A stretch of 64,000 bases of DNA from Streptomyces marianii (lineage in GTDB: Bacteria; Actinomycetota; Actinomycetes; Streptomycetales; Streptomycetaceae): NCBI RefSeq assembly GCF_005795905.1, contig NZ_VAWE01000001.1, forward strand, positions 3,320,501 to 3,384,500. The letters run 5' to 3'. Of the stretch, positions 1-64,000 are shown piece after piece. Below the pieces are notes generated by a model, which saw nothing but the letters and a program-made list of their open reading frames with translations, ran no database searches and had not been told where the DNA came from. Both the position numbers and the translations under genes were made by a program. Positions within the stretch are counted from its first letter, which is position 1. The number at the start of each line of letters is the position of its first letter.

Positions 1-1235
1 GTGGAGGTGATCGAGGGATCGCCCTCGACCTGGGCGATGCCGAAGTCGGTGAGCACGACCCGGCCGTCCGACGAGATGAGGACGTTGGACGGTTTCACGT
101 CGCGGTGCAGGATGCCCTCGCGGTGCGCGGAGCGCAGGACGTCGAGGACGGCGAGACCGACCTCGGCGGCCCGCCGGGGCGTCAGGAGGCCGTCCTCCCG
201 GATGGCCTCGGCGAGAGACTTGCCCTCGACGAGCTCCATCACGATCCACGGGCGGTCGTCCTCGTCGACGACGTCGTAGACCGTGACGGCGCCGGTGTTG
301 CGGATCCGGGCGATCGCCTTCGCCTCGCGCAGGGTCCGGGTGATGAGGCGGCGCTTCTCGTCCTCGTCGATGCTGTTCGGGAAGCGCAGTTCCTTCACGG
401 CGACCGTGCGGCCGAGCGTCTCGTCGTCGGCCCGCCAGACGGTGCCCATGCCGCCGCGCCCGAGAACGCCTCCCAGCCGGTACCGGCCGGCCAACAGCCG
501 TCCCTCCGTGGTCGGTCCGCGTCGCGACGAGGATCCCGCGGCCTTCGCGTCACCGGCCCGACCGGACGGGCCGGAGCCCGCCTCCGCGGCCTTCGCGTCA
601 CCGCGCCCGGGAGCCGTCCGGCCCGCCGGTTCCTTCGCCGGGCCGTGCGTGCCCCCGCCCTCGGCGTCCTCGGCACCGGAACGCCGCGGGTCGGCCTCGG
701 CGTCCTCGGGAGCGCCCGCCCCGGGACCGCGGTCCGGGCCCCGTGATCCGCCGTCACCGGTCGCGTCCCGCGCCGCGCCACGCTTCGCCGGGTCCGGCCG
801 CCGGTCCGTGCTCTGTGACCCACCGTCCTTCATCAGGTTCGCCTGCCCCGCAGCCGGTTTCGCACGCGTACCGGCCTCGGTTGCGGGCGCGTTCGCGCCA
901 TCGGAGCCGGGCCCGTCACCGGACTCGGGACCGGCCGCGGCCCGCCCGGTCTCCGGCCCCGCGTCCCCGGCCGCGTCCACCGAACCGGTGCCACCGTCCC
1001 GCCCGCCCCGGCCTGCGCCGTCGTCCGACGCACCGCGCGCGGAGTCCCGCGCCGTGCCCTTGTCCGCGGTCCCACCCGAACCGCCGTCACGGGAGCCGGA
1101 GCCCGCATCCGGATGCTCGGACCGCTCCGCGGCCGAACTCGCCGCGGGATCCGCGCCGGTGGCGTGTCCGCCCTCCGGCTGCGCGTCCCGAAGGGGTTCC
1201 CGTGTCGTGTCCCGCGACTGCTCCGCCTCCGACAT
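1..1235 (-). CDS. Serine/threonine protein kinase, N-terminal 411 residues (cut by window edge)
   Basis: Hanks-type kinase that phosphorylates proteins on Ser/Thr; probably membrane-anchored, but the C-terminus lies outside the window. It starts at ATG 1235. Residues 1 to about 245 are low-complexity (Gly, Ala, Asp, Arg, Ser) and probably disordered. The kinase domain then begins at GRYRLG: glycine loop GRGGMG, ATP-binding Lys281 in VAVKEL, catalytic Asp379 in HRDVKPSN, and DFG Asp397. The frame is open to base 1. The long disordered stretch before the kinase domain is odd, since in most actinobacterial PknB-like kinases the domain is at the N-terminus. The call is secure; substrate and signal are unknown. 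Confidence 0.9.
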   Translation of the reverse strand, partial: MSEAEQSRDTTREPLRDAQPEGGHATGADPAASSAAERSEHPDAGSGSRDGGSGGTADKGTARDSARGASDDGAGRGGRDGGTGSVDAAGDAGPETGRAAAGPESGDGPGSDGANAPATEAGTRAKPAAGQANLMKDGGSQSTDRRPDPAKRGAARDATGDGGSRGPDRGPGAGAPEDAEADPRRSGAEDAEGGGTHGPAKEPAGRTAPGRGDAKAAEAGSGPSGRAGDAKAAGSSSRRGPTTEGRLLAGRYRLGGVLGRGGMGTVWRADDETLGRTVAVKELRFPNSIDEDEKRRLITRTLREAKAIARIRNTGAVTVYDVVDEDDRPWIVMELVEGKSLAEAIREDGLLTPRRAAEVGLAVLDVLRSAHREGILHRDVKPSNVLISSDGRVVLTDFGIAQVEGDPSITS

Positions 1236-1398
1236 GCGTCCCCTCTGCGATCCCTGATCCTCGCCCGCGCCCGCCGCTCCCGCGCGATGCGGTAACCCGC
1301 CCTGGAAGAGCCCCCATTCTCTCTCACTCCGGGACTGGTGAAGCTCCCGGGTCCACCGAGCGTCAGGAAGGCTCCGGAGAAGGGGATTCCGCAGGATC

Positions 1399-3105
1399 CT
1401 AGATCGGGACGATGTCCGGCGCTCCCAGCCGCGCCGCGTCGGCCGTCAGGTCGTCCGGCTGCCGCTGCGACTCCCGCTCGGCCTCCACCCGCTTCTCGTA
1501 GTGCTCGACTTCCTTCTCGATCTGCTCCTTGTCCCAGCCGAGCACCGGGGCCATCAGCTCGGCGCACTCCCGCGCGCAGCGCGTGCCCCGGTCGAAGGTC
1601 TCGATGGAGATGCGGGTCCGCCGGGTGAGCACGTCGTCGAGGTGCCGTGCCCCCTCGTGGGAGGCGGCGTAGACGACTTCGGCCCGCAGGTAGTCGTCCG
1701 CCCCGGACAGCGGCCGGCCGAGCCCAGGATCGGCCGTGACGAGCTCCAGCAGTTCCTCGGTCATGGACCCGTACCGGTTCAGCAGGTGCTCGACGCGGGC
1801 GACGTGGAGGCCCGTCCTCTCCGCGATCCTCGCCCGTGCGTTCCACAGGGCGCGGTAGCCCTCGGCTCCCAGCAGCGGCACATCCTCGGTGACGCATTCC
1901 GCCACCCGGCGGTCCAGCCCGTGCACCGCCTCGTCCACGGCGTCCTTCGCCATCACCCGGTACGTCGTGTACTTTCCGCCGGCGACGACGACCAGCCCTG
2001 GCACCGGGTGCGCCACCGTGTGCTCGCGGCTGAGCTTGCTCGTGGCGTCCGACTCCCCGGCGAGGAGTGGGCGCAGCCCCGCGAACACGCCCTCGACGTC
2101 GTCGCGGGTGAGCGGCACGGCGAGCACCGAATTCACGTGCGCCAGAAGGTAGTCGATGTCGGCGCTGGAGGCTGCCGGGTGCGCCTTGTCCAGGTCCCAC
2201 TCGGTGTCCGTGGTGCCCAGGATCCAGTGGCGCCCCCAGGGGATGACGAAGAGGACGGACTTCTCGGTGCGCAGGATGAGGCCGGTGGTCGAGTGGATCC
2301 GGTCCTTGGGCACGACGAGGTGGATGCCCTTGGAGGCCCGGACGTGGAACTGGCCGCGCTCGCCGATCATGGCCTGGGTGTCGTCGGTCCAGACACCCGT
2401 GGCGTTGACGATCTGCTTCGCCCTGATCTCGTACTCCCCTCCCGTCTCGATGTCCTTCACCCGGGCGCCGACGACGCGCTCCCCCTCGCGGAGGAAGCCG
2501 ATGACGGGTGCCCTGCTGGCGGCGTGCGCACCGTACGAGGCGGCCGTGCGCACCAGGGTCGCCACGTAACGGGCGTCGTCCATCTGGGCGTCGTAGTACT
2601 GCAGGGCACCGACCAGGGCGTCCCTCCGCAGACACGGGGCCACCCGGAGGGCGTGCCGGCGGCCGAGATGGCGGTGGACGGGCAGACCGCGGCCATGGCC
2701 CGAGGACACCGACATCGTGTCGTACAGCGCGACGCCCGCTCCGGCGTAGACCCGCTCCCAGCCCTTGTGCTGCAGCGGATAGAGGAAGGGCACGGGCTTC
2801 ACGAGATGCGGGGCGATCCGCTCCAGCAGCAGTCCGCGCTCCTTGAGGGCTTCCCGCACCAGCGCGAAGTCCAGCATCTCCAGATAGCGCAGCCCGCCGT
2901 GGATCAGCTTGCTCGATCTGCTCGACGTACCCGACGCCCAGTCACGCGCCTCGACGATTCCGGTGGACAGCCCGCGCGTCACCGCGTCCAGCGCGGTCCC
3001 CGCGCCGACCACTCCGCCGCCGACCACCAGTACGTCCAACTCGCGCTCCGCCATCGCGGCCAGGGCCTCGGCGCGCTGCGCCGGTCCCAGTGTCGCTGTC
3101 CTCAC
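1399..3105 (-). CDS. glpD: Glycerol-3-phosphate dehydrogenase (FAD)
   Basis: Oxidises sn-glycerol-3-phosphate to dihydroxyacetone phosphate with FAD, passing electrons to the quinone pool at the membrane. 568 aa, the family's usual length. Dinucleotide-binding VVGGGVVGAG lies near residues 26-35, followed by the family motif SSKLIHGGLRYLE. The GTG start at 3105 is chosen because GGGAGG sits 5 nt before it; upstream in-frame ATGs at 3141 and 3126 lack a site this good. No glpF or glpK is adjacent. Confidence 0.93.
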   Translation of the reverse strand: MRTATLGPAQRAEALAAMAERELDVLVVGGGVVGAGTALDAVTRGLSTGIVEARDWASGTSSRSSKLIHGGLRYLEMLDFALVREALKERGLLLERIAPHLVKPVPFLYPLQHKGWERVYAGAGVALYDTMSVSSGHGRGLPVHRHLGRRHALRVAPCLRRDALVGALQYYDAQMDDARYVATLVRTAASYGAHAASRAPVIGFLREGERVVGARVKDIETGGEYEIRAKQIVNATGVWTDDTQAMIGERGQFHVRASKGIHLVVPKDRIHSTTGLILRTEKSVLFVIPWGRHWILGTTDTEWDLDKAHPAASSADIDYLLAHVNSVLAVPLTRDDVEGVFAGLRPLLAGESDATSKLSREHTVAHPVPGLVVVAGGKYTTYRVMAKDAVDEAVHGLDRRVAECVTEDVPLLGAEGYRALWNARARIAERTGLHVARVEHLLNRYGSMTEELLELVTADPGLGRPLSGADDYLRAEVVYAASHEGARHLDDVLTRRTRISIETFDRGTRCARECAELMAPVLGWDKEQIEKEVEHYEKRVEAERESQRQPDDLTADAARLGAPDIVPI

Positions 3106-3325
3106 GGTGCCTCCCGTCGCCCCCATTGGTCGGGCCCACACACTCGATTCTGTCCGCAGTCCCGGACTTCAGCCACCGCCTGTGGACAACACTCGGGCGA
3201 CCTGACGCGCGCAATACCGCATAACGGTCATATTTACTCCTAGTGTGACATTGCCCTTGCTCGTTCTGTCCACAGGACTTGCGCGTCACGTGCCCTTCGG
3301 CTATTGGGAAGGACGGCTCACCGCC

Positions 3326-4567
3326 ATGCCCGCAGATCTCGCCGTCATCGGACTCGGCCACCTCGGACTGCCCCTCGCCCAGGCCGCCGCGGCCGCGGGC
3401 ATCGGGACCATCGGCTACGACCCCGATCCCCGCCCCGCCGCCGAACTCGCCGCGGGCCGTCCGCCCGTGGACGGCTCCCTCAGCGCGTCGGAGATCCGCC
3501 GGATGCTCTCGGGGGGCTTCCGGCCCACCACCGACGCCGCCGAGCTGGGCCGGGTGCGCACCGCCGTCATCTGTGCGCCGACCCCCCTCGGCCCGGACCG
3601 CAGGCTCGATCTCACGGCGGTCGGTGCGGCCGCACGGGCGCTGGCCGCACGGCTTCGGCCGCACACCACCGTGCTGCTCGGGTCCCCGGTCGAGCCCGGC
3701 ACCACGGAGGGCTATCTGCGGACGATCCTCGAGGAGGGCTCGGGGCTGCGCGCGGGCGCCGACTTCCACCTGGCCTACTCCCCCGGCCGGCTCGACCCCG
3801 GCAACCGCGCCCACGGTCAGGCCAACACCCCTCAGGTGATCGGCGGCCTGACGCCGGCCTGCACCGAGTCGGCGGCGACCTTCTACAGCCGCGTCAGCGA
3901 CAAGGTGGTCCGCGCCCGCGGGCTGCGCGAGGCGGAGGCCGTCAAACTTCTGGAAACCAACTTCCGGCACGTCAACATCGCCCTGGTCAACGAGATGGCG
4001 GTGCTCTGCCACGACCTCGGCGTCGACCTGTGGGACGTCATCCGCTGCGCCGAGACCAAGCCGTTCGGGTTCCAGGCGTTCCGCCCCGGCCCCGGGGTGG
4101 GCGGGCACGGTCTCCCCGTCGACACGGTCGGCCCCCACCGCTCGCTGCGGCTCGTGGAGCTCGCTGACCAGATCAACGAACGCATGCCGAGTTACGTCGT
4201 CCAGCGCTGCGCGACCCTGCTGAACGAACACGGCAAGTCGGCCCGCGCCGCCCGGATCCTCCTCCTCGGCGTCACCTACAAGCCGGATCTCGCCGACCGG
4301 CAGGGCTCCCCCGCCCCGGAGATCGCGCACCGGCTGATGGAACTGGGCGCCTCGGTCGGCTACCACGACCCCTATGTGACGGACTGGCGTGTGAACGGCC
4401 GTCCCGTGCCCCGCGCCGACTCCCTGTACGAGGCCGCGGCAACCGCCGACCTCACCGTGTTGCTGCAGCACCACCGCACGTACGACCTGCAGGGACTGGC
4501 CGTCAAGGCACAGATCTTCCTGGACACCAGGGGAGCCTCCCCGGCGGGCGCGGCGCATCGTCTGTGA
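3326..4567 (+). CDS. UDP-glucose/GDP-mannose dehydrogenase family protein lacking the catalytic Cys
   Basis: 413 aa, similar in layout to WecC-type nucleotide-sugar dehydrogenases: N-terminal Rossmann motif IGLGHLGLP (about 8-16), central helix with KLLETNFRHVNIALVNE, and a C-terminal UDP-binding domain (GVTYKPDLADRQGSPA). In active members the loop GGxC(L/I)P supplies the thiohemiacetal cysteine. Here codon 4109-4111 is GGT, so the loop reads GVGGHGLPVD (Gly262). It may therefore be inactive as an oxidase, or do a partial reaction or a binding role. Start ATG 3326 is chosen just before the Rossmann fold; an in-frame GTG at 3245 is possible. Divergent from glpD. Confidence 0.8.
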   Translation: MPADLAVIGLGHLGLPLAQAAAAAGIGTIGYDPDPRPAAELAAGRPPVDGSLSASEIRRMLSGGFRPTTDAAELGRVRTAVICAPTPLGPDRRLDLTAVGAAARALAARLRPHTTVLLGSPVEPGTTEGYLRTILEEGSGLRAGADFHLAYSPGRLDPGNRAHGQANTPQVIGGLTPACTESAATFYSRVSDKVVRARGLREAEAVKLLETNFRHVNIALVNEMAVLCHDLGVDLWDVIRCAETKPFGFQAFRPGPGVGGHGLPVDTVGPHRSLRLVELADQINERMPSYVVQRCATLLNEHGKSARAARILLLGVTYKPDLADRQGSPAPEIAHRLMELGASVGYHDPYVTDWRVNGRPVPRADSLYEAAATADLTVLLQHHRTYDLQGLAVKAQIFLDTRGASPAGAAHRL

Positions 4568-4679
4568 CCCGCGGGGCCAGGCGGAATTCGTGTGTGCGCT
4601 GTCGGACCCGGGTGCTAGCCTCCAGCGCCACGTGTCGCACATCCGTGCGCTTCAGCGTTTCCTTGGGGGGAACACCAGC

Positions 4680-5204
4680 ATGTCCCAGTCCACTCCGCCG
4701 TCCGAGCAGTCCGCCTCGCCGTCCGGGACTCCGTTCGCCGACGGCACCGCACCGGCGCCCGCACCCGTCATCGGTGCGGACGTCCCGGCGCCCGCACCCG
4801 CCCGCGGCAACGTCGGTCTCGGCCTGGTCGCCGCCCTGGTCGCCGCCCTCGTCGCGGGCGGCGTCTACGGCGGTATCGCGGGGGCGATCGAGCGGGAGAT
4901 CGGCTGGGCCGCCATCGGCGTCGGCTTCCTCATCGGCTTCGCGGCCGGCAAGCTCGGCGGCCGCAGCGCGGTGCTGCCCGTCGCCGGAGCCGTGCTCGCG
5001 CTCGGCGCCGTCTACCTCGGCCAGCTCCTCTCCATCGCGATCATCCTCGGCAAGGAGCTGAAGGTCTCCGCGTCCGAGATGTTCTTCGACAACTTCGAGC
5101 TGATGACGGACGCCTGGAGCGCGAGCAAAGACTTCATGACCTTCGTCTTCTTCGCACTGGCCGCCTTCGCCGCCTTCGCCGGGGCCAAGAAGGCGACGGA
5201 GTGA
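4680..5204 (+). CDS. Small membrane protein with Pro/Ala-rich N-terminus
   Basis: 174 aa, function not recognised. ATG 4680 follows a GGGGGGAA ribosome site. Residues 1-40 are Ser/Pro/Thr-rich, with APAPAP stretches. About four hydrophobic segments follow: one Val/Ala/Gly-rich, one containing WAAIGVGFLIGFAAG, one containing VAGAVLALGAVYLGQLL, and a C-terminal one containing FMTFVFFALAAFAAFAGA. It ends just before a strong terminator shared with guaB3. Similar Gly/Ala-rich membrane proteins are common in Streptomyces. Confidence 0.72.
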   Translation: MSQSTPPSEQSASPSGTPFADGTAPAPAPVIGADVPAPAPARGNVGLGLVAALVAALVAGGVYGGIAGAIEREIGWAAIGVGFLIGFAAGKLGGRSAVLPVAGAVLALGAVYLGQLLSIAIILGKELKVSASEMFFDNFELMTDAWSASKDFMTFVFFALAAFAAFAGAKKATE

Positions 5205-5250
5205 ACGCCCGCCGCCACCGCCGGCGTCCGGCCTGACCGGCAGACGGCAA

Positions 5251-5291
5251 CGGGAGGGGTCCGGCACCGCGACGGTGCCGGACCCCTCCCG
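5251..5291. terminator. Bidirectional terminator between the membrane protein gene and guaB3
   Basis: Perfect 19-bp inverted repeat (5251-5269 with 5273-5291) and a 3-nt loop, sitting exactly between two convergent genes. There is no T-run, as is usual for Streptomyces hairpin terminators. Confidence 0.85.
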
Positions 5292-5314
5292 TGCGTACGG
5301 CCCGGGCCGGACCG

Positions 5315-6439
5315 TCAGCGCTTGTGCTGGGAGTCCGCGACGGTCACCTCGACGCGCTGGAACTCCTTGAGCTCGCTGTAGCCCGTCGTCGCCATGGCGC
5401 GCCGCAGGGCGCCGAAGAGGTTCATCGAGCCGTCGGGGGTGTGCGACGGACCGGTGAGGATCTCCTCCGTCGTACCGACGATGCCCAGGTCGACGAGCTT
5501 GCCGCGCGGCACGTCCTCGTGGACTGCCTCCATGCCCCAGTGGTGGCCCCGACCCGGCGCGTCCGTCGCGCGGGCCAGCGGGGAGCCCATCATCACGGCG
5601 TCCGCACCGCAGGCGATGGCCTTCGGGAGGTCGCCGGACCAGCCGACACCGCCGTCGGCGATGACGTGGACGTACCGGCCGCCGGACTCGTCCATGTAGT
5701 CGCGGCGGGCCGCGGCGACGTCCGCGACGGCCGTCGCCATGGGCACCTGGATCCCCAGCACATTGCGGGTGGTGTGCGCGGCGCCGCCGCCGAAGCCGAC
5801 GAGGACACCCGCCGCGCCGGTGCGCATCAGGTGCAGCGCCGCCGTGTACGTGGCGCAGCCGCCGACGATGACCGGGACGTCGAGCTCGTAGATGAACTGC
5901 TTCAGGTTCAGCGGCTCGGCCGCCCCCGAGACGTGCTCGGCCGAGACGGTCGTGCCGCGGATGACGAAGATGTCCACGCCCGCGTCGACGACGGTCTTGG
6001 AGAACTGCGCGGTGCGCTGCGGCGACAGGGCGGCGGCCGTGACGACGCCGGAGTCCCGCACCTCCTTCAGGCGCTGCCCGATCAGCTCCTCCTTGATCGG
6101 AGCGGCGTAGATCTCCTGCAGACGGCGAGTCGCGCTCTCCGCGGGCAGTTCGGCGATCTCGTCGAGCAGCGGCTGCGGGTCCTCGTACCGGGTCCACAGG
6201 CCCTCGAGGTTCAGCACGCCCAGTCCGCCCAGCTCACCGATGCGGATCGCGGTCTGCGGGGAGACGACGGAGTCCATGGGGGCGGCCAGGAACGGCAGCT
6301 CGAAGCGGTAGGCATCGATCTGCCACGCGATCGAGACCTCCTTCGGGTCCCGGGTGCGCCGGCTCGGTACGACGGCGATGTCGTCGAACGCGTACGCCCT
6401 GCGGCCGCGCTTGCCGCGCCCGATCTCGATCTCAGTCAC
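5315..6439 (-). CDS. guaB3: IMP dehydrogenase/GMP reductase family protein GuaB3
   Basis: 374 aa TIM-barrel protein of the IMPDH/GMPR superfamily without CBS domains. It begins MTEIEIGRGKRGRRAYAFDD and carries the barrel motif IADGGVGWSGDLPKAIACGADAVMMG. It lies downstream of guaB on the same strand, as in mycobacteria (guaB2-guaB3). The loop that carries the nucleophilic Cys in IMPDH (GSICTT) reads GGGAAHTTR here, with His222 at the Cys position, so neither ordinary IMPDH nor GMPR chemistry can be assumed. The family assignment is secure; the reaction is not. Confidence 0.88.
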   Translation of the reverse strand: MTEIEIGRGKRGRRAYAFDDIAVVPSRRTRDPKEVSIAWQIDAYRFELPFLAAPMDSVVSPQTAIRIGELGGLGVLNLEGLWTRYEDPQPLLDEIAELPAESATRRLQEIYAAPIKEELIGQRLKEVRDSGVVTAAALSPQRTAQFSKTVVDAGVDIFVIRGTTVSAEHVSGAAEPLNLKQFIYELDVPVIVGGCATYTAALHLMRTGAAGVLVGFGGGAAHTTRNVLGIQVPMATAVADVAAARRDYMDESGGRYVHVIADGGVGWSGDLPKAIACGADAVMMGSPLARATDAPGRGHHWGMEAVHEDVPRGKLVDLGIVGTTEEILTGPSHTPDGSMNLFGALRRAMATTGYSELKEFQRVEVTVADSQHKR

Positions 6440-6495
6440 GATATGTGGCCTTTCCCTCTACGTCTGCGCCTACCAGTATCCCCGACACATACGTC

Positions 6496-6529
6496 AGGGG
6501 CGGTCCCGGGAATCCCCGGAACCGCCCCT
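6496..6529 (-). terminator. Hairpin downstream of guaB
   Basis: 9-bp stem (6496-6504 with 6521-6529), one mismatch, then 5 further pairs and a 4-nt loop, in the 127-bp guaB-guaB3 gap. It probably terminates or attenuates guaB transcription. Confidence 0.6.
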
Positions 6530-6566
6530 GCGGAAACGCTCCCGCCGCCACCTGCGGCGGTTCGCG

Positions 6567-8114
<1,548 letters not shown>

Positions 8115-8219
8115 ACGGGATCCGAAGGCGTCTCATTCCACGATCAAGATCACCGAGCAGCTTTGTACGTTCGTACGTACGGACGTGGCGCTCGTGCGGT
8201 TCAGCCGCCGCCCTCCACG

Positions 8220-8897
8220 CTACTGCTCCGCGAGTGCTCGCAGTCTGCTGAGGGCCCGGTGCTGCGCGACGCGGACCGCGCCCGGCGACATGCCGAGCAT
8301 CTGTCCGGTCTCCTCCGCGGTGAGCCCGACCGCGACCCTCAGCACCAGCAGCTCACGCTGGTTCTCCGGGAGACTGGCGAGGAGCCGCTTGGCCCACTCC
8401 GCGTCATCGCTGAGCAGCGCGCGCTCCTCGGGACCGAGCGAGTCGTCGGGCCGCTCCGGCATCTCGTCGGACGGCACCGCGGTGGACCCGGGGTGCCGCA
8501 TGGCGGCCCGCTGTAGGTCGGCGACCTTGTGCGCGGCGATCGCGAAGACGAAGGCCTCGAAGGGACGACCGGTGTCCCTGTAGCGCGGCAGCGCCATGAG
8601 GACCGCGACGCAGACTTCCTGCGCGAGGTCCTCGACGAAGTGACGGGCGTCACCGGGCAGCCGGCTCAGCCGGGTGCGGCAGTACCGCAGCGCGAGCGGG
8701 TGGACCCGGGCCAGCAGATCGTGTGTGGCCTGGTCGTCGCCGTCGACGGCACGCTGAACGAGGGCACCGATGGCCCCCTGGGCAGCCGCCGCCTCGTCGT
8801 CGCGCATCGGTCCATGGTGCCTTGGCTGCCGCTGATCCGTGGCACCGCGTCCGTAGTTGTGCACCGAAGCGTTATGAGCAGGTGCGCCGGAACTCAT
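8220..8897 (-). CDS. sigD: ECF-family RNA polymerase sigma factor, SigD/ShbA type
   Basis: 225 aa. Region 2 includes [20 protein letters not shown] and [15 protein letters not shown]; region 4 includes [18 protein letters not shown] and [17 protein letters not shown], a helix-turn-helix for the -35 element. ATG 8897 has GGGGAGGG 8 nt upstream; an in-frame start at 8948 is less likely. The position next to guaB and bldM matches the S. griseus shbA and S. coelicolor sigD locus as I recall it. ShbA directs transcription of the principal sigma gene hrdB in S. griseus. No anti-sigma factor is adjacent. Confidence 0.85.
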
Positions 8898-9142
8898 CTC
8901 CTGCGCCCTCCCCTTGCGCTCGACCGACTCGTCCCCGAGGAACTCCACAACTCAAGGATGCGGCATCGCGCGGGAAACGTGCGCCCTCCGTCGTCCGCCG
9001 TCCCGCCCACCGTACGACGGGCGGGACTCACGATGCCCGTATGGCCCGTGCGACAAGGCCCCGGGCGCGCGTCGCGTGCACGACGGCCGCGCGCCCCTGC
9101 GGTTCGCCCGCCGGGACCGGTCCCGGCTCCACCCGGCACCGC

Positions 9143-9754
9143 TCAGCGGACCAGGCCCCAGCGGAATCCGAGCGCGACGGCGTGCGCCCGGTCCGAGGCG
9201 CCCAGCTTCTTGAACAGCCGCCTGGCGTGTGTCTTCACCGTGTCCTCGGAGAGGAACAGCTCACGCCCGATCTCGGCGTTGGACCTGCCGTGGCTCATAC
9301 CCTCGAGCACCTGGATCTCCCGGGCCGTGAGGGTCGGCGCGGCACCCATCTCGGCCGAGCGCAGCCGGCGCGGGGCGAGCCGCCAGGTCGGGTCGGCGAG
9401 GGCCTGGGTGACCGTGGCCCGCAGTTCGGCGCGCGAGGCGTCCTTGTGCAGGTACCCACGGGCGCCGGCGGCGACGGCGAGCGCGACGCCGTCCAGGTCC
9501 TCGGCGACGGTGAGCATGATGATCCGGGCTCCGGGGTCGGCGGAGAGGAGCCGGCGGACCGTCTCGACGCCGCCCAGTCCGGGCATGCGTACGTCCATCA
9601 GAATCAGATCCGAGCGGTCGGCCCCCCAGCGGCGGAGGACTTCCTCGCCGTTGGCCGCGGTCGTCACGCGCTCGACGCCGGGCACGGTTGCCACCGCGCG
9701 GCGGAGCGCCTCTCGGGCGAGCGGGGAGTCGTCGCAGACGAGGACGGATGTCAT
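9143..9754 (-). CDS. bldM: Developmental response regulator BldM
   Basis: 203 aa, the same length as S. coelicolor BldM. An N-terminal receiver domain (CDDSPLAREAL; Asp54 in LILMDVRMPG) is followed by a LuxR/FixJ-type DNA-binding domain (TAREIQVLEGMSHGRSNAEI, then VKTHARRLFKKLGASDRAHAV). No histidine kinase is adjacent, consistent with the family's orphan, phosphorylation-independent behaviour. It controls aerial growth and, with WhiI, sporulation genes. A perfect sigma-BldN-type promoter lies upstream (9879-9906). Divergent from whiD. Confidence 0.95.
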   Translation of the reverse strand: MTSVLVCDDSPLAREALRRAVATVPGVERVTTAANGEEVLRRWGADRSDLILMDVRMPGLGGVETVRRLLSADPGARIIMLTVAEDLDGVALAVAAGARGYLHKDASRAELRATVTQALADPTWRLAPRRLRSAEMGAAPTLTAREIQVLEGMSHGRSNAEIGRELFLSEDTVKTHARRLFKKLGASDRAHAVALGFRWGLVR

Positions 9755-9878
9755 GGCCGCCCTCCGCAGCTGATGCGCGTCACCTTGAGCCTCCAGGCTG
9801 GTTACGTATCGTCACCTGTGCGGTTGACGCCCCCGGACTTCTGCCCGAGCGCTTGTTCTCTCAACCGCCTCCGCCCTC

Positions 9879-9906
9879 TCAACGACGGTCACTCGAAAGA
9901 GTTACG
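9879..9906 (-). promoter_or_regulatory. sigma-BldN-type promoter of bldM
   Basis: Reading the minus strand: -35 CGTAAC (9901-9906), a 16-nt spacer, and -10 CGTTGA (9879-9884). This is the sigma-BldN consensus as I know it. The transcript would start near 9872, about 118 nt before bldM, in agreement with the known dependence of bldM on sigma-BldN. AGTGAC within the spacer resembles a BldD half-site. Confidence 0.82.
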
Positions 9907-10015
9907 GGTGGGCCGGGCACCTTCGGCACTCTACGTGAGGACCCGCGAACGGAGGAGAGCGACACAGCTCAACTGCATGTCAGATGGGCATCTATGCCCC
10001 ATTTAGCTCCATTTG

Positions 10016-10045
10016 TTCACATTTACTGGTGTCTGCGGCTAGATT
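10016..10045 (+). promoter_or_regulatory. Candidate principal-sigma promoter of whiD
   Basis: -35 TTCACA (10016-10021), 18-nt spacer, -10 TAGATT (10040-10045). The start would be near 10052, just ahead of a 9-bp inverted repeat and 83 nt from the whiD ATG. Confidence 0.5.
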
Positions 10046-10061
10046 CGCAATGAGTCATATT

Positions 10062-10086
10062 TACATCTACTTACACCGTAGATGTA
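10062..10086. promoter_or_regulatory. Inverted repeat in the whiD leader (possible operator)
   Basis: Perfect 9-bp arms TACATCTAC (10062-10070) and GTAGATGTA (10078-10086), 7 nt apart. It lies in an unusually AT-rich stretch for this genome, immediately downstream of the predicted whiD promoter. The spacing suits a dimeric regulator, but I cannot name one. Confidence 0.55.
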
Positions 10087-10134
10087 CGGTCGGAGCTCAG
10101 AACCACTCAGCACGGCTACAAGGGGACATGCGCT

Positions 10135-10458
10135 ATGGCAGATTTCTCCCGCCTTCCCGGACCGAACGCCGATCTGTGGGACTGGCAGCTGCTCGCAGCG
10201 TGCCGTGGGGTAGACAGCTCACTCTTCTTCCATCCCGAGGGGGAACGCGGCGCGGCAAGGAGTGCGCGCGAGAACTCGGCGAAAGAGGTCTGCATGAGGT
10301 GCCCGGTACGCGCGGAGTGCGCGGCGCACGCACTCGCGGTCCGGGAGCCCTACGGGGTCTGGGGCGGACTGACGGAGGACGAACGCGAGGAACTCATGGG
10401 GCGGGCCCGGCACCGGCTGATCCCGGCAGGGGGCGCGGGGGGCGCGCCGCAGGGCTGA
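10135..10458 (+). CDS. whiD: WhiB-family sporulation regulator WhiD
   Basis: 107 aa [4Fe-4S] protein of the Wbl family. Cys23, Cys53, Cys56 and Cys62 form the C-x29-C-x2-C-x5-C cluster ligands and match the positions known for S. coelicolor WhiD. The GVWGG turn and a basic C-terminus (RARHR) follow. Wbl proteins bind region 4 of the principal sigma factor; WhiD is needed for late sporulation and septum placement. It sits divergently beside bldM, as in other Streptomyces. Confidence 0.93.
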   Translation: MADFSRLPGPNADLWDWQLLAACRGVDSSLFFHPEGERGAARSARENSAKEVCMRCPVRAECAAHALAVREPYGVWGGLTEDEREELMGRARHRLIPAGGAGGAPQG

Positions 10459-10559
10459 ACGAGCCTTCAACCACTTGAGAAGAAACGTTCCTGCATCGTC
10501 CGGGCCACATCCGGGACGGTCCAGCTGATGGCGCGCACCGGGGGTGGGTTCTCGTCGCG

Positions 10560-11450
10560 TCAGCGAGCGGCGGCCAGGGCCAGCCGGTCCAGCGTGGCCG
10601 CGACCGTGGGCACCTGAGCCAGATCGGGCAGGGTCAGGGCGACGATCTCGCGGTGGACGGAGGGTTCCACCGCCACCGTGCGAGCCCCCTTGGGCACCAC
10701 GGATTCGAGTGCGAGTTCCGGCAGCACCGCGACGCCGAGACCGGCGCCGACGAGCCCGACCACGGCCGGGTAGTCGTCCGTGGCGAAGTCGATCCTGGGG
10801 GTGAACCCCGAATCCTCGCAGACCGCCACGAGCTGGCGGCGGCAGCGGGGACACCCGGCGATCCACGGCTCGTCCGCGAGGTCCGCGATGGAGACGGACC
10901 CCGCGTCGGCGAGGCGGTGCCCCTCGGGCACCAGCCCCACCAGCCGGTCGCTGAGCAACGGCCGTACGACGAGATCAGCCCACTCCGTGCCTCCGGCGCC
11001 GTACCGGAACGCGAGCGCCACGTCGCAGTCCCCCTCGCGCAGCATCTCCTCGGATCGGGGCGGCTCCGCCTCGACCAGTGAGACGCGCGTGCCCGGGTGC
11101 GCGGCACGCAGGGCGGCGAGGGCAGCGGGCACCAGCGTGGAGCTGCCGCTGGAGAACGACACCAGCCGGACCCGGCCGGCGCGGAGCCCGGCGATCGCGG
11201 CGACCTCCTCCTCGGCCGCGGTGAGCCCGGCCAGAATGCCCGCCGCGTGGCGCACCAGCGCCTCCCCGGCCTGAGTGAGGCGCATCTCCCGGCCGGTGCG
11301 GACCAGCAGCGGCGTCCCCGCGGACGCCTCCAGGGCCTTCATCTGCTGGCTGACGGCCGGCTGGGTGCAGCCCAGCTCGCGGGCCGCCGCGGAGAAGGAG
11401 CCGGTAGCGGCCACGGCACGCAGGACGCGGAGATGGCGGGCTTCGATCAC
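10560..11450 (-). CDS. LysR-family transcriptional regulator
   Basis: 296 aa, typical length. N-terminal winged helix-turn-helix (LRVLRAVAATGSFSAAAREL, then TQPAVSQQMKALE) and a C-terminal periplasmic-binding-like effector domain from about residue 90. The effector domain has a Cys pair in AGCPRCRRQL. GTG start at 11450. It is divergent from the MOSC gene with a 79-bp gap that includes an AT-rich near-palindrome around TATTCGATGGATA, so it may regulate that gene and itself. The ligand is unknown. Confidence 0.9.
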   Translation of the reverse strand: MIEARHLRVLRAVAATGSFSAAARELGCTQPAVSQQMKALEASAGTPLLVRTGREMRLTQAGEALVRHAAGILAGLTAAEEEVAAIAGLRAGRVRLVSFSSGSSTLVPAALAALRAAHPGTRVSLVEAEPPRSEEMLREGDCDVALAFRYGAGGTEWADLVVRPLLSDRLVGLVPEGHRLADAGSVSIADLADEPWIAGCPRCRRQLVAVCEDSGFTPRIDFATDDYPAVVGLVGAGLGVAVLPELALESVVPKGARTVAVEPSVHREIVALTLPDLAQVPTVAATLDRLALAAAR

Positions 11451-11529
11451 TCCTTTAGCATAAGGGACACTTGGAGCGCTGGTGAAATATTCGATGGATA
11501 CTTTGGGTGGGTCGGATTAGCGTCGGGGC

Positions 11530-12198
11530 ATGGAACTTCTCTCGGTGAACGTGGGGCGGCTCAGGGCCGTCGAGCACACCTCGGCGGCCTCCGGCCTCAG
11601 CGGTGTGGACAAGCGGCCCGTCGCGGGCCCGGTGCGGGTCATCGCCCCCGGGCCGGGTGGTGCCGGCGCGAGCGGGGTGGAGGGGGACGAGATCGGCGAC
11701 CCCCGCTTCCACGGGGGCGACGACCGGGCCGTCACCGCCTACGCCCGCGAGGACCTCGACCGCTGGGAGCGGGAGCTGGGCCGGCCGCTGGCGGACGGCG
11801 CGTTCGGGGAGAATCTGACGACCACCGGCCTCGACGTGAACGGAGCGCTGATCGGGGAGCGCTGGCGCATCGGATCGGGGGTGGTCCTCGAGGTCACGGG
11901 CGGCCGGGTGCCCTGCGGCACCTTCCAAGGGCACCTCGGGGAGAAGGGATGGGTCAGGCGCTTCACCCGGGCAGGGCAGCCGGGTGCGCTGCTGCGGGTG
12001 ATCGAACCGGGGACGCTCCGGGCGGGCGATCCGGTGCGGGTCGAGCACCGTCCGGACCACGACATCACCGTCGCGCTGCTGTTCAGGGCGGCCACGCTGG
12101 AACGGGAGTTGCTGCCGCGCACGCTCGTCGCGGCGCCGTGGATGGAGTCCTCGTTGCTGGAGGTCGCCCGGGAGTACGCGGAGAAGCACGGCGGCTGA
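11530..12198 (+). CDS. MOSC domain protein (YiiM-like)
   Basis: 222 aa. MOSC proteins bind molybdenum cofactor sulfur or reduce N-hydroxylated substrates. Visible: RFHGGDDRAVTAY, then DGAFGENLTTTGLD, then GGRVPCGTFQGHLGEKGWVRRF, where the Cys of RVPC is the expected conserved residue. The length and C-terminal extension match YiiM-type proteins, which handle N-hydroxylated purines. Divergent LysR neighbour; G-rich repeats follow immediately. Confidence 0.85.
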   Translation: MELLSVNVGRLRAVEHTSAASGLSGVDKRPVAGPVRVIAPGPGGAGASGVEGDEIGDPRFHGGDDRAVTAYAREDLDRWERELGRPLADGAFGENLTTTGLDVNGALIGERWRIGSGVVLEVTGGRVPCGTFQGHLGEKGWVRRFTRAGQPGALLRVIEPGTLRAGDPVRVEHRPDHDITVALLFRAATLERELLPRTLVAAPWMESSLLEVAREYAEKHGG

Positions 12199-12220
12199 CG
12201 GTGCTCCGGCGTGCCCGCGG

Positions 12221-12289
12221 GCCGGGGGCCGGGGGCCGGGGGCCGGGGGCCGGGGGCCGGGGGCCGGGGGCCGGGGGCCGGGGGCCGGG
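12221..12289. repeat. Tandem 7-bp GCCGGGG repeat, about 10 copies
   Basis: 69 bp of near-perfect 7-bp units beginning 22 bp after the MOSC stop. G5 runs separated by CC on the plus strand could form stacked G-quadruplexes; C-rich on the other strand. Copy number is likely variable. Confidence 0.9.
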
Positions 12290-12422
12290 TGGGTCAGGGA
12301 CAGAGGCCGGGGACCCGGGAGCGACGGGCACTTGCCGGCCGGGACGACGGCGGGCGCGGCCGCAGACCGGACGGAACGGACCGCGGCCGCGCACCGGACG
12401 GGACGGGGCGGGCGGCGGGGAC

Positions 12423-12553
12423 ACCGCCGGGCGGCCCTCCCCGACAGACCGAGTGACGGCCCGATACCCACCCCGGGCAGCCCGGCTCCCAGGCGGCCGA
12501 GCGTGCTCCGCAACCGCCGGGCGGCCCTCCCCGACAGACCGGGTGACGGCCCG
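12423..12553. repeat. Pair of 41-bp direct repeats in the MOSC-SDR gap
   Basis: 12423-12463 and 12513-12553 are identical apart from one position and start 90 bp apart. The remaining bases of the 509-bp gap 12199-12707 show no convincing coding sequence, only GC-rich low-complexity DNA. Confidence 0.85.
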
Positions 12554-12707
12554 TCACCCGCACCCCGCCGGAACGCTGACGCCGGACCCCGTACCCCGTC
12601 CGGCCGGGTGACACCCCGCTTCCCGTGCCCGCCGGGAGGGCTGACGGTCCGGCACCGCGGCCGGACTCGCACGGCGCCCGTGCACGCGGCGCACTAACGT
12701 GCCGCCT

Positions 12708-13481
12708 ATGACGACAGCACTCATCACCGGCTCGACCGCGGGCATCGGGGCCGCGTTCGCGCGGCGGCTCGCGGCGGACGGACACGATCTGGTCCTGGTC
12801 GCCCGGGACACCAAGCGCCTCCAGGAGCAGGCCACCGAACTCCACGACCTGCACGGCATCGAGGCGGAGGTACTGACCGCCGACCTGGCCGAGGACGACG
12901 GCATCTCCTCCGTGGAGCAGCGGCTCGGCGAACGCAGGCGAACGGTGGACCTGCTCGTCAACAACGCCGGGTTCGGCAACAAGGGGCGCTTCCTCGAGGT
13001 CTCCATGGCCGACGAACTGCGGATGCTCAAGGTGCACTGCGAGGCCGTGCTGCGGCTGACGGCCGCGGCCACCGCGCCCATGCGCGACCGGGGCCGGGGC
13101 GGGGTGGTGAACGTGGCCTCGGTCGCCGCGTTCGTGCCGCGTGGCACGTACGGGGCGTCGAAGGCATGGGTCGTGCAGTTCACCCAGGGCGCGGCCCGGG
13201 ACCTGGCGGGCACCGGGGTTCGGCTGATGGCGCTCTGCCCGGGGTTCGTGCGCACCGAGTTCCACGAACGGGCGGGGATGGGCACGGACAACATCCCGGG
13301 CTGGATGTGGCTGGACGCCGACAAGCTGGTGTCGTCGGCGCTCGCCGATCTGTCTCGCGGCAAGACGCTGTCGGTCCCCGATCCGCGCTACAAGGCGCTG
13401 ATGGGCGTGGTGAAGCTGGCCCCGCGCGGTCTGCTGGGCGGGGTCAGCTCCAGGGCGGGCCGCAAGTACGGACCGCGGTAG
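12708..13481 (+). CDS. Short-chain dehydrogenase/reductase
   Basis: 257 aa SDR oxidoreductase. Cofactor loop TGSTAGIG (7-14), NNAG (85-88), and catalytic Ser138, Tyr148 and Lys152 (YGASK) are all present. Length and the C-terminal segment resemble DltE-type/SDR family oxidoreductases. ATG 12708 has no Shine-Dalgarno; TAACGT at 12695-12700 could be a -10 giving a leaderless or near-leaderless message. Substrate unknown. Confidence 0.88.
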   Translation: MTTALITGSTAGIGAAFARRLAADGHDLVLVARDTKRLQEQATELHDLHGIEAEVLTADLAEDDGISSVEQRLGERRRTVDLLVNNAGFGNKGRFLEVSMADELRMLKVHCEAVLRLTAAATAPMRDRGRGGVVNVASVAAFVPRGTYGASKAWVVQFTQGAARDLAGTGVRLMALCPGFVRTEFHERAGMGTDNIPGWMWLDADKLVSSALADLSRGKTLSVPDPRYKALMGVVKLAPRGLLGGVSSRAGRKYGPR

Positions 13482-14048
13482 TCCCGTCCTGCCGGGTCAC
13501 CGTGAGGGTGCGGCCGCCGGTCCCGACCCCGGTGAGGGCCGCGACGGGGGCGGAACCGGGCTCGGCCGTGGGCGAGGCGGGTGCGGACGAGGAGCGTGTC
13601 CGATCCCTGGCGGGTCGTGCCGTGCAGGGCGGAGATGCGGGTGAGCGGGTGAGCCGGCCTGGAGGGCGGAGCCGGAGAACGGAGGCGGTCCGGACCGTGC
13701 AGCCGGGTACGGGCTGTGGTTGCACGGTCGGTCCGTCCGGGTCGGCCGCCCGGCCGTCTGCCGGACGGGGGTGCCCTCGGCACTCCCGTGACGAGGGGCC
13801 CGCCCGGACCTCGGCACGGCCGTGCACGAGCGTCGGGGAGTGCACGCGCACGACCGGGCGCGGGGTGTGCCCTGAGGCGGACCTGTGGGACCCGCTCTTG
13901 ACTTCGCTCGCACCCGGCTCAAGCATCCGGCCGACGCCGGCACCCGTACCGCAGCCTCAGGAGCCCAGCCGTGAGCCGCAGTTGGAACGGCCCCACCCGA
14001 GTCATGGCCGGCGCGCACACCGCCCTCGCCGCCCTCACGGCGTGCGGT
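13482..14048. other. Non-coding stretch
   Basis: About 570 bp between the SDR and a decayed dehydrogenase. I see no reading frame with family-like content or a credible ribosome site. It may include the eroded N-terminal part of the downstream pseudogene. Confidence 0.5.
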
Positions 14049-14545
14049 GCGGCGGTGACGAGTACTGCTGTACGGCCCGTACGCGGACGCCGACGAGGCC
14101 GCCCACCCGGGGCCGAGTCGGTGCGCTGGACGACCTCTGCCTGCGCAGCGGCATCGTCACCGTCCAGGCACCCGAGATCCCGGCCACCCGCCACTGGGTC
14201 GACGCCCGCAGGCTGTCCCTGATGCCCGACGGCGCGACCTGGTCAAACCGCGGGGGGACTCGCGCCGGTCGACACGGACGCGCTGCTCCCGGATCTGCTG
14301 TCCGGCCACCTCAGTGCCGTGCTGGACGTCACCGCACCCGAGGTGCCCCCGCCGACCCTCCGCTCTACGACCTCCCGAACGTCCTGCTGACTCCGCACGT
14401 CGCGGGCTCCCTCGGCCGGGAGCTGTACCGCATGGCGGATCTGGCGCTGGACGAGGTGGAGCGGTACGCGCTGGGCCGCCCCTTCGCCGAGCCGGTCGTC
14501 CCCGCGGTGCCGAACCGCTCGGCCCAGGGTGCTCCGTCCGGAAGG
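14049..14545 (+). pseudogene. Decayed D-2-hydroxyacid dehydrogenase
   Basis: Fragments of a hydroxyacid dehydrogenase appear in different frames. First YGPYADADEAAH; then DDLCLRSGIVTVQAPEIPATRHW and LSLMPDGA; then VDTDALLPDLLSGHLSAVLD in another frame; then LYDLPNVLLTPHVAGSLG and MADLALDEVERYALGRPFAEPV. The catalytic His survives (TPHVAGS). At least three frame changes are needed and the N-terminal substrate domain is not recognisable. Clearly non-functional. Confidence 0.82.
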
Positions 14546-14654
14546 CCGCCCTATCCGCCCGGACCTCTCCCCGACAGGGCAAATCGAGGCAGAATGCGCG
14601 TATTTCACTAGACTGGAGTAATCCGACGCAGCGCCCGATCCGCCGGGAGACGCC

Positions 14655-15347
14655 ATGACATTCGTACAGATGATCGACTGCAAGACGGAACGCGTCGACG
14701 AGCTCAACCAGCTCCTGGACACCTGGGTCGAACAGACCAAGGGCAGGCGCACCGCCACCCACAGCCTCCTCGCCCAGGACCGCTCCGACGGGACCCACGT
14801 GGTGGAGATCGTCGAGTTTCCCTCGTACGAGGACGCGATGCGGAACTCGAACCTCCCGGAGACCGACCGGATCTTCCAGGAGATGGTGGCGCTGTGCGAC
14901 CGCATGCCGACCTTCACCGACCTGGAGGTCATCCGCGACGAGCAGCTGCACAAGGGTCTGTGCGCCCGGTTCTTCACCGAGGCCCTTCCCGGTGACCCCG
15001 GCCTCCTCGACGGACTGCTCACCCGGGATTACCACGATCACAACCCGGCCAACTCGCCGGACGTGATCGGGGTCGACGCCTTCCGCCGCGAGGTCGCGAT
15101 GTGGCGGGACGCCTTCGACTTCACCTTCACCGTCGAGGACCAGGTCGCCGAGGCCGACCGGGTCTGCACCCGCTGGACGTGGGAGGGCACGCACACGGGC
15201 GAGTTCCTCGGCCTCGCGCCCACCGGCAGGCAGGCGTCGATGACCGGCACGACCGTCCACCGGCTCCACGAGGGCCTGATCTGCGAGGGCTGGTGGCAGT
15301 ACGACCGGCTCGGGCTGATGGGGCAACTCGGGGCGCTGGAGATGTGA
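14655..15347 (+). CDS. Two-domain protein: alpha/beta-barrel-like N-terminus and SnoaL-like C-terminus
   Basis: 230 aa. Residues 1 to about 95 resemble a monooxygenase-type dimeric alpha/beta barrel (MTFVQMIDCKTERVDELNQ). Residues from about 100 form a SnoaL-like/ester-cyclase fold: LLTRDYHDHNPA, then VCTRWTWEGTHTGEFLGLAPTGR, then ICEGWWQYDRLGLMGQLGAL. The SnoaL-like half is the more secure. No biosynthetic genes are nearby, so a detoxification or small-molecule role is only inference. A strong terminator follows. Confidence 0.75.
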   Translation: MTFVQMIDCKTERVDELNQLLDTWVEQTKGRRTATHSLLAQDRSDGTHVVEIVEFPSYEDAMRNSNLPETDRIFQEMVALCDRMPTFTDLEVIRDEQLHKGLCARFFTEALPGDPGLLDGLLTRDYHDHNPANSPDVIGVDAFRREVAMWRDAFDFTFTVEDQVAEADRVCTRWTWEGTHTGEFLGLAPTGRQASMTGTTVHRLHEGLICEGWWQYDRLGLMGQLGALEM

Positions 15348-15410
15348 CCACCTGGCCGTGACCCCGGCCGACGCTTCGGCCCGGCCGAAGCTGCCCGGCC
15401 CGGGCACGGG

Positions 15411-15446
15411 GAAGGTCCCCGCTCCCGGGAGGGAGCGGGGACCTTC
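15411..15446. terminator. Bidirectional terminator, SnoaL-like gene / groEL
   Basis: Perfect 16-bp stem (15411-15426 with 15431-15446) and a 4-nt loop between convergent genes. Confidence 0.85.
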
Positions 15447-15479
15447 GTACGTCCTGGACGGACGGGGGACCGCCGCGGG

Positions 15480-17120
<1,641 letters not shown>

Positions 17121-17130
17121 TCAAAGCGAA

Positions 17131-17179
17131 CCGCGCCCCTGCCGCCCGGCTTCATCATCAGCGGGGGCCAGGGGCGCGG
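17131..17179 (-). promoter_or_regulatory. groES-groEL intercistronic hairpin
   Basis: 11-bp perfect stem (17131-17141 with 17169-17179) around a 27-nt loop, inside the operon. It could act as a processing or partial-termination site that sets the groES to groEL ratio. Confidence 0.55.
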
Positions 17180-17201
17180 CTCTGGGTAAATCTGCGGTGA
17201 A

Positions 17202-17510
17202 CTACTTCTCGACGATCGCGAGCACGTCGCGGGCCGAGAGGACGAGGTACTCCTCGCCGCTGTACTTCACCTCGGTGCCGCCGTACTTGCTGTAAAGCAC
17301 GACATCGCCGGTCTTGACGTCGAGCGGAAGACGCTCGCCGTTCTCGAAGCGGCCCGGGCCGACGGCCAGGACGACGCCCTCCTGGGGCTTCTCCTTGGCG
17401 GTGTCCGGAATGACCAGGCCAGAGGCGGTGGTCTGCTCGGCGTCGAGCGGCTGGACCACAATGCGGTCCTCGAGCGGCTTGATGGCAACCTTGGAGCTGG
17501 TGGTCGTCAC
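17202..17510 (-). CDS. groES: Co-chaperonin GroES
   Basis: 102 aa cap of the GroEL ring. [25 protein letters not shown] contains the mobile loop, and [21 protein letters not shown] is the C-terminal beta segment. First gene of the heat-shock operon. Its promoter is overlapped and followed by two CIRCE elements, so HrcA repression is expected. Confidence 0.97.
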
Positions 17511-17610
17511 GATCCGACCTCCCCCTTCGGAGATCTCACGGGGTTCAACTGTCTGAGGTGGCGACCAGGTGGATCCGTCGTCGCGGGTGCCGGACCTGCC
17601 CGTCGCTGTG

Positions 17611-17637
17611 TTGGCACTCTCCGGTGGGGAGTGCCAG
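17611..17637. promoter_or_regulatory. CIRCE element (promoter-distal copy, nearer groES)
   Basis: TTGGCACTC-N9-GAGTGCCAG, the HrcA operator form, 100 bp before the groES start and just downstream of the predicted transcription start. Confidence 0.85.
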
Positions 17638-17642
17638 AGCCG

Positions 17643-17672
17643 AGACTATGACCGGGATTAGCACTCGGTCAA
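17643..17672 (-). promoter_or_regulatory. groES promoter
   Basis: Minus strand: -35 TTGACC (17667-17672), 18-nt spacer, -10 TAGTCT (17643-17648). The -35 lies inside the second CIRCE element, so HrcA binding would block RNA polymerase. Confidence 0.7.
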
Positions 17673-17684
17673 GCGGAGTGCCAA
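17658..17684. promoter_or_regulatory. CIRCE element (overlapping the -35)
   Basis: TTAGCACTC-N9-GAGTGCCAA, one base from the canonical TTAGCACTC-N9-GAGTGCTAA HrcA operator. Two copies flank the -10 region. Confidence 0.92.
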
Positions 17685-17773
17685 TCCACTGCGTGTTCGG
17701 CCGGTTTCCGACGGCCGTCCGACGTGCGTCCCCTCGCGCGGGCCGTCCGGCGTCCCGACACCTCCTCAGCCCC

Positions 17774-18910
17774 TCAGACGTAGTCCTCCAGCCTCGCCAC
17801 GGCATAGCCCTTCGCGGTCACGACCTTCATCACATGGCGGATCATGTCCGGCATGCCACCCTTCCACTCCGCCTTGCCGCGGAAGTGCGTGAGGATGATG
17901 TCGCCGGGGTGCAGGTCCCGGTCGAACTCGCGCCATTCCATGTGGTCGGGGAACGCCTCCGCCGCCCACAGCGGCACGGCCTTCACACCACAGGACTTGG
18001 CGGCGCGCAGGGTGTCCCGGTTGTAGCTGCCGTACGGCGGACGGAAGAGGCGCGGTCGCTTGCCGAACCGCTTCTCGATCCTGGCCTGCTGCCCGCAGAT
18101 CTCTGTTTTCTGCTTCGCGTACGGCATCCCCGGCAGGTAGGGATGCGTGAGCGTGTGGTTGTGCAGGGAGACGCCGCGGTCCTGCATCTTCTCGAAGTAG
18201 CCGTAGTCGTCCCTGACGACGTAGTCACTGAGGAAGGCGCTGTACGGGATCCGCAGCTCACTCATCATCCGCAGCAGCTCCGGGTCCTTCTCCGCGCCGT
18301 CGTCGATCGTCAGGAAGACGACCTTCTGCTTGGTGGGCACGGTGGTGAAGACCGGCGGCAGGCCCTTGTGGCGGTCGACCTCGAAGCCCTTGCGCGTGGC
18401 GATCTTCGGCTTCTCGTCGGGCGGTGGGGGCGCGGGCAGTGGGGCCTGCCGGAGGCCCCAGCGCCGGGCGGCGGCAGCCCGGGCGGCCTGGATCTTCTTC
18501 GTGCGCTTGGCGTACGCGAGCGCCTCGGCCGGTCCGGCGGGCGCCTTCCCTCCCGCCCGCTCCCGGCCCTCGTCCTTCTTCCCCCGCTCCCCGCCCTCCT
18601 CGCCGAAGTCCTTCCGGGCGTCTCGCCGGCCCTCCTTCCCGCCCTCCCCGCGGCCCTCCGCCTTCCGGGACCCGGCGCCCTCGCGCGCGTCCTCGCCCTT
18701 CCGGTCCCCCCGCCCCGGCGACCCCGGCTCCTGACCGTGCGCGGGAGCGGCGACTGAAGCAGTGGCGCCCGCTTTCCCGGTGGCCCCGGCTCCGCCCCGT
18801 CCGGGCTCGGCGGCACAGCCCGAGCCGACGGCCATGACGAGCAGCACGCACATCCACATACGTCTGCGCCGAATTGCTGGCTTCTTTTCGTTTTGTCGTA
18901 CTTGCTGCAT
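17774..18910 (-). CDS. Polysaccharide deacetylase (NodB domain), exported
   Basis: 378 aa. An N-terminal Arg-rich stretch (AIRRRR) and hydrophobic segment ending in VGSGC suggest a signal peptide, possibly a lipoprotein with a weak lipobox. A low-complexity Gly/Arg/Glu/Lys linker of about 110 residues follows. The C-terminal NodB domain has TIDDGAEKD, HNHTLTHPY (metal histidines) and RPPYGSYN. It would remove acetyl groups from peptidoglycan or a surface polymer. Start ATG 18910 is chosen just before the signal peptide; the upstream frame is open but unlike the family. Confidence 0.87.
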   Translation of the reverse strand: MQQVRQNEKKPAIRRRRMWMCVLLVMAVGSGCAAEPGRGGAGATGKAGATASVAAPAHGQEPGSPGRGDRKGEDAREGAGSRKAEGRGEGGKEGRRDARKDFGEEGGERGKKDEGRERAGGKAPAGPAEALAYAKRTKKIQAARAAAARRWGLRQAPLPAPPPPDEKPKIATRKGFEVDRHKGLPPVFTTVPTKQKVVFLTIDDGAEKDPELLRMMSELRIPYSAFLSDYVVRDDYGYFEKMQDRGVSLHNHTLTHPYLPGMPYAKQKTEICGQQARIEKRFGKRPRLFRPPYGSYNRDTLRAAKSCGVKAVPLWAAEAFPDHMEWREFDRDLHPGDIILTHFRGKAEWKGGMPDMIRHVMKVVTAKGYAVARLEDYV

Positions 18911-19001
18911 GGCGTCGCATCCTGTCAGCGCCGCGCGCCCGCGAAGGCCCGACAGCGCCGCCCGGCCGCAGACCGTCCCCCGGCTGGCCGACAATGGCCG
19001 G

Positions 19002-20219
19002 GTGAACGACGCCGGCTCACCCTCCCCGCTCGCCCCCCTGCTCACCCACGAAGGGCAGGCCCTGCTCACCGCCCTGCGCGACTACGACCCGGGACAGGAG
19101 CTGGGCGTCGCCACCCGGCTGCGCCGCGACCACCCGGCCGAGCTGGTCTCGGCCGCGCTGACGCAGGCACGGCTGAGGCAGCGCGCGGTGGCCAAGTTCG
19201 GCGTGGAGGACGCCTACCGGATGTACTTCACGCCCAACGGTGTGGAGCAGTCGACGCGGGCGTCCGTCGCCGCCCACCGAGCCGCCCGGTTCGCGGAACT
19301 CGGGGTGCGGAGCGTCGCGGATCTGTGCTGCGGGATCGGCGGCGACGCGATCGCGCTCGCCCGCGCCGGGATCTCCGTACTCGCCGTGGACCGCGATCCG
19401 TTCACCGCCGACGTCGCCCGGGCCAATGCCGAGGCTCTGGGCCTGGCCCCGCTCATCGAGGTCCGCCGGGCCGATGTCACCGAGGTCGACACCTCCTCCC
19501 ACGACGCCGTCTTCGTCGACCCCGCCCGCCGCGCCGGGCGGCCGGGAGGAGGGCGCGGACCGAAGGGCGGCAGCGGCCGGATCTTCGACCCGGAGGCGTA
19601 CTCGCCACCGCTGTCCTGGGCCGTCGGGACGGCCCGCACGGCCCGTTTCGCGGCCCTCAAGATCGCCCCGGGCATCCCGCACGAGGCGATCCCCGAGGAC
19701 GCCGAGGCCGAGTGGATCTCCGACCACGGGGACGTGAAGGAGGCCGTGCTCTGGTTCGGCACCGCGCCGGGCACCCGGCGCGCCACGCTGCTGCCGTCGG
19801 GTGCCCCACTCGTCGGACGCGGGCTGCCCGACCCCCGGGTACGGAGGACCGGCCGCTACCTCTACGAGCCCGACGGCGCCGTCATCCGCGCCCATCTGGT
19901 CGCGGAGGTCGCCGAGGAACTCGACGGCGGCCTGCTCGACGGGACGATCGCGTACATCACCGCCGACGAGCTGCGCCCGACGCCGTACGCGACCGCGTAC
20001 GAGATCACCGACGAACTCCCCTTCAACCTGAAGAAGCTCAAGGCCCTGCTGCGTGAACGGGAAGTCGGCACGCTCACCGTCAAGAAGCGCGGGTCGGCGG
20101 TCGAACCCGAGGAGCTGCGCCGCAAGGTGAAGCCGAGCGGGCCGAACGCGGCCACGGTCTTCCTGACCCGCGTGGCCGGTGCGCCCACCGTGCTGATCGG
20201 GGCTCCGGCGGGTGCCTGA
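19002..20219 (+). CDS. Class I SAM-dependent methyltransferase with THUMP-like C-terminus
   Basis: 405 aa. SAM-binding motif VADLCCGIGGDAIALA, then a VFVDPARR loop resembling the catalytic DPP-type motif of RNA methyltransferases. The C-terminal region (PFNLKKLKALLREREVGTLTVKKRG) matches the THUMP-like domain found in actinobacterial proteins of this kind, suggesting an RNA substrate. GTG 19002 has GACAAT at 18990-18995 six bases upstream and no Shine-Dalgarno, so the message may be leaderless. Confidence 0.83.
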   Translation: MNDAGSPSPLAPLLTHEGQALLTALRDYDPGQELGVATRLRRDHPAELVSAALTQARLRQRAVAKFGVEDAYRMYFTPNGVEQSTRASVAAHRAARFAELGVRSVADLCCGIGGDAIALARAGISVLAVDRDPFTADVARANAEALGLAPLIEVRRADVTEVDTSSHDAVFVDPARRAGRPGGGRGPKGGSGRIFDPEAYSPPLSWAVGTARTARFAALKIAPGIPHEAIPEDAEAEWISDHGDVKEAVLWFGTAPGTRRATLLPSGAPLVGRGLPDPRVRRTGRYLYEPDGAVIRAHLVAEVAEELDGGLLDGTIAYITADELRPTPYATAYEITDELPFNLKKLKALLREREVGTLTVKKRGSAVEPEELRRKVKPSGPNAATVFLTRVAGAPTVLIGAPAGA

Positions 20220-20299
20220 CGCGGCGTCGGGTGCGGCGGGGGGCGCCCGCCGTCAGCCGTGCGCCGCCCCGGGCGCCGCGGCGGAGGGGACTGCCGAGG

Positions 20300-20526
20300 T
20301 CAGCCGCGCCGCCCAGCGGTAGTGCGAACCGCCTTGGCGGCACCGGCCACCTCCGCCACCCAGCGGTCGGAGCCGGCCAGACCCGCCCCCACCAGGCCCC
20401 AGCCGAGCAGTCGTCCCGTCAGCCCCTGGAGCACCGCGGCACGATCGGCGAGCATCGCCTCGCGATCGGGCCAGGTGCGGATCTCCGCGGGGGCGGCGGT
20501 GGCGGAAGGGGCGTGCGTCGGGACAT
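20300..20526 (-). pseudogene. Small hypothetical protein, apparently frameshifted in a C-run
   Basis: The minus strand encodes AEIRTWPDREAMLADRAAVL and then LTGRLLGWGLVGAGLAGSDR up to a TGA at 20300. In that frame a TAG stop precedes it and the first start is ATG 20455 (51 aa). A better start, ATG 20526 (MSRRTPLPP), preceded by TAGCCT as a -10, lies in another frame. One extra base in the CCGCCGCCCCCG tract (about 20485-20500) would join them into a protein of about 75 aa. Either a true frameshift or a sequencing error. Function unknown. Confidence 0.6.
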
Positions 20527-20648
20527 GTGTACGAGGCTATCGCCCGCCCCGGCGGGCGCCTTCCGGCCCGACCCGGCGCACGCAGAGGGGAGTTGACGCC
20601 AGGCGGGCGCGGCCGTACCCCGCCCCGGGCGGCCGGCCCGACGAGGGA

Positions 20649-20933
20649 TCAGCCGCCGGTGAAGTCCGCTCCGGAGAAGTCGAGCGACTGGAAGCGCCAC
20701 CGGTGCACCGGCCGGCCGACCAGCTCGGCGTCCGGGTCCGGCAGTTCGGGCAGCTCGTCGTCCGGACCGTCCGTCTCCCACCAGGTCAGCACCAGCACCC
20801 GCTCGCCCGGCGCCCGGAAGGTCTCCCGGCGCAGCGGGGCCGTGCCGAGGGTCTGGGCGCGGGCCCACTCCAGCAGTTCCCCGCCCCGCCCGGAGGCCGC
20901 CCTGGCCTCCCACATCAGGGTGACGACGGTCAT
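20649..20933 (-). CDS. Conserved hypothetical protein downstream of tsaD
   Basis: 94 aa, no domain recognised. Starts [20 protein letters not shown] and has a [21 protein letters not shown] segment; it might be a small ferredoxin-like (ABM-type) fold. The ATG overlaps the tsaD stop by 4 bp, so it is translationally coupled to the t6A genes. Confidence 0.7.
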
Positions 20934-22042
20934 GAGTACAGGTTGTCCTTGCTGATCTCGTGCACATGGTCGTGGTCGTGCACACGGCCGTGGTGGTGCT
21001 CACCCGGCACGTGCGGATCGGTCACCGGCAGCGACGAGTCGGCGGACAGCTCCCAGTCCGAGGCGGGCCGGTTCCTGGCGACCATCTCCGCCCCGAGCGC
21101 GGCGACCATGGCCCCGTTGTCCGTGCACAGCTTCGGCCGGGGCACCCGCAACCGGATCCCGGCGCGCTCGCAGCGTTCCTCGGCCATCGCGCGCAGCCGG
21201 GAGTTCGCGGCGACCCCGCCGCCGATCATCAGGTGGTCGACCCCCTCGTCCTTGCAGGCGCGCACGGCCTTCCGGGTCAGCACGTCGACCACAGCCTCCT
21301 GGAAGGAGGCGGCGACGTCCCGCACGGGAACGTCCTCGCCCGCATTGCGCTTGGCCTCGATCCAGCGGGCCACGGCCGTCTTCAGCCCGGAGAAGGAGAA
21401 GTCGTACGCGGGGTCGCGGGGACCGGTCAGCCCGCGCGGGAAGGCGATCGCCTCCGGGTCGCCCTCCTTCGCGAGCCGGTCGATGACCGGGCCGCCGGGG
21501 AAGCCGAGGTCCAGCACCCTGGCGATCTTGTCGAACGCCTCGCCCGCGGCGTCGTCGATCGTCGCCCCCATGGGCCGCACGTCGGCGGTGATGTCGGGCG
21601 CGAGCAGCAGCGAGGAGTGCCCGCCGGAGACCAGCAGGGCCATCGTCGGCTCGGGCAGCGGGCCGTGCTCCAGCTGGTCGACGCAGATGTGCGAGGCGAG
21701 GTGGTTCACGCCGTAGAGCGGCTTGCCCAGGGCGTACGCGTACGCCTTGGCGGCGGAGACGCCCACGAGCAGCGCGCCGGCGAGTCCCGGGCCGGCGGTG
21801 ACCGCGATGCCGTCGAGGTCACCGGCGGTGACCCCGGCCTCCTTCAGGGCTCGCTCGATCGTCGGGACCATCGCCTCCAGATGGGCGCGGGAGGCGACCT
21901 CGGGCACGACCCCGCCGAAGCGCGCGTGCTCGTCGACGCTGGAGGCGATGGCGTCGGCGAGGAGCGTCGTCCCGCGGACGATGCCGACGCCGGTCTCGTC
22001 GCAGGACGTCTCGATACCGAGTACGAGGGGTTCGTCAGCCAT
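20930..22042 (-). CDS. tsaD: tRNA N6-adenosine threonylcarbamoyltransferase TsaD
   Basis: 370 aa. Transfers the threonylcarbamoyl group to A37 of ANN-decoding tRNAs, with TsaB and TsaE. ASKHA-fold signature [15 protein letters not shown] at the start and metal-binding HLASHICVD at about residue 115. The last residues are a His-rich tail ([19 protein letters not shown]), unusual for TsaD and a possible extra metal-binding segment. Overlaps rimI by 8 bp. Confidence 0.95.
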
Positions 22043-22532
22043 GGTTTCCGGTTCCTTGTGCGTCGTGTACGTGCAGCCGCATCACGAGGGCGTCGATGTT
22101 GCCGGGCTGGTAGTAGCCGCGGCGGAAGCCGATCGGCTCGAAGCCGAAGCGCTCGTACAGCTTCTGGGCCCGGGTGTTGTCCACCCGTACTTCGAGCAGG
22201 ACCTCGTCGCACTCGAAGGCGGTCGCGTGCTGCAGCAGGTCGGTGAGGAGCCGGGCGCCGAGGCCCGTGCCCCACTGGTCGCGGGCGACGGCGATGGTCT
22301 GGACGTCACCGAGTCCGCCGGCAGCCGCGAGGCCCGCGTAGCCGACGATCCGCCCCTCCGCCGGGTCCTGGGCGACCACGTAGTGGCGCGTCGCCTGCGG
22401 GCCGCGCGCGTGCGCCAGCTCGGACCAGAACATCCCCGGGGACCAGGCGTCCTCCGGGAACAGCTCGTACTCGAGGTCCAGCACCGGCGCGATGTCCCAC
22501 CAGCGCATCCCGCGCAGGACAGGGACGCTCAC
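22035..22532 (-). CDS. rimI: Ribosomal-protein-alanine N-acetyltransferase RimI
   Basis: 165 aa GNAT acetyltransferase, expected to acetylate the N-terminal alanine of ribosomal protein S18. Acetyl-CoA loop [11 protein letters not shown], then ARQK-like [20 protein letters not shown] 22532 overlaps the tsaB stop by 4 bp, and its end overlaps tsaD by 8 bp, giving a tight tsaB-rimI-tsaD unit. Confidence 0.92.
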
Positions 22533-23182
22533 TGCGGCGTGACCACCTTGTAGTTCTTGGGCACCTGGGCGTCCGGCCGGCGCAGGTACAGCGGGCGCGG
22601 CGGCAGCAGTTCCTCGCCCGCGGCCAGCTTCCCGGCGGCCAGCGCGGCGAGGGCGGCCGCCGACTGGTACTCGGGGCCCCGGGCGTGCGGGAAGACCTCC
22701 GGGTACAACAGGGCGCCGGCGCCGACCGCGGGGAGCCCCGCGACCTCCTCGGCGATCTCGGCGGGCCGGTCGACCCCGGGCTCGCCGACCCTCGTGCGGA
22801 AGCCGTCGTACCGCGCCCAGTAGACCTCCTTGCGCCGCGCGTCCGTGGCGACCACGAACGGCTCCTCCAGCCCGGAGGCGTACGCCAGCCCGTCCAGCGT
22901 GCACAGTCCGTGGACCGGCACCCCGAGTGCCGAGCCGAAGGTGGCGGCGGTGACCAGGCCCACGCGCAGTCCGGTGTACGGGCCGGGCCCGACGCCGACG
23001 ACGAGACCGGTGACCGCTTCGAGTTTCAGCCCGGCGGAGGCGAGGACCCGGTCGACGGAGGGCAGCAGCAGCTCCCCGTGCCGGCGGGCGTCGACCTGGG
23101 TGGACTCGGCGACGACGGAGTCGCCGTCGTGGAGGGCGACGGTGACGGCGGGCGTGGCGGTATCAAGGGCGAGCAAGAGCAC
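22529..23182 (-). CDS. tsaB: t6A biosynthesis protein TsaB
   Basis: 217 aa, ASKHA fold without the TsaD metal site. Starts MLLLALDTATPAVTVALHDG; VGVGPGPYTGLRVGL is the family motif. It forms the TsaB-TsaD heterodimer needed for threonylcarbamoyl transfer. First gene of the tsaB-rimI-tsaD overlap set; tsaE lies separately about 1.1 kb upstream. Confidence 0.94.
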   Translation of the reverse strand: MLLLALDTATPAVTVALHDGDSVVAESTQVDARRHGELLLPSVDRVLASAGLKLEAVTGLVVGVGPGPYTGLRVGLVTAATFGSALGVPVHGLCTLDGLAYASGLEEPFVVATDARRKEVYWARYDGFRTRVGEPGVDRPAEIAEEVAGLPAVGAGALLYPEVFPHARGPEYQSAAALAALAAGKLAAGEELLPPRPLYLRRPDAQVPKNYKVVTPQ

Positions 23183-23284
23183 GCAAACAGCCTACGGCCA
23201 CCGCGGGGGAGGCACGGCGTCCCGTCCCGCCGCTCCCCTGCTGCTACCGTCACTCAGGCAGGTGTGCGAGCGAGGGGAGCAGGC

Positions 23285-23836
23285 GTGGCAAGGAGCAGCT
23301 CGGGAACGGTGGCCGGGCTCACCGCCGCGGCCCTCGCCGTCGTCGCGTTCCTCGCCTACCAGGCTTCCGCGAACGTGCCGGCGGACCTGGGGAAGCCCGC
23401 CGCGGCCGCCCCCAGCGCCCGTCCCTCGGCGGCCGCCGAGGGCCCGCGGAAGGACCCGCTGGCCGTCCCCACGGGGTCCGGCAAGGGCGTGCGCGTCGTC
23501 TACTCGCTCGCCGAGCGCAGGGTCTGGCTGGTCGGCGCGGGGCAGCTCACCCAGACGTTCCCGGTCGCACCCAGCACGGTCAGCCCGCGGCCCGGCACAT
23601 ACGAGGTGACGTCGCGCAGCGGCCGGATCGAGGGTTCGGACGGCGTGGAGATCGAGCACGTCGTGCGGTTCGCCAAGGTCGACGACGTGTCGATCGGCTT
23701 CAGTGCCGCCGTGGACGGGTCGATGGCGAGCCCGGACCCGCGGAGGAAGACCGGCGGCGTACGCATGAAGCGGGCCGACGGCGACGCCATGTGGACGTTC
23801 GCGACGATCGGGTCGAAGATCGTCGTCGTGCCGTAG
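23285..23836 (+). CDS. L,D-transpeptidase-like (YkuD) protein without catalytic residues
   Basis: 183 aa. GTG 23285 follows GAGGGGAG. Residues about 8-26 form a signal anchor (TVAGLTAAALAVVAFLAY), then an Ala/Pro-rich linker, then a YkuD-like domain: VYSLAERRVWLV and PSTVSPRPGTYEV. The C-terminal segment aligns with the SHGCIRM active-site motif, but reads KTGGVRM: the Cys is Gly158 and the partner His is absent. Probably a non-enzymatic cell-wall-binding relative. Divergent from tsaB. Confidence 0.7.
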   Translation: MARSSSGTVAGLTAAALAVVAFLAYQASANVPADLGKPAAAAPSARPSAAAEGPRKDPLAVPTGSGKGVRVVYSLAERRVWLVGAGQLTQTFPVAPSTVSPRPGTYEVTSRSGRIEGSDGVEIEHVVRFAKVDDVSIGFSAAVDGSMASPDPRRKTGGVRMKRADGDAMWTFATIGSKIVVVP

Positions 23837-23909
23837 CGGAGCAGGGGGACCCGCGCGCCGCGGCTTCCGGAAGGCCGCTCACGGCGCCCCGGAGTTTCGC
23901 TCGAACGGA

Positions 23910-24107
23910 CTACGCCGCGTCGCGGTGGGGTTCCCGCTCCACGGGGGAGTCCCCGGCCGGTACGGACTCGCCGCGGTCGCGAGGCGGTGTGGAGACCGCG
24001 CTGGCCGCAGCGCACGACGCCAGCAGATCACGCATGGAGAACGCCGCCGGCGACGGCCGGGACGACGGCTTCGGCCGCGACTGCGTTCCGTGTTCGGACG
24101 GCGGCAT
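23910..24107 (-). CDS. Small hypothetical protein (65 aa) behind a palindromic operator
   Basis: ATG 24107 has a strong GGAGG site 5 nt upstream. Sequence is polar with one conserved-looking block, FSMRDLLASCAAASAVSTPP, containing a single Cys. No domain is recognised. A perfect 7-bp-arm inverted repeat (24139-24156) lies 32 bases upstream, suggesting tight regulation. The ribosome site and the palindrome argue that it is real. Confidence 0.6.
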   Translation of the reverse strand: MPPSEHGTQSRPKPSSRPSPAAFSMRDLLASCAAASAVSTPPRDRGESVPAGDSPVEREPHRDAA

Positions 24108-24138
24108 GGATGCCTCCTGGTGCTCCGGGGGCAGGCGC

Positions 24139-24156
24139 GGTTAGGCAGACCTAACC
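24139..24156. promoter_or_regulatory. Palindrome GGTTAGG-N4-CCTAACC
   Basis: Perfect 7-bp arms around CAGA. It resembles DmdR1/IdeR iron boxes (TTAGG and CCTAA halves), but the half-sites are 4 nt apart here, whereas TTAGG and CCTAA are 9 nt apart in the 19-bp consensus. A metal-regulator site is possible, not proven. Confidence 0.55.
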
Positions 24157-24287
24157 ACGTACTGTCCTCAATGTGACCATGTCCGGAGCGGCGGACGCAA
24201 CACCTTGCCGACGTCTTGTCGGAACGTACACACGGCCGGGCGAGGAGTCCCGGCCGGACGCCGGACGTCCGGACCCGGCGGGGGCGC

Positions 24288-24812
24288 TCAGGCGCTGAGC
24301 CCGGTCAGTCCGGCGTCCGCCCAGCGCGGACCGACACCGGTGAGCGTGACCTGGCGGCGGTCGTCGTCCGTGCTGCCCACGACGCGGTGGACGACCACGT
24401 GCAGGCGGTCCTCCGACAGGTCCTCGACCTTGCCGTCGCCCCACTCCACGACGACGACCGACTCCGGCAGCGACACGTCGAGGTCGAGGTCCTCCATCTC
24501 GTCCAGCCCGCCGCCCAGCCGGTAGGCGTCCACGTGCACCAGCGCGGGTCCGCCGACCAGGGACGGGTGTACCCGGGCGATCACGAAGGTCGGGGAAGTG
24601 ACGGCGCCGCGCACGCCCAGGCCCTCGCCGAGCCCCCGTGTCAGGGTCGTCTTGCCGGCGCCGAGCTCGCCGGTGAGCATCACGAGGTCACCGGGCCGCA
24701 GCAGCTTGGCGAGCCGGCGGCCCAGCTCCTGCGTCTGCTCCGGCGAGATGAGGGTCAGACGGACGGCGGACGGGTGAGCGGTCTCAGCCGCCGGGCTGTG
24801 CGGTGCTTCCAT
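24288..24812 (-). CDS. tsaE: tRNA t6A biosynthesis ATPase TsaE
   Basis: 174 aa ATPase that resets the TsaBD complex. Walker A GELGAGKTT at about 48-56, then TSPTFVIARVHPS, then VDAYRLGG and VVVEWGDGKVED (Walker B region). ATG 24812 is preferred; TTG 24821 is also in frame. The start lies inside the last codons of the upstream hydrolase gene, a 29-bp overlap. Confidence 0.93.
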   Translation of the reverse strand: MEAPHSPAAETAHPSAVRLTLISPEQTQELGRRLAKLLRPGDLVMLTGELGAGKTTLTRGLGEGLGVRGAVTSPTFVIARVHPSLVGGPALVHVDAYRLGGGLDEMEDLDLDVSLPESVVVVEWGDGKVEDLSEDRLHVVVHRVVGSTDDDRRQVTLTGVGPRWADAGLTGLSA

Positions 24813-26013
24813 ACGTGCCAACGTTAGCCGCTGCCGGGACCGCCCCGACCCGCACCAGCAGGTCCGCCAGCCGGTCGGTGACCACCTCGTGGTGCTCCAG
24901 CATCACCAGGTGCCCCGCGTCCGGGACGATGACCAGTTCCCCGTCCGGCAGCAGGTCCGCGATCGCCTCGCTGTGCGAGCTGGGAGTGACCAGGTCTCGG
25001 TCCCCGGCCAGCACCAGCACCGGGACCTCCTGGAAGACGTCCAGCGCCGCCGCCTTGTCGTGCTCCGCGAAGGCCGGGTAGAACTCGGCGACGACGTCGA
25101 TCGGCGTTCCCTCGATCATCCGCTCGGCGAACCTGGCCACCGCCGGGTCCACGTCCCTGGAGCTGAACGAGTAGCGCTTGATCAGACCGGCGAAGAGGTC
25201 GGCCGTCGCCCTCCGGCCCCGCTCCACCAGCTCCGCCTGCGAGCCGAGCGCCCTCAGGACCCCCGGCAGCACCCGGCGCACCACGTTCACACCCGCCACC
25301 GGGAGGCCGTAGTTCACCTCGCCGAGCCGACCGGCCGAGGTACCGACGAACGCGGCGCCCACGACCCTCTCCCGGATCAGCTCCGGGTGCGCGGCGGCCA
25401 GCGCCATCAGCGTCATACCGCCCATCGAATGGCCCACCAGCACCAGCGGCCCCTCCGGGGCGGCCTCGTCGACCACCGCCTTCAGATCACGGCCCAACTG
25501 GTCGATGGAGACCGGCACCCCGTCCGGGCCGGTCTGGGCGGCGCCCCGCCCCGACCGGCCGTGGCTGCGCTGGTCCCAGTGGACGGTACGGACCAGCCCG
25601 CGCAGCGCGGCCCGCTGGAAGTGCCAGGAGTCCTGGTTGAGGCAGTAGCCGTGGCAGAACACGACGGTCACCGGCGCGGGGGCCTTGCGGCCGAACAACC
25701 TGCGCCTGCGCGGCGCGGTGCCGCCCGCCTCCGGGTCCACCTCGTCCGTCTCGAAGTACAGGGCCGTGCCGTCGTCGGCGACGGCCCTGCCCGGAGTGCC
25801 GCGAAGCGCCCCGTACGGCCCCGAGGCGTCCAGGGCGAGCCTGGCCTTCCGGCGCATGCCACGGCCGACGGTCATCCGCTCCATCGCGACGCCCGCCGCC
25901 GCACCGGCGGCGATCACCCCTATGGCGGCGCCGGCGACACCCGCCCGGCGCCAGTTCCCCGTGGCGGCGTCGGTCACCGCCGCCGCCACGTCCCCCGCGC
26001 TGTTCTCGCTCAC
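24784..26013 (-). CDS. Alpha/beta hydrolase with N-terminal membrane segment
   Basis: 409 aa. A hydrophobic Ala/Gly segment at about 22-44 probably anchors it in the membrane. The hydrolase domain has oxyanion motif CHGYCLNQDSW, nucleophile Ser196 in GHSMGG, the acid in LAGDRDLVTP and the His in PDAGHLVMLEHH. Esterase or lipase-like; substrate unknown. It sits between alr and tsaE in the same direction and overlaps tsaE, so is probably cotranscribed with both. Confidence 0.87.
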   Translation of the reverse strand: MSENSAGDVAAAVTDAATGNWRRAGVAGAAIGVIAAGAAAGVAMERMTVGRGMRRKARLALDASGPYGALRGTPGRAVADDGTALYFETDEVDPEAGGTAPRRRRLFGRKAPAPVTVVFCHGYCLNQDSWHFQRAALRGLVRTVHWDQRSHGRSGRGAAQTGPDGVPVSIDQLGRDLKAVVDEAAPEGPLVLVGHSMGGMTLMALAAAHPELIRERVVGAAFVGTSAGRLGEVNYGLPVAGVNVVRRVLPGVLRALGSQAELVERGRRATADLFAGLIKRYSFSSRDVDPAVARFAERMIEGTPIDVVAEFYPAFAEHDKAAALDVFQEVPVLVLAGDRDLVTPSSHSEAIADLLPDGELVIVPDAGHLVMLEHHEVVTDRLADLLVRVGAVPAAANVGTYGSTAQPGG

Positions 26014-26052
26014 CGTGCCGCTCCTACTGGTCGTCGTCTCCTGGTCGTCCGG

Positions 26053-27222
26053 TCAGTCGCCGGATGCCGTGCCGTCGCCCTCGTGGAGATGGACACGCGG
26101 GACGCGCGCCCCGATCCGGGTCACGATCTCGTAGGCGATCGTGTCCGCCGCGTCCGCCCAGTCCTGGGCGGTCGGCTCGCCCCGGTCGCCCGGGCCGAAC
26201 AGCACCGCCTCGGCGCCCTCCTCGACCGACTTCCCCTCGGGACCGAGGTCGACGACGAACTGGTCCATCGCCACCCGGCCGGCCACCCGCCGCCACTCGC
26301 CGCCGACCAGCACAGGTCCGCGACCGGAGGCGTGCCTCGGAATGCCGTCCGCGTACCCCACCGGCACCAGGCCGAGGGTGGTCTCGCCACCGGTGACGTA
26401 GTGGTGCCCGTAACCGACGCCGTGTCCGGCGGGGACGCGCTTCACCAGCGCCACCGACGCCCTGAGCGTCATCACCGGGCGCAGCCCGAAGTCGGCGGGC
26501 GTGCCCAGCTCCGGGCTCGGCGAGATCCCGTACACCGCGACGCCCGTGCGCACCAGGTCGAAGTGGCTCTCCGGAAGGGTCAGCGTGGCCGCGGAGTTGG
26601 CGATGTGCCGCACCTCCGGCTCGATGCCCTCCTTCTCCGCGTACGCCACCAGGTCCTTGAAGACGGACAGCTGGGCGGCGACGGAAGGGTGACCGGGCTC
26701 GTCGGCGCAGGCGAAGTGCGACCAGAGGCCGGTGACCCTGACGGTGCCCGCCTCCTCGGCGGCCCGGGCCGCCGCGACCAGTTCCGCCCAGTCGGCCGGC
26801 GGGCAGCCGTTGCGCCCGAGGCCCGTGTCCGCCTTGAGCTGGATCCTCGCGCGGCGGCCGGCCCCGGCGGCGGCCCTCGTCACCTCGCGCAGCGCCCACA
26901 TGCCGCTGACCGCCACGTCCAGGTCCGCCTCGACCGCCTCGCGCCAGGGGCCTCCGGGCGTCCACAGCCAGCACATCATTCGGCCGCCGATCCCGGCGGC
27001 CCGCAGTCCGAGCGCCTCCTCCGGCGTCGCGGTGCCCAGCCAGTCGGCACCCGCGGCCAGGGCGGCTCGCGCGCAGGGCACCATCCCGTGCCCGTACGCG
27101 TCCGACTTGACCACGGCCATGAGGGCGGCGCGGGGCGCCCGCGCGCGCAGTGCGCGGACGTTGGCGCGCAGCGCGGCGAGGTCGATCTCGGCACGGGCAC
27201 GGAAAGGTGCGTTCTGAGTCAT
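26053..27222 (-). CDS. alr: Alanine racemase
   Basis: 389 aa PLP enzyme making D-alanine for peptidoglycan. Lys39 in MAVVKSDAYGHG binds PLP. The C-terminal catalytic Tyr is in the VGYGHHYVTGG region, near residue 270. ATG 27222 (MTQNAPFRAR) is chosen as the start by family length; the frame is open to 27273. Confidence 0.95.
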   Translation of the reverse strand: MTQNAPFRARAEIDLAALRANVRALRARAPRAALMAVVKSDAYGHGMVPCARAALAAGADWLGTATPEEALGLRAAGIGGRMMCWLWTPGGPWREAVEADLDVAVSGMWALREVTRAAAGAGRRARIQLKADTGLGRNGCPPADWAELVAAARAAEEAGTVRVTGLWSHFACADEPGHPSVAAQLSVFKDLVAYAEKEGIEPEVRHIANSAATLTLPESHFDLVRTGVAVYGISPSPELGTPADFGLRPVMTLRASVALVKRVPAGHGVGYGHHYVTGGETTLGLVPVGYADGIPRHASGRGPVLVGGEWRRVAGRVAMDQFVVDLGPEGKSVEEGAEAVLFGPGDRGEPTAQDWADAADTIAYEIVTRIGARVPRVHLHEGDGTASGD

Positions 27223-27313
27223 CGCGCTCAGTCTCTCAGAGGCCCGCCGCTCGGTTCGTACGGCAACGGCCAACAGTGGCCCTGCTCACCCGCGCGCTGT
27301 GGCCCGCGGCACG

Positions 27314-28747
27314 TCAGGGTGTCCGCGTGTCGCGCCAGGCCCGGGGAATCGCCCCCGCCACGTCCTGTGCGGTGACCGGGGCGCCCCGCGAGGCGAGCCG
27401 CGCCGCCAGGCCGTGCAGGTACGCGGCGGCCGATGCGGCGTCGAGCGGTTCGAGGCCGGCCGCGAGAAGCGAGCCGGCGAGCCCCGACAGCACGTCGCCG
27501 CTGCCGGCCGTGGCGAGCCAGGAGGTACCCGTCGGGTTCACCCTGACCGGACGACGGCCGTCCGCGTCGGCCACGAGCGTCGTGGAGCCCTTCAGCAGCA
27601 CCGTGGCACCGTACTTGGCGGCCAGCGCCCGTACGGAGCCGAGCCGCGCGGCCTCCACCTCCCCGCGCTCCACCCCGAGCAGCACGGCCGCCTCGCCCGC
27701 GTGCGGAGTGAGCAGCGTCGGGGCGCTGCGGGCCCGCAGCGTGTCCGGGTCGAGGCCCCGGAGACCGTCGGCGTCGACCAGGACCGGGACGTCGGACTCC
27801 AGCACCTCCGCCACCCCCGGACCGTCGCCCAGGCCCGGTCCGACGACCCAGGACTGCACCCGGCCCGCCCGGGACGGCGGCCAGCCGTGCACCAGCACCT
27901 CCGGGAACCGGGCGATCACCGCGTCCGCCCCGGGCCCCACGTACCGAACGGCCCCGGCGCCGCCGTGCACCGCGCCCGCCACGGCGAGCACCGCGGCGCC
28001 CGGGTAGCGGGCCGATCCGGCCACGACGCCGACGACCCCGCGACGGTACTTGTCGCTCTCGGCGGCGGGCACCGGCAGCAGGCGTGCCACGTCCGCGTGT
28101 TGCAGCGCCTCCAGGTCCGGTACGGACGGCAGCCGGGGACCGAGACCGATGTCGACGAGCCGCACGGCACCCACGTACTCGTGCGCCGGGTCGACGAGCA
28201 GGCCCGGTTTGTAGGTGCCGAAGGTGACGGTGGCGTCGGCGCGCAGGGCCTCGCCCTTCACCTCGCCGGTGTCCGCCTCTACGCCGCTCGGCAGATCGAC
28301 GGCGACGACCGTCGCGCCGGAGCCCCGCGCGGCCCGCGCGAGCGGGACCGCGTCCGGGCGCAGACCGCCCTGGCCGCCGATGCCGGTGATGCCGTCGAGG
28401 ACGACGTCGGCGACGGCGAGCACTCCGAAAGGGTCCTCGGCGACCCGGCCCCCGGCGGCCCGCAGCGCCTCGAGCCCGCCGCGGTGGACGCGGTCCGGGG
28501 CGAGCAGCACCGCGCTCACGCCGGCGCCGCGGCGGGCCAGCCGGGCGCCCGCGTACAGGGCGTCGCCGCCGTTGTCGCCGCTGCCGACGAGCAGGACGAC
28601 CCGGGCGCTGGAGACGCGGGGCAGCAGTCCGGTGACCGCCGCGGCGACCCCCGCGGCGGCCCGCTGCATGAGGGCACCCTCCGGCAGCTCGGCCATCAGT
28701 TCGGCCTCGGCGGCCCTTACGGTGTCGACGCTGTAGGCATGACGCAT
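27314..28747 (-). CDS. nnr: Bifunctional NAD(P)H-hydrate epimerase / ADP-dependent dehydratase
   Basis: 477 aa, two domains. The N-terminal YjeF epimerase (MRHAYSVDTVRAAEAELM, then VGSGDNGGDALYAGARLA) and the C-terminal ribokinase-like dehydratase (LTPHAGEAAVLLG, then GSTTLVAD, then TAGSGDVLSGLAGSLLAAG). Repairs damaged NADHX and NADPHX. ATG 28747 fits the family; ATG 28759 is also possible. Upstream of alr in the same direction. Confidence 0.93.
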   Translation of the reverse strand: MRHAYSVDTVRAAEAELMAELPEGALMQRAAAGVAAAVTGLLPRVSSARVVLLVGSGDNGGDALYAGARLARRGAGVSAVLLAPDRVHRGGLEALRAAGGRVAEDPFGVLAVADVVLDGITGIGGQGGLRPDAVPLARAARGSGATVVAVDLPSGVEADTGEVKGEALRADATVTFGTYKPGLLVDPAHEYVGAVRLVDIGLGPRLPSVPDLEALQHADVARLLPVPAAESDKYRRGVVGVVAGSARYPGAAVLAVAGAVHGGAGAVRYVGPGADAVIARFPEVLVHGWPPSRAGRVQSWVVGPGLGDGPGVAEVLESDVPVLVDADGLRGLDPDTLRARSAPTLLTPHAGEAAVLLGVERGEVEAARLGSVRALAAKYGATVLLKGSTTLVADADGRRPVRVNPTGTSWLATAGSGDVLSGLAGSLLAAGLEPLDAASAAAYLHGLAARLASRGAPVTAQDVAGAIPRAWRDTRTP

Positions 28748-29056
28748 GCTCAGAAGCATGCCGTGCGCGCGTGCGCGGCGCTTGCGGTGGCGTGACGTTG
28801 GCTCGCTCTCGACGGCGCCACCCGCTGCGGCCGGTCCCGGTCGGACCCGGTCGGACCCGGCCGCCGCGCAGGTCGTGGCGCGGCAGGCGCTGGGGAGACG
28901 CGAGGAGGGCGGATCCCACCCCCTGGGCGGGACGCCGAAAAGCACTCGGTTCCACCGGCGGAGCGCCGTCGGCGCCCGCCGACCAGCCGTTCCGGGCCGG
29001 GAGCGACCCCAGGCGGTCCGACCGGCAGGGGCCCGCCGCCCGGGACGCGCCGCGCC
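28748..29056. other. Non-coding gap between acpS and nnr
   Basis: 309 bp with no credible gene on either strand. It contains a short tandem GTCGGACCCG duplication near 28838-28857. The nnr promoter should be here, but I see no clear -10/-35. Confidence 0.5.
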
Positions 29057-29425
29057 CTACCCCTCCGCGACCACCATCGCCGACGCCACCCCCGCGTCAT
29101 GGCTCAGCGAGATGTGCCACGACCGCACCCCCCGCTCCCGCGCCGCCGACGCCACCGTGCCGGTGACCCGGAGGCGCGGCCTGCCGGAGTCCTCCACGTA
29201 GACCTCGCAGTCCGTCCAGAGCAGCCCTGCCGGTGCACCCAGCGACTTGGCGACCGCCTCCTTCGCGGCGAAGCGCGCCGCGAGGGAGGCGATTCCGCGC
29301 CGTTCCCCGCTCGGGAGGAACAGCTCGCTCCGCAGGAAGAGCCGGTCGGCCATCGCAGGTGTCCGGCGCAGCGCCTCCTCGAAGCGGTCGATCTCGGCGA
29401 CGTCGATCCCCACCCCAATGATCAT
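29057..29425 (-). CDS. acpS: Holo-[acyl-carrier-protein] synthase
   Basis: 122 aa. Transfers 4'-phosphopantetheine from CoA to acyl carrier proteins. [17 protein letters not shown] carries the metal-binding Asp, and [13 protein letters not shown] the catalytic Glu/Lys pair; [17 protein letters not shown] closes it. ATG 29425 overlaps the glmS stop by 4 bp. Confidence 0.95.
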
Positions 29426-31269
29426 TCGACGGTGACCGACTTCGCCAGGTTGCGCGGCTGGTCCACCTCGTTGCCCCGGGCGGTGGCGAGTTCGCAGGCG
29501 AAGACCTGGAGGGGGACGGTCGCGACCATCGGCTGGAGCAGCGCCGGCGTCTGCGGGATGCTGATCAGGTGGTCGGCGTACGCCTCGACCGCCGCGTCGC
29601 CCTCCTCGGCGATGACGATGGTGCGGGCGCCGCGGGCCCGGATCTCCTGGATGTTGGACACGATCTTGTCGTGCAGCACGGAACGGCTGCGCGGCGACGG
29701 CACGACGACGACCACGGGCAGGTCGTTCTCGATCAGGGCGATGGGCCCGTGCTTGAGCTCGCCGGCGGCGAAGCCCTCGGCGTGCATGTAGGCGAGTTCC
29801 TTGAGCTTCAGCGCGCCCTCCAGGGCCACCGGGTAACCGACGTGCCGGCCGAGGAAGAGCACCGTGTTCTTGCGGGCCAGCGAACGGGCGAGCTCGCGCA
29901 CCGGCTCCATGGTCTCCAGGACCTGGTCCACCTGGGTGGCGATCTGCGAGAGGTCCCGGATGACGGCCCGGATCTCGTCGCCCCACTTGGTGCCGCGCAC
30001 CTGCCCCAGGTACAGCGCGACCAGGTAGCAGGCCACCAGCTGGGTCAGGAACGCCTTGGTCGAGGCGACGGCGACCTCCGGCCCGGCGTGCGTGTAGAGC
30101 ACGGCGTCCGACTCGCGCGGGATCGTGGAGCCGTTGGTGTTGCAGATGGCGAGGACCTTCGCACCCTGCTCGCGGGCGTGGCGCAGCGCCATGAGCGTGT
30201 CCATGGTCTCGCCGGACTGCGAGATGGCGATGACGAGGGTGCGCTGGTCGAGGATCGGGTCGCGGTAGCGGAACTCGCTCGCCAGCTCCACCTCGCACGG
30301 GATCCGCGTCCAGTGCTCGATGGCGTACTTGGCGATGAGACCGGCGTGGAACGCCGTGCCGCACGCCACGATCACCACCTTGTGCGCCTCCCGCAGCACC
30401 GCGGCGGGGATACGCACCTCGTCGAGCGTGAGCGAGCCCTCCGCGTCGATCCGCCCGAGAAGCGTGTCGGCGACGGCCTTCGGCTGCTCGGCGATCTCCT
30501 TGAGCATGAAGTAGTCGTAGCCGCCCTTCTCGGCGGCGGAGGCGTCCCAGTCCACGTGGTACGAGCGCACCTCCGCGGGCGCGCCGTGGAAATCGGTCAC
30601 CGTGACGCCGTCGCGCCGGAGTTCGACGACCTGGTCCTGCCCGAGCTCGACGGCCGAGCGCGTGTGGGCGATGAACGCGGCGACGTCCGAGGCCAGGAAC
30701 GCCTCACCGTCGCCGACACCGACGACGAGCGGGGAGTTGCGCCGCGCGCCGACGACGACGTCGGGCTCGTCCGCGTGGACCGCGACCAGGGTGAACGCGC
30801 CGTCCAGCCGCCGGCACACCAGCCGCATGGCCTCGGCGAGTTCACCGCAGGACGAGAACTCCTCGGCGAGCAGATGGGCCACGACCTCCGTGTCCGTCTC
30901 GGAGGCCAGGTCGTGGCCGCGCTCGGCGAGTTCGGCCCGCAGCACGGCGAAGTTCTCGATGATGCCGTTGTGGACGACGGCGACGCGCCCGGCGTTGTCC
31001 AGGTGCGGATGGGCGTTGGCGTCGGTGGGGCCGCCGTGGGTGGCCCACCGGGTGTGCCCGATGCCCGTGGAACCGCTCGGCAGCGGCCGGTCGGTGAGTT
31101 CCTTCTCCAGGTTGAGCAGCTTCCCGGCCTTCTTGGCCGCGGCCAGCCCTCCGTCGGAGAGGACGGCCACGCCTGCCGAGTCGTAGCCCCGGTATTCGAG
31201 CCGCTTGAGCCCGGCGATGACGACATCGAGCGCGGACTGCGCTCCCACGTAACCCACGATTCCGCACAT
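29422..31269 (-). CDS. glmS: Glutamine-fructose-6-phosphate aminotransferase (isomerizing)
   Basis: 615 aa. Makes glucosamine-6-phosphate from fructose-6-phosphate and glutamine, the entry to UDP-GlcNAc. The nucleophile Cys2 follows Met (MCGIVGYVG), and the glutaminase domain includes [10 protein letters not shown]. Two SIS domains follow ([20 protein letters not shown]), ending KSVTVE. No glmS riboswitch is visible upstream. glmM, the next enzyme, lies 4 kb away. Confidence 0.97.
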
Positions 31270-31356
31270 GGCGGCAGCCTACGACTCCGGCGCCCCGCCC
31301 GCCGCCGTCGCGGACCGCGTGAGCGCGGCGGTCCGTCGCGGGTCGGCCGAGCGGCC

Positions 31357-31388
31357 GGCGGCGGAAGCGGTCGGCGGCGGAAGCGGTC
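31357..31388. repeat. 16-bp tandem duplication upstream of glmS
   Basis: Two exact copies of GGCGGCGGAAGCGGTC (31357-31372 and 31373-31388) in the 245-bp gap between divergent glmS and coaA. Confidence 0.85.
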
Positions 31389-31514
31389 GGCGAGGCGACC
31401 GTGCCGGGTGCGCCGGTGCCCGGTGCATGACGCCCCGTGACCACCCGGCGGGGTCCGGCCCCGCGTGACCGAGCCCACCCCCCACGACCCGCCCTCAGCC
31501 CCGACAATGAGCAT

Positions 31515-32507
31515 GTGATCACTTCGCCGCCACGAAGCCGCAGGGGCGACCGGACCGAGGCGTCCCCGTATGTCGACCTGACCCGTGAGGAGTGGAGCGC
31601 CCTCCGCGAGAAGACGCCGCTGCCGCTGACCGCCGCCGAGGTCGAGCGGCTCCGCGGCCTCGGTGACGTCATCGACCTCGACGAGGTACGGGACATCTAT
31701 CTGCCGCTGTCCCGGCTGCTCAACCTGTACGTCGGGGCCACCGCCAATCTCCGCGGCGCCCTCAACACCTTCCTCGGCGAGGCCGGCAACGGCCACGGTA
31801 CCCAGCGCGGCACCCCGTTCGTCATAGGCGTCGCGGGCTCCGTCGCCGTCGGCAAGTCCACGGTGGCCCGGCTGCTGCAGGCGCTGCTCGCCCGCTGGCC
31901 CGAGCACCCGCGCGTCGAACTGGTCACCACCGACGGGTTCCTCTACCCGATGAAGGAGCTCCGGGACCGGGGGTTGATGTCGCGGAAGGGCTTCCCCGAG
32001 TCGTACGACCGCCGCGCCCTGACCCGTTTCGTCGCCGACATCAAGGCCGGCAAGGACGAGGTGTCCGCGCCCGTCTACTCGCACCTCATCTACGACATCG
32101 TCCCGGGCGAACGGCTGACCGTGCGCCGCCCCGACATCCTGATCGTCGAGGGCCTCAACGTCCTCCAGCCCGCCCTGCCCGGCAAGGACGGGCGCACCCG
32201 GGTCGGTCTCGCCGACTACTTCGACTTCTCCGTGTACGTGGACGCGCGTCCGGAGGACATCGAGCGCTGGTACCTCAACCGCTTCCGCAAGCTGCGCGAG
32301 ACCGCGTTCCAGGACCCGTCCTCGTACTTTCGCAGGTACACCCAGGTCTCCGAGGAGGAGGCACTGGACTACGCGCGGACGATGTGGCGCACGATCAACG
32401 GCGTCAACCTCCAGGAGAACGTGGCCCCGACGCGCGGGCGCGCCACCCTGGTCCTGCGCAAGGGCCCCGACCACAAGGTCCAGCGGCTCTCCCTGCGCAA
32501 GCTCTGA
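31515..32507 (+). CDS. coaA: Type I pantothenate kinase
   Basis: 330 aa. Phosphorylates pantothenate, the first step of CoA synthesis. P-loop [12 protein letters not shown], then TTDGFLYP and an EGLNVLQP motif, as in CoaA. GTG 31515 is chosen because GACAAT (31502-31507) lies just upstream and no ribosome site is present, suggesting a leaderless transcript. Divergent from glmS. Confidence 0.94.
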
Positions 32508-32568
32508 CCCGCCGCCGGCCGGCCGAGGCCGGACCGGCCGACCGGACGAACGCCGAGGAGCCGTCCGC

Positions 32569-32754
32569 GTGCCGCGTCTGCGCCTGCCGGCGGTGGCACC
32601 CGGTCACGGCGACGACGGGCAGGCAGGGGGCTTCAGCCGCCAACTGCTGCTGAACCTGGTCGGGATCGTCTTGGCGGGGACGCTGACGCTGCTCGTCCAG
32701 AAGAGGCCGTGGACGCGCCGGCGCCGGGCTATGTCGAAGCCGGCGGGAGCCTGA
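32569..32754 (+). CDS. Possible small single-pass membrane protein
   Basis: 61 aa from GTG 32569, with GAGGAG about 8 nt upstream. One hydrophobic segment (LLLNLVGIVLAGTLTLLV) is followed by a basic tail (KRPWTRRRRAM). No family recognised. The ribosome site and the positive-inside tail are the only support. Confidence 0.4.
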   Translation: MPRLRLPAVAPGHGDDGQAGGFSRQLLLNLVGIVLAGTLTLLVQKRPWTRRRRAMSKPAGA

Positions 32755-32802
32755 GCGTCGTACGAATGGTGCGCGCGAACGATTCGCCAGGGATCCTGTC
32801 GC

Positions 32803-33087
32803 TCAGGCGCCCGTTCCTTTACCGTCCACGACGAAGACGCCCATGCCCGTCACGGTTTCGACGAGGCCCTCGTCCTTGAGTACCTTCACCGCCTTGCGCA
32901 GGGTGTCCCTGGCCACTCCGAATTCCGCTTCGAGTTCGACCAGGCTCGGAATGCGCCGCCCAGGGGGAATCGCGCCGCTCTCGATGCGCTCACGCAGAAA
33001 CGCGGCGATCTGCTGATACGGCGGCACGGGGCCTTCCCGGTCAATACTCATGATCGCGACCGTAGACGTCGGGCGTTCACTCTCCAT
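32803..33087 (-). CDS. Small GntR-family regulator (winged helix only)
   Basis: 94 aa: a GntR winged helix without an effector domain. PPYQQIAAFLRERIESGAIP, then RRIPSLVELEAEFGVARDTL and AVKVLKDEGLVETVTGMGVF. Such minimal GntR proteins usually work with, or derive from, integrative plasmid (KorSA-like) control circuits. ATG 33087 is chosen; ATG 33051 (MSIDREGPV) would give 82 aa and matches the family core as well. Divergent from a two-gene cassette; the promoter region between them is interrupted by a MITE-like element. Confidence 0.82.
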   Translation of the reverse strand: MESERPTSTVAIMSIDREGPVPPYQQIAAFLRERIESGAIPPGRRIPSLVELEAEFGVARDTLRKAVKVLKDEGLVETVTGMGVFVVDGKGTGA

Positions 33088-33143
33088 AGCTACCCCAGAG
33101 GCTAGACGGGGGTAGTACACCTCCTCTACGCTGCAAAGAAGCA

Positions 33144-33172
33144 CCCCGGCGACGGATACAGCCGTCCCGGGG
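33144..33172. terminator. Hairpin between the GntR gene and the MITE-like element
   Basis: CCCCGG-C-GACGG paired with CCGTCCCGGGG, one bulged base, 6-nt loop. It lies in a divergent promoter region, so it may be an operator or leader hairpin and not a terminator. Confidence 0.4.
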
Positions 33173-33188
33173 CGTGGCCATCAACCGA

Positions 33189-33369
33189 CTAGGGCGTGTT
33201 GCGAAAGTAGCTCCGTCCGCCCGTAGGGCGGGGCCTGCGGCGTCTGGTGCGTGCGATCGCAAGGCGGAGGATCATCCTCGTACTGGACGTACTTGGATGA
33301 CTCCGACAACGCAGCGAGCGTGCGTGCCAGGCGTCGCGGGCCAGGAGGGACTTTCGCAACACGCCCTAG
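33189..33369. mobile_element. MITE-like element, 181 bp, 20-bp perfect terminal inverted repeats
   Basis: Ends CTAGGGCGTGTTGCGAAAGT (33189-33208) and its exact complement (33350-33369). CTAG at each edge may be target duplication or target. The inside is also nearly self-complementary (about 33241-33269 with 33313-33341, mostly transitions), so the whole element can fold into one hairpin. It encodes no transposase. Such ends resemble IS5-like elements of Streptomyces as I recall, so it is probably mobilised in trans. Confidence 0.8.
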
Positions 33370-33389
33370 GGAACCAAGGAGCCGATGAC

Positions 33390-33623
33390 GTGACCGACCT
33401 TATCCCCCGCCTCGCCGCGCGGCTGCGGAGTTGGCTGGACCGGCGCTTCCCTCCGGGAGCGGGCCCCGGTACCACTCCCCCGCCCGCGCCGGGCGCGCGA
33501 CCGGCGCCGCCCCTGCCCGCGCACCGCAGTCCGTACGGCCTCGACGAACCGCTCGACGGGGACGCGGGCGCGCTGGTGCGCCCCTACCTCGGCGACGCCC
33601 TCCTCCGCGAGGCGGCCGCATGA
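33390..33623 (+). CDS. Small hypothetical protein beside the GntR gene
   Basis: 77 aa from GTG 33390, with AAGGAG 8 nt before. Amphipathic basic N-terminus (LIPRLAARLRSWLDRRF), a Pro/Ala-rich middle, and an acidic C-terminus (LDEPLDGDAGALVRPYLGDA). No domain recognised. Its stop overlaps the next ATG, so the two are coupled. The MITE-like element ends only 20 bp upstream. Confidence 0.65.
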   Translation: MTDLIPRLAARLRSWLDRRFPPGAGPGTTPPPAPGARPAPPLPAHRSPYGLDEPLDGDAGALVRPYLGDALLREAAA

Positions 33624-33817
33624 ACCGCGACCGCTCCCCGGAACGGCCGCCGCCCGTGCGCATGTGCGTGCGGTGCGAGCAGGTCACGGACGATCCCGTA
33701 CTGGTGCACGAGGTCCACGGTGCGAGCGGTCCCGGCTGGAACGTGTACGCCTGCCGCCGCTGCGCCCCTCTGTTCCCGCCTCCCGTCGACGTGTTCGACC
33801 TGCTGCGGGGCGACTGA
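33620..33817 (+). CDS. Small zinc-ribbon-like protein
   Basis: 65 aa. Two CxxC knuckles, Cys16/Cys19 (MCVRCEQ) and Cys45/Cys48 (YACRRCAP), probably bind one zinc. ATG 33620 overlaps the previous stop (ATGA). Function unknown; together with the preceding gene and the divergent GntR it forms a compact cassette. Confidence 0.72.
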   Translation: MNRDRSPERPPPVRMCVRCEQVTDDPVLVHEVHGASGPGWNVYACRRCAPLFPPPVDVFDLLRGD

Positions 33818-33895
33818 ACCGGGGCGACCGGGCCCGGAACGACGACGGGGCGGACCGGCCCGGCGCCGTGCCCGCCCCCGGAGCATCCGGACGGA

Positions 33896-35302
33896 CTACC
33901 CGAGCGTCCCCTGCAGCCAGTCGAAGACGACCTCGCAGTGCAGCTGCGGCGCCATCGGCGAGCAGTGCAGCTGCGCACCCTCGGCCGCGGTGAGCTTCAG
34001 ATAGTCCTTGGGCGCGGTCAGTGCGTCGAACATCTGCTGCGCCTGACCCGGGTAGAACTGCTCGTCCTCGTAGTCGAGCACGAGCGTCGGCGTCTTGATG
34101 CGCGGCACGATGTCCGTGATCGTCAGCGCCTGGATGCGCTTGGCGGGCGTGTAGAAGTCGGTGAAGATCTTGCCCTCGCGGGCGGCGAGCATCGCCGGGA
34201 TGGAGAAGGGCTCGAAGCGCTTCTTCATCGTCGCGGCGTCGGCGGGGGACATTCCGGGAACGACTTCCTCGTTCCAGATGTTGTTCGTCTCCTCCTTGCT
34301 CGGGGTGAGGATCTCCCGGACCTCCGCGGGGAAGCCCAGCCACGGCTCCACGCAGCCGGGCATGGCCACCAGCGCGGCGATCCGGTCCTCGAATGCCGCG
34401 GCCCGGGGTGCCAGGTCACCGGCCATGCTCAACCCGGTGAGACCGATCTTGGCGGTGTCCACGTCGGAACGCTGCGACAGCCAGTCGACGAGGGGACCGA
34501 CGACCTTCTCCCAGGTCGGGGTGAAGACCACCCGGTCCACGAAGAGCAGCTGGCCCTGGCCGGGACCGTCGTAGACGAGGGCGTTCCAGCCGCGGTCCAG
34601 GGCGGCCGCGACGCCGTAGGTCCACATGTCGACGTTCTGTCCGTCGCTGCCGTTGGTCAGGATCACGGTGGGGCGGCGGGTGTCCGACGAGTCCGGACGG
34701 AAGAACCACACCGGCAGCGGGGTCTTGCCGTAGGGGACGTTCGCCTTCACCGGTGCCGGGTCGCACAGGTCGCAGAACTTGTCCCAGGCGCCCCGCCCGG
34801 CCTTGTACAGGTCCTCCTCGCTGCCCGGGTCGTCCGAGCCGAGGACGAAGAACAGCGCCTGGGCGTAGTACTGCGCGGCGCGCAGCGCACGGAAGCGGGT
34901 GGTCTGGTCGTCGGGCTTGCCGCCCGGGGGCGGCCCCATCAGCTTGTCGCCGAGCTCGCGGAAGGTCGCGACGTACGTCTGCGCGGAGAGGCCGGCCTTG
35001 TTCACGGCGTTCACGGCGGTGAGGACCTCGCCCACCTCCCCCGCGCTGAAGCCGGCCCCGCCGAGAGCCCACAGACAGCTGAAGTTGTAGGCCGGATCCT
35101 CGAAGAGCGTCATCGCCCCGGGCGTCGGGCTGTCCGCCTGGGGCTGCGGCGAGGTCGCCCCGCTCGGCGTGGGCGCGTTCGCTGGCCTCGCCCCCGACGA
35201 GGTGCACCCGGCCAGTGCGGCGGCCCCGGCCCCGCCGAGGATCCCGGCCAGTGCGGTGCGACGGCTGGGCCCTGACGAGCGGTCAGCTGATACGTACGTC
35301 AT
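33896..35302 (-). CDS. Tat-exported lipoprotein alpha/beta hydrolase
   Basis: 468 aa. N-terminal twin-arginine SRRTALAG, a hydrophobic core, then lipobox LAGC at about residue 33, so it is a Tat lipoprotein on the outer face. A Ser/Pro/Thr linker follows. The hydrolase domain has LVYDGPGQGQLL and the nucleophile elbow GLSMAGDLAPR, the acid near VLDYEDEQFYPG and a late His (LHCSPMAPQLHCE). Resembles dipeptidyl/prolyl-oligopeptidase-type hydrolases. Substrate unknown. Confidence 0.84.
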   Translation of the reverse strand: MTYVSADRSSGPSRRTALAGILGGAGAAALAGCTSSGARPANAPTPSGATSPQPQADSPTPGAMTLFEDPAYNFSCLWALGGAGFSAGEVGEVLTAVNAVNKAGLSAQTYVATFRELGDKLMGPPPGGKPDDQTTRFRALRAAQYYAQALFFVLGSDDPGSEEDLYKAGRGAWDKFCDLCDPAPVKANVPYGKTPLPVWFFRPDSSDTRRPTVILTNGSDGQNVDMWTYGVAAALDRGWNALVYDGPGQGQLLFVDRVVFTPTWEKVVGPLVDWLSQRSDVDTAKIGLTGLSMAGDLAPRAAAFEDRIAALVAMPGCVEPWLGFPAEVREILTPSKEETNNIWNEEVVPGMSPADAATMKKRFEPFSIPAMLAAREGKIFTDFYTPAKRIQALTITDIVPRIKTPTLVLDYEDEQFYPGQAQQMFDALTAPKDYLKLTAAEGAQLHCSPMAPQLHCEVVFDWLQGTLG

Positions 35303-35387
35303 GCCAGCCGAACGTAGGAGCCGTGCCGCCGGGCCTCCGGCCGCGACACCCGCCGTTCCCCCGAACGGCGGGCCGCGGAGTCCCGCG

Positions 35388-36746
35388 TCAGCCCAGCGCG
35401 GACTTCACCGCGTCGGCGAGCCGCCCGGCCACCGAGCGGGCCTGCTCGATGTCCGCCGCCTCGACCATCACCCGGACCAGCGGCTCGGTGCCGGAGGGGC
35501 GCAGCAGTACCCGGCCGGTGGTGCCGAGCTCGCGCTCGGCGTCGCCGACGGCGGCCGCCAGCTCGGCCGACGACGAGACGCGCGACTTGTCGACGTCCGG
35601 GACGTTGACCAGGACCTGCGGGAGGCGGTCCATGACACCGGCCAGCTCCGCCAGGGACCGGCCGGTCGCGGCGACGCGGGCCGCCAGCATCAGCCCGGTG
35701 AGCGTGCCGTCTCCGGTGGTGGCGTGGTCGAGGACGATGACGTGGCCGGACTGCTCGCCGCCCAGGGCGTAGCCGTGCTCCTTCATCGACTCCAGCACAT
35801 AGCGGTCGCCGACGGCGGTCTGCACCAGTTCGACGCCCTCGCGCTCCATCGCCAGCTTGAAGCCCAGGTTCGACATCACGGTGGCGACGACGGTGTTGCC
35901 GCGCAGCGTGCCCGCCTCGCGCATGGCGAGCGCCAGCACCGCGAGGATCTGGTCGCCGTCGACCTCGTTGCCCTCCGCGTCCACGGCGAGGCAGCGGTCG
36001 GCGTCGCCGTCGTGGGCGATGCCGAAGTCGGCCCCGTGGTCGACGACCGCGGCCTTCAGCAGGCCGAGGTGGGTCGAACCGCAGTTGTCGTTGATGTTGA
36101 GGCCGTCCGGCTCGGCGCCGATCGTGACCACCTCCGCGCCGGCCCGCGCGAACGCCTCGGGCGAGACCCGGGCCGCGGCGCCGTGCGCCTCGTCGAGAAC
36201 GACCTTGAGCCCGTCCAGCCGGTTCGGCAGCACGGCGATGAGGTGGGCGACGTACTTGTCGAAGCCCTCGTCGTAGTCCCGGACCCGGCCGACGCCCGCG
36301 CCGGTCGGCCGGTCCCACGGCGCGCCGGTGCGGTGCTCCTCGTAGACGGACTCGATCCGGTCCTCCAGCTCGTCGGCGAGCTTGTGGCCACCGCGGGCGA
36401 AGAACTTGACGCCGTTGTCCGGCATGGCGTTGTGGCTCGCGGAGAGCATCACTCCGAGGTCGGCGCCGAGCACGCCGGTGAGGTACGCCACCGCCGGGGT
36501 GGGCAGCACACCGACCCGCAGGACGTCCACGCCCGCGCTCGCGAGGCCCGCCACCACGGCGGCCTCCAGGAACTCCCCGGACGCGCGGGGATCACGTCCG
36601 ACCACCGCCGTCGGCCGATGGCCCTCGAACGTGCCCGCCTCGGCCAGCACGTGCGCCGCCGCGACCGACAGGCCGAGCGCCAGCTCCGCCGTCAGATCCG
36701 CGTTCGCGACACCGCGCACACCGTCCGTGCCGAAGAGTCGTCCCAC
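35388..36746 (-). CDS. glmM: Phosphoglucosamine mutase
   Basis: 452 aa. Converts glucosamine-6-phosphate to glucosamine-1-phosphate for UDP-GlcNAc. Starts with GTG 36746 ([13 protein letters not shown]), GGAGGA upstream. The phosphoserine loop [11 protein letters not shown], Mg site DGDADRC, and phosphate loop [12 protein letters not shown] are all intact. It follows rpsI-rplM in the same direction, after a terminator. Confidence 0.96.
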
Positions 36747-36887
36747 TGGTGTCCTCCGATTGTGCTCCGAAAAACGCAAGCCCCGTGGTGTCCCTGCGTG
36801 AGGGTGCGGGGTCCCCCGTGTGCCGTTTATACGCCGGGGGTACGGGGCTGTGTCACCCCGGGGGCGCCCCGGGTCCGGTATACGGAA

Positions 36888-36918
36888 CGCCCCGGCGGCA
36901 CCGAGTGCCGCCGGGGCG
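36888..36918 (-). terminator. Terminator after rpsI
   Basis: Perfect 13-bp stem (36888-36900 with 36906-36918) and a 5-nt loop, 29 bp beyond the rpsI stop and before glmM. Confidence 0.8.
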
Positions 36919-36946
36919 AACGTAAGCCGTACAGGCGAGCAGGCGA

Positions 36947-37465
36947 TTAGCGCTTGCTGTACTGCGGGGCCTTGCGGGCCTTCTTCAGACCGGCCTTCTT
37001 CCGCTCGACCGCGCGGTCGTCGCGGCGCAGGAAGCCGGCCTTCTTCAGCGGGCCGCGGTTGTTCTCCACGTCCGCCTCGTTCAGCGCGCGGGCCACGCCG
37101 AGGCGCAGGGCGCCGGCCTGGCCGGACACGCCGCCACCCGCGATGCGGGCGATGACGTCGTAGCGGTCGTCGAGCTCGAGCACCTTGAAGGGCTCGTTGA
37201 CTTCCTGCTGGTGCACCTTGTTCGGGAAGTAGTCCTCGAGGGTGCGACCGTTGATCGTCCACTTGCCGGTGCCCGGCACGATGCGGACACGGGCGATGGC
37301 GTTCTTGCGGCGACCCAGGCCGGCGGCCGGCTGCGGCTCGCCGAAGCGGGACGCGAGCGACTCGCTCGTGTACTCGCCCTCGACGGGGGCCTCGGACTCG
37401 AAGGTGGTGACCTCGGCGTAGGTCTCTTCGCCCTCGAGCGGGGTCTCGGTGGTGGTCTCGGCCAC
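36947..37465 (-). CDS. rpsI: 30S ribosomal protein S9
   Basis: 172 aa. The first 50 residues are an acidic extension ([14 protein letters not shown]...), then the S9 core from [15 protein letters not shown] to the C-terminal KAPQYSKR tail that reaches the P-site tRNA. GTG 37465 with GAGGAG upstream. 41 bp after rplM, the usual pair. Confidence 0.97.
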
Positions 37466-37506
37466 GATTCTCCTCAGATTCTGTTCGTCTTAGGGGGTGG
37501 CCGGAC

Positions 37507-37950
37507 TTACTGCGCGACCTGGGTGATCTCGAACGGGACCGGCTGCTGGGCAGCGTGCGGGTGGTTCTCGCCCGCGTAGACCTTCAGCTTCGAGAGCATC
37601 TGACGGCCCAGGGAGTTCTTGGGCAGCATGCCCTTGACGGCCTTCTCGACGGCCTTCTCGGGGTTCTTGTCGAGCAGCTCGTCGTAGCGGACGGAGCGCA
37701 GACCACCCGGGTAGCCGGAGTGGCGGTACGCCATCTTCTGGGTCCGCTTGTTGCCGGACAGGTGCACCTTGTCGGCGTTGATGATGATGACGAAGTCACC
37801 AGCGTCGACGTGGGGCGCGTAGATCGGCTTGTGCTTGCCCCGCAGGAGGGTGGCAGCGGTGGTGGCCAGACGACCCAGGACGACGTCCTGGGCGTCGATG
37901 ACGTGCCACTGGCGCGTCACATCGCCGGGCTTGGGGCTGTACGTACGCAC
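37507..37950 (-). CDS. rplM: 50S ribosomal protein L13
   Basis: 147 aa. Starts with GTG 37950 ([19 protein letters not shown]); [17 protein letters not shown] and [11 protein letters not shown] are family motifs. First gene of rplM-rpsI. Confidence 0.97.
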
Positions 37951-38244
37951 GGTCGTAGCCTTCGCTTCTTCAGTGATGGGGATCCCCCGGCTCGTGAGAG
38001 CACGGAGGACGGGGTCCTGACAAGGCCACCCGGACGATCACGACAGCCCTGGCCGCACATCGGGGACGCAACCCGAGTGCATGCCGCTGGTCATCGGCCC
38101 GGTGAACCGGCGTAAGGGCCCCTCACGTGAGATAGAGCAAGCCAATACGCATAACGAACCAGCAGAATACCCGCGCTCCCCCGCACGGGTCAAAACGCCC
38201 CCGGCCCGGCGGCGCGGCCCGGCACGGAGGCCCCGGGGCCTCCG
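37951..38244 (-). promoter_or_regulatory. rplM-rpsI leader and promoter region
   Basis: 294 bp with no gene. A perfect 10-bp palindrome CTCACGTGAG lies at 38122-38131. An AT-richer stretch around 38135-38165 is the likeliest core promoter, but the best -35/-10 pair (TTCGTT, 18 nt, TATCTC on the minus strand) is weak. Confidence 0.4.
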
Positions 38245-39897
38245 CTACCGCGCCCGGACCACCCTGCGCTCGTCCCAGACCGGCTCCGGCGCCTCCCTGA
38301 CCACCCCGTCCGAGCCGAAGACGAGGAAGCGGTCGAAGGACCGGGCGAACCAGCGGTCGTGCGTCACCGCGAGCACCGTGCCCTCGTACGCCTCCAGGCC
38401 CTCCTGCAGTGCCTCCGCGGACTCCAGGTCCAGGTTGTCGGTCGGCTCGTCCAGCAGCAGCGAGGTCGCGCCGCGCAGCTCCAGCAGCAGGATCTGGAAG
38501 CGGGCCTGCTGCCCTCCCGAGAGCCGGTCGAACGTCTGGTCGCCCTGGCGTTCCAGCTCGTAGCGGCGCAGGGCGCTCATCGCGCCGCCGCGGTCCTTGG
38601 CGTGCTCGGTCCACAGGATGTCGACGAGCGTGCGGCCGAGCAGCTCCGGGTGGGCGTGGGTCTGGGCGAAGTGCCCGGGCACCACCCGGGCGCCCAGCTT
38701 CCACGTGCCCGTGTGGGCCACGTCCTCCCCCGCGAGCAGCCGCAGGAAGTGGGACTTGCCCGAGCCGTTCGAGCCGAGCACCGCGACCCGCTCGCCGTAG
38801 AAGACCTCCAGCGAGAAGGGTCTCATCAGCCCCGTCAGCTCCAGGTTCTCGCAGGTCACGGCCCGTACCCCGGTCCGGCCGCCGCGCAGCCGCATCCGGA
38901 TGTCCTGCTCGCGCGGCGGCTCCGGCGGCGGGCCGGCCTCCTCGAACTTCCTGAACCGCGTCTGCATCGCGCGGTACCGCGATGCCATGTCGGGACTGAT
39001 CGCCGCCTGCTGGCGCAGCTTGTGGACCAGGGCCTTCAGCCGGGCGTGCTCCTCCTCCCAGCGCCGCTTCAGCTCCTCGAAGCGCGCGAACCGCTCGCGC
39101 CGGGCCTCGTGGAAGGTGCCGAAACCGCCCCCGTGGACCCAGACGTCGCTGCCCGCGGGCCCCGGCTCCACGGCCACGATCTTCTGCGCGGCCGTGGCCA
39201 GCAGCTCCCGGTCGTGGGAGACGAAGAGCACGGTCTTGCGGGTCTCCCGCAGCCGGTCCTCCAGCCAGCGCTTGCCCGGTACGTCCAGATAGTTGTCCGG
39301 CTCGTCGAGCAGCAGCACCTCGTCCGGGCCGCGCAGCAGCGCCTCCAGCACCAGCCGCTTCTGCTCCCCGCCGGACAGGGTGCGCACCAGGCGCCACTGG
39401 GCCTTCTCGTAGGGGACGCCGAGCGCGGCCGTGGTGCACATGTCCCAGACGGTCTCGGCCTCGTACCCCTGCACCTCGGCCCAGTCGCTGAGCGCCTGCG
39501 CGTACCGCATCTGCGCGGCCTCGTCGTCGACGGTCATGATCAGATGCTCGGCCTCGTCGACCGCGCGGGCCGCGTCCCTGATCCTGGGCGGCGCGACCGA
39601 GACCAGCAGGTCCCGGACCGTGCGCTCGTCGCTCCCCCGTCGCCCTCCGGGCACCGGGGGCGCCGCCGCGGAACCCACGAACTGCGGCATCACTCCGAGG
39701 CCGCCGCTCGCCGACACCGTGCCGCCGTGCGGCTTCAGCTCACCGGACAGCAGGCGCAGGAGGGTCGTCTTGCCCGCGCCGTTCGCCCCGACCAGGGCGA
39801 CGACCGACCCCTCGCCCACCCGGAACGACACGTCGCCGAGCAGCACCCTCCCGTCCGGGAGGAAGTACTCCAGATGCGCGGCCTCAAGATGTCCCAT
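38245..39897 (-). CDS. ABC-F family ATP-binding protein
   Basis: 550 aa, two ABC domains and no membrane segment. ABC1: GANGAGKTT and LSGGEQKRLVLEALL; ABC2: GSNGSGKSHFLR and LSGGQQARFQILLL. A charged helical linker around residues 240-300 (FEELKRRWEEEHARLKAL) separates them. ABC-F proteins act on the ribosome (translation factor or antibiotic resistance). No biosynthetic cluster is nearby, so a translation role is the default. Minus-strand GACAAT (39905-39910) lies 7 nt before the ATG, suggesting a leaderless message. Confidence 0.88.
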   Translation of the reverse strand: MGHLEAAHLEYFLPDGRVLLGDVSFRVGEGSVVALVGANGAGKTTLLRLLSGELKPHGGTVSASGGLGVMPQFVGSAAAPPVPGGRRGSDERTVRDLLVSVAPPRIRDAARAVDEAEHLIMTVDDEAAQMRYAQALSDWAEVQGYEAETVWDMCTTAALGVPYEKAQWRLVRTLSGGEQKRLVLEALLRGPDEVLLLDEPDNYLDVPGKRWLEDRLRETRKTVLFVSHDRELLATAAQKIVAVEPGPAGSDVWVHGGGFGTFHEARRERFARFEELKRRWEEEHARLKALVHKLRQQAAISPDMASRYRAMQTRFRKFEEAGPPPEPPREQDIRMRLRGGRTGVRAVTCENLELTGLMRPFSLEVFYGERVAVLGSNGSGKSHFLRLLAGEDVAHTGTWKLGARVVPGHFAQTHAHPELLGRTLVDILWTEHAKDRGGAMSALRRYELERQGDQTFDRLSGGQQARFQILLLELRGATSLLLDEPTDNLDLESAEALQEGLEAYEGTVLAVTHDRWFARSFDRFLVFGSDGVVREAPEPVWDERRVVRAR

Positions 39898-39953
39898 GGC
39901 GGGCATTGTCACCGCAGGACATGCTCACGCCCAACCGGTTTAGGATGCGCGGC

Positions 39954-40826
39954 ATGAGCTTTGGGGGATCGCAGTGGCCGCAGGAGCCGCGGCAGCCGTA
40001 CGAGTCCTACGGAGAGCCTCCGTCGTCGACGCCCGACTGGGCGGCGCTGGCCGACGCCTCCGCCGCGCGGGCCCGCCGCAGGAGATGGCTGCTCATCGGG
40101 GCGGGCGGTGTCGCGACGGCAGCCGTCGCCGCGATCGTGGCCACGGCGGTCGTCTTCACCAACGACGCGTCGTCCTCCGGCAAGACCGCCGGTGACCTGC
40201 CCACGGCTCCCCAGCTGCCGAACGAGACCACACAGCCGGAGCCGTCGTTCTCGACGGTCGCTCCCCCGCCGCCGCCGAACCCCAAGGACTTCATCTCCAG
40301 CGCGAAGAAGGACACCGCGCCGCTGAGCGCCGACACCCTCTTCCCGGGGAAGAAGCTCACGATGGGCGACCGGGTCTACGCCAAGGGCCCCACGGCCCGC
40401 ACCACGAACTGCGCCTCCGCGACCCAGGCCTCGCTGGGCACGGCGCTCCGCTCGCACGGCTGCGACCAGGTCATCCGCGCCACGTACACCAAGGACGGCG
40501 TGGCCGTCACCATCGGCGTCGCCGTCTTCCCGACCGAGGCGCAGGCGCAGGCGGCCGTGAAGCAGTCCGCCCGCAGCATCGCCCCGCTCTCCGGCTCGGG
40601 CGTCGCCGCCTTCTGCAAGGGCGGGCCGGTGTGCCGCTTCGTGGGCAACTCCTACGGCCGGTACGCCTACTTCACCGCCACCGGCTACGTCAGCGGAAAG
40701 TCCGTCGCCAAGGGCGACAGCAAGGCGTTCCAGCCGGGCGACGACCTCGCGGAGTTCACGTTCCGCCAGATCGTGCGCCGCGGCGAGATGCAGGCGTCCG
40801 CGGCGGCCACGGCCCCGGCGGGCTGA
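39954..40826 (+). CDS. Membrane-anchored extracytoplasmic protein of unknown function
   Basis: 290 aa. Residues 1-45 are polar and Pro/Tyr/Gln-rich, then RARRRR and one transmembrane helix (WLLIGAGGVATAAVAAIVATAVVF, broken here into IGAGGVATAAVAAIVATAVV), a Thr/Pro-rich linker, and an outside domain with three or four Cys (TNCASATQ, HGCDQV, FCKGGPVCRF). ATG 39954 is 7 nt after TAGGAT, so probably leaderless. Divergent from the ABC-F gene. Confidence 0.75.
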   Translation: MSFGGSQWPQEPRQPYESYGEPPSSTPDWAALADASAARARRRRWLLIGAGGVATAAVAAIVATAVVFTNDASSSGKTAGDLPTAPQLPNETTQPEPSFSTVAPPPPPNPKDFISSAKKDTAPLSADTLFPGKKLTMGDRVYAKGPTARTTNCASATQASLGTALRSHGCDQVIRATYTKDGVAVTIGVAVFPTEAQAQAAVKQSARSIAPLSGSGVAAFCKGGPVCRFVGNSYGRYAYFTATGYVSGKSVAKGDSKAFQPGDDLAEFTFRQIVRRGEMQASAAATAPAG

Positions 40827-40890
40827 CGGCCGGGGCCGTTCCGGCACGGTCCCGGGCGCGGCCGACCACGCGGACGGGCGCCGGAACCGA

Positions 40891-40907
40891 CGGCGGTCCG
40901 GCCGCCG
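40891..40907. terminator. Small hairpin in a convergent gap
   Basis: CGGCGG-TCCGG-CCGCCG between the membrane protein gene and ugd; 6-bp stem, modest support. Confidence 0.4.
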
Positions 40908-41023
40908 CCCGGTGACCGCGTCGGCCCGGGTTCGCCCGGCGAGCCGTGCCTGACGCGAGAGCGGCCGTCACCGGCCTGCCGACGGTGTGCGCCCGACGCG
41001 CCCCGATCGCGGGGCGGCGGTCG

Positions 41024-42373
41024 TCATTCGGCACGCACGGCGGTCCCGGCCGAGCTGCGCGCAGGGCGGCCCAGCGCATGGAAGTCCCAGCCGGCGGCCA
41101 TCCAGCGGTCCGCGTCCAGCGCCCCTCGGCCGTCGACGATCCGGCGCGCGCGGACGCGGGAGGCGAGGGCCGCCGGGTCGAGGTCCCGGAACTCGCGCCA
41201 CTCGGTGAGGTGGAGCACCACATCGGCGTCCACCACCGCTTCCTCCGCCGACAGGGCGTAACCGAGCAGCGGGTGCGTCTTGCGCGCGTTGTCCATCGCC
41301 TGCGGGTCGTACACCGTGACATCGGCACCGTCCAGGTGGAGCCTGACGGCGATGTCCAGGGCGGGAGAGTCCCGGATGTCGTCGGAGTCCGGCTTGAAGG
41401 CCGCACCCAGTACGGCCACCCGGGCCCCCGCCGGATCCCCCGCGCACAACCGGCGCGTCAGGTCGACGACCCGGTCCCGGCGGCGCAGGTTCACCGCGTC
41501 GACCTCCTTGAGAAAGGCGAGGGAACGTCCGGTACCGAGCTCCTCGGCGCGGGCCGCGAAAGCCCGGATGTCCTTGGGCAGGCAGCCGCCGCCGAAGCCC
41601 ACGCCGGCCCGCAGGAAACGGGCCCCGATGCGCTCGTCGTGGCCGATCGCGGTGGCCAGTACGGACACGTCGGCACCGGTGGCCTCGCAGACCTCCGCCA
41701 TCGCGTTGATGAACGAGATCTTGGTCGCGAGGAAGGCGTTGGCGGCCGTCTTGACCAGCTCGGCCGTGGGGAAGTCGGCGGTGATCAGCGGGATCCCGGT
41801 GGCCAGGACGGGCGCGTAGACCTCCCGCAGCAGGGCCTCCGCCCGGTCCGAGCGGACTCCGAGGACCAGCCGGTCCGGCCGGAGGGTGTCCCGCACCGCG
41901 AAGCCCTCCCGCAGGAACTCCGGGTTCCAGGCGAGTTCGGCACCGGCTCCGGCGGGAGCCAGCGCCGCCAGCCGGGCGGCGAGCCGGTCCGCGGTGCCGA
42001 CGGGCACCGTGGACTTCCCGACGACCAGGGCGGGGCCGGTCAGATGCGGCGCCAGGGCGTCGATCACCGCGTCCACATAGGTCAGGTCGGCGGCGTCGGA
42101 GCCCCTGGACTGCGGCGTGCCGACACAGCTGAAATGGACCCGGGCGAAGGCCGCGGCCTCCTCGTACGACGTGGTGAAGCGCAGGCGGCCGGTGGCGATG
42201 TGCCGGTCGAGCAGCTCCTGGAGGCCGGGCTCGTAGAACGGGAGCCGCCCGGACCGCAGTGAGGCGATCTTGTCCGGGTCGATGTCGACACCGAGTACGT
42301 CGTGGCCGAGTTCGGCCATGCAGGCGGCGTGGGTGGCACCAAGGTAGCCGGTGCCGATGACGGTGAGGCGCAA
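41024..42373 (-). CDS. ugd: UDP-glucose 6-dehydrogenase
   Basis: 449 aa. Oxidises UDP-glucose to UDP-glucuronate with 2 NAD+. Rossmann GTGYLGATHAACMAELG, substrate helix VKTAANAFLATKISFINAMAEVC (broken: VKTAANAFLA, FINAMAEVC), and catalytic loop FGGGCLPKD with its Cys intact, unlike the homologue at 3326. It starts with TTG 42373, 8 nt after AAGGAG. Last gene of the exopolysaccharide operon, 49 bp after the GT-C gene. With galU it can supply UDP-glucuronate. Confidence 0.93.
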   Translation of the reverse strand: MRLTVIGTGYLGATHAACMAELGHDVLGVDIDPDKIASLRSGRLPFYEPGLQELLDRHIATGRLRFTTSYEEAAAFARVHFSCVGTPQSRGSDAADLTYVDAVIDALAPHLTGPALVVGKSTVPVGTADRLAARLAALAPAGAGAELAWNPEFLREGFAVRDTLRPDRLVLGVRSDRAEALLREVYAPVLATGIPLITADFPTAELVKTAANAFLATKISFINAMAEVCEATGADVSVLATAIGHDERIGARFLRAGVGFGGGCLPKDIRAFAARAEELGTGRSLAFLKEVDAVNLRRRDRVVDLTRRLCAGDPAGARVAVLGAAFKPDSDDIRDSPALDIAVRLHLDGADVTVYDPQAMDNARKTHPLLGYALSAEEAVVDADVVLHLTEWREFRDLDPAALASRVRARRIVDGRGALDADRWMAAGWDFHALGRPARSSAGTAVRAE

Positions 42374-42422
42374 CTGGCACTCTCCTTGATGTGATGCGGG
42401 TCGAGGGAACCCGGGGGACGGA

Positions 42423-44354
42423 TCAGTACCTGACCCAGATGCGGTAGGTGCCCTTGCCTTCGCCCAGCTCGAACGGGACGGTGCCGAGGAGCCGGTACCC
42501 GCCGCTCCGCTTCACCGCGTCCTCGACCACCTTCTCCATCCGCGGGGAGGCGACTCCGTCGAGGACGACGAGGTCGAACCAGCCGTCGGCGATGGCCTTG
42601 CGGTAGCCCGCCTCGCCGCGGTGCATCGTGCCCTGGGCGTCCTCGTAGCCGATTCCGTAGAGCGAGGTCCAGCGCGACTGGTCGGTGCGGTCCCGGAGGT
42701 AGTAGACGGGGACGTTCGGCGTGGAGGCGAGGTACCGGCCCTTGTCGCCGACGTGCTCGCGCAGCACCTGGTTCAGCTTGGTGGCGGAAGCCCACGAGGA
42801 GAAGCGTTCCTCCGACTGCGCCAGCCCCATGCAGAGCATCGAGACCCAGAGGATGATGCCCAGCTGCGGATAGCGGAAGTGCGCCCCGATCAGCCGGGTG
42901 ACGCCGATGCCCGCCATCGGGGCGGCGAAAAGCAGGCCGAACCCGATGTGCTTGTAGAGCGCCACGGACGTGGCGAGATGGACCTGGTACGCGGGCGCGA
43001 GCAGGGCGGTACCGCACAGGACCAGGCCGAGCAGCCCACGCCAGCGCCAGCCGGGGCCGCTCAGCCGGAGGGCGAGCGGAGACTCGTTCATCCGGCCGCG
43101 GCGGGCGTACGAGACGGCGCCACCGCAGGCGGTGGCGAACATCAGCCCGCCCCACAGGCCCGACTTCGCCAGCAGGGACAGGGCGGAGTCGGCGCCGTGC
43201 TCCCGTTCGGTGGTCGTGGCGCGCACGCCGTCCAGCACGTCCGTGAGGAACAGGCCTGCCGCGGCCAGCCCCGCCAGACCGACGGTCAGGAGCACGGCCC
43301 GGCCGAAGGCCCCGCGGCCCCGGTGGGGCCACGACGTCAGGAGCGCGAGTACGACGAGCGTGGGGAGGTAGAGCGCGGTGGCGTACTTGACGCCCACGGC
43401 GAGCACCGCGACCGGGGCGGCGAGCAGCACCGCGGCCGCCGGAGCCCGGTCCGTCCGGACCACGAGCCAGGTGGCGGCGGCGAGCAGGAAGATCGCGGCG
43501 GCGTCGTAGGTGGCGAAGAACCCGAGGACGACGGTGGACTGCGTCACGGCGAAGAGCGCGGCCGCGGCCAGTGCCGCGCGCTCGTTGAACAGCCGCCGGG
43601 TGAAGGAGTACAGCAGCGTGGTCGCGCCGAGCATGAACAGCAGGCTCAGCACCCGGGCGCCGGTGAGCCCGAACCGCCCGTCGACCGCCGCCGCCAGCAC
43701 CGGGTACAGCTGGGGCGATCCGGAGAAGTAGGACACGTAGTCGCTCGGCAGCGGGGCGCCGTTGAACAGGTGGTCCAGTTGGGCGTGACCGGCCGACAGA
43801 TACAGCGCCTCGTCCTGGAAGGCGGTGTTGGCGAGCCGCAGCGACAGCACCGCCTGGATCGCGAGCACACACAGCAGCAGGGCTCGGCTGACCCAGGAAC
43901 GCCGTCGGCTGCCCCCCATGTCCCAGCCCGCTTCGGGGGTCTCGGGAATCTCGTAGCCCTGCCCGGATTCCGTCTTCGGTTCGGACGCGGCGCGGGGTTC
44001 GGGCACGACGACGACCGCGGGATCGAGGGTGCGGAGCCCCTGGGTGACCTCGTCCTGCGGGATCTCCGTCGGCACCTGCACGGCGTACGATGGCACGGCG
44101 TAGCCCTCGTGCTGCTGGGGATGCACGATGTACGCCTGAGCCGTGTACACCTCGTCGGGGTACCCCTGCTGCCCGTAGTGCTCGGCGGGCCAGGTGCCGG
44201 CCGGCTGCGCGGGGGCGGCTCCCGGCGGTACCCCGGTGTCCGTCTGGAACCAGGCGAACTCGGAGTCGTCCCCGCGGTAGGCGTCGTAGGGCTCGTACCG
44301 TTCGGGGTGGTGGACATGACCGGTGTTCCGGCCCTGGGTGGGAGAGGTCATCAC
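42423..44354 (-). CDS. GT-C type membrane glycosyltransferase
   Basis: 643 aa. Residues 1-153 form a cytoplasmic tail rich in Tyr, Gln, Pro and Glu. The membrane part begins WVSRALLLCVLAIQAVL and has about 10 or more helices. The first external loop carries FQDEALYLSAG (Asp181-Glu182), the catalytic-type acidic motif of ArnT/PMT-like lipid-linked glycosyltransferases. A C-terminal soluble domain ends FELGEGKGTYRIWVRY. ATG 44354 overlaps the GH26 stop (ATGA). Likely adds or transfers sugars outside the membrane. Confidence 0.83.
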   Translation of the reverse strand: MMTSPTQGRNTGHVHHPERYEPYDAYRGDDSEFAWFQTDTGVPPGAAPAQPAGTWPAEHYGQQGYPDEVYTAQAYIVHPQQHEGYAVPSYAVQVPTEIPQDEVTQGLRTLDPAVVVVPEPRAASEPKTESGQGYEIPETPEAGWDMGGSRRRSWVSRALLLCVLAIQAVLSLRLANTAFQDEALYLSAGHAQLDHLFNGAPLPSDYVSYFSGSPQLYPVLAAAVDGRFGLTGARVLSLLFMLGATTLLYSFTRRLFNERAALAAAALFAVTQSTVVLGFFATYDAAAIFLLAAATWLVVRTDRAPAAAVLLAAPVAVLAVGVKYATALYLPTLVVLALLTSWPHRGRGAFGRAVLLTVGLAGLAAAGLFLTDVLDGVRATTTEREHGADSALSLLAKSGLWGGLMFATACGGAVSYARRGRMNESPLALRLSGPGWRWRGLLGLVLCGTALLAPAYQVHLATSVALYKHIGFGLLFAAPMAGIGVTRLIGAHFRYPQLGIILWVSMLCMGLAQSEERFSSWASATKLNQVLREHVGDKGRYLASTPNVPVYYLRDRTDQSRWTSLYGIGYEDAQGTMHRGEAGYRKAIADGWFDLVVLDGVASPRMEKVVEDAVKRSGGYRLLGTVPFELGEGKGTYRIWVRY

Positions 44355-45355
44355 GGCTTCCGTACGTCGAACCCGAACAGGTCATCCGCGGCCAGCCGGT
44401 TGAACTCGGCCAGCGCCAGCGGACTGGCGGACAGGCGCCAGTCGGCCCGCTTGCGGTAGTCGAACCAGACGAAGCCGACGATGTCGTCGTTGCCCTCGAC
44501 GCCGGCGAAGAGGTTCCGGACGTCGGCGCGACGGCGCTCCCCCGGGGCCGCCGCCGTCTCGACGATGATCAGCGGCTTCTTCGTCAGCGTCCCGATCTTC
44601 TCGATCGTCGGGCCGAAGACGCTCCCGAAGGCGTTGTCCTCATCCTGGGTGAAGTAGCCCACCATGCCCACCCAGTCGACATAGGCGTCTCCCGGGTAGT
44701 AGTCGGCGAGGTCCACGCTCCTGACCGGGTTGACGATGTTGGGCGTCCAGGTCCAGATCACGTTGGACGCACCGGCCTCGGTGAAGACGTCGTGCACGTG
44801 CCGCCACGCCTCGACGTAGTCGGCGGCGTCGACGTGCTTGGTGCCCCACTTCTCCCAGTGGCCGTTCATCTCGTCGGCAAAGCTGATCGCCACCGGCAGG
44901 TTCAGCTCCCGCACCGCGGCGGCGTACTTCTCGAGGTACGAGTCCGACTTGCCCGCGGCGATGTCGGCGAGCGGGACGTCGAAGGGCTCCCAGGACGTGA
45001 TCGTCAGGGCGCCGGACTTCCAGGCGTTACGGACACCGCTGGCGTTGAACCCGTCGCCGAAGGCCACGTAGTACTCGATCAGGTTGGGCTGCTTGCCCGT
45101 CTGGGCCGTGAACTTCTCCACGGACGCCATGGAGGTCGGGGCCCCCTCCAGCGCCGCGCCGAAGTACTTCTTCTCCGGCTTGATCAGCGGCCGGACGTCG
45201 AACGGGAGGTCGGCGGCGGAGTCCGCGGGGGCGGTGGTGGAGGAGCCGGCCGACGGCGTGCCGTCGTCGTCGGTGAGGGAACAGCCGACGGTGCCGAGCA
45301 GCAGCATCGCCGTCAGGGCGGCGCACAGCGACGTGGAACGGAAACGGGAGATCAT
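44351..45355 (-). CDS. GH26-like glycoside hydrolase lipoprotein
   Basis: 334 aa. Signal peptide with Cys25 (LLLGTVGC), so probably a lipoprotein. The (beta/alpha)8 domain has SFADEMNGHWEKWG (acid/base Glu162) and IIVETAAAPG (nucleophile Glu266), with WTWTPN between, the GH26 endo-beta-mannanase pattern. It could trim or release the polymer made by the adjacent synthase, as BcsZ-type hydrolases do in cellulose operons. Overlaps both neighbours by 4 bp. Confidence 0.83.
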   Translation of the reverse strand: MISRFRSTSLCAALTAMLLLGTVGCSLTDDDGTPSAGSSTTAPADSAADLPFDVRPLIKPEKKYFGAALEGAPTSMASVEKFTAQTGKQPNLIEYYVAFGDGFNASGVRNAWKSGALTITSWEPFDVPLADIAAGKSDSYLEKYAAAVRELNLPVAISFADEMNGHWEKWGTKHVDAADYVEAWRHVHDVFTEAGASNVIWTWTPNIVNPVRSVDLADYYPGDAYVDWVGMVGYFTQDEDNAFGSVFGPTIEKIGTLTKKPLIIVETAAAPGERRRADVRNLFAGVEGNDDIVGFVWFDYRKRADWRLSASPLALAEFNRLAADDLFGFDVRKP

Positions 45356-46956
45356 GCCGCGCTCTCCTGACGGGGCTGGATGAGCACGCGGCCGACGACC
45401 AGCGCGTAGAAGAGGCCGGACGAGAGGATGAGAGCGAAGTCCGGCGCGTCCATGGAGAACATCCGCCACACGGCCGCGGCGACCCAGATCACCGCCGTCC
45501 CCCCGCCCCAGACCCACATGCCGATCCAGAAGCGGCGGGTCTTGTTCTTCTTGGCCCCGGAGGAGCCGGTCGGCTGCCAGCCCATCCGGTTCTTGCGCAG
45601 GATGTCCCAGATGGCGAAGACGTGCGCCCAGCCGTACATCATGCGGGCGGCCCAGGCCTCCAGCCGGTAGGGCGCACGATGCCACATCGGGAAGATCACC
45701 GTCGTGTAGACGATGCTCGGCAGCACCAGCCACAGGTGCTCGACCTTCAGCTTCTCCGGCATGGCCAGCAGCAGCACGATCGGGATGATCGGCGCGGCAA
45801 ACGTGAAGAGCGCGGTGTGGATGTAGTAGAAGAAGCCGGACATGTAGCAGAGCCGGGTCGACAACCTGAGCTTCGACCGCCAGAACTTGCTGCTGCCCAG
45901 GAGGCTCATCGAGCCGGAACACCAGCGGTACTGCTGGTTGAAGAACGCGCCGGCGCTGTCCGGGCAGACGCCCGTGGACACCGCCACCGGCACATAGCGC
46001 AGGTCCCAGCCCAGCTCGCGCAGGTCGTACCCGGTGTGGACGTCCTCGGAGTGCTCGATCAGCGTGGTACCGCCGTTGGTCTCCAGAGCGGCCCTGCGGT
46101 AGACGGCGCAGCTGCCGACGCAGATGGAGCCGTCGCTGCCCTGCCGCGACACCTGCACGGAGCGGTAGAAGAGCTCCTGCACCGCACCCGCGCCCCGTTC
46201 GATCCAGTTCTGGGAGTCCAGGACCCGGAAGTACTGCGGGGACTGGACGATCCCGACCCGCTCGTCCGCCTCCATATAGGGGAGGAGCTCCTCCAGCAGG
46301 TCGGCACGCGGCGTGAAGTCCGCATCCAGGATGAGGATGTACTTGCCGTCCGACTGGCCGAAACCGAAGTGCAGGTTGCCGGCCTTCTTGTACCAGCCGC
46401 GGTTGGGACGGGTGCCGTACCGGAAGCCGAAGTCTGCCGCCATGGCCTTGAGTTCCGGGCTGGCACCGTCGTCCAGGACGAAGGGGACGCAGACGCCCGG
46501 GTAGCGGTCGGCGAGAGCCCGAACGTGGGTCCAGGTGTTGTGCAGAACCTCGATCGGCTCGCCGCAGACGGGCAGGAAGACGTCGACGGTCGGGTACACC
46601 TCGGGCCGCCACCGCCGGACCAGTTGCCGGTGGTGCTTGATGTCGAAGTCCCGGGTGAACGCGTTCACCCGGAGCGACACCAGGTAGTAGAGAACCGTGA
46701 AGAGCAGCAGCGGCGTGTAGATCCACAACAGCGGAGTCGACTGCGCCAACTTGAACTGACTGACCGTGAGGCAGCAGAAGCTCACCAGCGAACTGAGGGT
46801 GAGTACCCAGAGATGCCGCTTGGCGTATGCGTACTTCTCGGTCTCCGTGGGCGGCAGCGGCAGCAGTCCGAGGCTGCTCTCCCCCTGCCCCGCCCTCCTC
46901 CGGCCACGCTGTCGCCCCCGCCGTCCGGACACCCGGACCGGGTTCACTGCACTCAT
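45352..46956 (-). CDS. Cellulose-synthase-like family 2 glycosyltransferase
   Basis: 534 aa processive synthase. Basic N-terminus (RGRQRGRRR), two helices at about 48-95, the GT-A domain with Asp162-Asp163 (LDDGAS), Asp211-x-Asp213 (LDADF), Glu304-Asp305 (HSEDVHTGYD) and Q-Q-x-R-W at 341-345, then four or five helices. Such enzymes polymerise UDP-sugars while extruding the chain. No PilZ domain is visible. First gene of the operon; ATG 46956 with GGGGGAG upstream. Confidence 0.9.
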   Translation of the reverse strand: MSAVNPVRVSGRRGRQRGRRRAGQGESSLGLLPLPPTETEKYAYAKRHLWVLTLSSLVSFCCLTVSQFKLAQSTPLLWIYTPLLLFTVLYYLVSLRVNAFTRDFDIKHHRQLVRRWRPEVYPTVDVFLPVCGEPIEVLHNTWTHVRALADRYPGVCVPFVLDDGASPELKAMAADFGFRYGTRPNRGWYKKAGNLHFGFGQSDGKYILILDADFTPRADLLEELLPYMEADERVGIVQSPQYFRVLDSQNWIERGAGAVQELFYRSVQVSRQGSDGSICVGSCAVYRRAALETNGGTTLIEHSEDVHTGYDLRELGWDLRYVPVAVSTGVCPDSAGAFFNQQYRWCSGSMSLLGSSKFWRSKLRLSTRLCYMSGFFYYIHTALFTFAAPIIPIVLLLAMPEKLKVEHLWLVLPSIVYTTVIFPMWHRAPYRLEAWAARMMYGWAHVFAIWDILRKNRMGWQPTGSSGAKKNKTRRFWIGMWVWGGGTAVIWVAAAVWRMFSMDAPDFALILSSGLFYALVVGRVLIQPRQESAA

Positions 46957-47228
46957 CTGAAGACTCCCCCGGGCCCCTACCCGTCATCCCCCATGGAACC
47001 CGGCACCTCCATCGTTTGAACACGACGGTGAACAAAATGCCGAGCTTCGGAAGGGTACACGATTCTTTAGGACACAGGTGAAAGTTACGTTTCAGTACAC
47101 CCGATGCCTATAAGCGGACTAATACCGACATCTGGCGGGTGAGTCACCTCCTCGACCTTCTACGATGTGTCTTCCATGTGAAGAAGACGAGGAGGGGGAC
47201 GGTCGCGCGAGCGGCCGTGCACAGACAT
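46957..47228. promoter_or_regulatory. Divergent control region, exopolysaccharide operon / galU
   Basis: 272 bp with an AT-rich core. Inverted repeat TGAAA-N6-TTTCA at 47079-47094 lies centrally. On the plus strand TATAAG (47112-47117) with a weak TTACGT 18 nt upstream could be the galU promoter. No minus-strand promoter stands out. Confidence 0.45.
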
Positions 47229-48137
47229 ATGAGCCTTCACACAACCGGCGTGCCGCCGGTGGTCAAGGCGGTCATTCCGGCCGCCGGACTCGGTACCCGC
47301 TTCCTTCCCGCGACCAAGGCGACGCCGAAGGAGATGCTGCCCGTCGTGGACAAGCCCGCGATCCAGTACGTGGTCGAGGAGGCCGCCGCCGCCGGTCTGA
47401 CCGACGTACTGATGATCACCGGGCGGAACAAGCGGGCGCTCGAGGACCACTTCGACCGCGCCCACGAGCTGGAATCGCTCCTGGAGGACAAGGGAGACCT
47501 CGGGCGACTGGAACTGGTCCGCAGATCCAGTTCACTGGCCACCGTCCACTACGCGCGGCAGGGCGACCCCAAGGGCCTCGGTCACGCCGTGCTCTGCGCC
47601 GAGGCGCATGTGGGGGACAGCCCTTTCGCCGTCCTGCTCGGCGACGACCTCATCGACCCCAGGGACCCCCTGCTCGCGCGGATGGTCGAGATACGCCGGC
47701 GGCTCGGCGGGAGCGTCGTCGCGCTGATGCCCGTCCCGGAGGACCGGATCCATCTCTACGGCTCGGCCGCCGTGGTCCCCTCGGAGGCCGGGGACGACGT
47801 GCGCGTGCTCTCCGGTCTCGTCGAGAAGCCGGCGCCCGGCACAGCGCCGAGCAACCTCGCGGTCATCGGCCGCTATGTCCTCGACCCCGAGATCTTCGCC
47901 GTGCTGCGGGACACCCCCCCGGGCCGCGGCGGGGAGATCCAGCTCACCGACGCGCTGCACACCCTCGCCTCGGACGACCGCCACGGACCCGTGCACGGCG
48001 TGGTCTTCGAAGGCCGCCGGTATGACACGGGCGACCGGGGCGACTACCTGCGCGCCCAGGTGCGCCTCGCCTGTGAGCACCCCGAGCTCGGGCCGTCCTT
48101 CACCGGCTGGCTGCGGAAGTACGCCGCCGCGCTCTGA
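47229..48137 (+). CDS. galU: UTP-glucose-1-phosphate uridylyltransferase
   Basis: 302 aa. Makes UDP-glucose from UTP and glucose-1-phosphate. Nucleotide motif IPAAGLGTRFLPATKATPKEML (shortened: AGLGTRFLPATKA), then VEEAAAAGLTDVLMITG and GEIQLTDALHTL. ATG 47229 gives the usual GalU length, but no ribosome site precedes it; in-frame GTG 47217 is an alternative. Divergent from the operon whose ugd uses its product. Confidence 0.93.
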   Translation: MSLHTTGVPPVVKAVIPAAGLGTRFLPATKATPKEMLPVVDKPAIQYVVEEAAAAGLTDVLMITGRNKRALEDHFDRAHELESLLEDKGDLGRLELVRRSSSLATVHYARQGDPKGLGHAVLCAEAHVGDSPFAVLLGDDLIDPRDPLLARMVEIRRRLGGSVVALMPVPEDRIHLYGSAAVVPSEAGDDVRVLSGLVEKPAPGTAPSNLAVIGRYVLDPEIFAVLRDTPPGRGGEIQLTDALHTLASDDRHGPVHGVVFEGRRYDTGDRGDYLRAQVRLACEHPELGPSFTGWLRKYAAAL

Positions 48138-48152
48138 CCGGCCGTGACGTTC

Positions 48153-48189
48153 GGAGGGCCGGCCGTTCCCCCCGGGGTGCCGGCCCTCC
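48153..48189. terminator. Bidirectional terminator galU / truA
   Basis: Perfect 11-bp stem (48153-48163 with 48179-48189) and a 15-nt loop between convergent genes. Confidence 0.8.
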
Positions 48190-48235
48190 CTCGGCGGCAC
48201 CGGGTGGAGGTGCGCACGGCCGAGCTGCCGCAGGC

Positions 48236-49105
48236 TCAGCAGCAGCCGGCCGCCCCCGCGCCCCGGGCCGGGAGGGTGCGCCGGTTCCGCGCCTCCAGGT
48301 TCCTGGCGGCCAGCAGTTCGTCGGCGGGATAGCCGACTTCCTCCAGCGTGAGCCCGTGCGGCCGCACGACGTGGACCGCCGAGTCACGGACACCGGCGGC
48401 CAGGACCTTCGCCGGCCAGTCCGCCGGCCGGTGGCCGTCGCCGACGAACAGCATCGCGCCGACGAGCGAGCGGACCATGTTGTGGCAGAAGGCGTCGGCC
48501 TTCACGGTCGCGGTCAGGATCCCGGACGCGTCGCGCTCCCAGCGCAGTTCCTGGAGCGTCCGGATGGTGGTGGCCCCCTCGCGCTTCTTGCAGTACGCGG
48601 CGAAGTCGTGCTCCCCGAGGAGCCGTCCGGCCGCGGCGTTCATGGCGTCCAGGTCCAGCGGCCAGCCGTGCCAGAGCACATGCCCGCGCAACAGCGGGTC
48701 GACGCCCGCCGGGTGGTCGGTGACGCGGTAGGCGTAGCGGCGCCAGACCGCCGAGAAGCGCGCGTTGAAACCGGCGGGGGCCTCCTCGGCCTTCCACACC
48801 CGGACGTCGTGGGGCAGCCGGCCGGCCAGCCGCCGCAGCAGCTTCTCCCGGTGCTCGGCCCAGACATGCTGCGGCAGGTCGACGTGCGCGACCTGTCCGC
48901 GGGCGTGCACACCCGCGTCCGTGCGGCCGGCGACGGTCAGCTCGTACGTGTCCTGTGAACGGGTGACGGTACGGATCGCGTCCTCGATCTCGCCCTGGAC
49001 CGTCCGCTGCCCGCGCGTCTGCCGGGCCCAGCCCGAGAAGTCCCCGCCGTCGTAGGACAGGTCCAGCCGCACCCGTACGAAACCCGGCCTCACGTCATCG
49101 CTCAC
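48236..49105 (-). CDS. truA: tRNA pseudouridine(38-40) synthase TruA
   Basis: 289 aa. [14 protein letters not shown], then catalytic Asp in [14 protein letters not shown], then [17 protein letters not shown] 49105. The last 20 residues (about [12 protein letters not shown]) extend beyond the usual end and close with Cys-Cys. Last gene of the ribosomal super-cluster, 98 bp after rplQ. Confidence 0.95.
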
Positions 49106-49137
49106 GTCTCGTATGCCTCTCAGGTCCTCTCAAGGGA

Positions 49138-49173
49138 ACGGGCCCGCCCCCGGTAAGTGGGGAACGGGCCCGT
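49138..49173 (-). terminator. Hairpin between rplQ and truA
   Basis: ACGGGCCCG paired with CGGGCCCGT, plus an inner CCCC/GGGG pair, 30 bp after rplQ. Likely partial terminator before truA. Confidence 0.6.
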
Positions 49174-49203
49174 CCGTCAGCCGTAAAGCCGTCTCGGAAC
49201 GCC

Positions 49204-49713
49204 TCAGGCGCCCTTCGACTCCTCGGCCGGAGCCTCGGCGGCGGCCTCGGCCTCGGTCTCCTCGGCCTTGGCCTCGCTGGCCTTGGCCTCGTCGGCCTCC
49301 TTGACCGCGCGCTTTGCGGCGGCCTCGGCCTCGGCGACGGTGGCCTTCTTCGCGATCTCGCCCTCGACGAGCTCGATCACGGCCATCGGGGCGTTGTCAC
49401 CACGACGGTTGCCGATCTTGGTGATCCGGGTGTAGCCACCCGGACGCTCGGCGTAGCGCGGGGCGATCTCGGTGAAGAGCGTGTGGACGATGCTCTTGTC
49501 CGTGATCGTCTGCAGCACCAGGCGACGGTTGTGGATGTCGCCCTTCTTCGCCTTCGTGATCAGACGCTCCGCGACGGGGCGCAGGCGGCGGGCCTTGGCC
49601 TCGGTCGTGGTGATGCGGCCGTGCTCGAAGAGCGACTTCGCGAGGTTCGCGAGAAGCAGCTTCTCGTGCGCGGCGCTGCCGCCCAGACGGGCACCCTTGG
49701 CGGGCTTCGGCAT
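49204..49713 (-). CDS. rplQ: 50S ribosomal protein L17
   Basis: 169 aa. L17 core from [20 protein letters not shown] to about residue 120. The last 45 residues are an Ala/Glu/Lys-rich extension ([18 protein letters not shown]), seen in actinobacteria. ATG 49713 with AGGAGAAG upstream. Separated from rpoA by 200 bp of hairpin-rich DNA. Confidence 0.96.
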
Positions 49714-49866
49714 GGTTCTTCTCCTTGTGATCTGCACCGGCCGTGTCAGGTACCGGTGTCAGCCTGTGCGAGAGGCTCACGCCCCTCGCGCACCCCCCGG
49801 CGGTGCCGGGGACATCTGTGCCGGGCTCGCGCCCGGAGCCCGGGGCCGCGGCCCCGGAGGCAGCCC

Positions 49867-49907
49867 CCCGGCGGGGTGCGGGGCCGTACGCCCCGCACCC
49901 CGCCGGG
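49867..49907 (-). terminator. Strong hairpin directly after rpoA
   Basis: Perfect 17-bp stem (49867-49883 with 49891-49907) with a 7-nt loop, 6 bp after the rpoA stop. A second palindrome (CCGGGGCCGCGGCCCCGG) lies about 10 bp further on. Either a terminator with partial read-through or an mRNA 3' stabiliser. Confidence 0.75.
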
Positions 49908-49913
49908 AGGTGC

Positions 49914-50936
49914 TCAGTACTGCTCGGTCTCGACGAAACCGGCGTCCGCGTCGTCGTCCGCGCCGAAGGCGTCGGCGGCGGCGGTCGGGTCGAATCCGGG
50001 CGGGCTGTCCTTGAGGGCCAGACCCATGCCGGCCAGCTTCGCCTTGACCTCGTCGATCGACTTCGCACCGAAGTTGCGGATGTCGAGGAGGTCAGCCTCG
50101 GAGCGGGCGACGAGCTCACCCACGGAGTGGATGCCCTCGCGCTTGAGGCAGTTGTAGGAGCGGACCGTGAGCTCCAGCTCCTCGATCGGCAGCGCCAGAT
50201 CGGCGGCCAGGGCGGCGTCCGTCGGGGACGGGCCCATGTCGATGCCCTCGGCGTCGATGTTGAGCTCGCGCGCCAGACCGAACAGCTCGACCAGGGTCTT
50301 GCCGGCCGACGCCATGGCGTCGCGCGGGCGCATGGCCTGCTTGGTCTCGACGTCGACGATCAGCTTGTCGAAGTCGGTGCGCTGCTCGACACGGGTCGCC
50401 TCGACCTTGTACGTGACCTTGAGCACCGGGGAGTAGATGGAGTCGACCGGGATACGGCCGATCTCCTGGCCCACCTGCTTGTTCTGCACGGCGGAGACGT
50501 AGCCGCGACCGCGCTCGACGGTCAGCTCCATCTCCAGCTTGCCCTTGCCGTTCAGCGTGGCCAGGACCAGGTCGGGGTTGTGGACCTCGACACCGGCCGG
50601 GGGCGCGATGTCGGCGGCGGTGACCAGACCCGGGCCCTGCTTGCGCAGGTACATCACGACCGGCTCGTCGTGCTCCGAGGAGACGACCAGCTGCTTGATG
50701 TTCAGGATGAGGTCGGTGACGTCCTCCTTGACGCCGGGCACGGTGGTGAACTCGTGCAGGACGCCGTCGATCCGGATGGACGTGACGGCCGCGCCCGGGA
50801 TCGAGGAGAGGAGCGTACGGCGGAGGGAGTTGCCGAGGGTGTAGCCGAAGCCCGGCTCCAGCGGCTCGATCACGAACCGGGAGCGGTACTCGTCGACGAC
50901 CTCTTCGGTCAGCGAGGGACGCTGAGCGATCAGCAT
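49914..50936 (-). CDS. rpoA: RNA polymerase alpha subunit
   Basis: 340 aa. N-terminal assembly domain ([20 protein letters not shown]) and C-terminal DNA-binding domain from about 250 ([40 protein letters not shown]). Acidic tail ends in VETEQY. Last but one gene of the alpha operon. Confidence 0.98.
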
Positions 50937-51134
50937 GTCTGTGATCCTTCAGTCATGGGCGCCCGCTATTTGACGCCCGACTCGACCGGGCCGAGACCCG
51001 GCTGTCGAAAATACTGCGTACTGCAAGGGTACGGGCGGCACGTCCCACGAGGGGCCGTACCGCCCGAAGCCTCGGACCGGGTGTGACGTGTCGGACACGC
51101 CGGCACCCGGAGTCAGCCGTGCAGCGGCGACGCG

Positions 51135-51539
51135 TCAGACGCGGCGGCGCTTGGGGGGACGGCAGCCGTTGTGCGGCGTCGGGGTGACGTCCTGGATGGA
51201 GCCGACCTCGAGACCGGTGGCCTGGAGGGAACGGATCGCGGTCTCACGGCCGGAGCCCGGACCCTTGACGAAGACGTCGACCTTGCGCATGCCGTGCTCC
51301 TGCGCGCGGCGGGCGGCCGACTCGGCGGCCATCTGCGCGGCGAAGGGGGTGGACTTGCGCGAGCCCTTGAAGCCGACGTGGCCGGCGGAGGCCCAGGAGA
51401 TCACGTTGCCGCTGGGGTCCGTGATCGAGACGATCGTGTTGTTGAACGTGCTCTTGATGTGCGCGTGGCCGTGAGCGACGTTCTTCTTTTCCTTGCGGCG
51501 CACCTTCTTGACGGCGCCCTGGCGTCCCTTGGGGGGCAT
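51135..51539 (-). CDS. rpsK: 30S ribosomal protein S11
   Basis: 134 aa. [20 protein letters not shown] and [20 protein letters not shown] are canonical; ends PPKRRRV. A 198-bp gap with an imperfect stem-loop (about 51026-51067) separates it from rpoA. Confidence 0.98.
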
Positions 51540-51604
51540 GTATTTCTCCCGTGGAGGTGGTCGGTCCTACAGCGAAGACCGCTGGTAGAGCGTCCTGCTG
51601 AGGA

Positions 51605-51985
51605 CTACTTCTTGCCCGGCTTCTTCTTGCCGGCGATGGCGCGACGCGGGCCCTTGCGGGTCCGGGCGTTCGTGCTGGTGCGCTGGCCGTGGACCGGCAG
51701 ACCGCGGCGGTGGCGCAGACCCTGGTAGCAGCCGATCTCGACCTTGCGGCGGATGTCGGCCTGGATCTCGCGACGGAGGTCACCCTCGGTCTTGAGGTTG
51801 GCGTCCACGTACTCGCGGATCTTGACGAGGTCCTCTTCGGCCAGGTCACGAACGCGGGTGTTCGGGTTCACACCGGTCGCGGCGAGGGTCTCCTGCGCCA
51901 GGGTGCGGCCGATGCCGAAGACGTAGGTGAGTGCGACCTCCACGCGCTTGTCGCGCGGGATGTCAACACCGGAAACGCGTGCCAT
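51605..51985 (-). CDS. rpsM: 30S ribosomal protein S13
   Basis: 126 aa. [20 protein letters not shown] and [20 protein letters not shown] are canonical, with a Lys-rich end (KKKPGKK). ATG 51985 with AGGAG upstream. Confidence 0.98.
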
Positions 51986-52181
51986 TCAATGGCTCCTGTG
52001 GTGTTCGGGGGTCTGCAGCAGAGCCGTCCCGGGCCGCCGACCCCTCCTGAAAGAGAGGTGGTACGTCCCGGTCCCCGGCCCCCGCCGGAGGTGCCGCCGG
52101 TCCTTGCGGACTGGGCGGGCCCTGCTGGTGAACGTGTTGCTCGCGTCGCGCGAAGATCTGCGAAGTGCAGGTCGGCGTGCG

Positions 52182-52295
52182 TCAGCCCTGGCGCTGCTTG
52201 TGGCGCAGGTTGTCGCAGATGACCATGACCCGGCCGTGGCGGCGGATCACCTTGCACTTGTCGCAGATCTTCTTGACGCTCGGCTTGACCTTCAT
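52182..52295 (-). CDS. rpmJ: 50S ribosomal protein L36
   Basis: 37 aa ([20 protein letters not shown]...), zinc-binding C+ form with Cys11, Cys14, Cys27 and His32. Under zinc starvation Streptomyces switch to Cys-free paralogues elsewhere in the genome. Confidence 0.96.
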
Positions 52296-52353
52296 GGGAT
52301 GTGAGGTTCTCCGGGTCAGTGCCAGCACCCCTCGGGAGAGGTGAGGGCAAGAT

Positions 52354-52575
52354 CTACTTGTAGCGGTAGACGATCCGCCCACGCGTCAGGTCGTACGGAG
52401 AGAGCTCCACGACGACCCGGTCGTCCGGAAGGATTCGGATGTAGTGCATCCGCATCTTGCCGGAGATGTGCGCGAGGACCTTGTGACCGTTCTGGAGCTC
52501 TACCTTGAACATGGCGTTCGGCAGGGACTCGATCACGGTGCCCTCGATCTCGATGGCACCTTGCTTCTTGGCCAC
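52354..52575 (-). CDS. infA: Translation initiation factor IF-1
   Basis: 73 aa OB-fold protein of the 30S A site. GTG 52575 ([19 protein letters not shown]); ends RGRIVYRYK. Head of the infA-rpmJ-rpsM-rpsK-rpoA-rplQ alpha-type cluster; a hairpin separates it from map. Confidence 0.97.
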
Positions 52576-52734
52576 GCTTCGCCCTTCGAATCGGCTACCT
52601 TGATCGGCTCTTGTCGCCCTTCGACCGCAAGCGGGCATACGGGTACACGCGAACCGACGCATCAGTCTACGTCAGGCCCCTGGAAAAGACGAATCCGAGG
52701 AGTTTGCCCAAGGTGGGAGATCCTTAAGCAGAAC

Positions 52735-52763
52735 CGGGGCGGCCGGGAATCCCCTCCGCCCCG
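52735..52763 (-). terminator. Hairpin after map
   Basis: CGGGGCGG paired with CCGCCCCG, 13-nt loop, 30 bp beyond the map stop. Confidence 0.6.
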
Positions 52764-52792
52764 TCCATGGCTCGGGTGCACCCGGGCCCGGG

Positions 52793-53629
52793 TCAGGCCA
52801 GGGGGTCCGGAGCAGCCGTGACGCCCAGCTCCGCCAGCTTCGCCCGGCCGCCGTCGACGGCCGTCAGCACCAGCGGACCCTCCTCGGTCAGCGCCACCGA
52901 GTGCTCCCAGTGCGAGGACCAGGTGCCGTCCGTGGTGATCACGGTCCAGTCGTCGGAGAGCACCTCGGTGTGCGGGGTGCCGAGCGACACCATCGGCTCG
53001 ATCGCCAGGCAGAAGCCGGGGACGAGCTTCGGGCCCTTGCCGCGCTTGCGGCTGACGTAGTTCAGCAGATGCGGGTCCATGTGCATCTCGGTGCCGATGC
53101 CGTGGCCGCCGTAGTCCTCGATGATCCCGTAACGGCCGCCGCCCGGCTTCGGCTGACGGCGGATGTAGGTCTCGATCGCACGGGACACGTCGACCAGCCG
53201 GTTGCCGCTCTTCATGGCGGCGATACCGGCCCACATGGACTCCTCGGTCACCCGGGACAGCTCGACGAGCTCCGGAGCGTGACCGCCGCCCACGAACGCC
53301 GTGAACGCCGCGTCGCCGTGCCAGCCGTCGACGATCGCGCCGGCGTCGACGGAGATGATGTCGCCGTCCTTGAGGACCGTCTTGCCGTCCGGGATGCCGT
53401 GGACGACGACCTCGTTCACCGAGGTGCAGATGGTGGCGGGGAAACCGCCGTACCCGAGGAAGTTCGACTTCGCCCCGTGGTCGGCGATCACCTTGCGGGC
53501 GACGTCGTCCAGGTCCTTCGTCGTGGCGCCGGGGACCGCCGCTTCACGGGTCGCCGCGTGGATGGCGGCGACGACCAGTCCCGCCTCACGCATCTTCGCG
53601 ATCTGCTCGGGGGTCTTGATCTGCACCAT
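52793..53629 (-). CDS. map: Type I methionine aminopeptidase
   Basis: 278 aa. Removes initiator Met. Metal ligands are visible in SVDAGAIVDGWHGDAAFT (two Asp), GHGIGTEMH (His) and the following Glu residues near AIEPMVSLG and the C-terminus. ATG 53629. No N-terminal SH3-type zinc extension. 132 bp after adk, with a strong hairpin between. Confidence 0.96.
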   Translation of the reverse strand: MVQIKTPEQIAKMREAGLVVAAIHAATREAAVPGATTKDLDDVARKVIADHGAKSNFLGYGGFPATICTSVNEVVVHGIPDGKTVLKDGDIISVDAGAIVDGWHGDAAFTAFVGGGHAPELVELSRVTEESMWAGIAAMKSGNRLVDVSRAIETYIRRQPKPGGGRYGIIEDYGGHGIGTEMHMDPHLLNYVSRKRGKGPKLVPGFCLAIEPMVSLGTPHTEVLSDDWTVITTDGTWSSHWEHSVALTEEGPLVLTAVDGGRAKLAELGVTAAPDPLA

Positions 53630-53688
53630 GAGGGCCGGCGCCTTTCAGAGTCGGAGAGTGGTTCGGCGGAATGCCTGGGTAATCAACG

Positions 53689-53725
53689 ATACGGCCGCGG
53701 CGTCCTGGGGACACCGCGGCCGTAT
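53689..53725 (-). terminator. Hairpin between adk and map
   Basis: Perfect 12-bp stem (53689-53700 with 53714-53725); the loop can itself pair GTCC with GGAC. 37 bp after the adk stop. Confidence 0.8.
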
Positions 53726-53761
53726 GCGATCCGGTCGGAGGATACGCCTGGGGTACGACGT

Positions 53762-54427
53762 TCAGGCCTGGGCGGCCCGGTCCTTCTGCAGCGCCTCCAT
53801 CGCGCGCTCGGTCACCTCGTCGACCTTGCCGAGCGCGGAGATGGTGACCAGCAGGCCCTGGGCCCGGTAGTGGTCGATGATCGGCTCGGTCTGCGTGTGG
53901 TAGACCTCGAGCCGCTTGCGCACGGTCTCCTCGGAGTCGTCGTCGCGCTGGTACAGCTCTCCGCCGCAGACGTCGCAGACGCCCTCGGTCTTCGGGGCGC
54001 TGTAGGTGATGTGGAAGACGTGCGCGCTGTCGTTCCGGCAGATGCGGCGGCCCGCGATCCGCTTGACGACCTCGTCCTCGGGCACCTCCAGGTCCAGGAC
54101 GGCGTCCAGCTTCACGCCGTCCGACGCCAGCGCCGCGTCGAGGGCCTCGGCCTGCGACACGTTCCGCGGGAAGCCGTCCAGCAGGAAGCCGTTCTGGGCG
54201 TCCGCCTGGGCCATCCGGTCCCGCGCCATCCCGATGGTGACCTCGTCCGGCACCAGGTTGCCGGCGTCCATGTACGCCTTGGCCTGCTTGCCCAGGTCCG
54301 TGCCCTTGCTGATGTTGGCCCGGAAGAGGTCGCCCGTGGAGATGTGCGGGATCGACAGGTTCTTGGCGAGGAACGCGGCCTGCGTTCCCTTGCCGGCACC
54401 GGGCGGTCCGACGAGGACGATTCGCAT
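53762..54427 (-). CDS. adk: Adenylate kinase
   Basis: 221 aa. P-loop [10 protein letters not shown] at 7-16, [13 protein letters not shown], and a long LID with metal-site residues ICRND and VCDVCGG; the first knuckle is C-x2-D where many Gram-positive enzymes have C-x2-C. ATG 54427 overlaps the secY stop by one base (TGATG). Confidence 0.97.
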
Positions 54428-55746
54428 CAGCGGAGGAACCCTTCGTAGTTGCGCTGCTGGAGCTGGCTCTCGATCTGCTTCACGGTCTCCAGACCGACAC
54501 CCACGATGATGAGGATGCTGGTGCCACCGAACGGGAAGTTCTGGTTCGCACCACCGAAGCCGGCCAACGCCATCGTCGGCACGAGAGCGATCAGACCCAG
54601 ATACAGCGAGCCCGGCCAGGTGATCCGGTTGAGCACGTAGCTCAGGTACTCGGCGGTAGGTCGACCAGCCCGGATACCCGGGATGAAGCCACCATACTTC
54701 TTCATGTTGTCCGCGACTTCCTCGGGGTTGAACGAGATCGCCACGTAGAAGAAGGCGAAGAACACGATCAGAAGGAAGTACGTCGCGATGTAGTACGGGT
54801 GGTCGCCCTTGACGAAGTGGGCTTCGATCCAGGTCTTCCATCCGGCGTTCGAGCTCGAGAACTGCGCGATCAGCGCCGGGATGTAGAGCAGCGACGACGC
54901 GAAGATGACGGGAATCACACCCGCCTGGTTCACCTTGAGCGGGATGTATGTGGACGTACCGCCGTACGACCTGCGGCCGATCATGCGCTTCGCGTACTGG
55001 ACCGGGATGCGGCGCTGGGCCTGCTCGACGAAGACGACGAGGGCCACCATCACGAAGCCGATCAGGATGACCGTGCCGAACTCGATCCAGCCCTTGGCGA
55101 GCTTGCCGCTCTCCTTGATGGCCCACAGCGCGCCGGGGAAGCCGGCGGCGATGGAGATGAACATCAGGATGGACATGCCATTGCCGATGCCGCGGTCCGT
55201 GATGAGCTCACCGAGCCACATGACCACGGCCGTACCGGCGGTCATGGTGATCACCATGGTGGCGGTCACGAAGATCGACTGGTCGGGGACGATCTCGTTG
55301 GCCACCTGACAGCCGGAGAACAGCGCACCGCTGCGGGCCGTGGCCACCAGGCCGGTGCCCTGCAGCACGGCCAGCGCGACCGTGAGGTAACGCGTGTACT
55401 GCGTGATCTTCGCGGTGCCGGACTGACCCTCCTTCTTGAGGGCCTCCAGACGCGGGATCACCACGGTCAGCAGTTGCAGGATGATGCTCGCCGTGATGTA
55501 CGGCATGATGCCGAGCGCGAAGATCGTGATCTGCAGCAGCGCGCCGCCGCTGAACATGTTGACGAGGCCGAAGAGGCTGCTGTTGTTCTTCGAGGCCTGG
55601 TCCACACAGATCTGGACGTTCTCATAGCTGACGCCGGGCACCGGGATGTGTGCGCCGAGCCGGTACAGCACGATGATGCCGAGCGTGAAGAGCAGCTTCT
55701 TGCGCAGGTCGGGCGTCTTGAACGCCCGGGCGAACGCGGTGAGCAC
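54427..55746 (-). CDS. secY: Protein translocase subunit SecY
   Basis: 439 aa, ten membrane helices forming the export channel. [16 protein letters not shown], then [12 protein letters not shown], then [19 protein letters not shown] are canonical. GTG 55746 with AGGAGG upstream is preferred; the open frame above it is not SecY-like. Starts a secY-adk-map unit. Confidence 0.97.
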
Positions 55747-55929
55747 GGTGCCTCCTGCGACCCCCGCGCAAAGCGTCAGAGGTGACGGTCTTGAGGTTCG
55801 ACGAATTCGTATGAGACAAGAACCGCTCCGGGGGCCGGGTGGGCCTCCGTCACGGCGTGGGGGTCGCCCCCCGGGGATAACAGCAACAACGCACGCCACC
55901 TTACCGGCGAGTGTGCCCCCTTGGAACGA

Positions 55930-55968
55930 CCAACCGGGGATGCCCCGTTTGAGAGCATCCCCGGTTGG
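55930..55968 (-). terminator. Terminator between rplO and secY
   Basis: Perfect 14-bp stem (55930-55943 with 55955-55968), 11-nt loop, 22 bp after rplO. It separates the spc ribosomal genes from secY-adk-map. Confidence 0.85.
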
Positions 55969-55989
55969 TGTTCAGGCCATCGGCTCGTC

Positions 55990-56445
55990 TCAGACGAGCT
56001 CGGTGACGGTGCCGCCGGCGGCGGTGATCTTCTCCTTGGCGGAGCCGGAGACGGCGTCGACCGTCACCTGCAGCGCCACGGAGACCTCGCCCTGGCCGAG
56101 CACCTTGACGAGCTGGTTCTTGCGAACCGCGCCCTTGGCGACCAGGTCGGCGACCGTGACCTCGCCACCCTCGGGGTAGAGGGCGGCGAGCTTGTCCAGG
56201 TTCACGACCTGGTACTCGGTCTTGAACGGGTTCTTGAAGCCCTTCAGCTTCGGGAGGCGCATGTGGAGCGGCATCTGGCCACCCTCGAAGCGCTCCGGAA
56301 CCTGGTAGCGGGCCTTCGTGCCCTTGGTACCACGACCGGCCGTCTTACCCTTCGACGCCTCACCACGACCGACACGGGTCTTGGCGGTCTTGGCGCCGGG
56401 GGCGGGACGGAGGTTGTGGATCTTCAGCGGGTTCTGCTCCGCCAT
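55990..56445 (-). CDS. rplO: 50S ribosomal protein L15
   Basis: 151 aa. Starts [40 protein letters not shown] is the Gly/Lys-rich N-terminal arm. 2 bp after rpmD. Confidence 0.97.
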
Positions 56446-56447
56446 GA

Positions 56448-56630
56448 TCAGTCGACCTCCTCGACCGTCACGAGGTGGCGGACGGTGTGCACCATTCCGC
56501 GGAACTCGGGGCGGTCCTCCTTGACGACCACGTCGTTGACCCTCTTCAGGCCAAGCGAACGCAGGGTGTCACGGTGGTTCTGCTTGCTGCCGATGTACGA
56601 CTTCGTCTGCGTGATCTTGAGGCGGGCCAT
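56448..56630 (-). CDS. rpmD: 50S ribosomal protein L30
   Basis: 60 aa, usual length. [20 protein letters not shown] and [11 protein letters not shown] are family motifs. The ATG overlaps the rpsE stop (TGATG). Confidence 0.96.
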
Positions 56631-57241
56631 CACGCACCCGCTCCCGCACCGGCGCGCGCACGAAGCAGAGCCGCGGGGGCGACGTCCTCGAGCGGCAGAC
56701 CGCGGCGGGCCGCGATCTCCTCGGGACGCTGCAGACCCTTCAGGGCCTCCACCGTCGCGTGCACGATGTTGATCGCGTTGGACGAGCCGAGCGACTTCGA
56801 CAGGATGTCGTGAACGCCGGCGCACTCGAGCACGGCACGCACCGGGCCACCGGCGATAACACCGGTACCGGGGGAAGCAGGCTTGAGCAGGACGACGCCC
56901 GCCGCCTTCTCGCCCGTGATCGGGTGCGGGATGGTGCCCTGGATACGCGGGACCTTGAAGAAGTGCTTCTTGGCCTCCTCAACGCCCTTGGCGATGGCGG
57001 CCGGCACCTCCTTGGCCTTGCCGTAACCGACACCCACGGTGCCGTCACCGTCGCCCACCACGACCAGCGCGGTGAAGCTGAAGCGACGACCACCCTTCAC
57101 AACCTTGGCGACGCGGTTGATCGCGACGACGCGCTCAACGTACGCGGTCTTCTCGGCGGCAGCAGCGCCGCCGTCACGGCCCTTCCGGTCCCGCCGCTCG
57201 CCGCCACCGGCACCGCTGCCGCGGCGCTGGGGTCCAGCCAT
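56630..57241 (-). CDS. rpsE: 30S ribosomal protein S5
   Basis: 203 aa. A basic Gly/Arg-rich N-terminal extension of about 30 residues precedes the S5 double-stranded RNA-binding fold ([20 protein letters not shown]); [15 protein letters not shown] is canonical. Confidence 0.97.
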
Positions 57242-57279
57242 TGGATTTACCTCTCTCTTTTCCGCTAGCTACGAACGGC

Positions 57280-57663
57280 TCAGAACTTCAGGCCGGCTTC
57301 GCGGGCGGCGTCGGCCAGGGCGGCGATGCGCCCGGCGTACTGGTTGCCGCCACGGTCGAACACGACAGCCTCGACGCCGGCGGCCTTCGCACGCTCGGCC
57401 ACGAGCTGGCCGACCTGCTTCGCCTTCGCCGACTTGTCGCCCTCGCCGCCGCGGATGGAAGCGTCCAGGGTGGACGCCGACGCCACGGTGTGGCCCTTGA
57501 GGTCGTCGATGACCTGAGCGGTGATACCGCGGTTGGACCGGGTGACGACCAGACGCGGACGGTCCGCCGTACCCGAGATCTTCTTGCGGATGCGGATGTG
57601 GCGACGCTTCAGGGAAGCGCCCTTGTAGGCCTTGCCCTTGGCAATCTTCACGCCGTATGCCAT
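57280..57663 (-). CDS. rplR: 50S ribosomal protein L18
   Basis: 127 aa 5S rRNA-binding protein. [19 protein letters not shown] and [20 protein letters not shown] are canonical. Ends 38 bp before rpsE. Confidence 0.97.
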
Positions 57664-57666
57664 GGC

Positions 57667-58206
57667 TTACTTACCAGCCTTTCCGACCTTGCGGCGGATG
57701 ACCTCGCCCGCGTACTTCACGCCCTTGGCCTTGTACGGGTCGGGCTTGCGCAGCTTGCGGATGTTCGCGGCGACCTCGCCGACCTTCTGCTTGTCGATGC
57801 CCTCGACCGAGAACTTGGTCGGCGACTCGACCTTGAAGGAGATGCCCTCGGGGGCCTCCACCAGGATCGGGTGGCTGTAGCCGAGCTGGAACTCCAGGTT
57901 GGAGCCCTTCGCGGCGACGCGGTAACCGACACCGCTGATCTCGAGCGCCTTCGTGTATCCCTGGGTCACACCGGTGATCATGTTGGCCACCAGCGTGCGG
58001 GACAGGCCGTGCAGGGCCTTGTTCTGACGCTCGTCGTTGGGGCGGGTGACGTTGAGAACGCCGTCCTCACCCTTCGCGATCTCGATCGGCGCGGCAACGG
58101 TGTGGGTCAGGGAGCCCTTGGGGCCCTTCACCTGGACCGTACGGCCATCGATGGTGACATCCACGCCGGCGGGAACCGAGATGGGGAGCTTGCCGATACG
58201 CGACAT
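57667..58206 (-). CDS. rplF: 50S ribosomal protein L6
   Basis: 179 aa. [20 protein letters not shown] to [20 protein letters not shown], the L6 signature. ATG 58206 with GGAGGAGAA upstream. Confidence 0.97.
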
Positions 58207-58228
58207 TGTTCTTCTCCTCCGTTCCCGA

Positions 58229-58627
58229 CTACCAGACGTAGGCGAGGACTTCCCCGCCCACACCCTTCTTGCTGGCCTGCTTGTCGGTGAGGAGCCCGTG
58301 CGACGTGGAGATGATGGCCACGCCCAGGCCGCCGAGCACCTTCGGCAGGTTGGTGGACTTCGCGTAGACCCGGAGACCGGGCTTGGAGATCCGCTTGATG
58401 CCCGCGATGGAGCGCTCACGGTTCGGGCCGAACTTCAGCTCGAGGACGAGGTTCTTGCCGACCTCGGCGTCCTCGACCTTCCAGCCCGTGATGAAGCCCT
58501 CCTGCTGGAGGATCTCCGCGATGTGCGACTTGATCTTGCTGTGCGGCATCGTCACGGAGTCGTGGTACGCCGAGTTCGCGTTACGCAGACGGGTCAGCAT
58601 GTCCGCGATCGGATCAGTCATGGTCAT
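58229..58627 (-). CDS. rpsH: 30S ribosomal protein S8
   Basis: 132 aa. [20 protein letters not shown] and [20 protein letters not shown] are canonical. ATG 58627 (MTMTDP) is preferred over ATG 58621 because GAAGG lies 7 nt upstream. Confidence 0.96.
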
Positions 58628-58838
58628 GAATTGGCCTTCGGCCTCTCTCGCCGGGGTTTCCTGTATGTGCCATCCCTCTCCCCGCACAGGGGCGGGACGG
58701 GTGCGGCACGGGGACCTACGGCGTAGTAAGTCGTTCAGGGCGGCGGGCGCCCAACCCCACAAGCCTACGGCATGTGAGGGAGGGCCCCGCCGACCCGTTG
58801 CTTACCGAGAGCCTCTGGTAGTCCCGCGAAAGCGGTGA

Positions 58839-59024
58839 CTACCAGGAGCTCTTGGTCACGCCCGGCAGCTCGCCACGGTGAGCCATCTCACGAAGGCACA
58901 CGCGGCACAGGCCGAACTTGCGGTACACGGAGTGCGGACGGCCGCAGCGCTGGCAGCGGGTGTACGCACGCACACCGAACTTGGGCTTACGAGCAGCCTT
59001 GGCAATCAGAGCCTTCTTCGCCAT
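58839..59024 (-). CDS. rpsZ: 30S ribosomal protein S14, type Z
   Basis: 61 aa zinc form of S14: [20 protein letters not shown] gives the four Cys ligands. A 211-bp gap separates it from rpsH. A longer Cys-free S14 paralogue is expected elsewhere in Streptomyces. Confidence 0.96.
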
Positions 59025-59029
59025 CTCGC

Positions 59030-59587
59030 TCACGCCTCCTTGAACGGGAAGCCGAGGTGACGGAGAAGGGCACGGCCTTCAGCGTCGTTGGTCGCCGTGG
59101 TGACCACGGTGATGTCCATACCCCGGACGCGGTCGATCTTGTCCTGGTCGATCTCGTGGAACATGACCTGCTCCGTGAGACCGAAGGTGTAGTTGCCACG
59201 GCCGTCGAACTGCTTGGGGGACAGGCCGCGGAAGTCGCGGATGCGCGGCAGCGCGAGCGACAGGGTGCGGTCCAGGAACTCCCACATGCGGTCGCCACGG
59301 AGCGTGACGTGGGCACCGATCGGCTGGCCCTCACGCAGCTTGAACTGCGCGATGGACTTACGGGCCTTGGTGACGGCCGGCTTCTGACCGGTGATCGTGG
59401 TGAGGTCGCGGATGGCGCCCTCGATCAGCTTGGAGTCGCGGGCGGCGTCGCCCACACCCATGTTGACCACGATCTTGACCAGACCGGGGACCTGCATGAC
59501 GTTCTCGTACTTGAACTCGTCACGCAGCTTGCCGACGATTTCCTCGCGGTAGCGCGTCTTGAGACGCGGCGCAGTCGTGGTAGCCAT
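59030..59587 (-). CDS. rplE: 50S ribosomal protein L5
   Basis: 185 aa. [20 protein letters not shown] and [17 protein letters not shown] are canonical. The ATG overlaps the rplX stop by one base. Confidence 0.97.
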
Positions 59588-59910
59588 CAGATGTCCTCAC
59601 CGGTCCGCTTGGCAACGCGGATCTTGTTGCCCTCGTCGTCAAACCGGTAGCCGACGCGGGTGACGACCTTCTTGCCGTCCTTCTCCACGACGAGCTGCAC
59701 GTTGCTGACGTGGATGGGGGCCTCGGTGGTCACGATGCCGCCGGCCTGGGAGGCACGGCCCGGCTGGTTGGCCTTGGTGTGCTTCTTGACCCGGTTGACA
59801 CCCTCGACCAGGACACGCTCGTCGCGCGGGAAAGCGGCGATGACCTTGCCCTGCTTGCCCTTGTCCTTGCCGGTGATGACCTGGACCAGGTCGCCCTTCT
59901 TGATCTTCAT
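59587..59910 (-). CDS. rplX: 50S ribosomal protein L24
   Basis: 107 aa. [20 protein letters not shown] (KOW motif) and [12 protein letters not shown]. 2 bp after rplN. Confidence 0.97.
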
Positions 59911-59912
59911 GC

Positions 59913-60281
59913 TTACAGCACCTCCGGCGCGAGCGAGATGATCTTCATGAACTTCTTCTCGCGCAGCTCACGGCCCACGGGGCCGAAGATACGGGTGCCG
60001 CGAGGGTCGCCGTCGTTCTTCAGAATGACGGCGGCGTTCTCGTCGAAGCGGATGTACGAGCCGTCCTGGCGGCGGCGCTCCTTGACGGTGCGAACGATGA
60101 CCGCCTTGACGACGTCACCCTTCTTCACGTTGCCACCGGGGATCGCGTCCTTGACGGTGGCGACGATGACGTCACCGATGCCCGCGTAGCGGCGACCCGA
60201 GCCACCGAGAACACGGATGCAAAGGATCTCCTTGGCACCAGTGTTGTCGGCGACGCGAAGTCGCGACTCCTGCTGGATCAC
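59913..60281 (-). CDS. rplN: 50S ribosomal protein L14
   Basis: 122 aa. GTG 60281 ([20 protein letters not shown]); ends SLAPEVL. Preceded by a 166-bp hairpin-rich gap, the only long break within the S10/spc run. Confidence 0.97.
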
Positions 60282-60309
60282 GTCTATCTCCTGATCGTCT
60301 GCCGGTTCC

Positions 60310-60346
60310 CGGCGGGGGCTGGTCCCGAAGGGGACAGCCCCCGCCG
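60310..60346 (-). promoter_or_regulatory. rpsQ-rplN intercistronic hairpin
   Basis: Stem 60310-60320 with 60336-60346 (11 bp), one bulged G, then GTCCC/GGGAC around a GAAG loop. More G-run/C-run pairing follows to about 60445. Terminator-like, so either an attenuator or the boundary between S10 and spc transcription units. Confidence 0.65.
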
Positions 60347-60447
60347 AGCCTGGCGGAACTTAGTGCTGGGGCAGTGCCCCCGGAGGGGTTCCCCCAGCGA
60401 GGGGCATGCGGGGGAGCACTCCCCTTCCAGGGAGGGCCCCCGCAAAA

Positions 60448-60732
60448 TTACTTGGCCTTCTCGAGGATCTCGACGACGCGCCAGCGCTTCGTCGCGGACA
60501 GCGGCCGGGTCTCCATCAGGAGGACGCGGTCGCCGACACCCGCGGCGTTCTGCTCGTCGTGCGCCTTGAGCTTGTTGGTACGGCGGATGACCTTGCCGTA
60601 CAGCGCGTGCTTGACACGGTCCTCGACGGCGACGACGACGGTCTTGTCCATCTTGTCGCTGACGACCAGACCCTCACGGGTCTTGCGGAAACCGCGCTCG
60701 GTCTTGTTCTCGGTCACGTTGCTCTCGCTCAT
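60448..60732 (-). CDS. rpsQ: 30S ribosomal protein S17
   Basis: 94 aa OB-fold protein. [20 protein letters not shown] and [20 protein letters not shown] are canonical. The ATG overlaps the rpmC stop by one base. Confidence 0.97.
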
Positions 60733-60956
60733 CAGGCGTTCTCCACCGTCTCGATGCCCAGCTCGCGCTCACGCATCAGGGTGTAGATCCGGGCGATGTC
60801 CTTGCGGACGGCCTTCAGCCGGCCGTGGTTCTCGAGCTGACCGGTCGCCGCCTGGAAGCGGAGGTTGAACAGCTCTTCCTTGGCCTCGCGGAGCTTGGCA
60901 ACAAGCTCCTCGTTGCCCAGCTCGCGCAGCTCGGACGCCTTGGTTCCGGCCGACAT
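60732..60956 (-). CDS. rpmC: 50S ribosomal protein L29
   Basis: 74 aa. [20 protein letters not shown] and [22 protein letters not shown] 60956 overlaps the rplP stop; GTG 60959 is just upstream. Confidence 0.96.
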
Positions 60957-61375
60957 CACGCCTCACCTGCCTCGCGCCGAACGATGCGGCACTTCATCGG
61001 AAGCTTGTGAGCAGCGCGGGTGAGCGCCTCACGAGCAATCTTCTCGTTCGGGTAGGACAGCTCGAACATCACCCGACCGGGCTTGACGTTCGCGACCCAC
61101 CACTCCGGCGAACCCTTACCGGAACCCATGCGGGTCTCGGCAGGCTTCTTCGTCAGCGGGCGGTCCGGGTAGATGTTGATCCAGACCTTGCCGCCACGCT
61201 TGATGTGACGGGTCATCGCGATACGAGCGGCCTCGATCTGACGGTTCGTCACGTACGCCGGGGTGAGCGCCTGGATGCCGTACTCGCCGAACGCAACCTG
61301 CGTACCACCCTTGGACATACCGCTGCGCTTCGGGTGGTGCTGCTTGCGGTGCTTGACCCTACGGGGGATCAGCAT
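60956..61375 (-). CDS. rplP: 50S ribosomal protein L16
   Basis: 139 aa. [20 protein letters not shown] and [20 protein letters not shown] are canonical. 5 bp after rpsC. Confidence 0.97.
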
Positions 61376-61380
61376 TTCGG

Positions 61381-62235
61381 TCAGGCCTCCGTTCCGGTGC
61401 TCTCAGCAGCCGGAGCGGCAGCGGCGGGGGCGTCGGCCTTGGGAGCCTCGGCCGACTGCTGCTGGCCACCCTGGGCCGACTGCTGCTGCGGCTTGCGACC
61501 GCGACCGCCACGCTCGCCGCCACGGCCACCACGGGCCGGGCGGTCGGAGCCACCACGGGCCGGGCGGTTGCCGGCGCGGGCAGCGGCGTTCTCGGCGCGG
61601 ACCTCGGCGATGTTCTTGACGTCGCCCTTGTAGATCCAGACCTTCACGCCGATGCGGCCGAAGGTGGTCTTGGCCTCGAAGAAGCCGTACTCGACGTTCG
61701 CGCGGAGCGTGTGCAGCGGCACACGGCCCTCGCGGTAGAACTCCGAGCGGGACATCTCGGCGCCGCCGAGACGGCCACCACACTGGATCTTGATGCCCTT
61801 GGCGCCCGCCTTCATGGCCGACTGCATGCTCTTGCGCATGGCGCGGCGGAAGGAGACGCGGGAGGACAGCTGCTCGGCAACGGCCTGGGCCACGAGCTGA
61901 GCGTCGACCTCGGGGTTCTTGACCTCGAGGATGTTCAGCTGGACCTGCTTGCCCGTGAGCTTCTCGAGGTCGCCGCGGATGCGGTCGGCCTCGGCGCCAC
62001 GGCGGCCGATGACGATGCCGGGACGCGCGGTGTGGATGTCCACCCGCACGCGGTCACGGGTGCGCTCGATCTCGACCTTGGAGATGCCGGCGCGCTCCAT
62101 GCCGGACGTCATCATCCGGCGGATGGCGACGTCTTCCTTGACGTAGTCCTTGTACAGCTTGTCGGCGTACCAGCGGGACTTGAAGTCCGTGGTGATGCCG
62201 AGCCGGAACCCGTGCGGGTTTACCTTCTGGCCCAT
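61381..62235 (-). CDS. rpsC: 30S ribosomal protein S3
   Basis: 284 aa. KH domain ([20 protein letters not shown]) and S3 C-terminal domain ([20 protein letters not shown]). Beyond residue about 215 lies an Arg/Gly then Gln/Ala-rich tail ([20 protein letters not shown]), an actinobacterial extension. Start overlaps the rplV stop. Confidence 0.97.
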
Positions 62236-62582
62236 TACCGGGTTCCTTCCTTGCTGCTGACGACCACGGTGATGTGGCTGGTCCGCTTGCGGATCCGGTA
62301 GGCACGGCCCTGGGCGCGCGGACGGAACCGCTTCAGGGTCGGGCCCTCGTCGACGTACGCCTCGCTGATGAACAGCGAGGAGGCGTCCGTGTGGTCGTAG
62401 TTGTGCGCGGCGTTGGCGATGGCACTGTCCAGCACCTTGCCTACCGGCACGCTCGCGGCCTGCGGGGCGAAACGCAGGACCGCCTGAGCCTCCGTGGCGG
62501 CCATGCCACGGATGAGGTCCACCACGCGGCGGGCCTTCATGGGCGTGACGCGGATGTACCGCGCCTGGGCCCTGGCTTCCAT
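62235..62582 (-). CDS. rplV: 50S ribosomal protein L22
   Basis: 115 aa. [20 protein letters not shown], then the exit-tunnel hairpin near [23 protein letters not shown] 62582 with AAGGGA upstream; the open frame above it is short and unlike L22. Confidence 0.97.
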
Positions 62583-62624
62583 GGTTGTCCCTTCGGTGTA
62601 AGTCATAGTCGTTCCACCCCGCGA

Positions 62625-62906
62625 TTAGCGGCGCTTCGACTTCCGGTCGTCCTTGACGTGGCCGCGGAAGGTGCGAGTCGGCGAGAACTCGCCGAGCTTG
62701 TGGCCGACCATGGACTCGGTGACGAACACCGGGACATGGGTCTTGCCGTTGTGCACCGCGATCGTGTGGCCCAGCATGGCCGGGACGATCATCGAGCGAC
62801 GGGACCAGGTCTTGATGACGTTCTTGGTGCCTGCTTCGTTCTGGACGTCCACCTTCTTGATCAGGTGGTCGTCGACGAAGGGCCCCTTCTTGAGACTGCG
62901 CGGCAT
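62625..62906 (-). CDS. rpsS: 30S ribosomal protein S19
   Basis: 93 aa. [20 protein letters not shown] and [20 protein letters not shown]. 12 bp after rplB. Confidence 0.97.
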
Positions 62907-62918
62907 CTAAACCCGCTC

Positions 62919-63755
62919 CTAGCGCTTCTTGTTCGTCTTGCGGCGGCGGACGATGTACTTGTTGCTCGCCTTCTTGGGAGAACGAGTACGACCCTCCTTC
63001 TGACCCCAGGGGGAGACCGGGTGGCGACCACCGGAGGTCTTGCCCTCACCACCACCGTGCGGGTGGTCGACCGGGTTCATGGCGACACCGCGGACGGTCG
63101 GGCGAACGCCCTTCCAGCGCATACGGCCGGCCTTGCCCCAGTTGATGTTCGACTGCTCGGCGTTGCCGACCTCGCCGACGGTGGCGCGGCAGCGGACGTC
63201 GACCAGGCGGATCTCACCGGACGGCATGCGCAGGTGGGCCATGGAGCCCTCCTTCGCCAGCAGCTGCACGGAGGCACCCGCGGAGCGGGCGAACTTCGCG
63301 CCGCCGCCGGGCCGCAGCTCGATGGCGTGCAGGGTCGTACCGACCGGGATGTTGCGCAGCGCCAGGTTGTTGCCGGGCTTGATGTCGGCACCGGGGCCGT
63401 TCTCGATCCGGTCACCCTGCGACAGACCGCGCGGGGCGAGGATGTAGCGCTTCTCGCCGTCCGCGTAGTGCAGCAGCGCGATGCGCGCGGTGCGGTTGGG
63501 GTCGTACTCGATGTGCGCGACCTTGGCCGGCACGCCGTCCTTGTCGTGACGACGGAAGTCGATCACGCGGTAGGCGCGCTTGTGGCCACCACCCTGGTGG
63601 CGAACGGTCACACGACCGGCGTTGTTACGGCCGCCCTTGCTGTGCAGGGGGCGGACCAGCGACTTCTCCGGCGTGGACCGCGTGATCTCGACGAAGTCGG
63701 CGACGCTGGAGCCACGACGGCCCGGAGTCGTCGGCTTGTACTTGCGGATACCCAT
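62919..63755 (-). CDS. rplB: 50S ribosomal protein L2
   Basis: 278 aa. [20 protein letters not shown], then [20 protein letters not shown] with the peptidyl-transferase-region His. Ends RRRKTNKKR. 37 bp after rplW. Confidence 0.98.
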
Positions 63756-63792
63756 TTCTCAGTCCTCGTCCGATATCGGACCAAGGTCTCCG

Positions 63793-64000
63793 TTAGGAGG
63801 CCTGGCCGAAGATGTCGATACGGTCGCCCTCGGCGAGGGTCACGATGGCGCGCTTGGTGTTGGCGCGCTTGCCGAAACCGGTGCGGGTGCGCTTGCGCTT
63901 GCCCTGCCGGTTGATCGTGTTCACCCCGGTGACCTTGACCGAGAAGACCGCCTCGACGGCCTGCTTGATCTGGGTCTTGTTGGCGTTGGGCGCGACGATG
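63793..64000 (-). CDS. rplW: 50S ribosomal protein L23, C-terminal part (cut by window edge)
   Basis: The minus-strand frame from the window end reads [20 protein letters not shown], then [20 protein letters not shown] and IDIFGQAS before TAA 63793. These are L23 motifs, and rplW precedes rplB in all S10 operons. 69 codons are visible. Confidence 0.95.

Follow-up and report, generated by a model that had tools for sequence, protein, structure and literature searches.

In Streptomyces, surface glycans affect how pellets form, how hyphae attach, and how tips grow, and cslA-glxA and matAB are the two synthase systems of this genus in the cited literature, to which the locus described here would add an accessory third. 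Synthase loci may contain a cognate endoglucanase; the consulted portions of PMC7710045 describe BcsZ (GH8) in Bcs and CcsZ (GH5) in Ccs. In the Streptomyces cslA-glxA-cslZ locus, the partner glucanase is CslZ (PMC11022532, excerpts). Bacterial (1,3;1,4)-β-glucan synthases are also known, such as RiGT2 of Romboutsia (PMC10374906, excerpts) and the mixed-linkage glucan synthase BgsA of Sinorhizobium (PMC5567048, excerpts). A GtrB synthase, a GtrA flippase, and a GT-C enzyme constitute a three-component extracytoplasmic glycosylation system, according to excerpts of PMC11127046.

We analyzed a window of 64,000 nucleotides (the whole stretch of DNA, from Streptomyces marianii) that holds a five-gene locus. 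This is very probably an exopolysaccharide synthase locus with a BcsA-type GT2 and a lichenase-type GH26, in agreement with the exopolysaccharide role that the original prediction had assigned to it. More specifically, we propose, with confidence that leans only slightly in favor, an accessory synthase-dependent exopolysaccharide system of Streptomyces and related actinomycetes that makes a decorated (1,3;1,4)-β-glucan. A beta-glucan backbone is likely, mixed linkage is an evenly balanced prediction, and a glucuronate side chain is tentative and somewhat doubtful. The open-licence literature, with subscription papers and preprints outside the scope, gave no recognized description of a GT2-GH26-GT-C locus in actinomycetes. 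The locus is seemingly unstudied, its product is a prediction, and the synthase-dependent exopolysaccharide type itself is already known. The GH26-containing wps-1 cluster of Actinoplanes was rejected as the same system, as excerpts of PMC13390465 describe it as a Wzx/Wzy cluster.

Like BcsA(-BcsB-BcsZ) and the clostridial CcsZABHI system, as far as the excerpts describe them, the locus pairs a BcsA-type GT2 with an endo-glucanase gene. Unlike Bcs and Ccs, it has GH26 (GH5 in two related loci), GT-C, and ugd, and is without PilZ; BcsB-like or O-acetyl genes were not seen among the five genes of the window. The genus, the synthase superfamily, and a partner glucanase are shared with cslA-glxA-cslZ, but the window locus is without a radical copper oxidase. 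Its GT2 was rejected as CslA, being 28% identical to the CslA candidate of the same genome, which is located elsewhere. The sole PF09118 (GlxA-type) match in the genome is about 2 Mb away beside a different GT2, and no GlxA radical copper oxidase adjoins the window GT2. The host genome holds both its own cslA-glxA candidate and the GT2-GH26 locus, in agreement with the earlier claim that the two differ. A difference from matAB, also claimed, holds for the synthase, which was the component compared: a PNAG synthase (PgaC/IcaA) identity was rejected at 37.7 bits vs a cut-off of 422.3. RiGT2, by its description in the excerpts, resembles the window protein as a GT2 with D,D,D,QxxRW and differs from it in a C-terminal PilZ domain; for the window, a mixed-linkage product is only proposed. 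The GH26, GT-C, and ugd partners of the window locus are not mentioned for RiGT2 or BgsA in the excerpts of those papers. The closest solved GH26 is CtLic26A (EndoH) of Clostridium thermocellum, a polysaccharide-degrading enzyme, whereas the window GH26 sits in a biosynthetic locus.

Gene calls with Pfam and NCBIfam place GT2, GH26, GT-C, and ugd in this 5' to 3' order, with galU divergent (Table 1), and bear out the gene identities given originally. The operon-like spacing was also correctly read: GT2 and GH26 overlap by 4 bp (45352-45355), GH26 and GT-C by 4 bp (44351-44354), and ugd follows GT-C after 49 bp. Ribosome-binding-like sequences, judged by eye, precede GT2, GH26, and ugd, the last of which starts with TTG after AAGGAG. 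A sigma-70-type consensus was not found between GT2 and galU, and a promoter and terminator scan of 40700-48300 found none. The GC content of the cassette is 69.7% vs 70.8% for the window (genome, 9.0 Mb), so composition shows no trace of recent foreign DNA.

Table 1. Coordinates of the locus and its flanks in the window.
Feature	Position	Strand	Length	Assignment
GT2	45352-46956	-	534 aa	Glyco_trans_2_3/CelA-like; BcsA/CesA-type, without PilZ
GH26	44351-45355	-	334 aa	PF02156, E 4e-13
GT-C	42423-44354	-	643 aa	PMT_2 PF13231, E 3e-10, above cut-off; also PF02366
ugd	41024-42373	-	449 aa	TIGR03026, 424 bits
galU	47139-48137	+		TIGR01099, 325.8 bits vs cut-off 326.8
GT2/galU intergenic	46957-47138		182 bp	Presumed promoter region
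up306	39906-40826	+		Flank; weak, below-cut-off matches to PknH_C and CU044_5270
truA	48236-49105	-		Opposite flank; TIGR00071, above cut-off

A contig search with the GT2 gave 89 confirmed places, and the best 80 of these represent 79 distinct related loci. This set was picked by similarity to the window GT2 and is biased to close relatives; each query gene was counted on its own. Among the 79 loci (best 80 of 89), GH26 lies downstream of GT2 in all 79 and GT-C in 74, while ugd occurs in 38. Five loci are without a downstream GT-C; in L054 a short match covers 27% of the GT-C query, and in L074, L075, and L078 a GT-C lies upstream. GT2-GH26-GT-C forms the conserved unit. The five-gene order of the original prediction is not conserved as such, given the count for ugd and the presence of galU in 1 of the 79 loci, where it takes another position.

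Of 199 evenly drawn Streptomyces genomes, with the own genome counted, 43 contained GT2 matches at 1e-40; 26 of these (27 copies) show 63-100% identity and 17 show 40-42%. A close GT2 is present in 26/199 genomes (about 13%), in line with the earlier view of the locus as accessory. GH26 matches were found in 31/199 genomes (32 matches). For 25 of the 27 close GT2 copies, a GH26 begins -1 to 113 bp further downstream, and none of the 17 distant GT2s has one as a neighbor; since GH26 directly follows 25/27 close copies among 199 genomes, the pairing is not chance. In a phylum-wide draw, with up to three first-look candidates scored per genome, the GT2 profile had matches at 1e-60 in 5/396 genomes, and for one of these, G056, the sole match is a GT2 of 42% identity. 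GT2-GH26 is a narrowly distributed, tightly linked pair.

The cassette occupies the junction of truA and up306 in the window. We examined the truA region of 16 genomes that were picked for the absence of a close GT2. Both up306 and rplM were found beyond truA in 13 of these, and up306 is the next recognized gene, within about 0.3 kb, in 11. Other arrangements comprise a spacing of about 3.4 kb from truA to up306 (G018), a DPM1-like gene between the two (G023), rplM with no up306 match (G012), and truA alone in the stretch (G007 and G009). Most cassette-free genomes examined thus keep truA-up306-rplM, which agrees with the truA/rplM placement in the original prediction. Among the related loci (best 80 of 89), truA is on the fetched stretch in 50/79, nearly all with the same order. 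Because up306 already resides at the empty site where a close GT2 is absent, it was rejected as a cassette gene. A GT87 gene near rplM was also rejected, as it adjoins rplM in two cassette-free genomes too.

The best PDB profile match of the GT2 is BcsA (E 4e-43). Its AlphaFold model (pLDDT 80.7), a check suggested in the original prediction, has a BcsA-like fold with BcsA as the top match in Foldseek and VIA-align, and places a GT-A domain within a transmembrane channel fold. D162/D163, D211/D213, S303-E304-D305, and QQYRWC 341-346 are invariant in 79/79 aligned rows (window counted); the roles of the D, DxD, TED/SED, and QxxRW motifs are described in excerpts of PMC10374906. PilZ was absent in the Pfam scan, and the protein ends soon after the last predicted helix. 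The GT2 is proposed to be a beta-glucan polymerase and translocator.

The GH26 scores 49.9 bits in Pfam vs a cut-off of 20.2. In the PDB profile search, the lichenase CtLic26A is the solved structure nearest to it (E 7e-50, about 25% identity), and the next GH26 follows at 5e-15. E162 and E266 are invariant in 78/78 aligned rows and align with the catalytic glutamates of CtLic26A. The preceding His is replaced by Asp in 42/78 rows, with the window among them. By eye, the N-terminus is signal/lipobox-like with a slightly non-canonical GTVGC, and the GH26 is probably a surface protein, with a proposed role in trimming the polymer or setting it free. Some GH26 homologues carry the source names 'beta-mannanase' or 'mannan endo-1,4-beta-mannosidase', and the comparisons do not back these names.

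Other hydrolases beside related synthases provide a further clue to the product. A GH12 domain is divergent from GT2 in 8/79 loci (best 80 of 89), all without truA on the stretch; Pfam detects it in L036 and L052, where a ricin-type lectin domain is also present in both, and domain-only tblastn in the remaining six (59-73% identity). The two close GT2 copies without an adjacent GH26 (G125 and G033:C28, 66-69% identical to the window GT2) are each beside a GH5 gene, oriented divergently in one case and convergently in the second, whose best PDB match is Endoglucanase E-5. All 27 close copies in the 199 genomes therefore have a glucanase-type neighbor (25 GH26 and 2 GH5). For the distant GT2, the next gene in 4/4 neighborhoods examined (of 17) encodes a fusion of an acyltransferase-SGNH module with a 1,3-β-glucanase domain of GH16 (in L158, E 4e-89). 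Taken together, the GH26, GH5, GH12, and GH16 partners favor a β-glucan product. Along with the lichenase-type GH26 they also favor mixed linkage, although GH5 and GH12 fit plain β-1,4-glucan equally well. The beta-linked hexose polymer of the original prediction can accordingly be kept as beta-linked and narrowed to a beta-glucan, probably of mixed linkage.

In the GT-C, E182 is present in 70/70 and D181 in 54/70 aligned rows, and a sequence search against the PDB gave no match at 0.01. The ugd product scores higher with the TuaD and AglM UDP-glucose dehydrogenase models than with UDP-ManNAc dehydrogenases, all below the equivalog cut-offs, and would supply UDP-glucuronate. Six NDP-sugar dehydrogenases are above cut-off in the genome, so ugd has family members elsewhere. 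Among the 79 loci (best 80 of 89), a DPM1/GtrB-like gene occurs in 43 and GtrA in 13. The DPM1/GtrB-like gene accompanies ugd in 36 of the 38 ugd loci, the exceptions being L007, which has galU like the window, and L037; seven loci have it without ugd. A search for DPM1-like genes at 1e-62 in the 199 Streptomyces genomes gave 45 matches in 44 genomes. Of these, 22 show at least 74% identity, 18 of them within 9 kb of GT2 and four in genomes that lack a close GT2; none of the remaining 23 (54-66% identity) is near a close GT2. Neither a DPM1/GtrB-like donor synthase nor GtrA was found in the window locus, and two DPM1-like homologues (about 47% identical) are elsewhere in the genome. GT-C, the DPM1-like gene, and GtrA in related loci correspond to the three components of extracytoplasmic glycosylation, and the GT-C is proposed to perform lipid-linked side-chain transfer outside the cytoplasm. 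The likeness to Gtr lies in the GT-C, which many related loci combine with a DPM1/GtrB-like gene and some also with GtrA; the differences are a proposed acceptor that would be a synthase-extruded beta-glucan and a window locus with the GT-C alone. Rhizobial Rgt enzymes use polyprenyl-phosphate-galacturonate and offer a precedent for a uronic acid donor.

By family, GalU and Ugd would supply UDP-glucose and UDP-glucuronate. The GT2 would polymerize UDP-glucose into a beta-glucan with beta-1,4 and probably beta-1,3 bonds and push it across the membrane; its fold and motifs are observed, and sugar and linkage are predicted. No BcsB-like gene is beside GT2 among the locus genes. By analogy with BcsZ and CcsZ in cellulose synthesis, the GH26 may trim, release, or proof-read the chain. 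Outside the membrane, the GT-C would add a side sugar, possibly glucuronate, from a polyprenyl-phosphate donor. A candidate donor synthase (DPM1/GtrB/ArnC-like), with sometimes a GtrA flippase, lies within the cassette in most ugd loci; for the window, both would have to be encoded at other sites of the genome. As the product we envisage a mixed-linkage beta-glucan on the hyphal surface that is anionic or decorated in some other way. In its most specific form, which we consider unlikely, the polymer would be an anionic cereal-like hemicellulose made by a BcsB-less CesA-type synthase, with a cognate GH26 lichenase and a lipid-linked GT-C that uses polyprenyl-phosphate-glucuronate derived from the Ugd product. 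If true, a single compact cassette, usually located between truA and rplM, would unite a synthase-dependent pathway with one of the Gtr type.

Plain cellulose (beta-1,4-glucan), as made by CslA-GlxA and Ccs, is a rather unlikely product, for which the GH26 would be a lichenase-like beta-1,4-glucan trimmer. The GT2 has its nearest relatives among bacterial cellulose synthases, partners of the GH12 and GH5 endoglucanase type occur in other loci, including both GH26-less ones, and beta-1,3 bonds are proven by no feature. However, the GT2 reaches 162.1 bits with TIGR03030 (BcsA/CelA equivalog), far under the cut-off of 699.1, CtLic26A is named a lichenase in its structure titles, the sister (distant) synthase is accompanied by a GH16 1,3-beta-glucanase domain, and the genome already holds a cslA-glxA candidate. 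Improbable, in turn, is a beta-mannan or glucomannan with the GH26 as an endo-beta-mannanase. Most GH26 enzymes among the PDB matches are mannanases, some homologues bear mannanase-type source names, and a phosphomannose isomerase in two Actinocorallia loci (by Pfam on one and clustering for the other) counts against β-glucan. Nevertheless, CtLic26A is nearest in 4/4 GH26 comparisons (sequence, profile, and fold), with mannanases far below and xylanases also well behind, and a mannanase identity of the GH26 was rejected on this ground. The precursor genes are galU and ugd rather than GDP-mannose genes, and the alternative partners are GH12, GH5 endoglucanase-type, and GH16.

GT2, ugd, and galU make up the hasABC gene set, and with both precursor partners present in the window, a dual-specificity GT2 could form a hyaluronan-like or other glucuronate-containing backbone. 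Streptococcal hasABC shares synthase, ugd, and galU with the window but differs in that the GT2 is nearest to BcsA rather than HAS and that GH26 and GT-C are additional. Such a backbone is very improbable: the GT2 profile gave no hyaluronan synthase match at 1e-5, vs 4e-43 for BcsA, 41/79 loci (best 80 of 89) are without ugd and 78 without galU, and the partner hydrolases are beta-glucanase types. The GT2 also has SED where HAS-type enzymes have the GDDR motif. A separate question is whether GT-C, ugd, and the donor-synthase genes serve another glycoconjugate (protein, teichoic acid, or glycolipid) and are only neighbors of GT2-GH26. This would be compatible with any backbone, its probability is not additive with the others, and we regard it as fairly unlikely. 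The absence of ugd from 41/79 loci and of the DPM1-like gene from 36/79 (best 80 of 89), and the four of 22 genomes with a close DPM1-like gene and no close GT2 are in its favor. On the other hand, GT-C overlaps GH26 in the window and lies downstream of GT2 in 74/79 loci (best 80 of 89), and pairwise distances of GT2, GH26, and GT-C correlate (r 0.76-0.89), although linked inheritance alone would suffice for this.

The proposed decorated mixed-linkage β-glucan would resemble that of cereals. Here, a hydrolase predicts the product, which raises a direct biochemical question, namely, do actinomycetes make mixed-linkage β-glucan? If the proposal is true, the locus would be a natural case of a synthase-made β-glucan with lipid-linked side-chain decoration, with possible use in making soluble β-glucans.

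The galU gene was rejected as a conserved cassette gene on its single occurrence in the 79 related loci (best 80 of 89). This sole other galU locus, L007, has galU after ugd, and a position between truA and GT2 is found in the window only. The genome contains another galU that is 74% identical, and the window copy is thus an extra one. The homologue aligns only from residue 37 of the window galU, which makes ATG 47229 or a nearby codon a likelier start than GTG 47139.

A more distant sister type of GT2, with approximately 40-42% identity to the window GT2, was found in 17 of the 199 Streptomyces genomes drawn. In all four loci examined (L158-L161; genomes G005, G056, G012, and G074), the next gene encodes a protein in which an acyltransferase-SGNH module precedes a GH16 1,3-beta-glucanase domain at the C-terminus. 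This pair may constitute a second beta-glucan locus in Streptomyces, one that includes O-acylation.

Variation was also observed around the GT2-GH26-GT-C cassette itself. In seven Streptomyces loci, a large protein (cluster 27, ~1470-1570 aa) is encoded 5' of the cassette, and Ig-like ASH/HYDIN-type domains were detected in the L025 protein, the sole member scanned. A pectate-lyase-like protein is likewise encoded upstream of the cassette in four of these seven loci (L025, L029, L063, and L065) and in L023. Streptomyces albiflavescens carries two tandem cassettes beyond truA, the GT-C types of which differ (62% versus 42% identity to the window GT-C). Each of two Actinocorallia GT2 loci (L059 and L060) contains three GH26 matches and a phosphomannose isomerase-like gene.

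The window encodes a further nucleotide-sugar dehydrogenase, for which UDP-ManNAc dehydrogenase models score above UDP-glucose dehydrogenase models. Six other long ORFs around it, some of which may be in the wrong frame, had no Pfam match at 1e-5. A ribosomal protein leader was additionally identified in the window.

Features of the window and of related loci
Feature	Location	Strand	Evidence
Cluster 27 large protein	L025, L029, L055, L056, L063, L065, L076; between truA and GT2		
Tandem cassettes, Streptomyces albiflavescens	L028 2209-17248		
Sister GT2 locus	L158 7039-11889		
Nucleotide-sugar dehydrogenase, further copy	window 3245-4567	+	TIGR03026, 324 bits
L17 ribosomal protein leader, 5' of rplQ	window 49732-49789	-	Rfam RF03132, 65.1 bits
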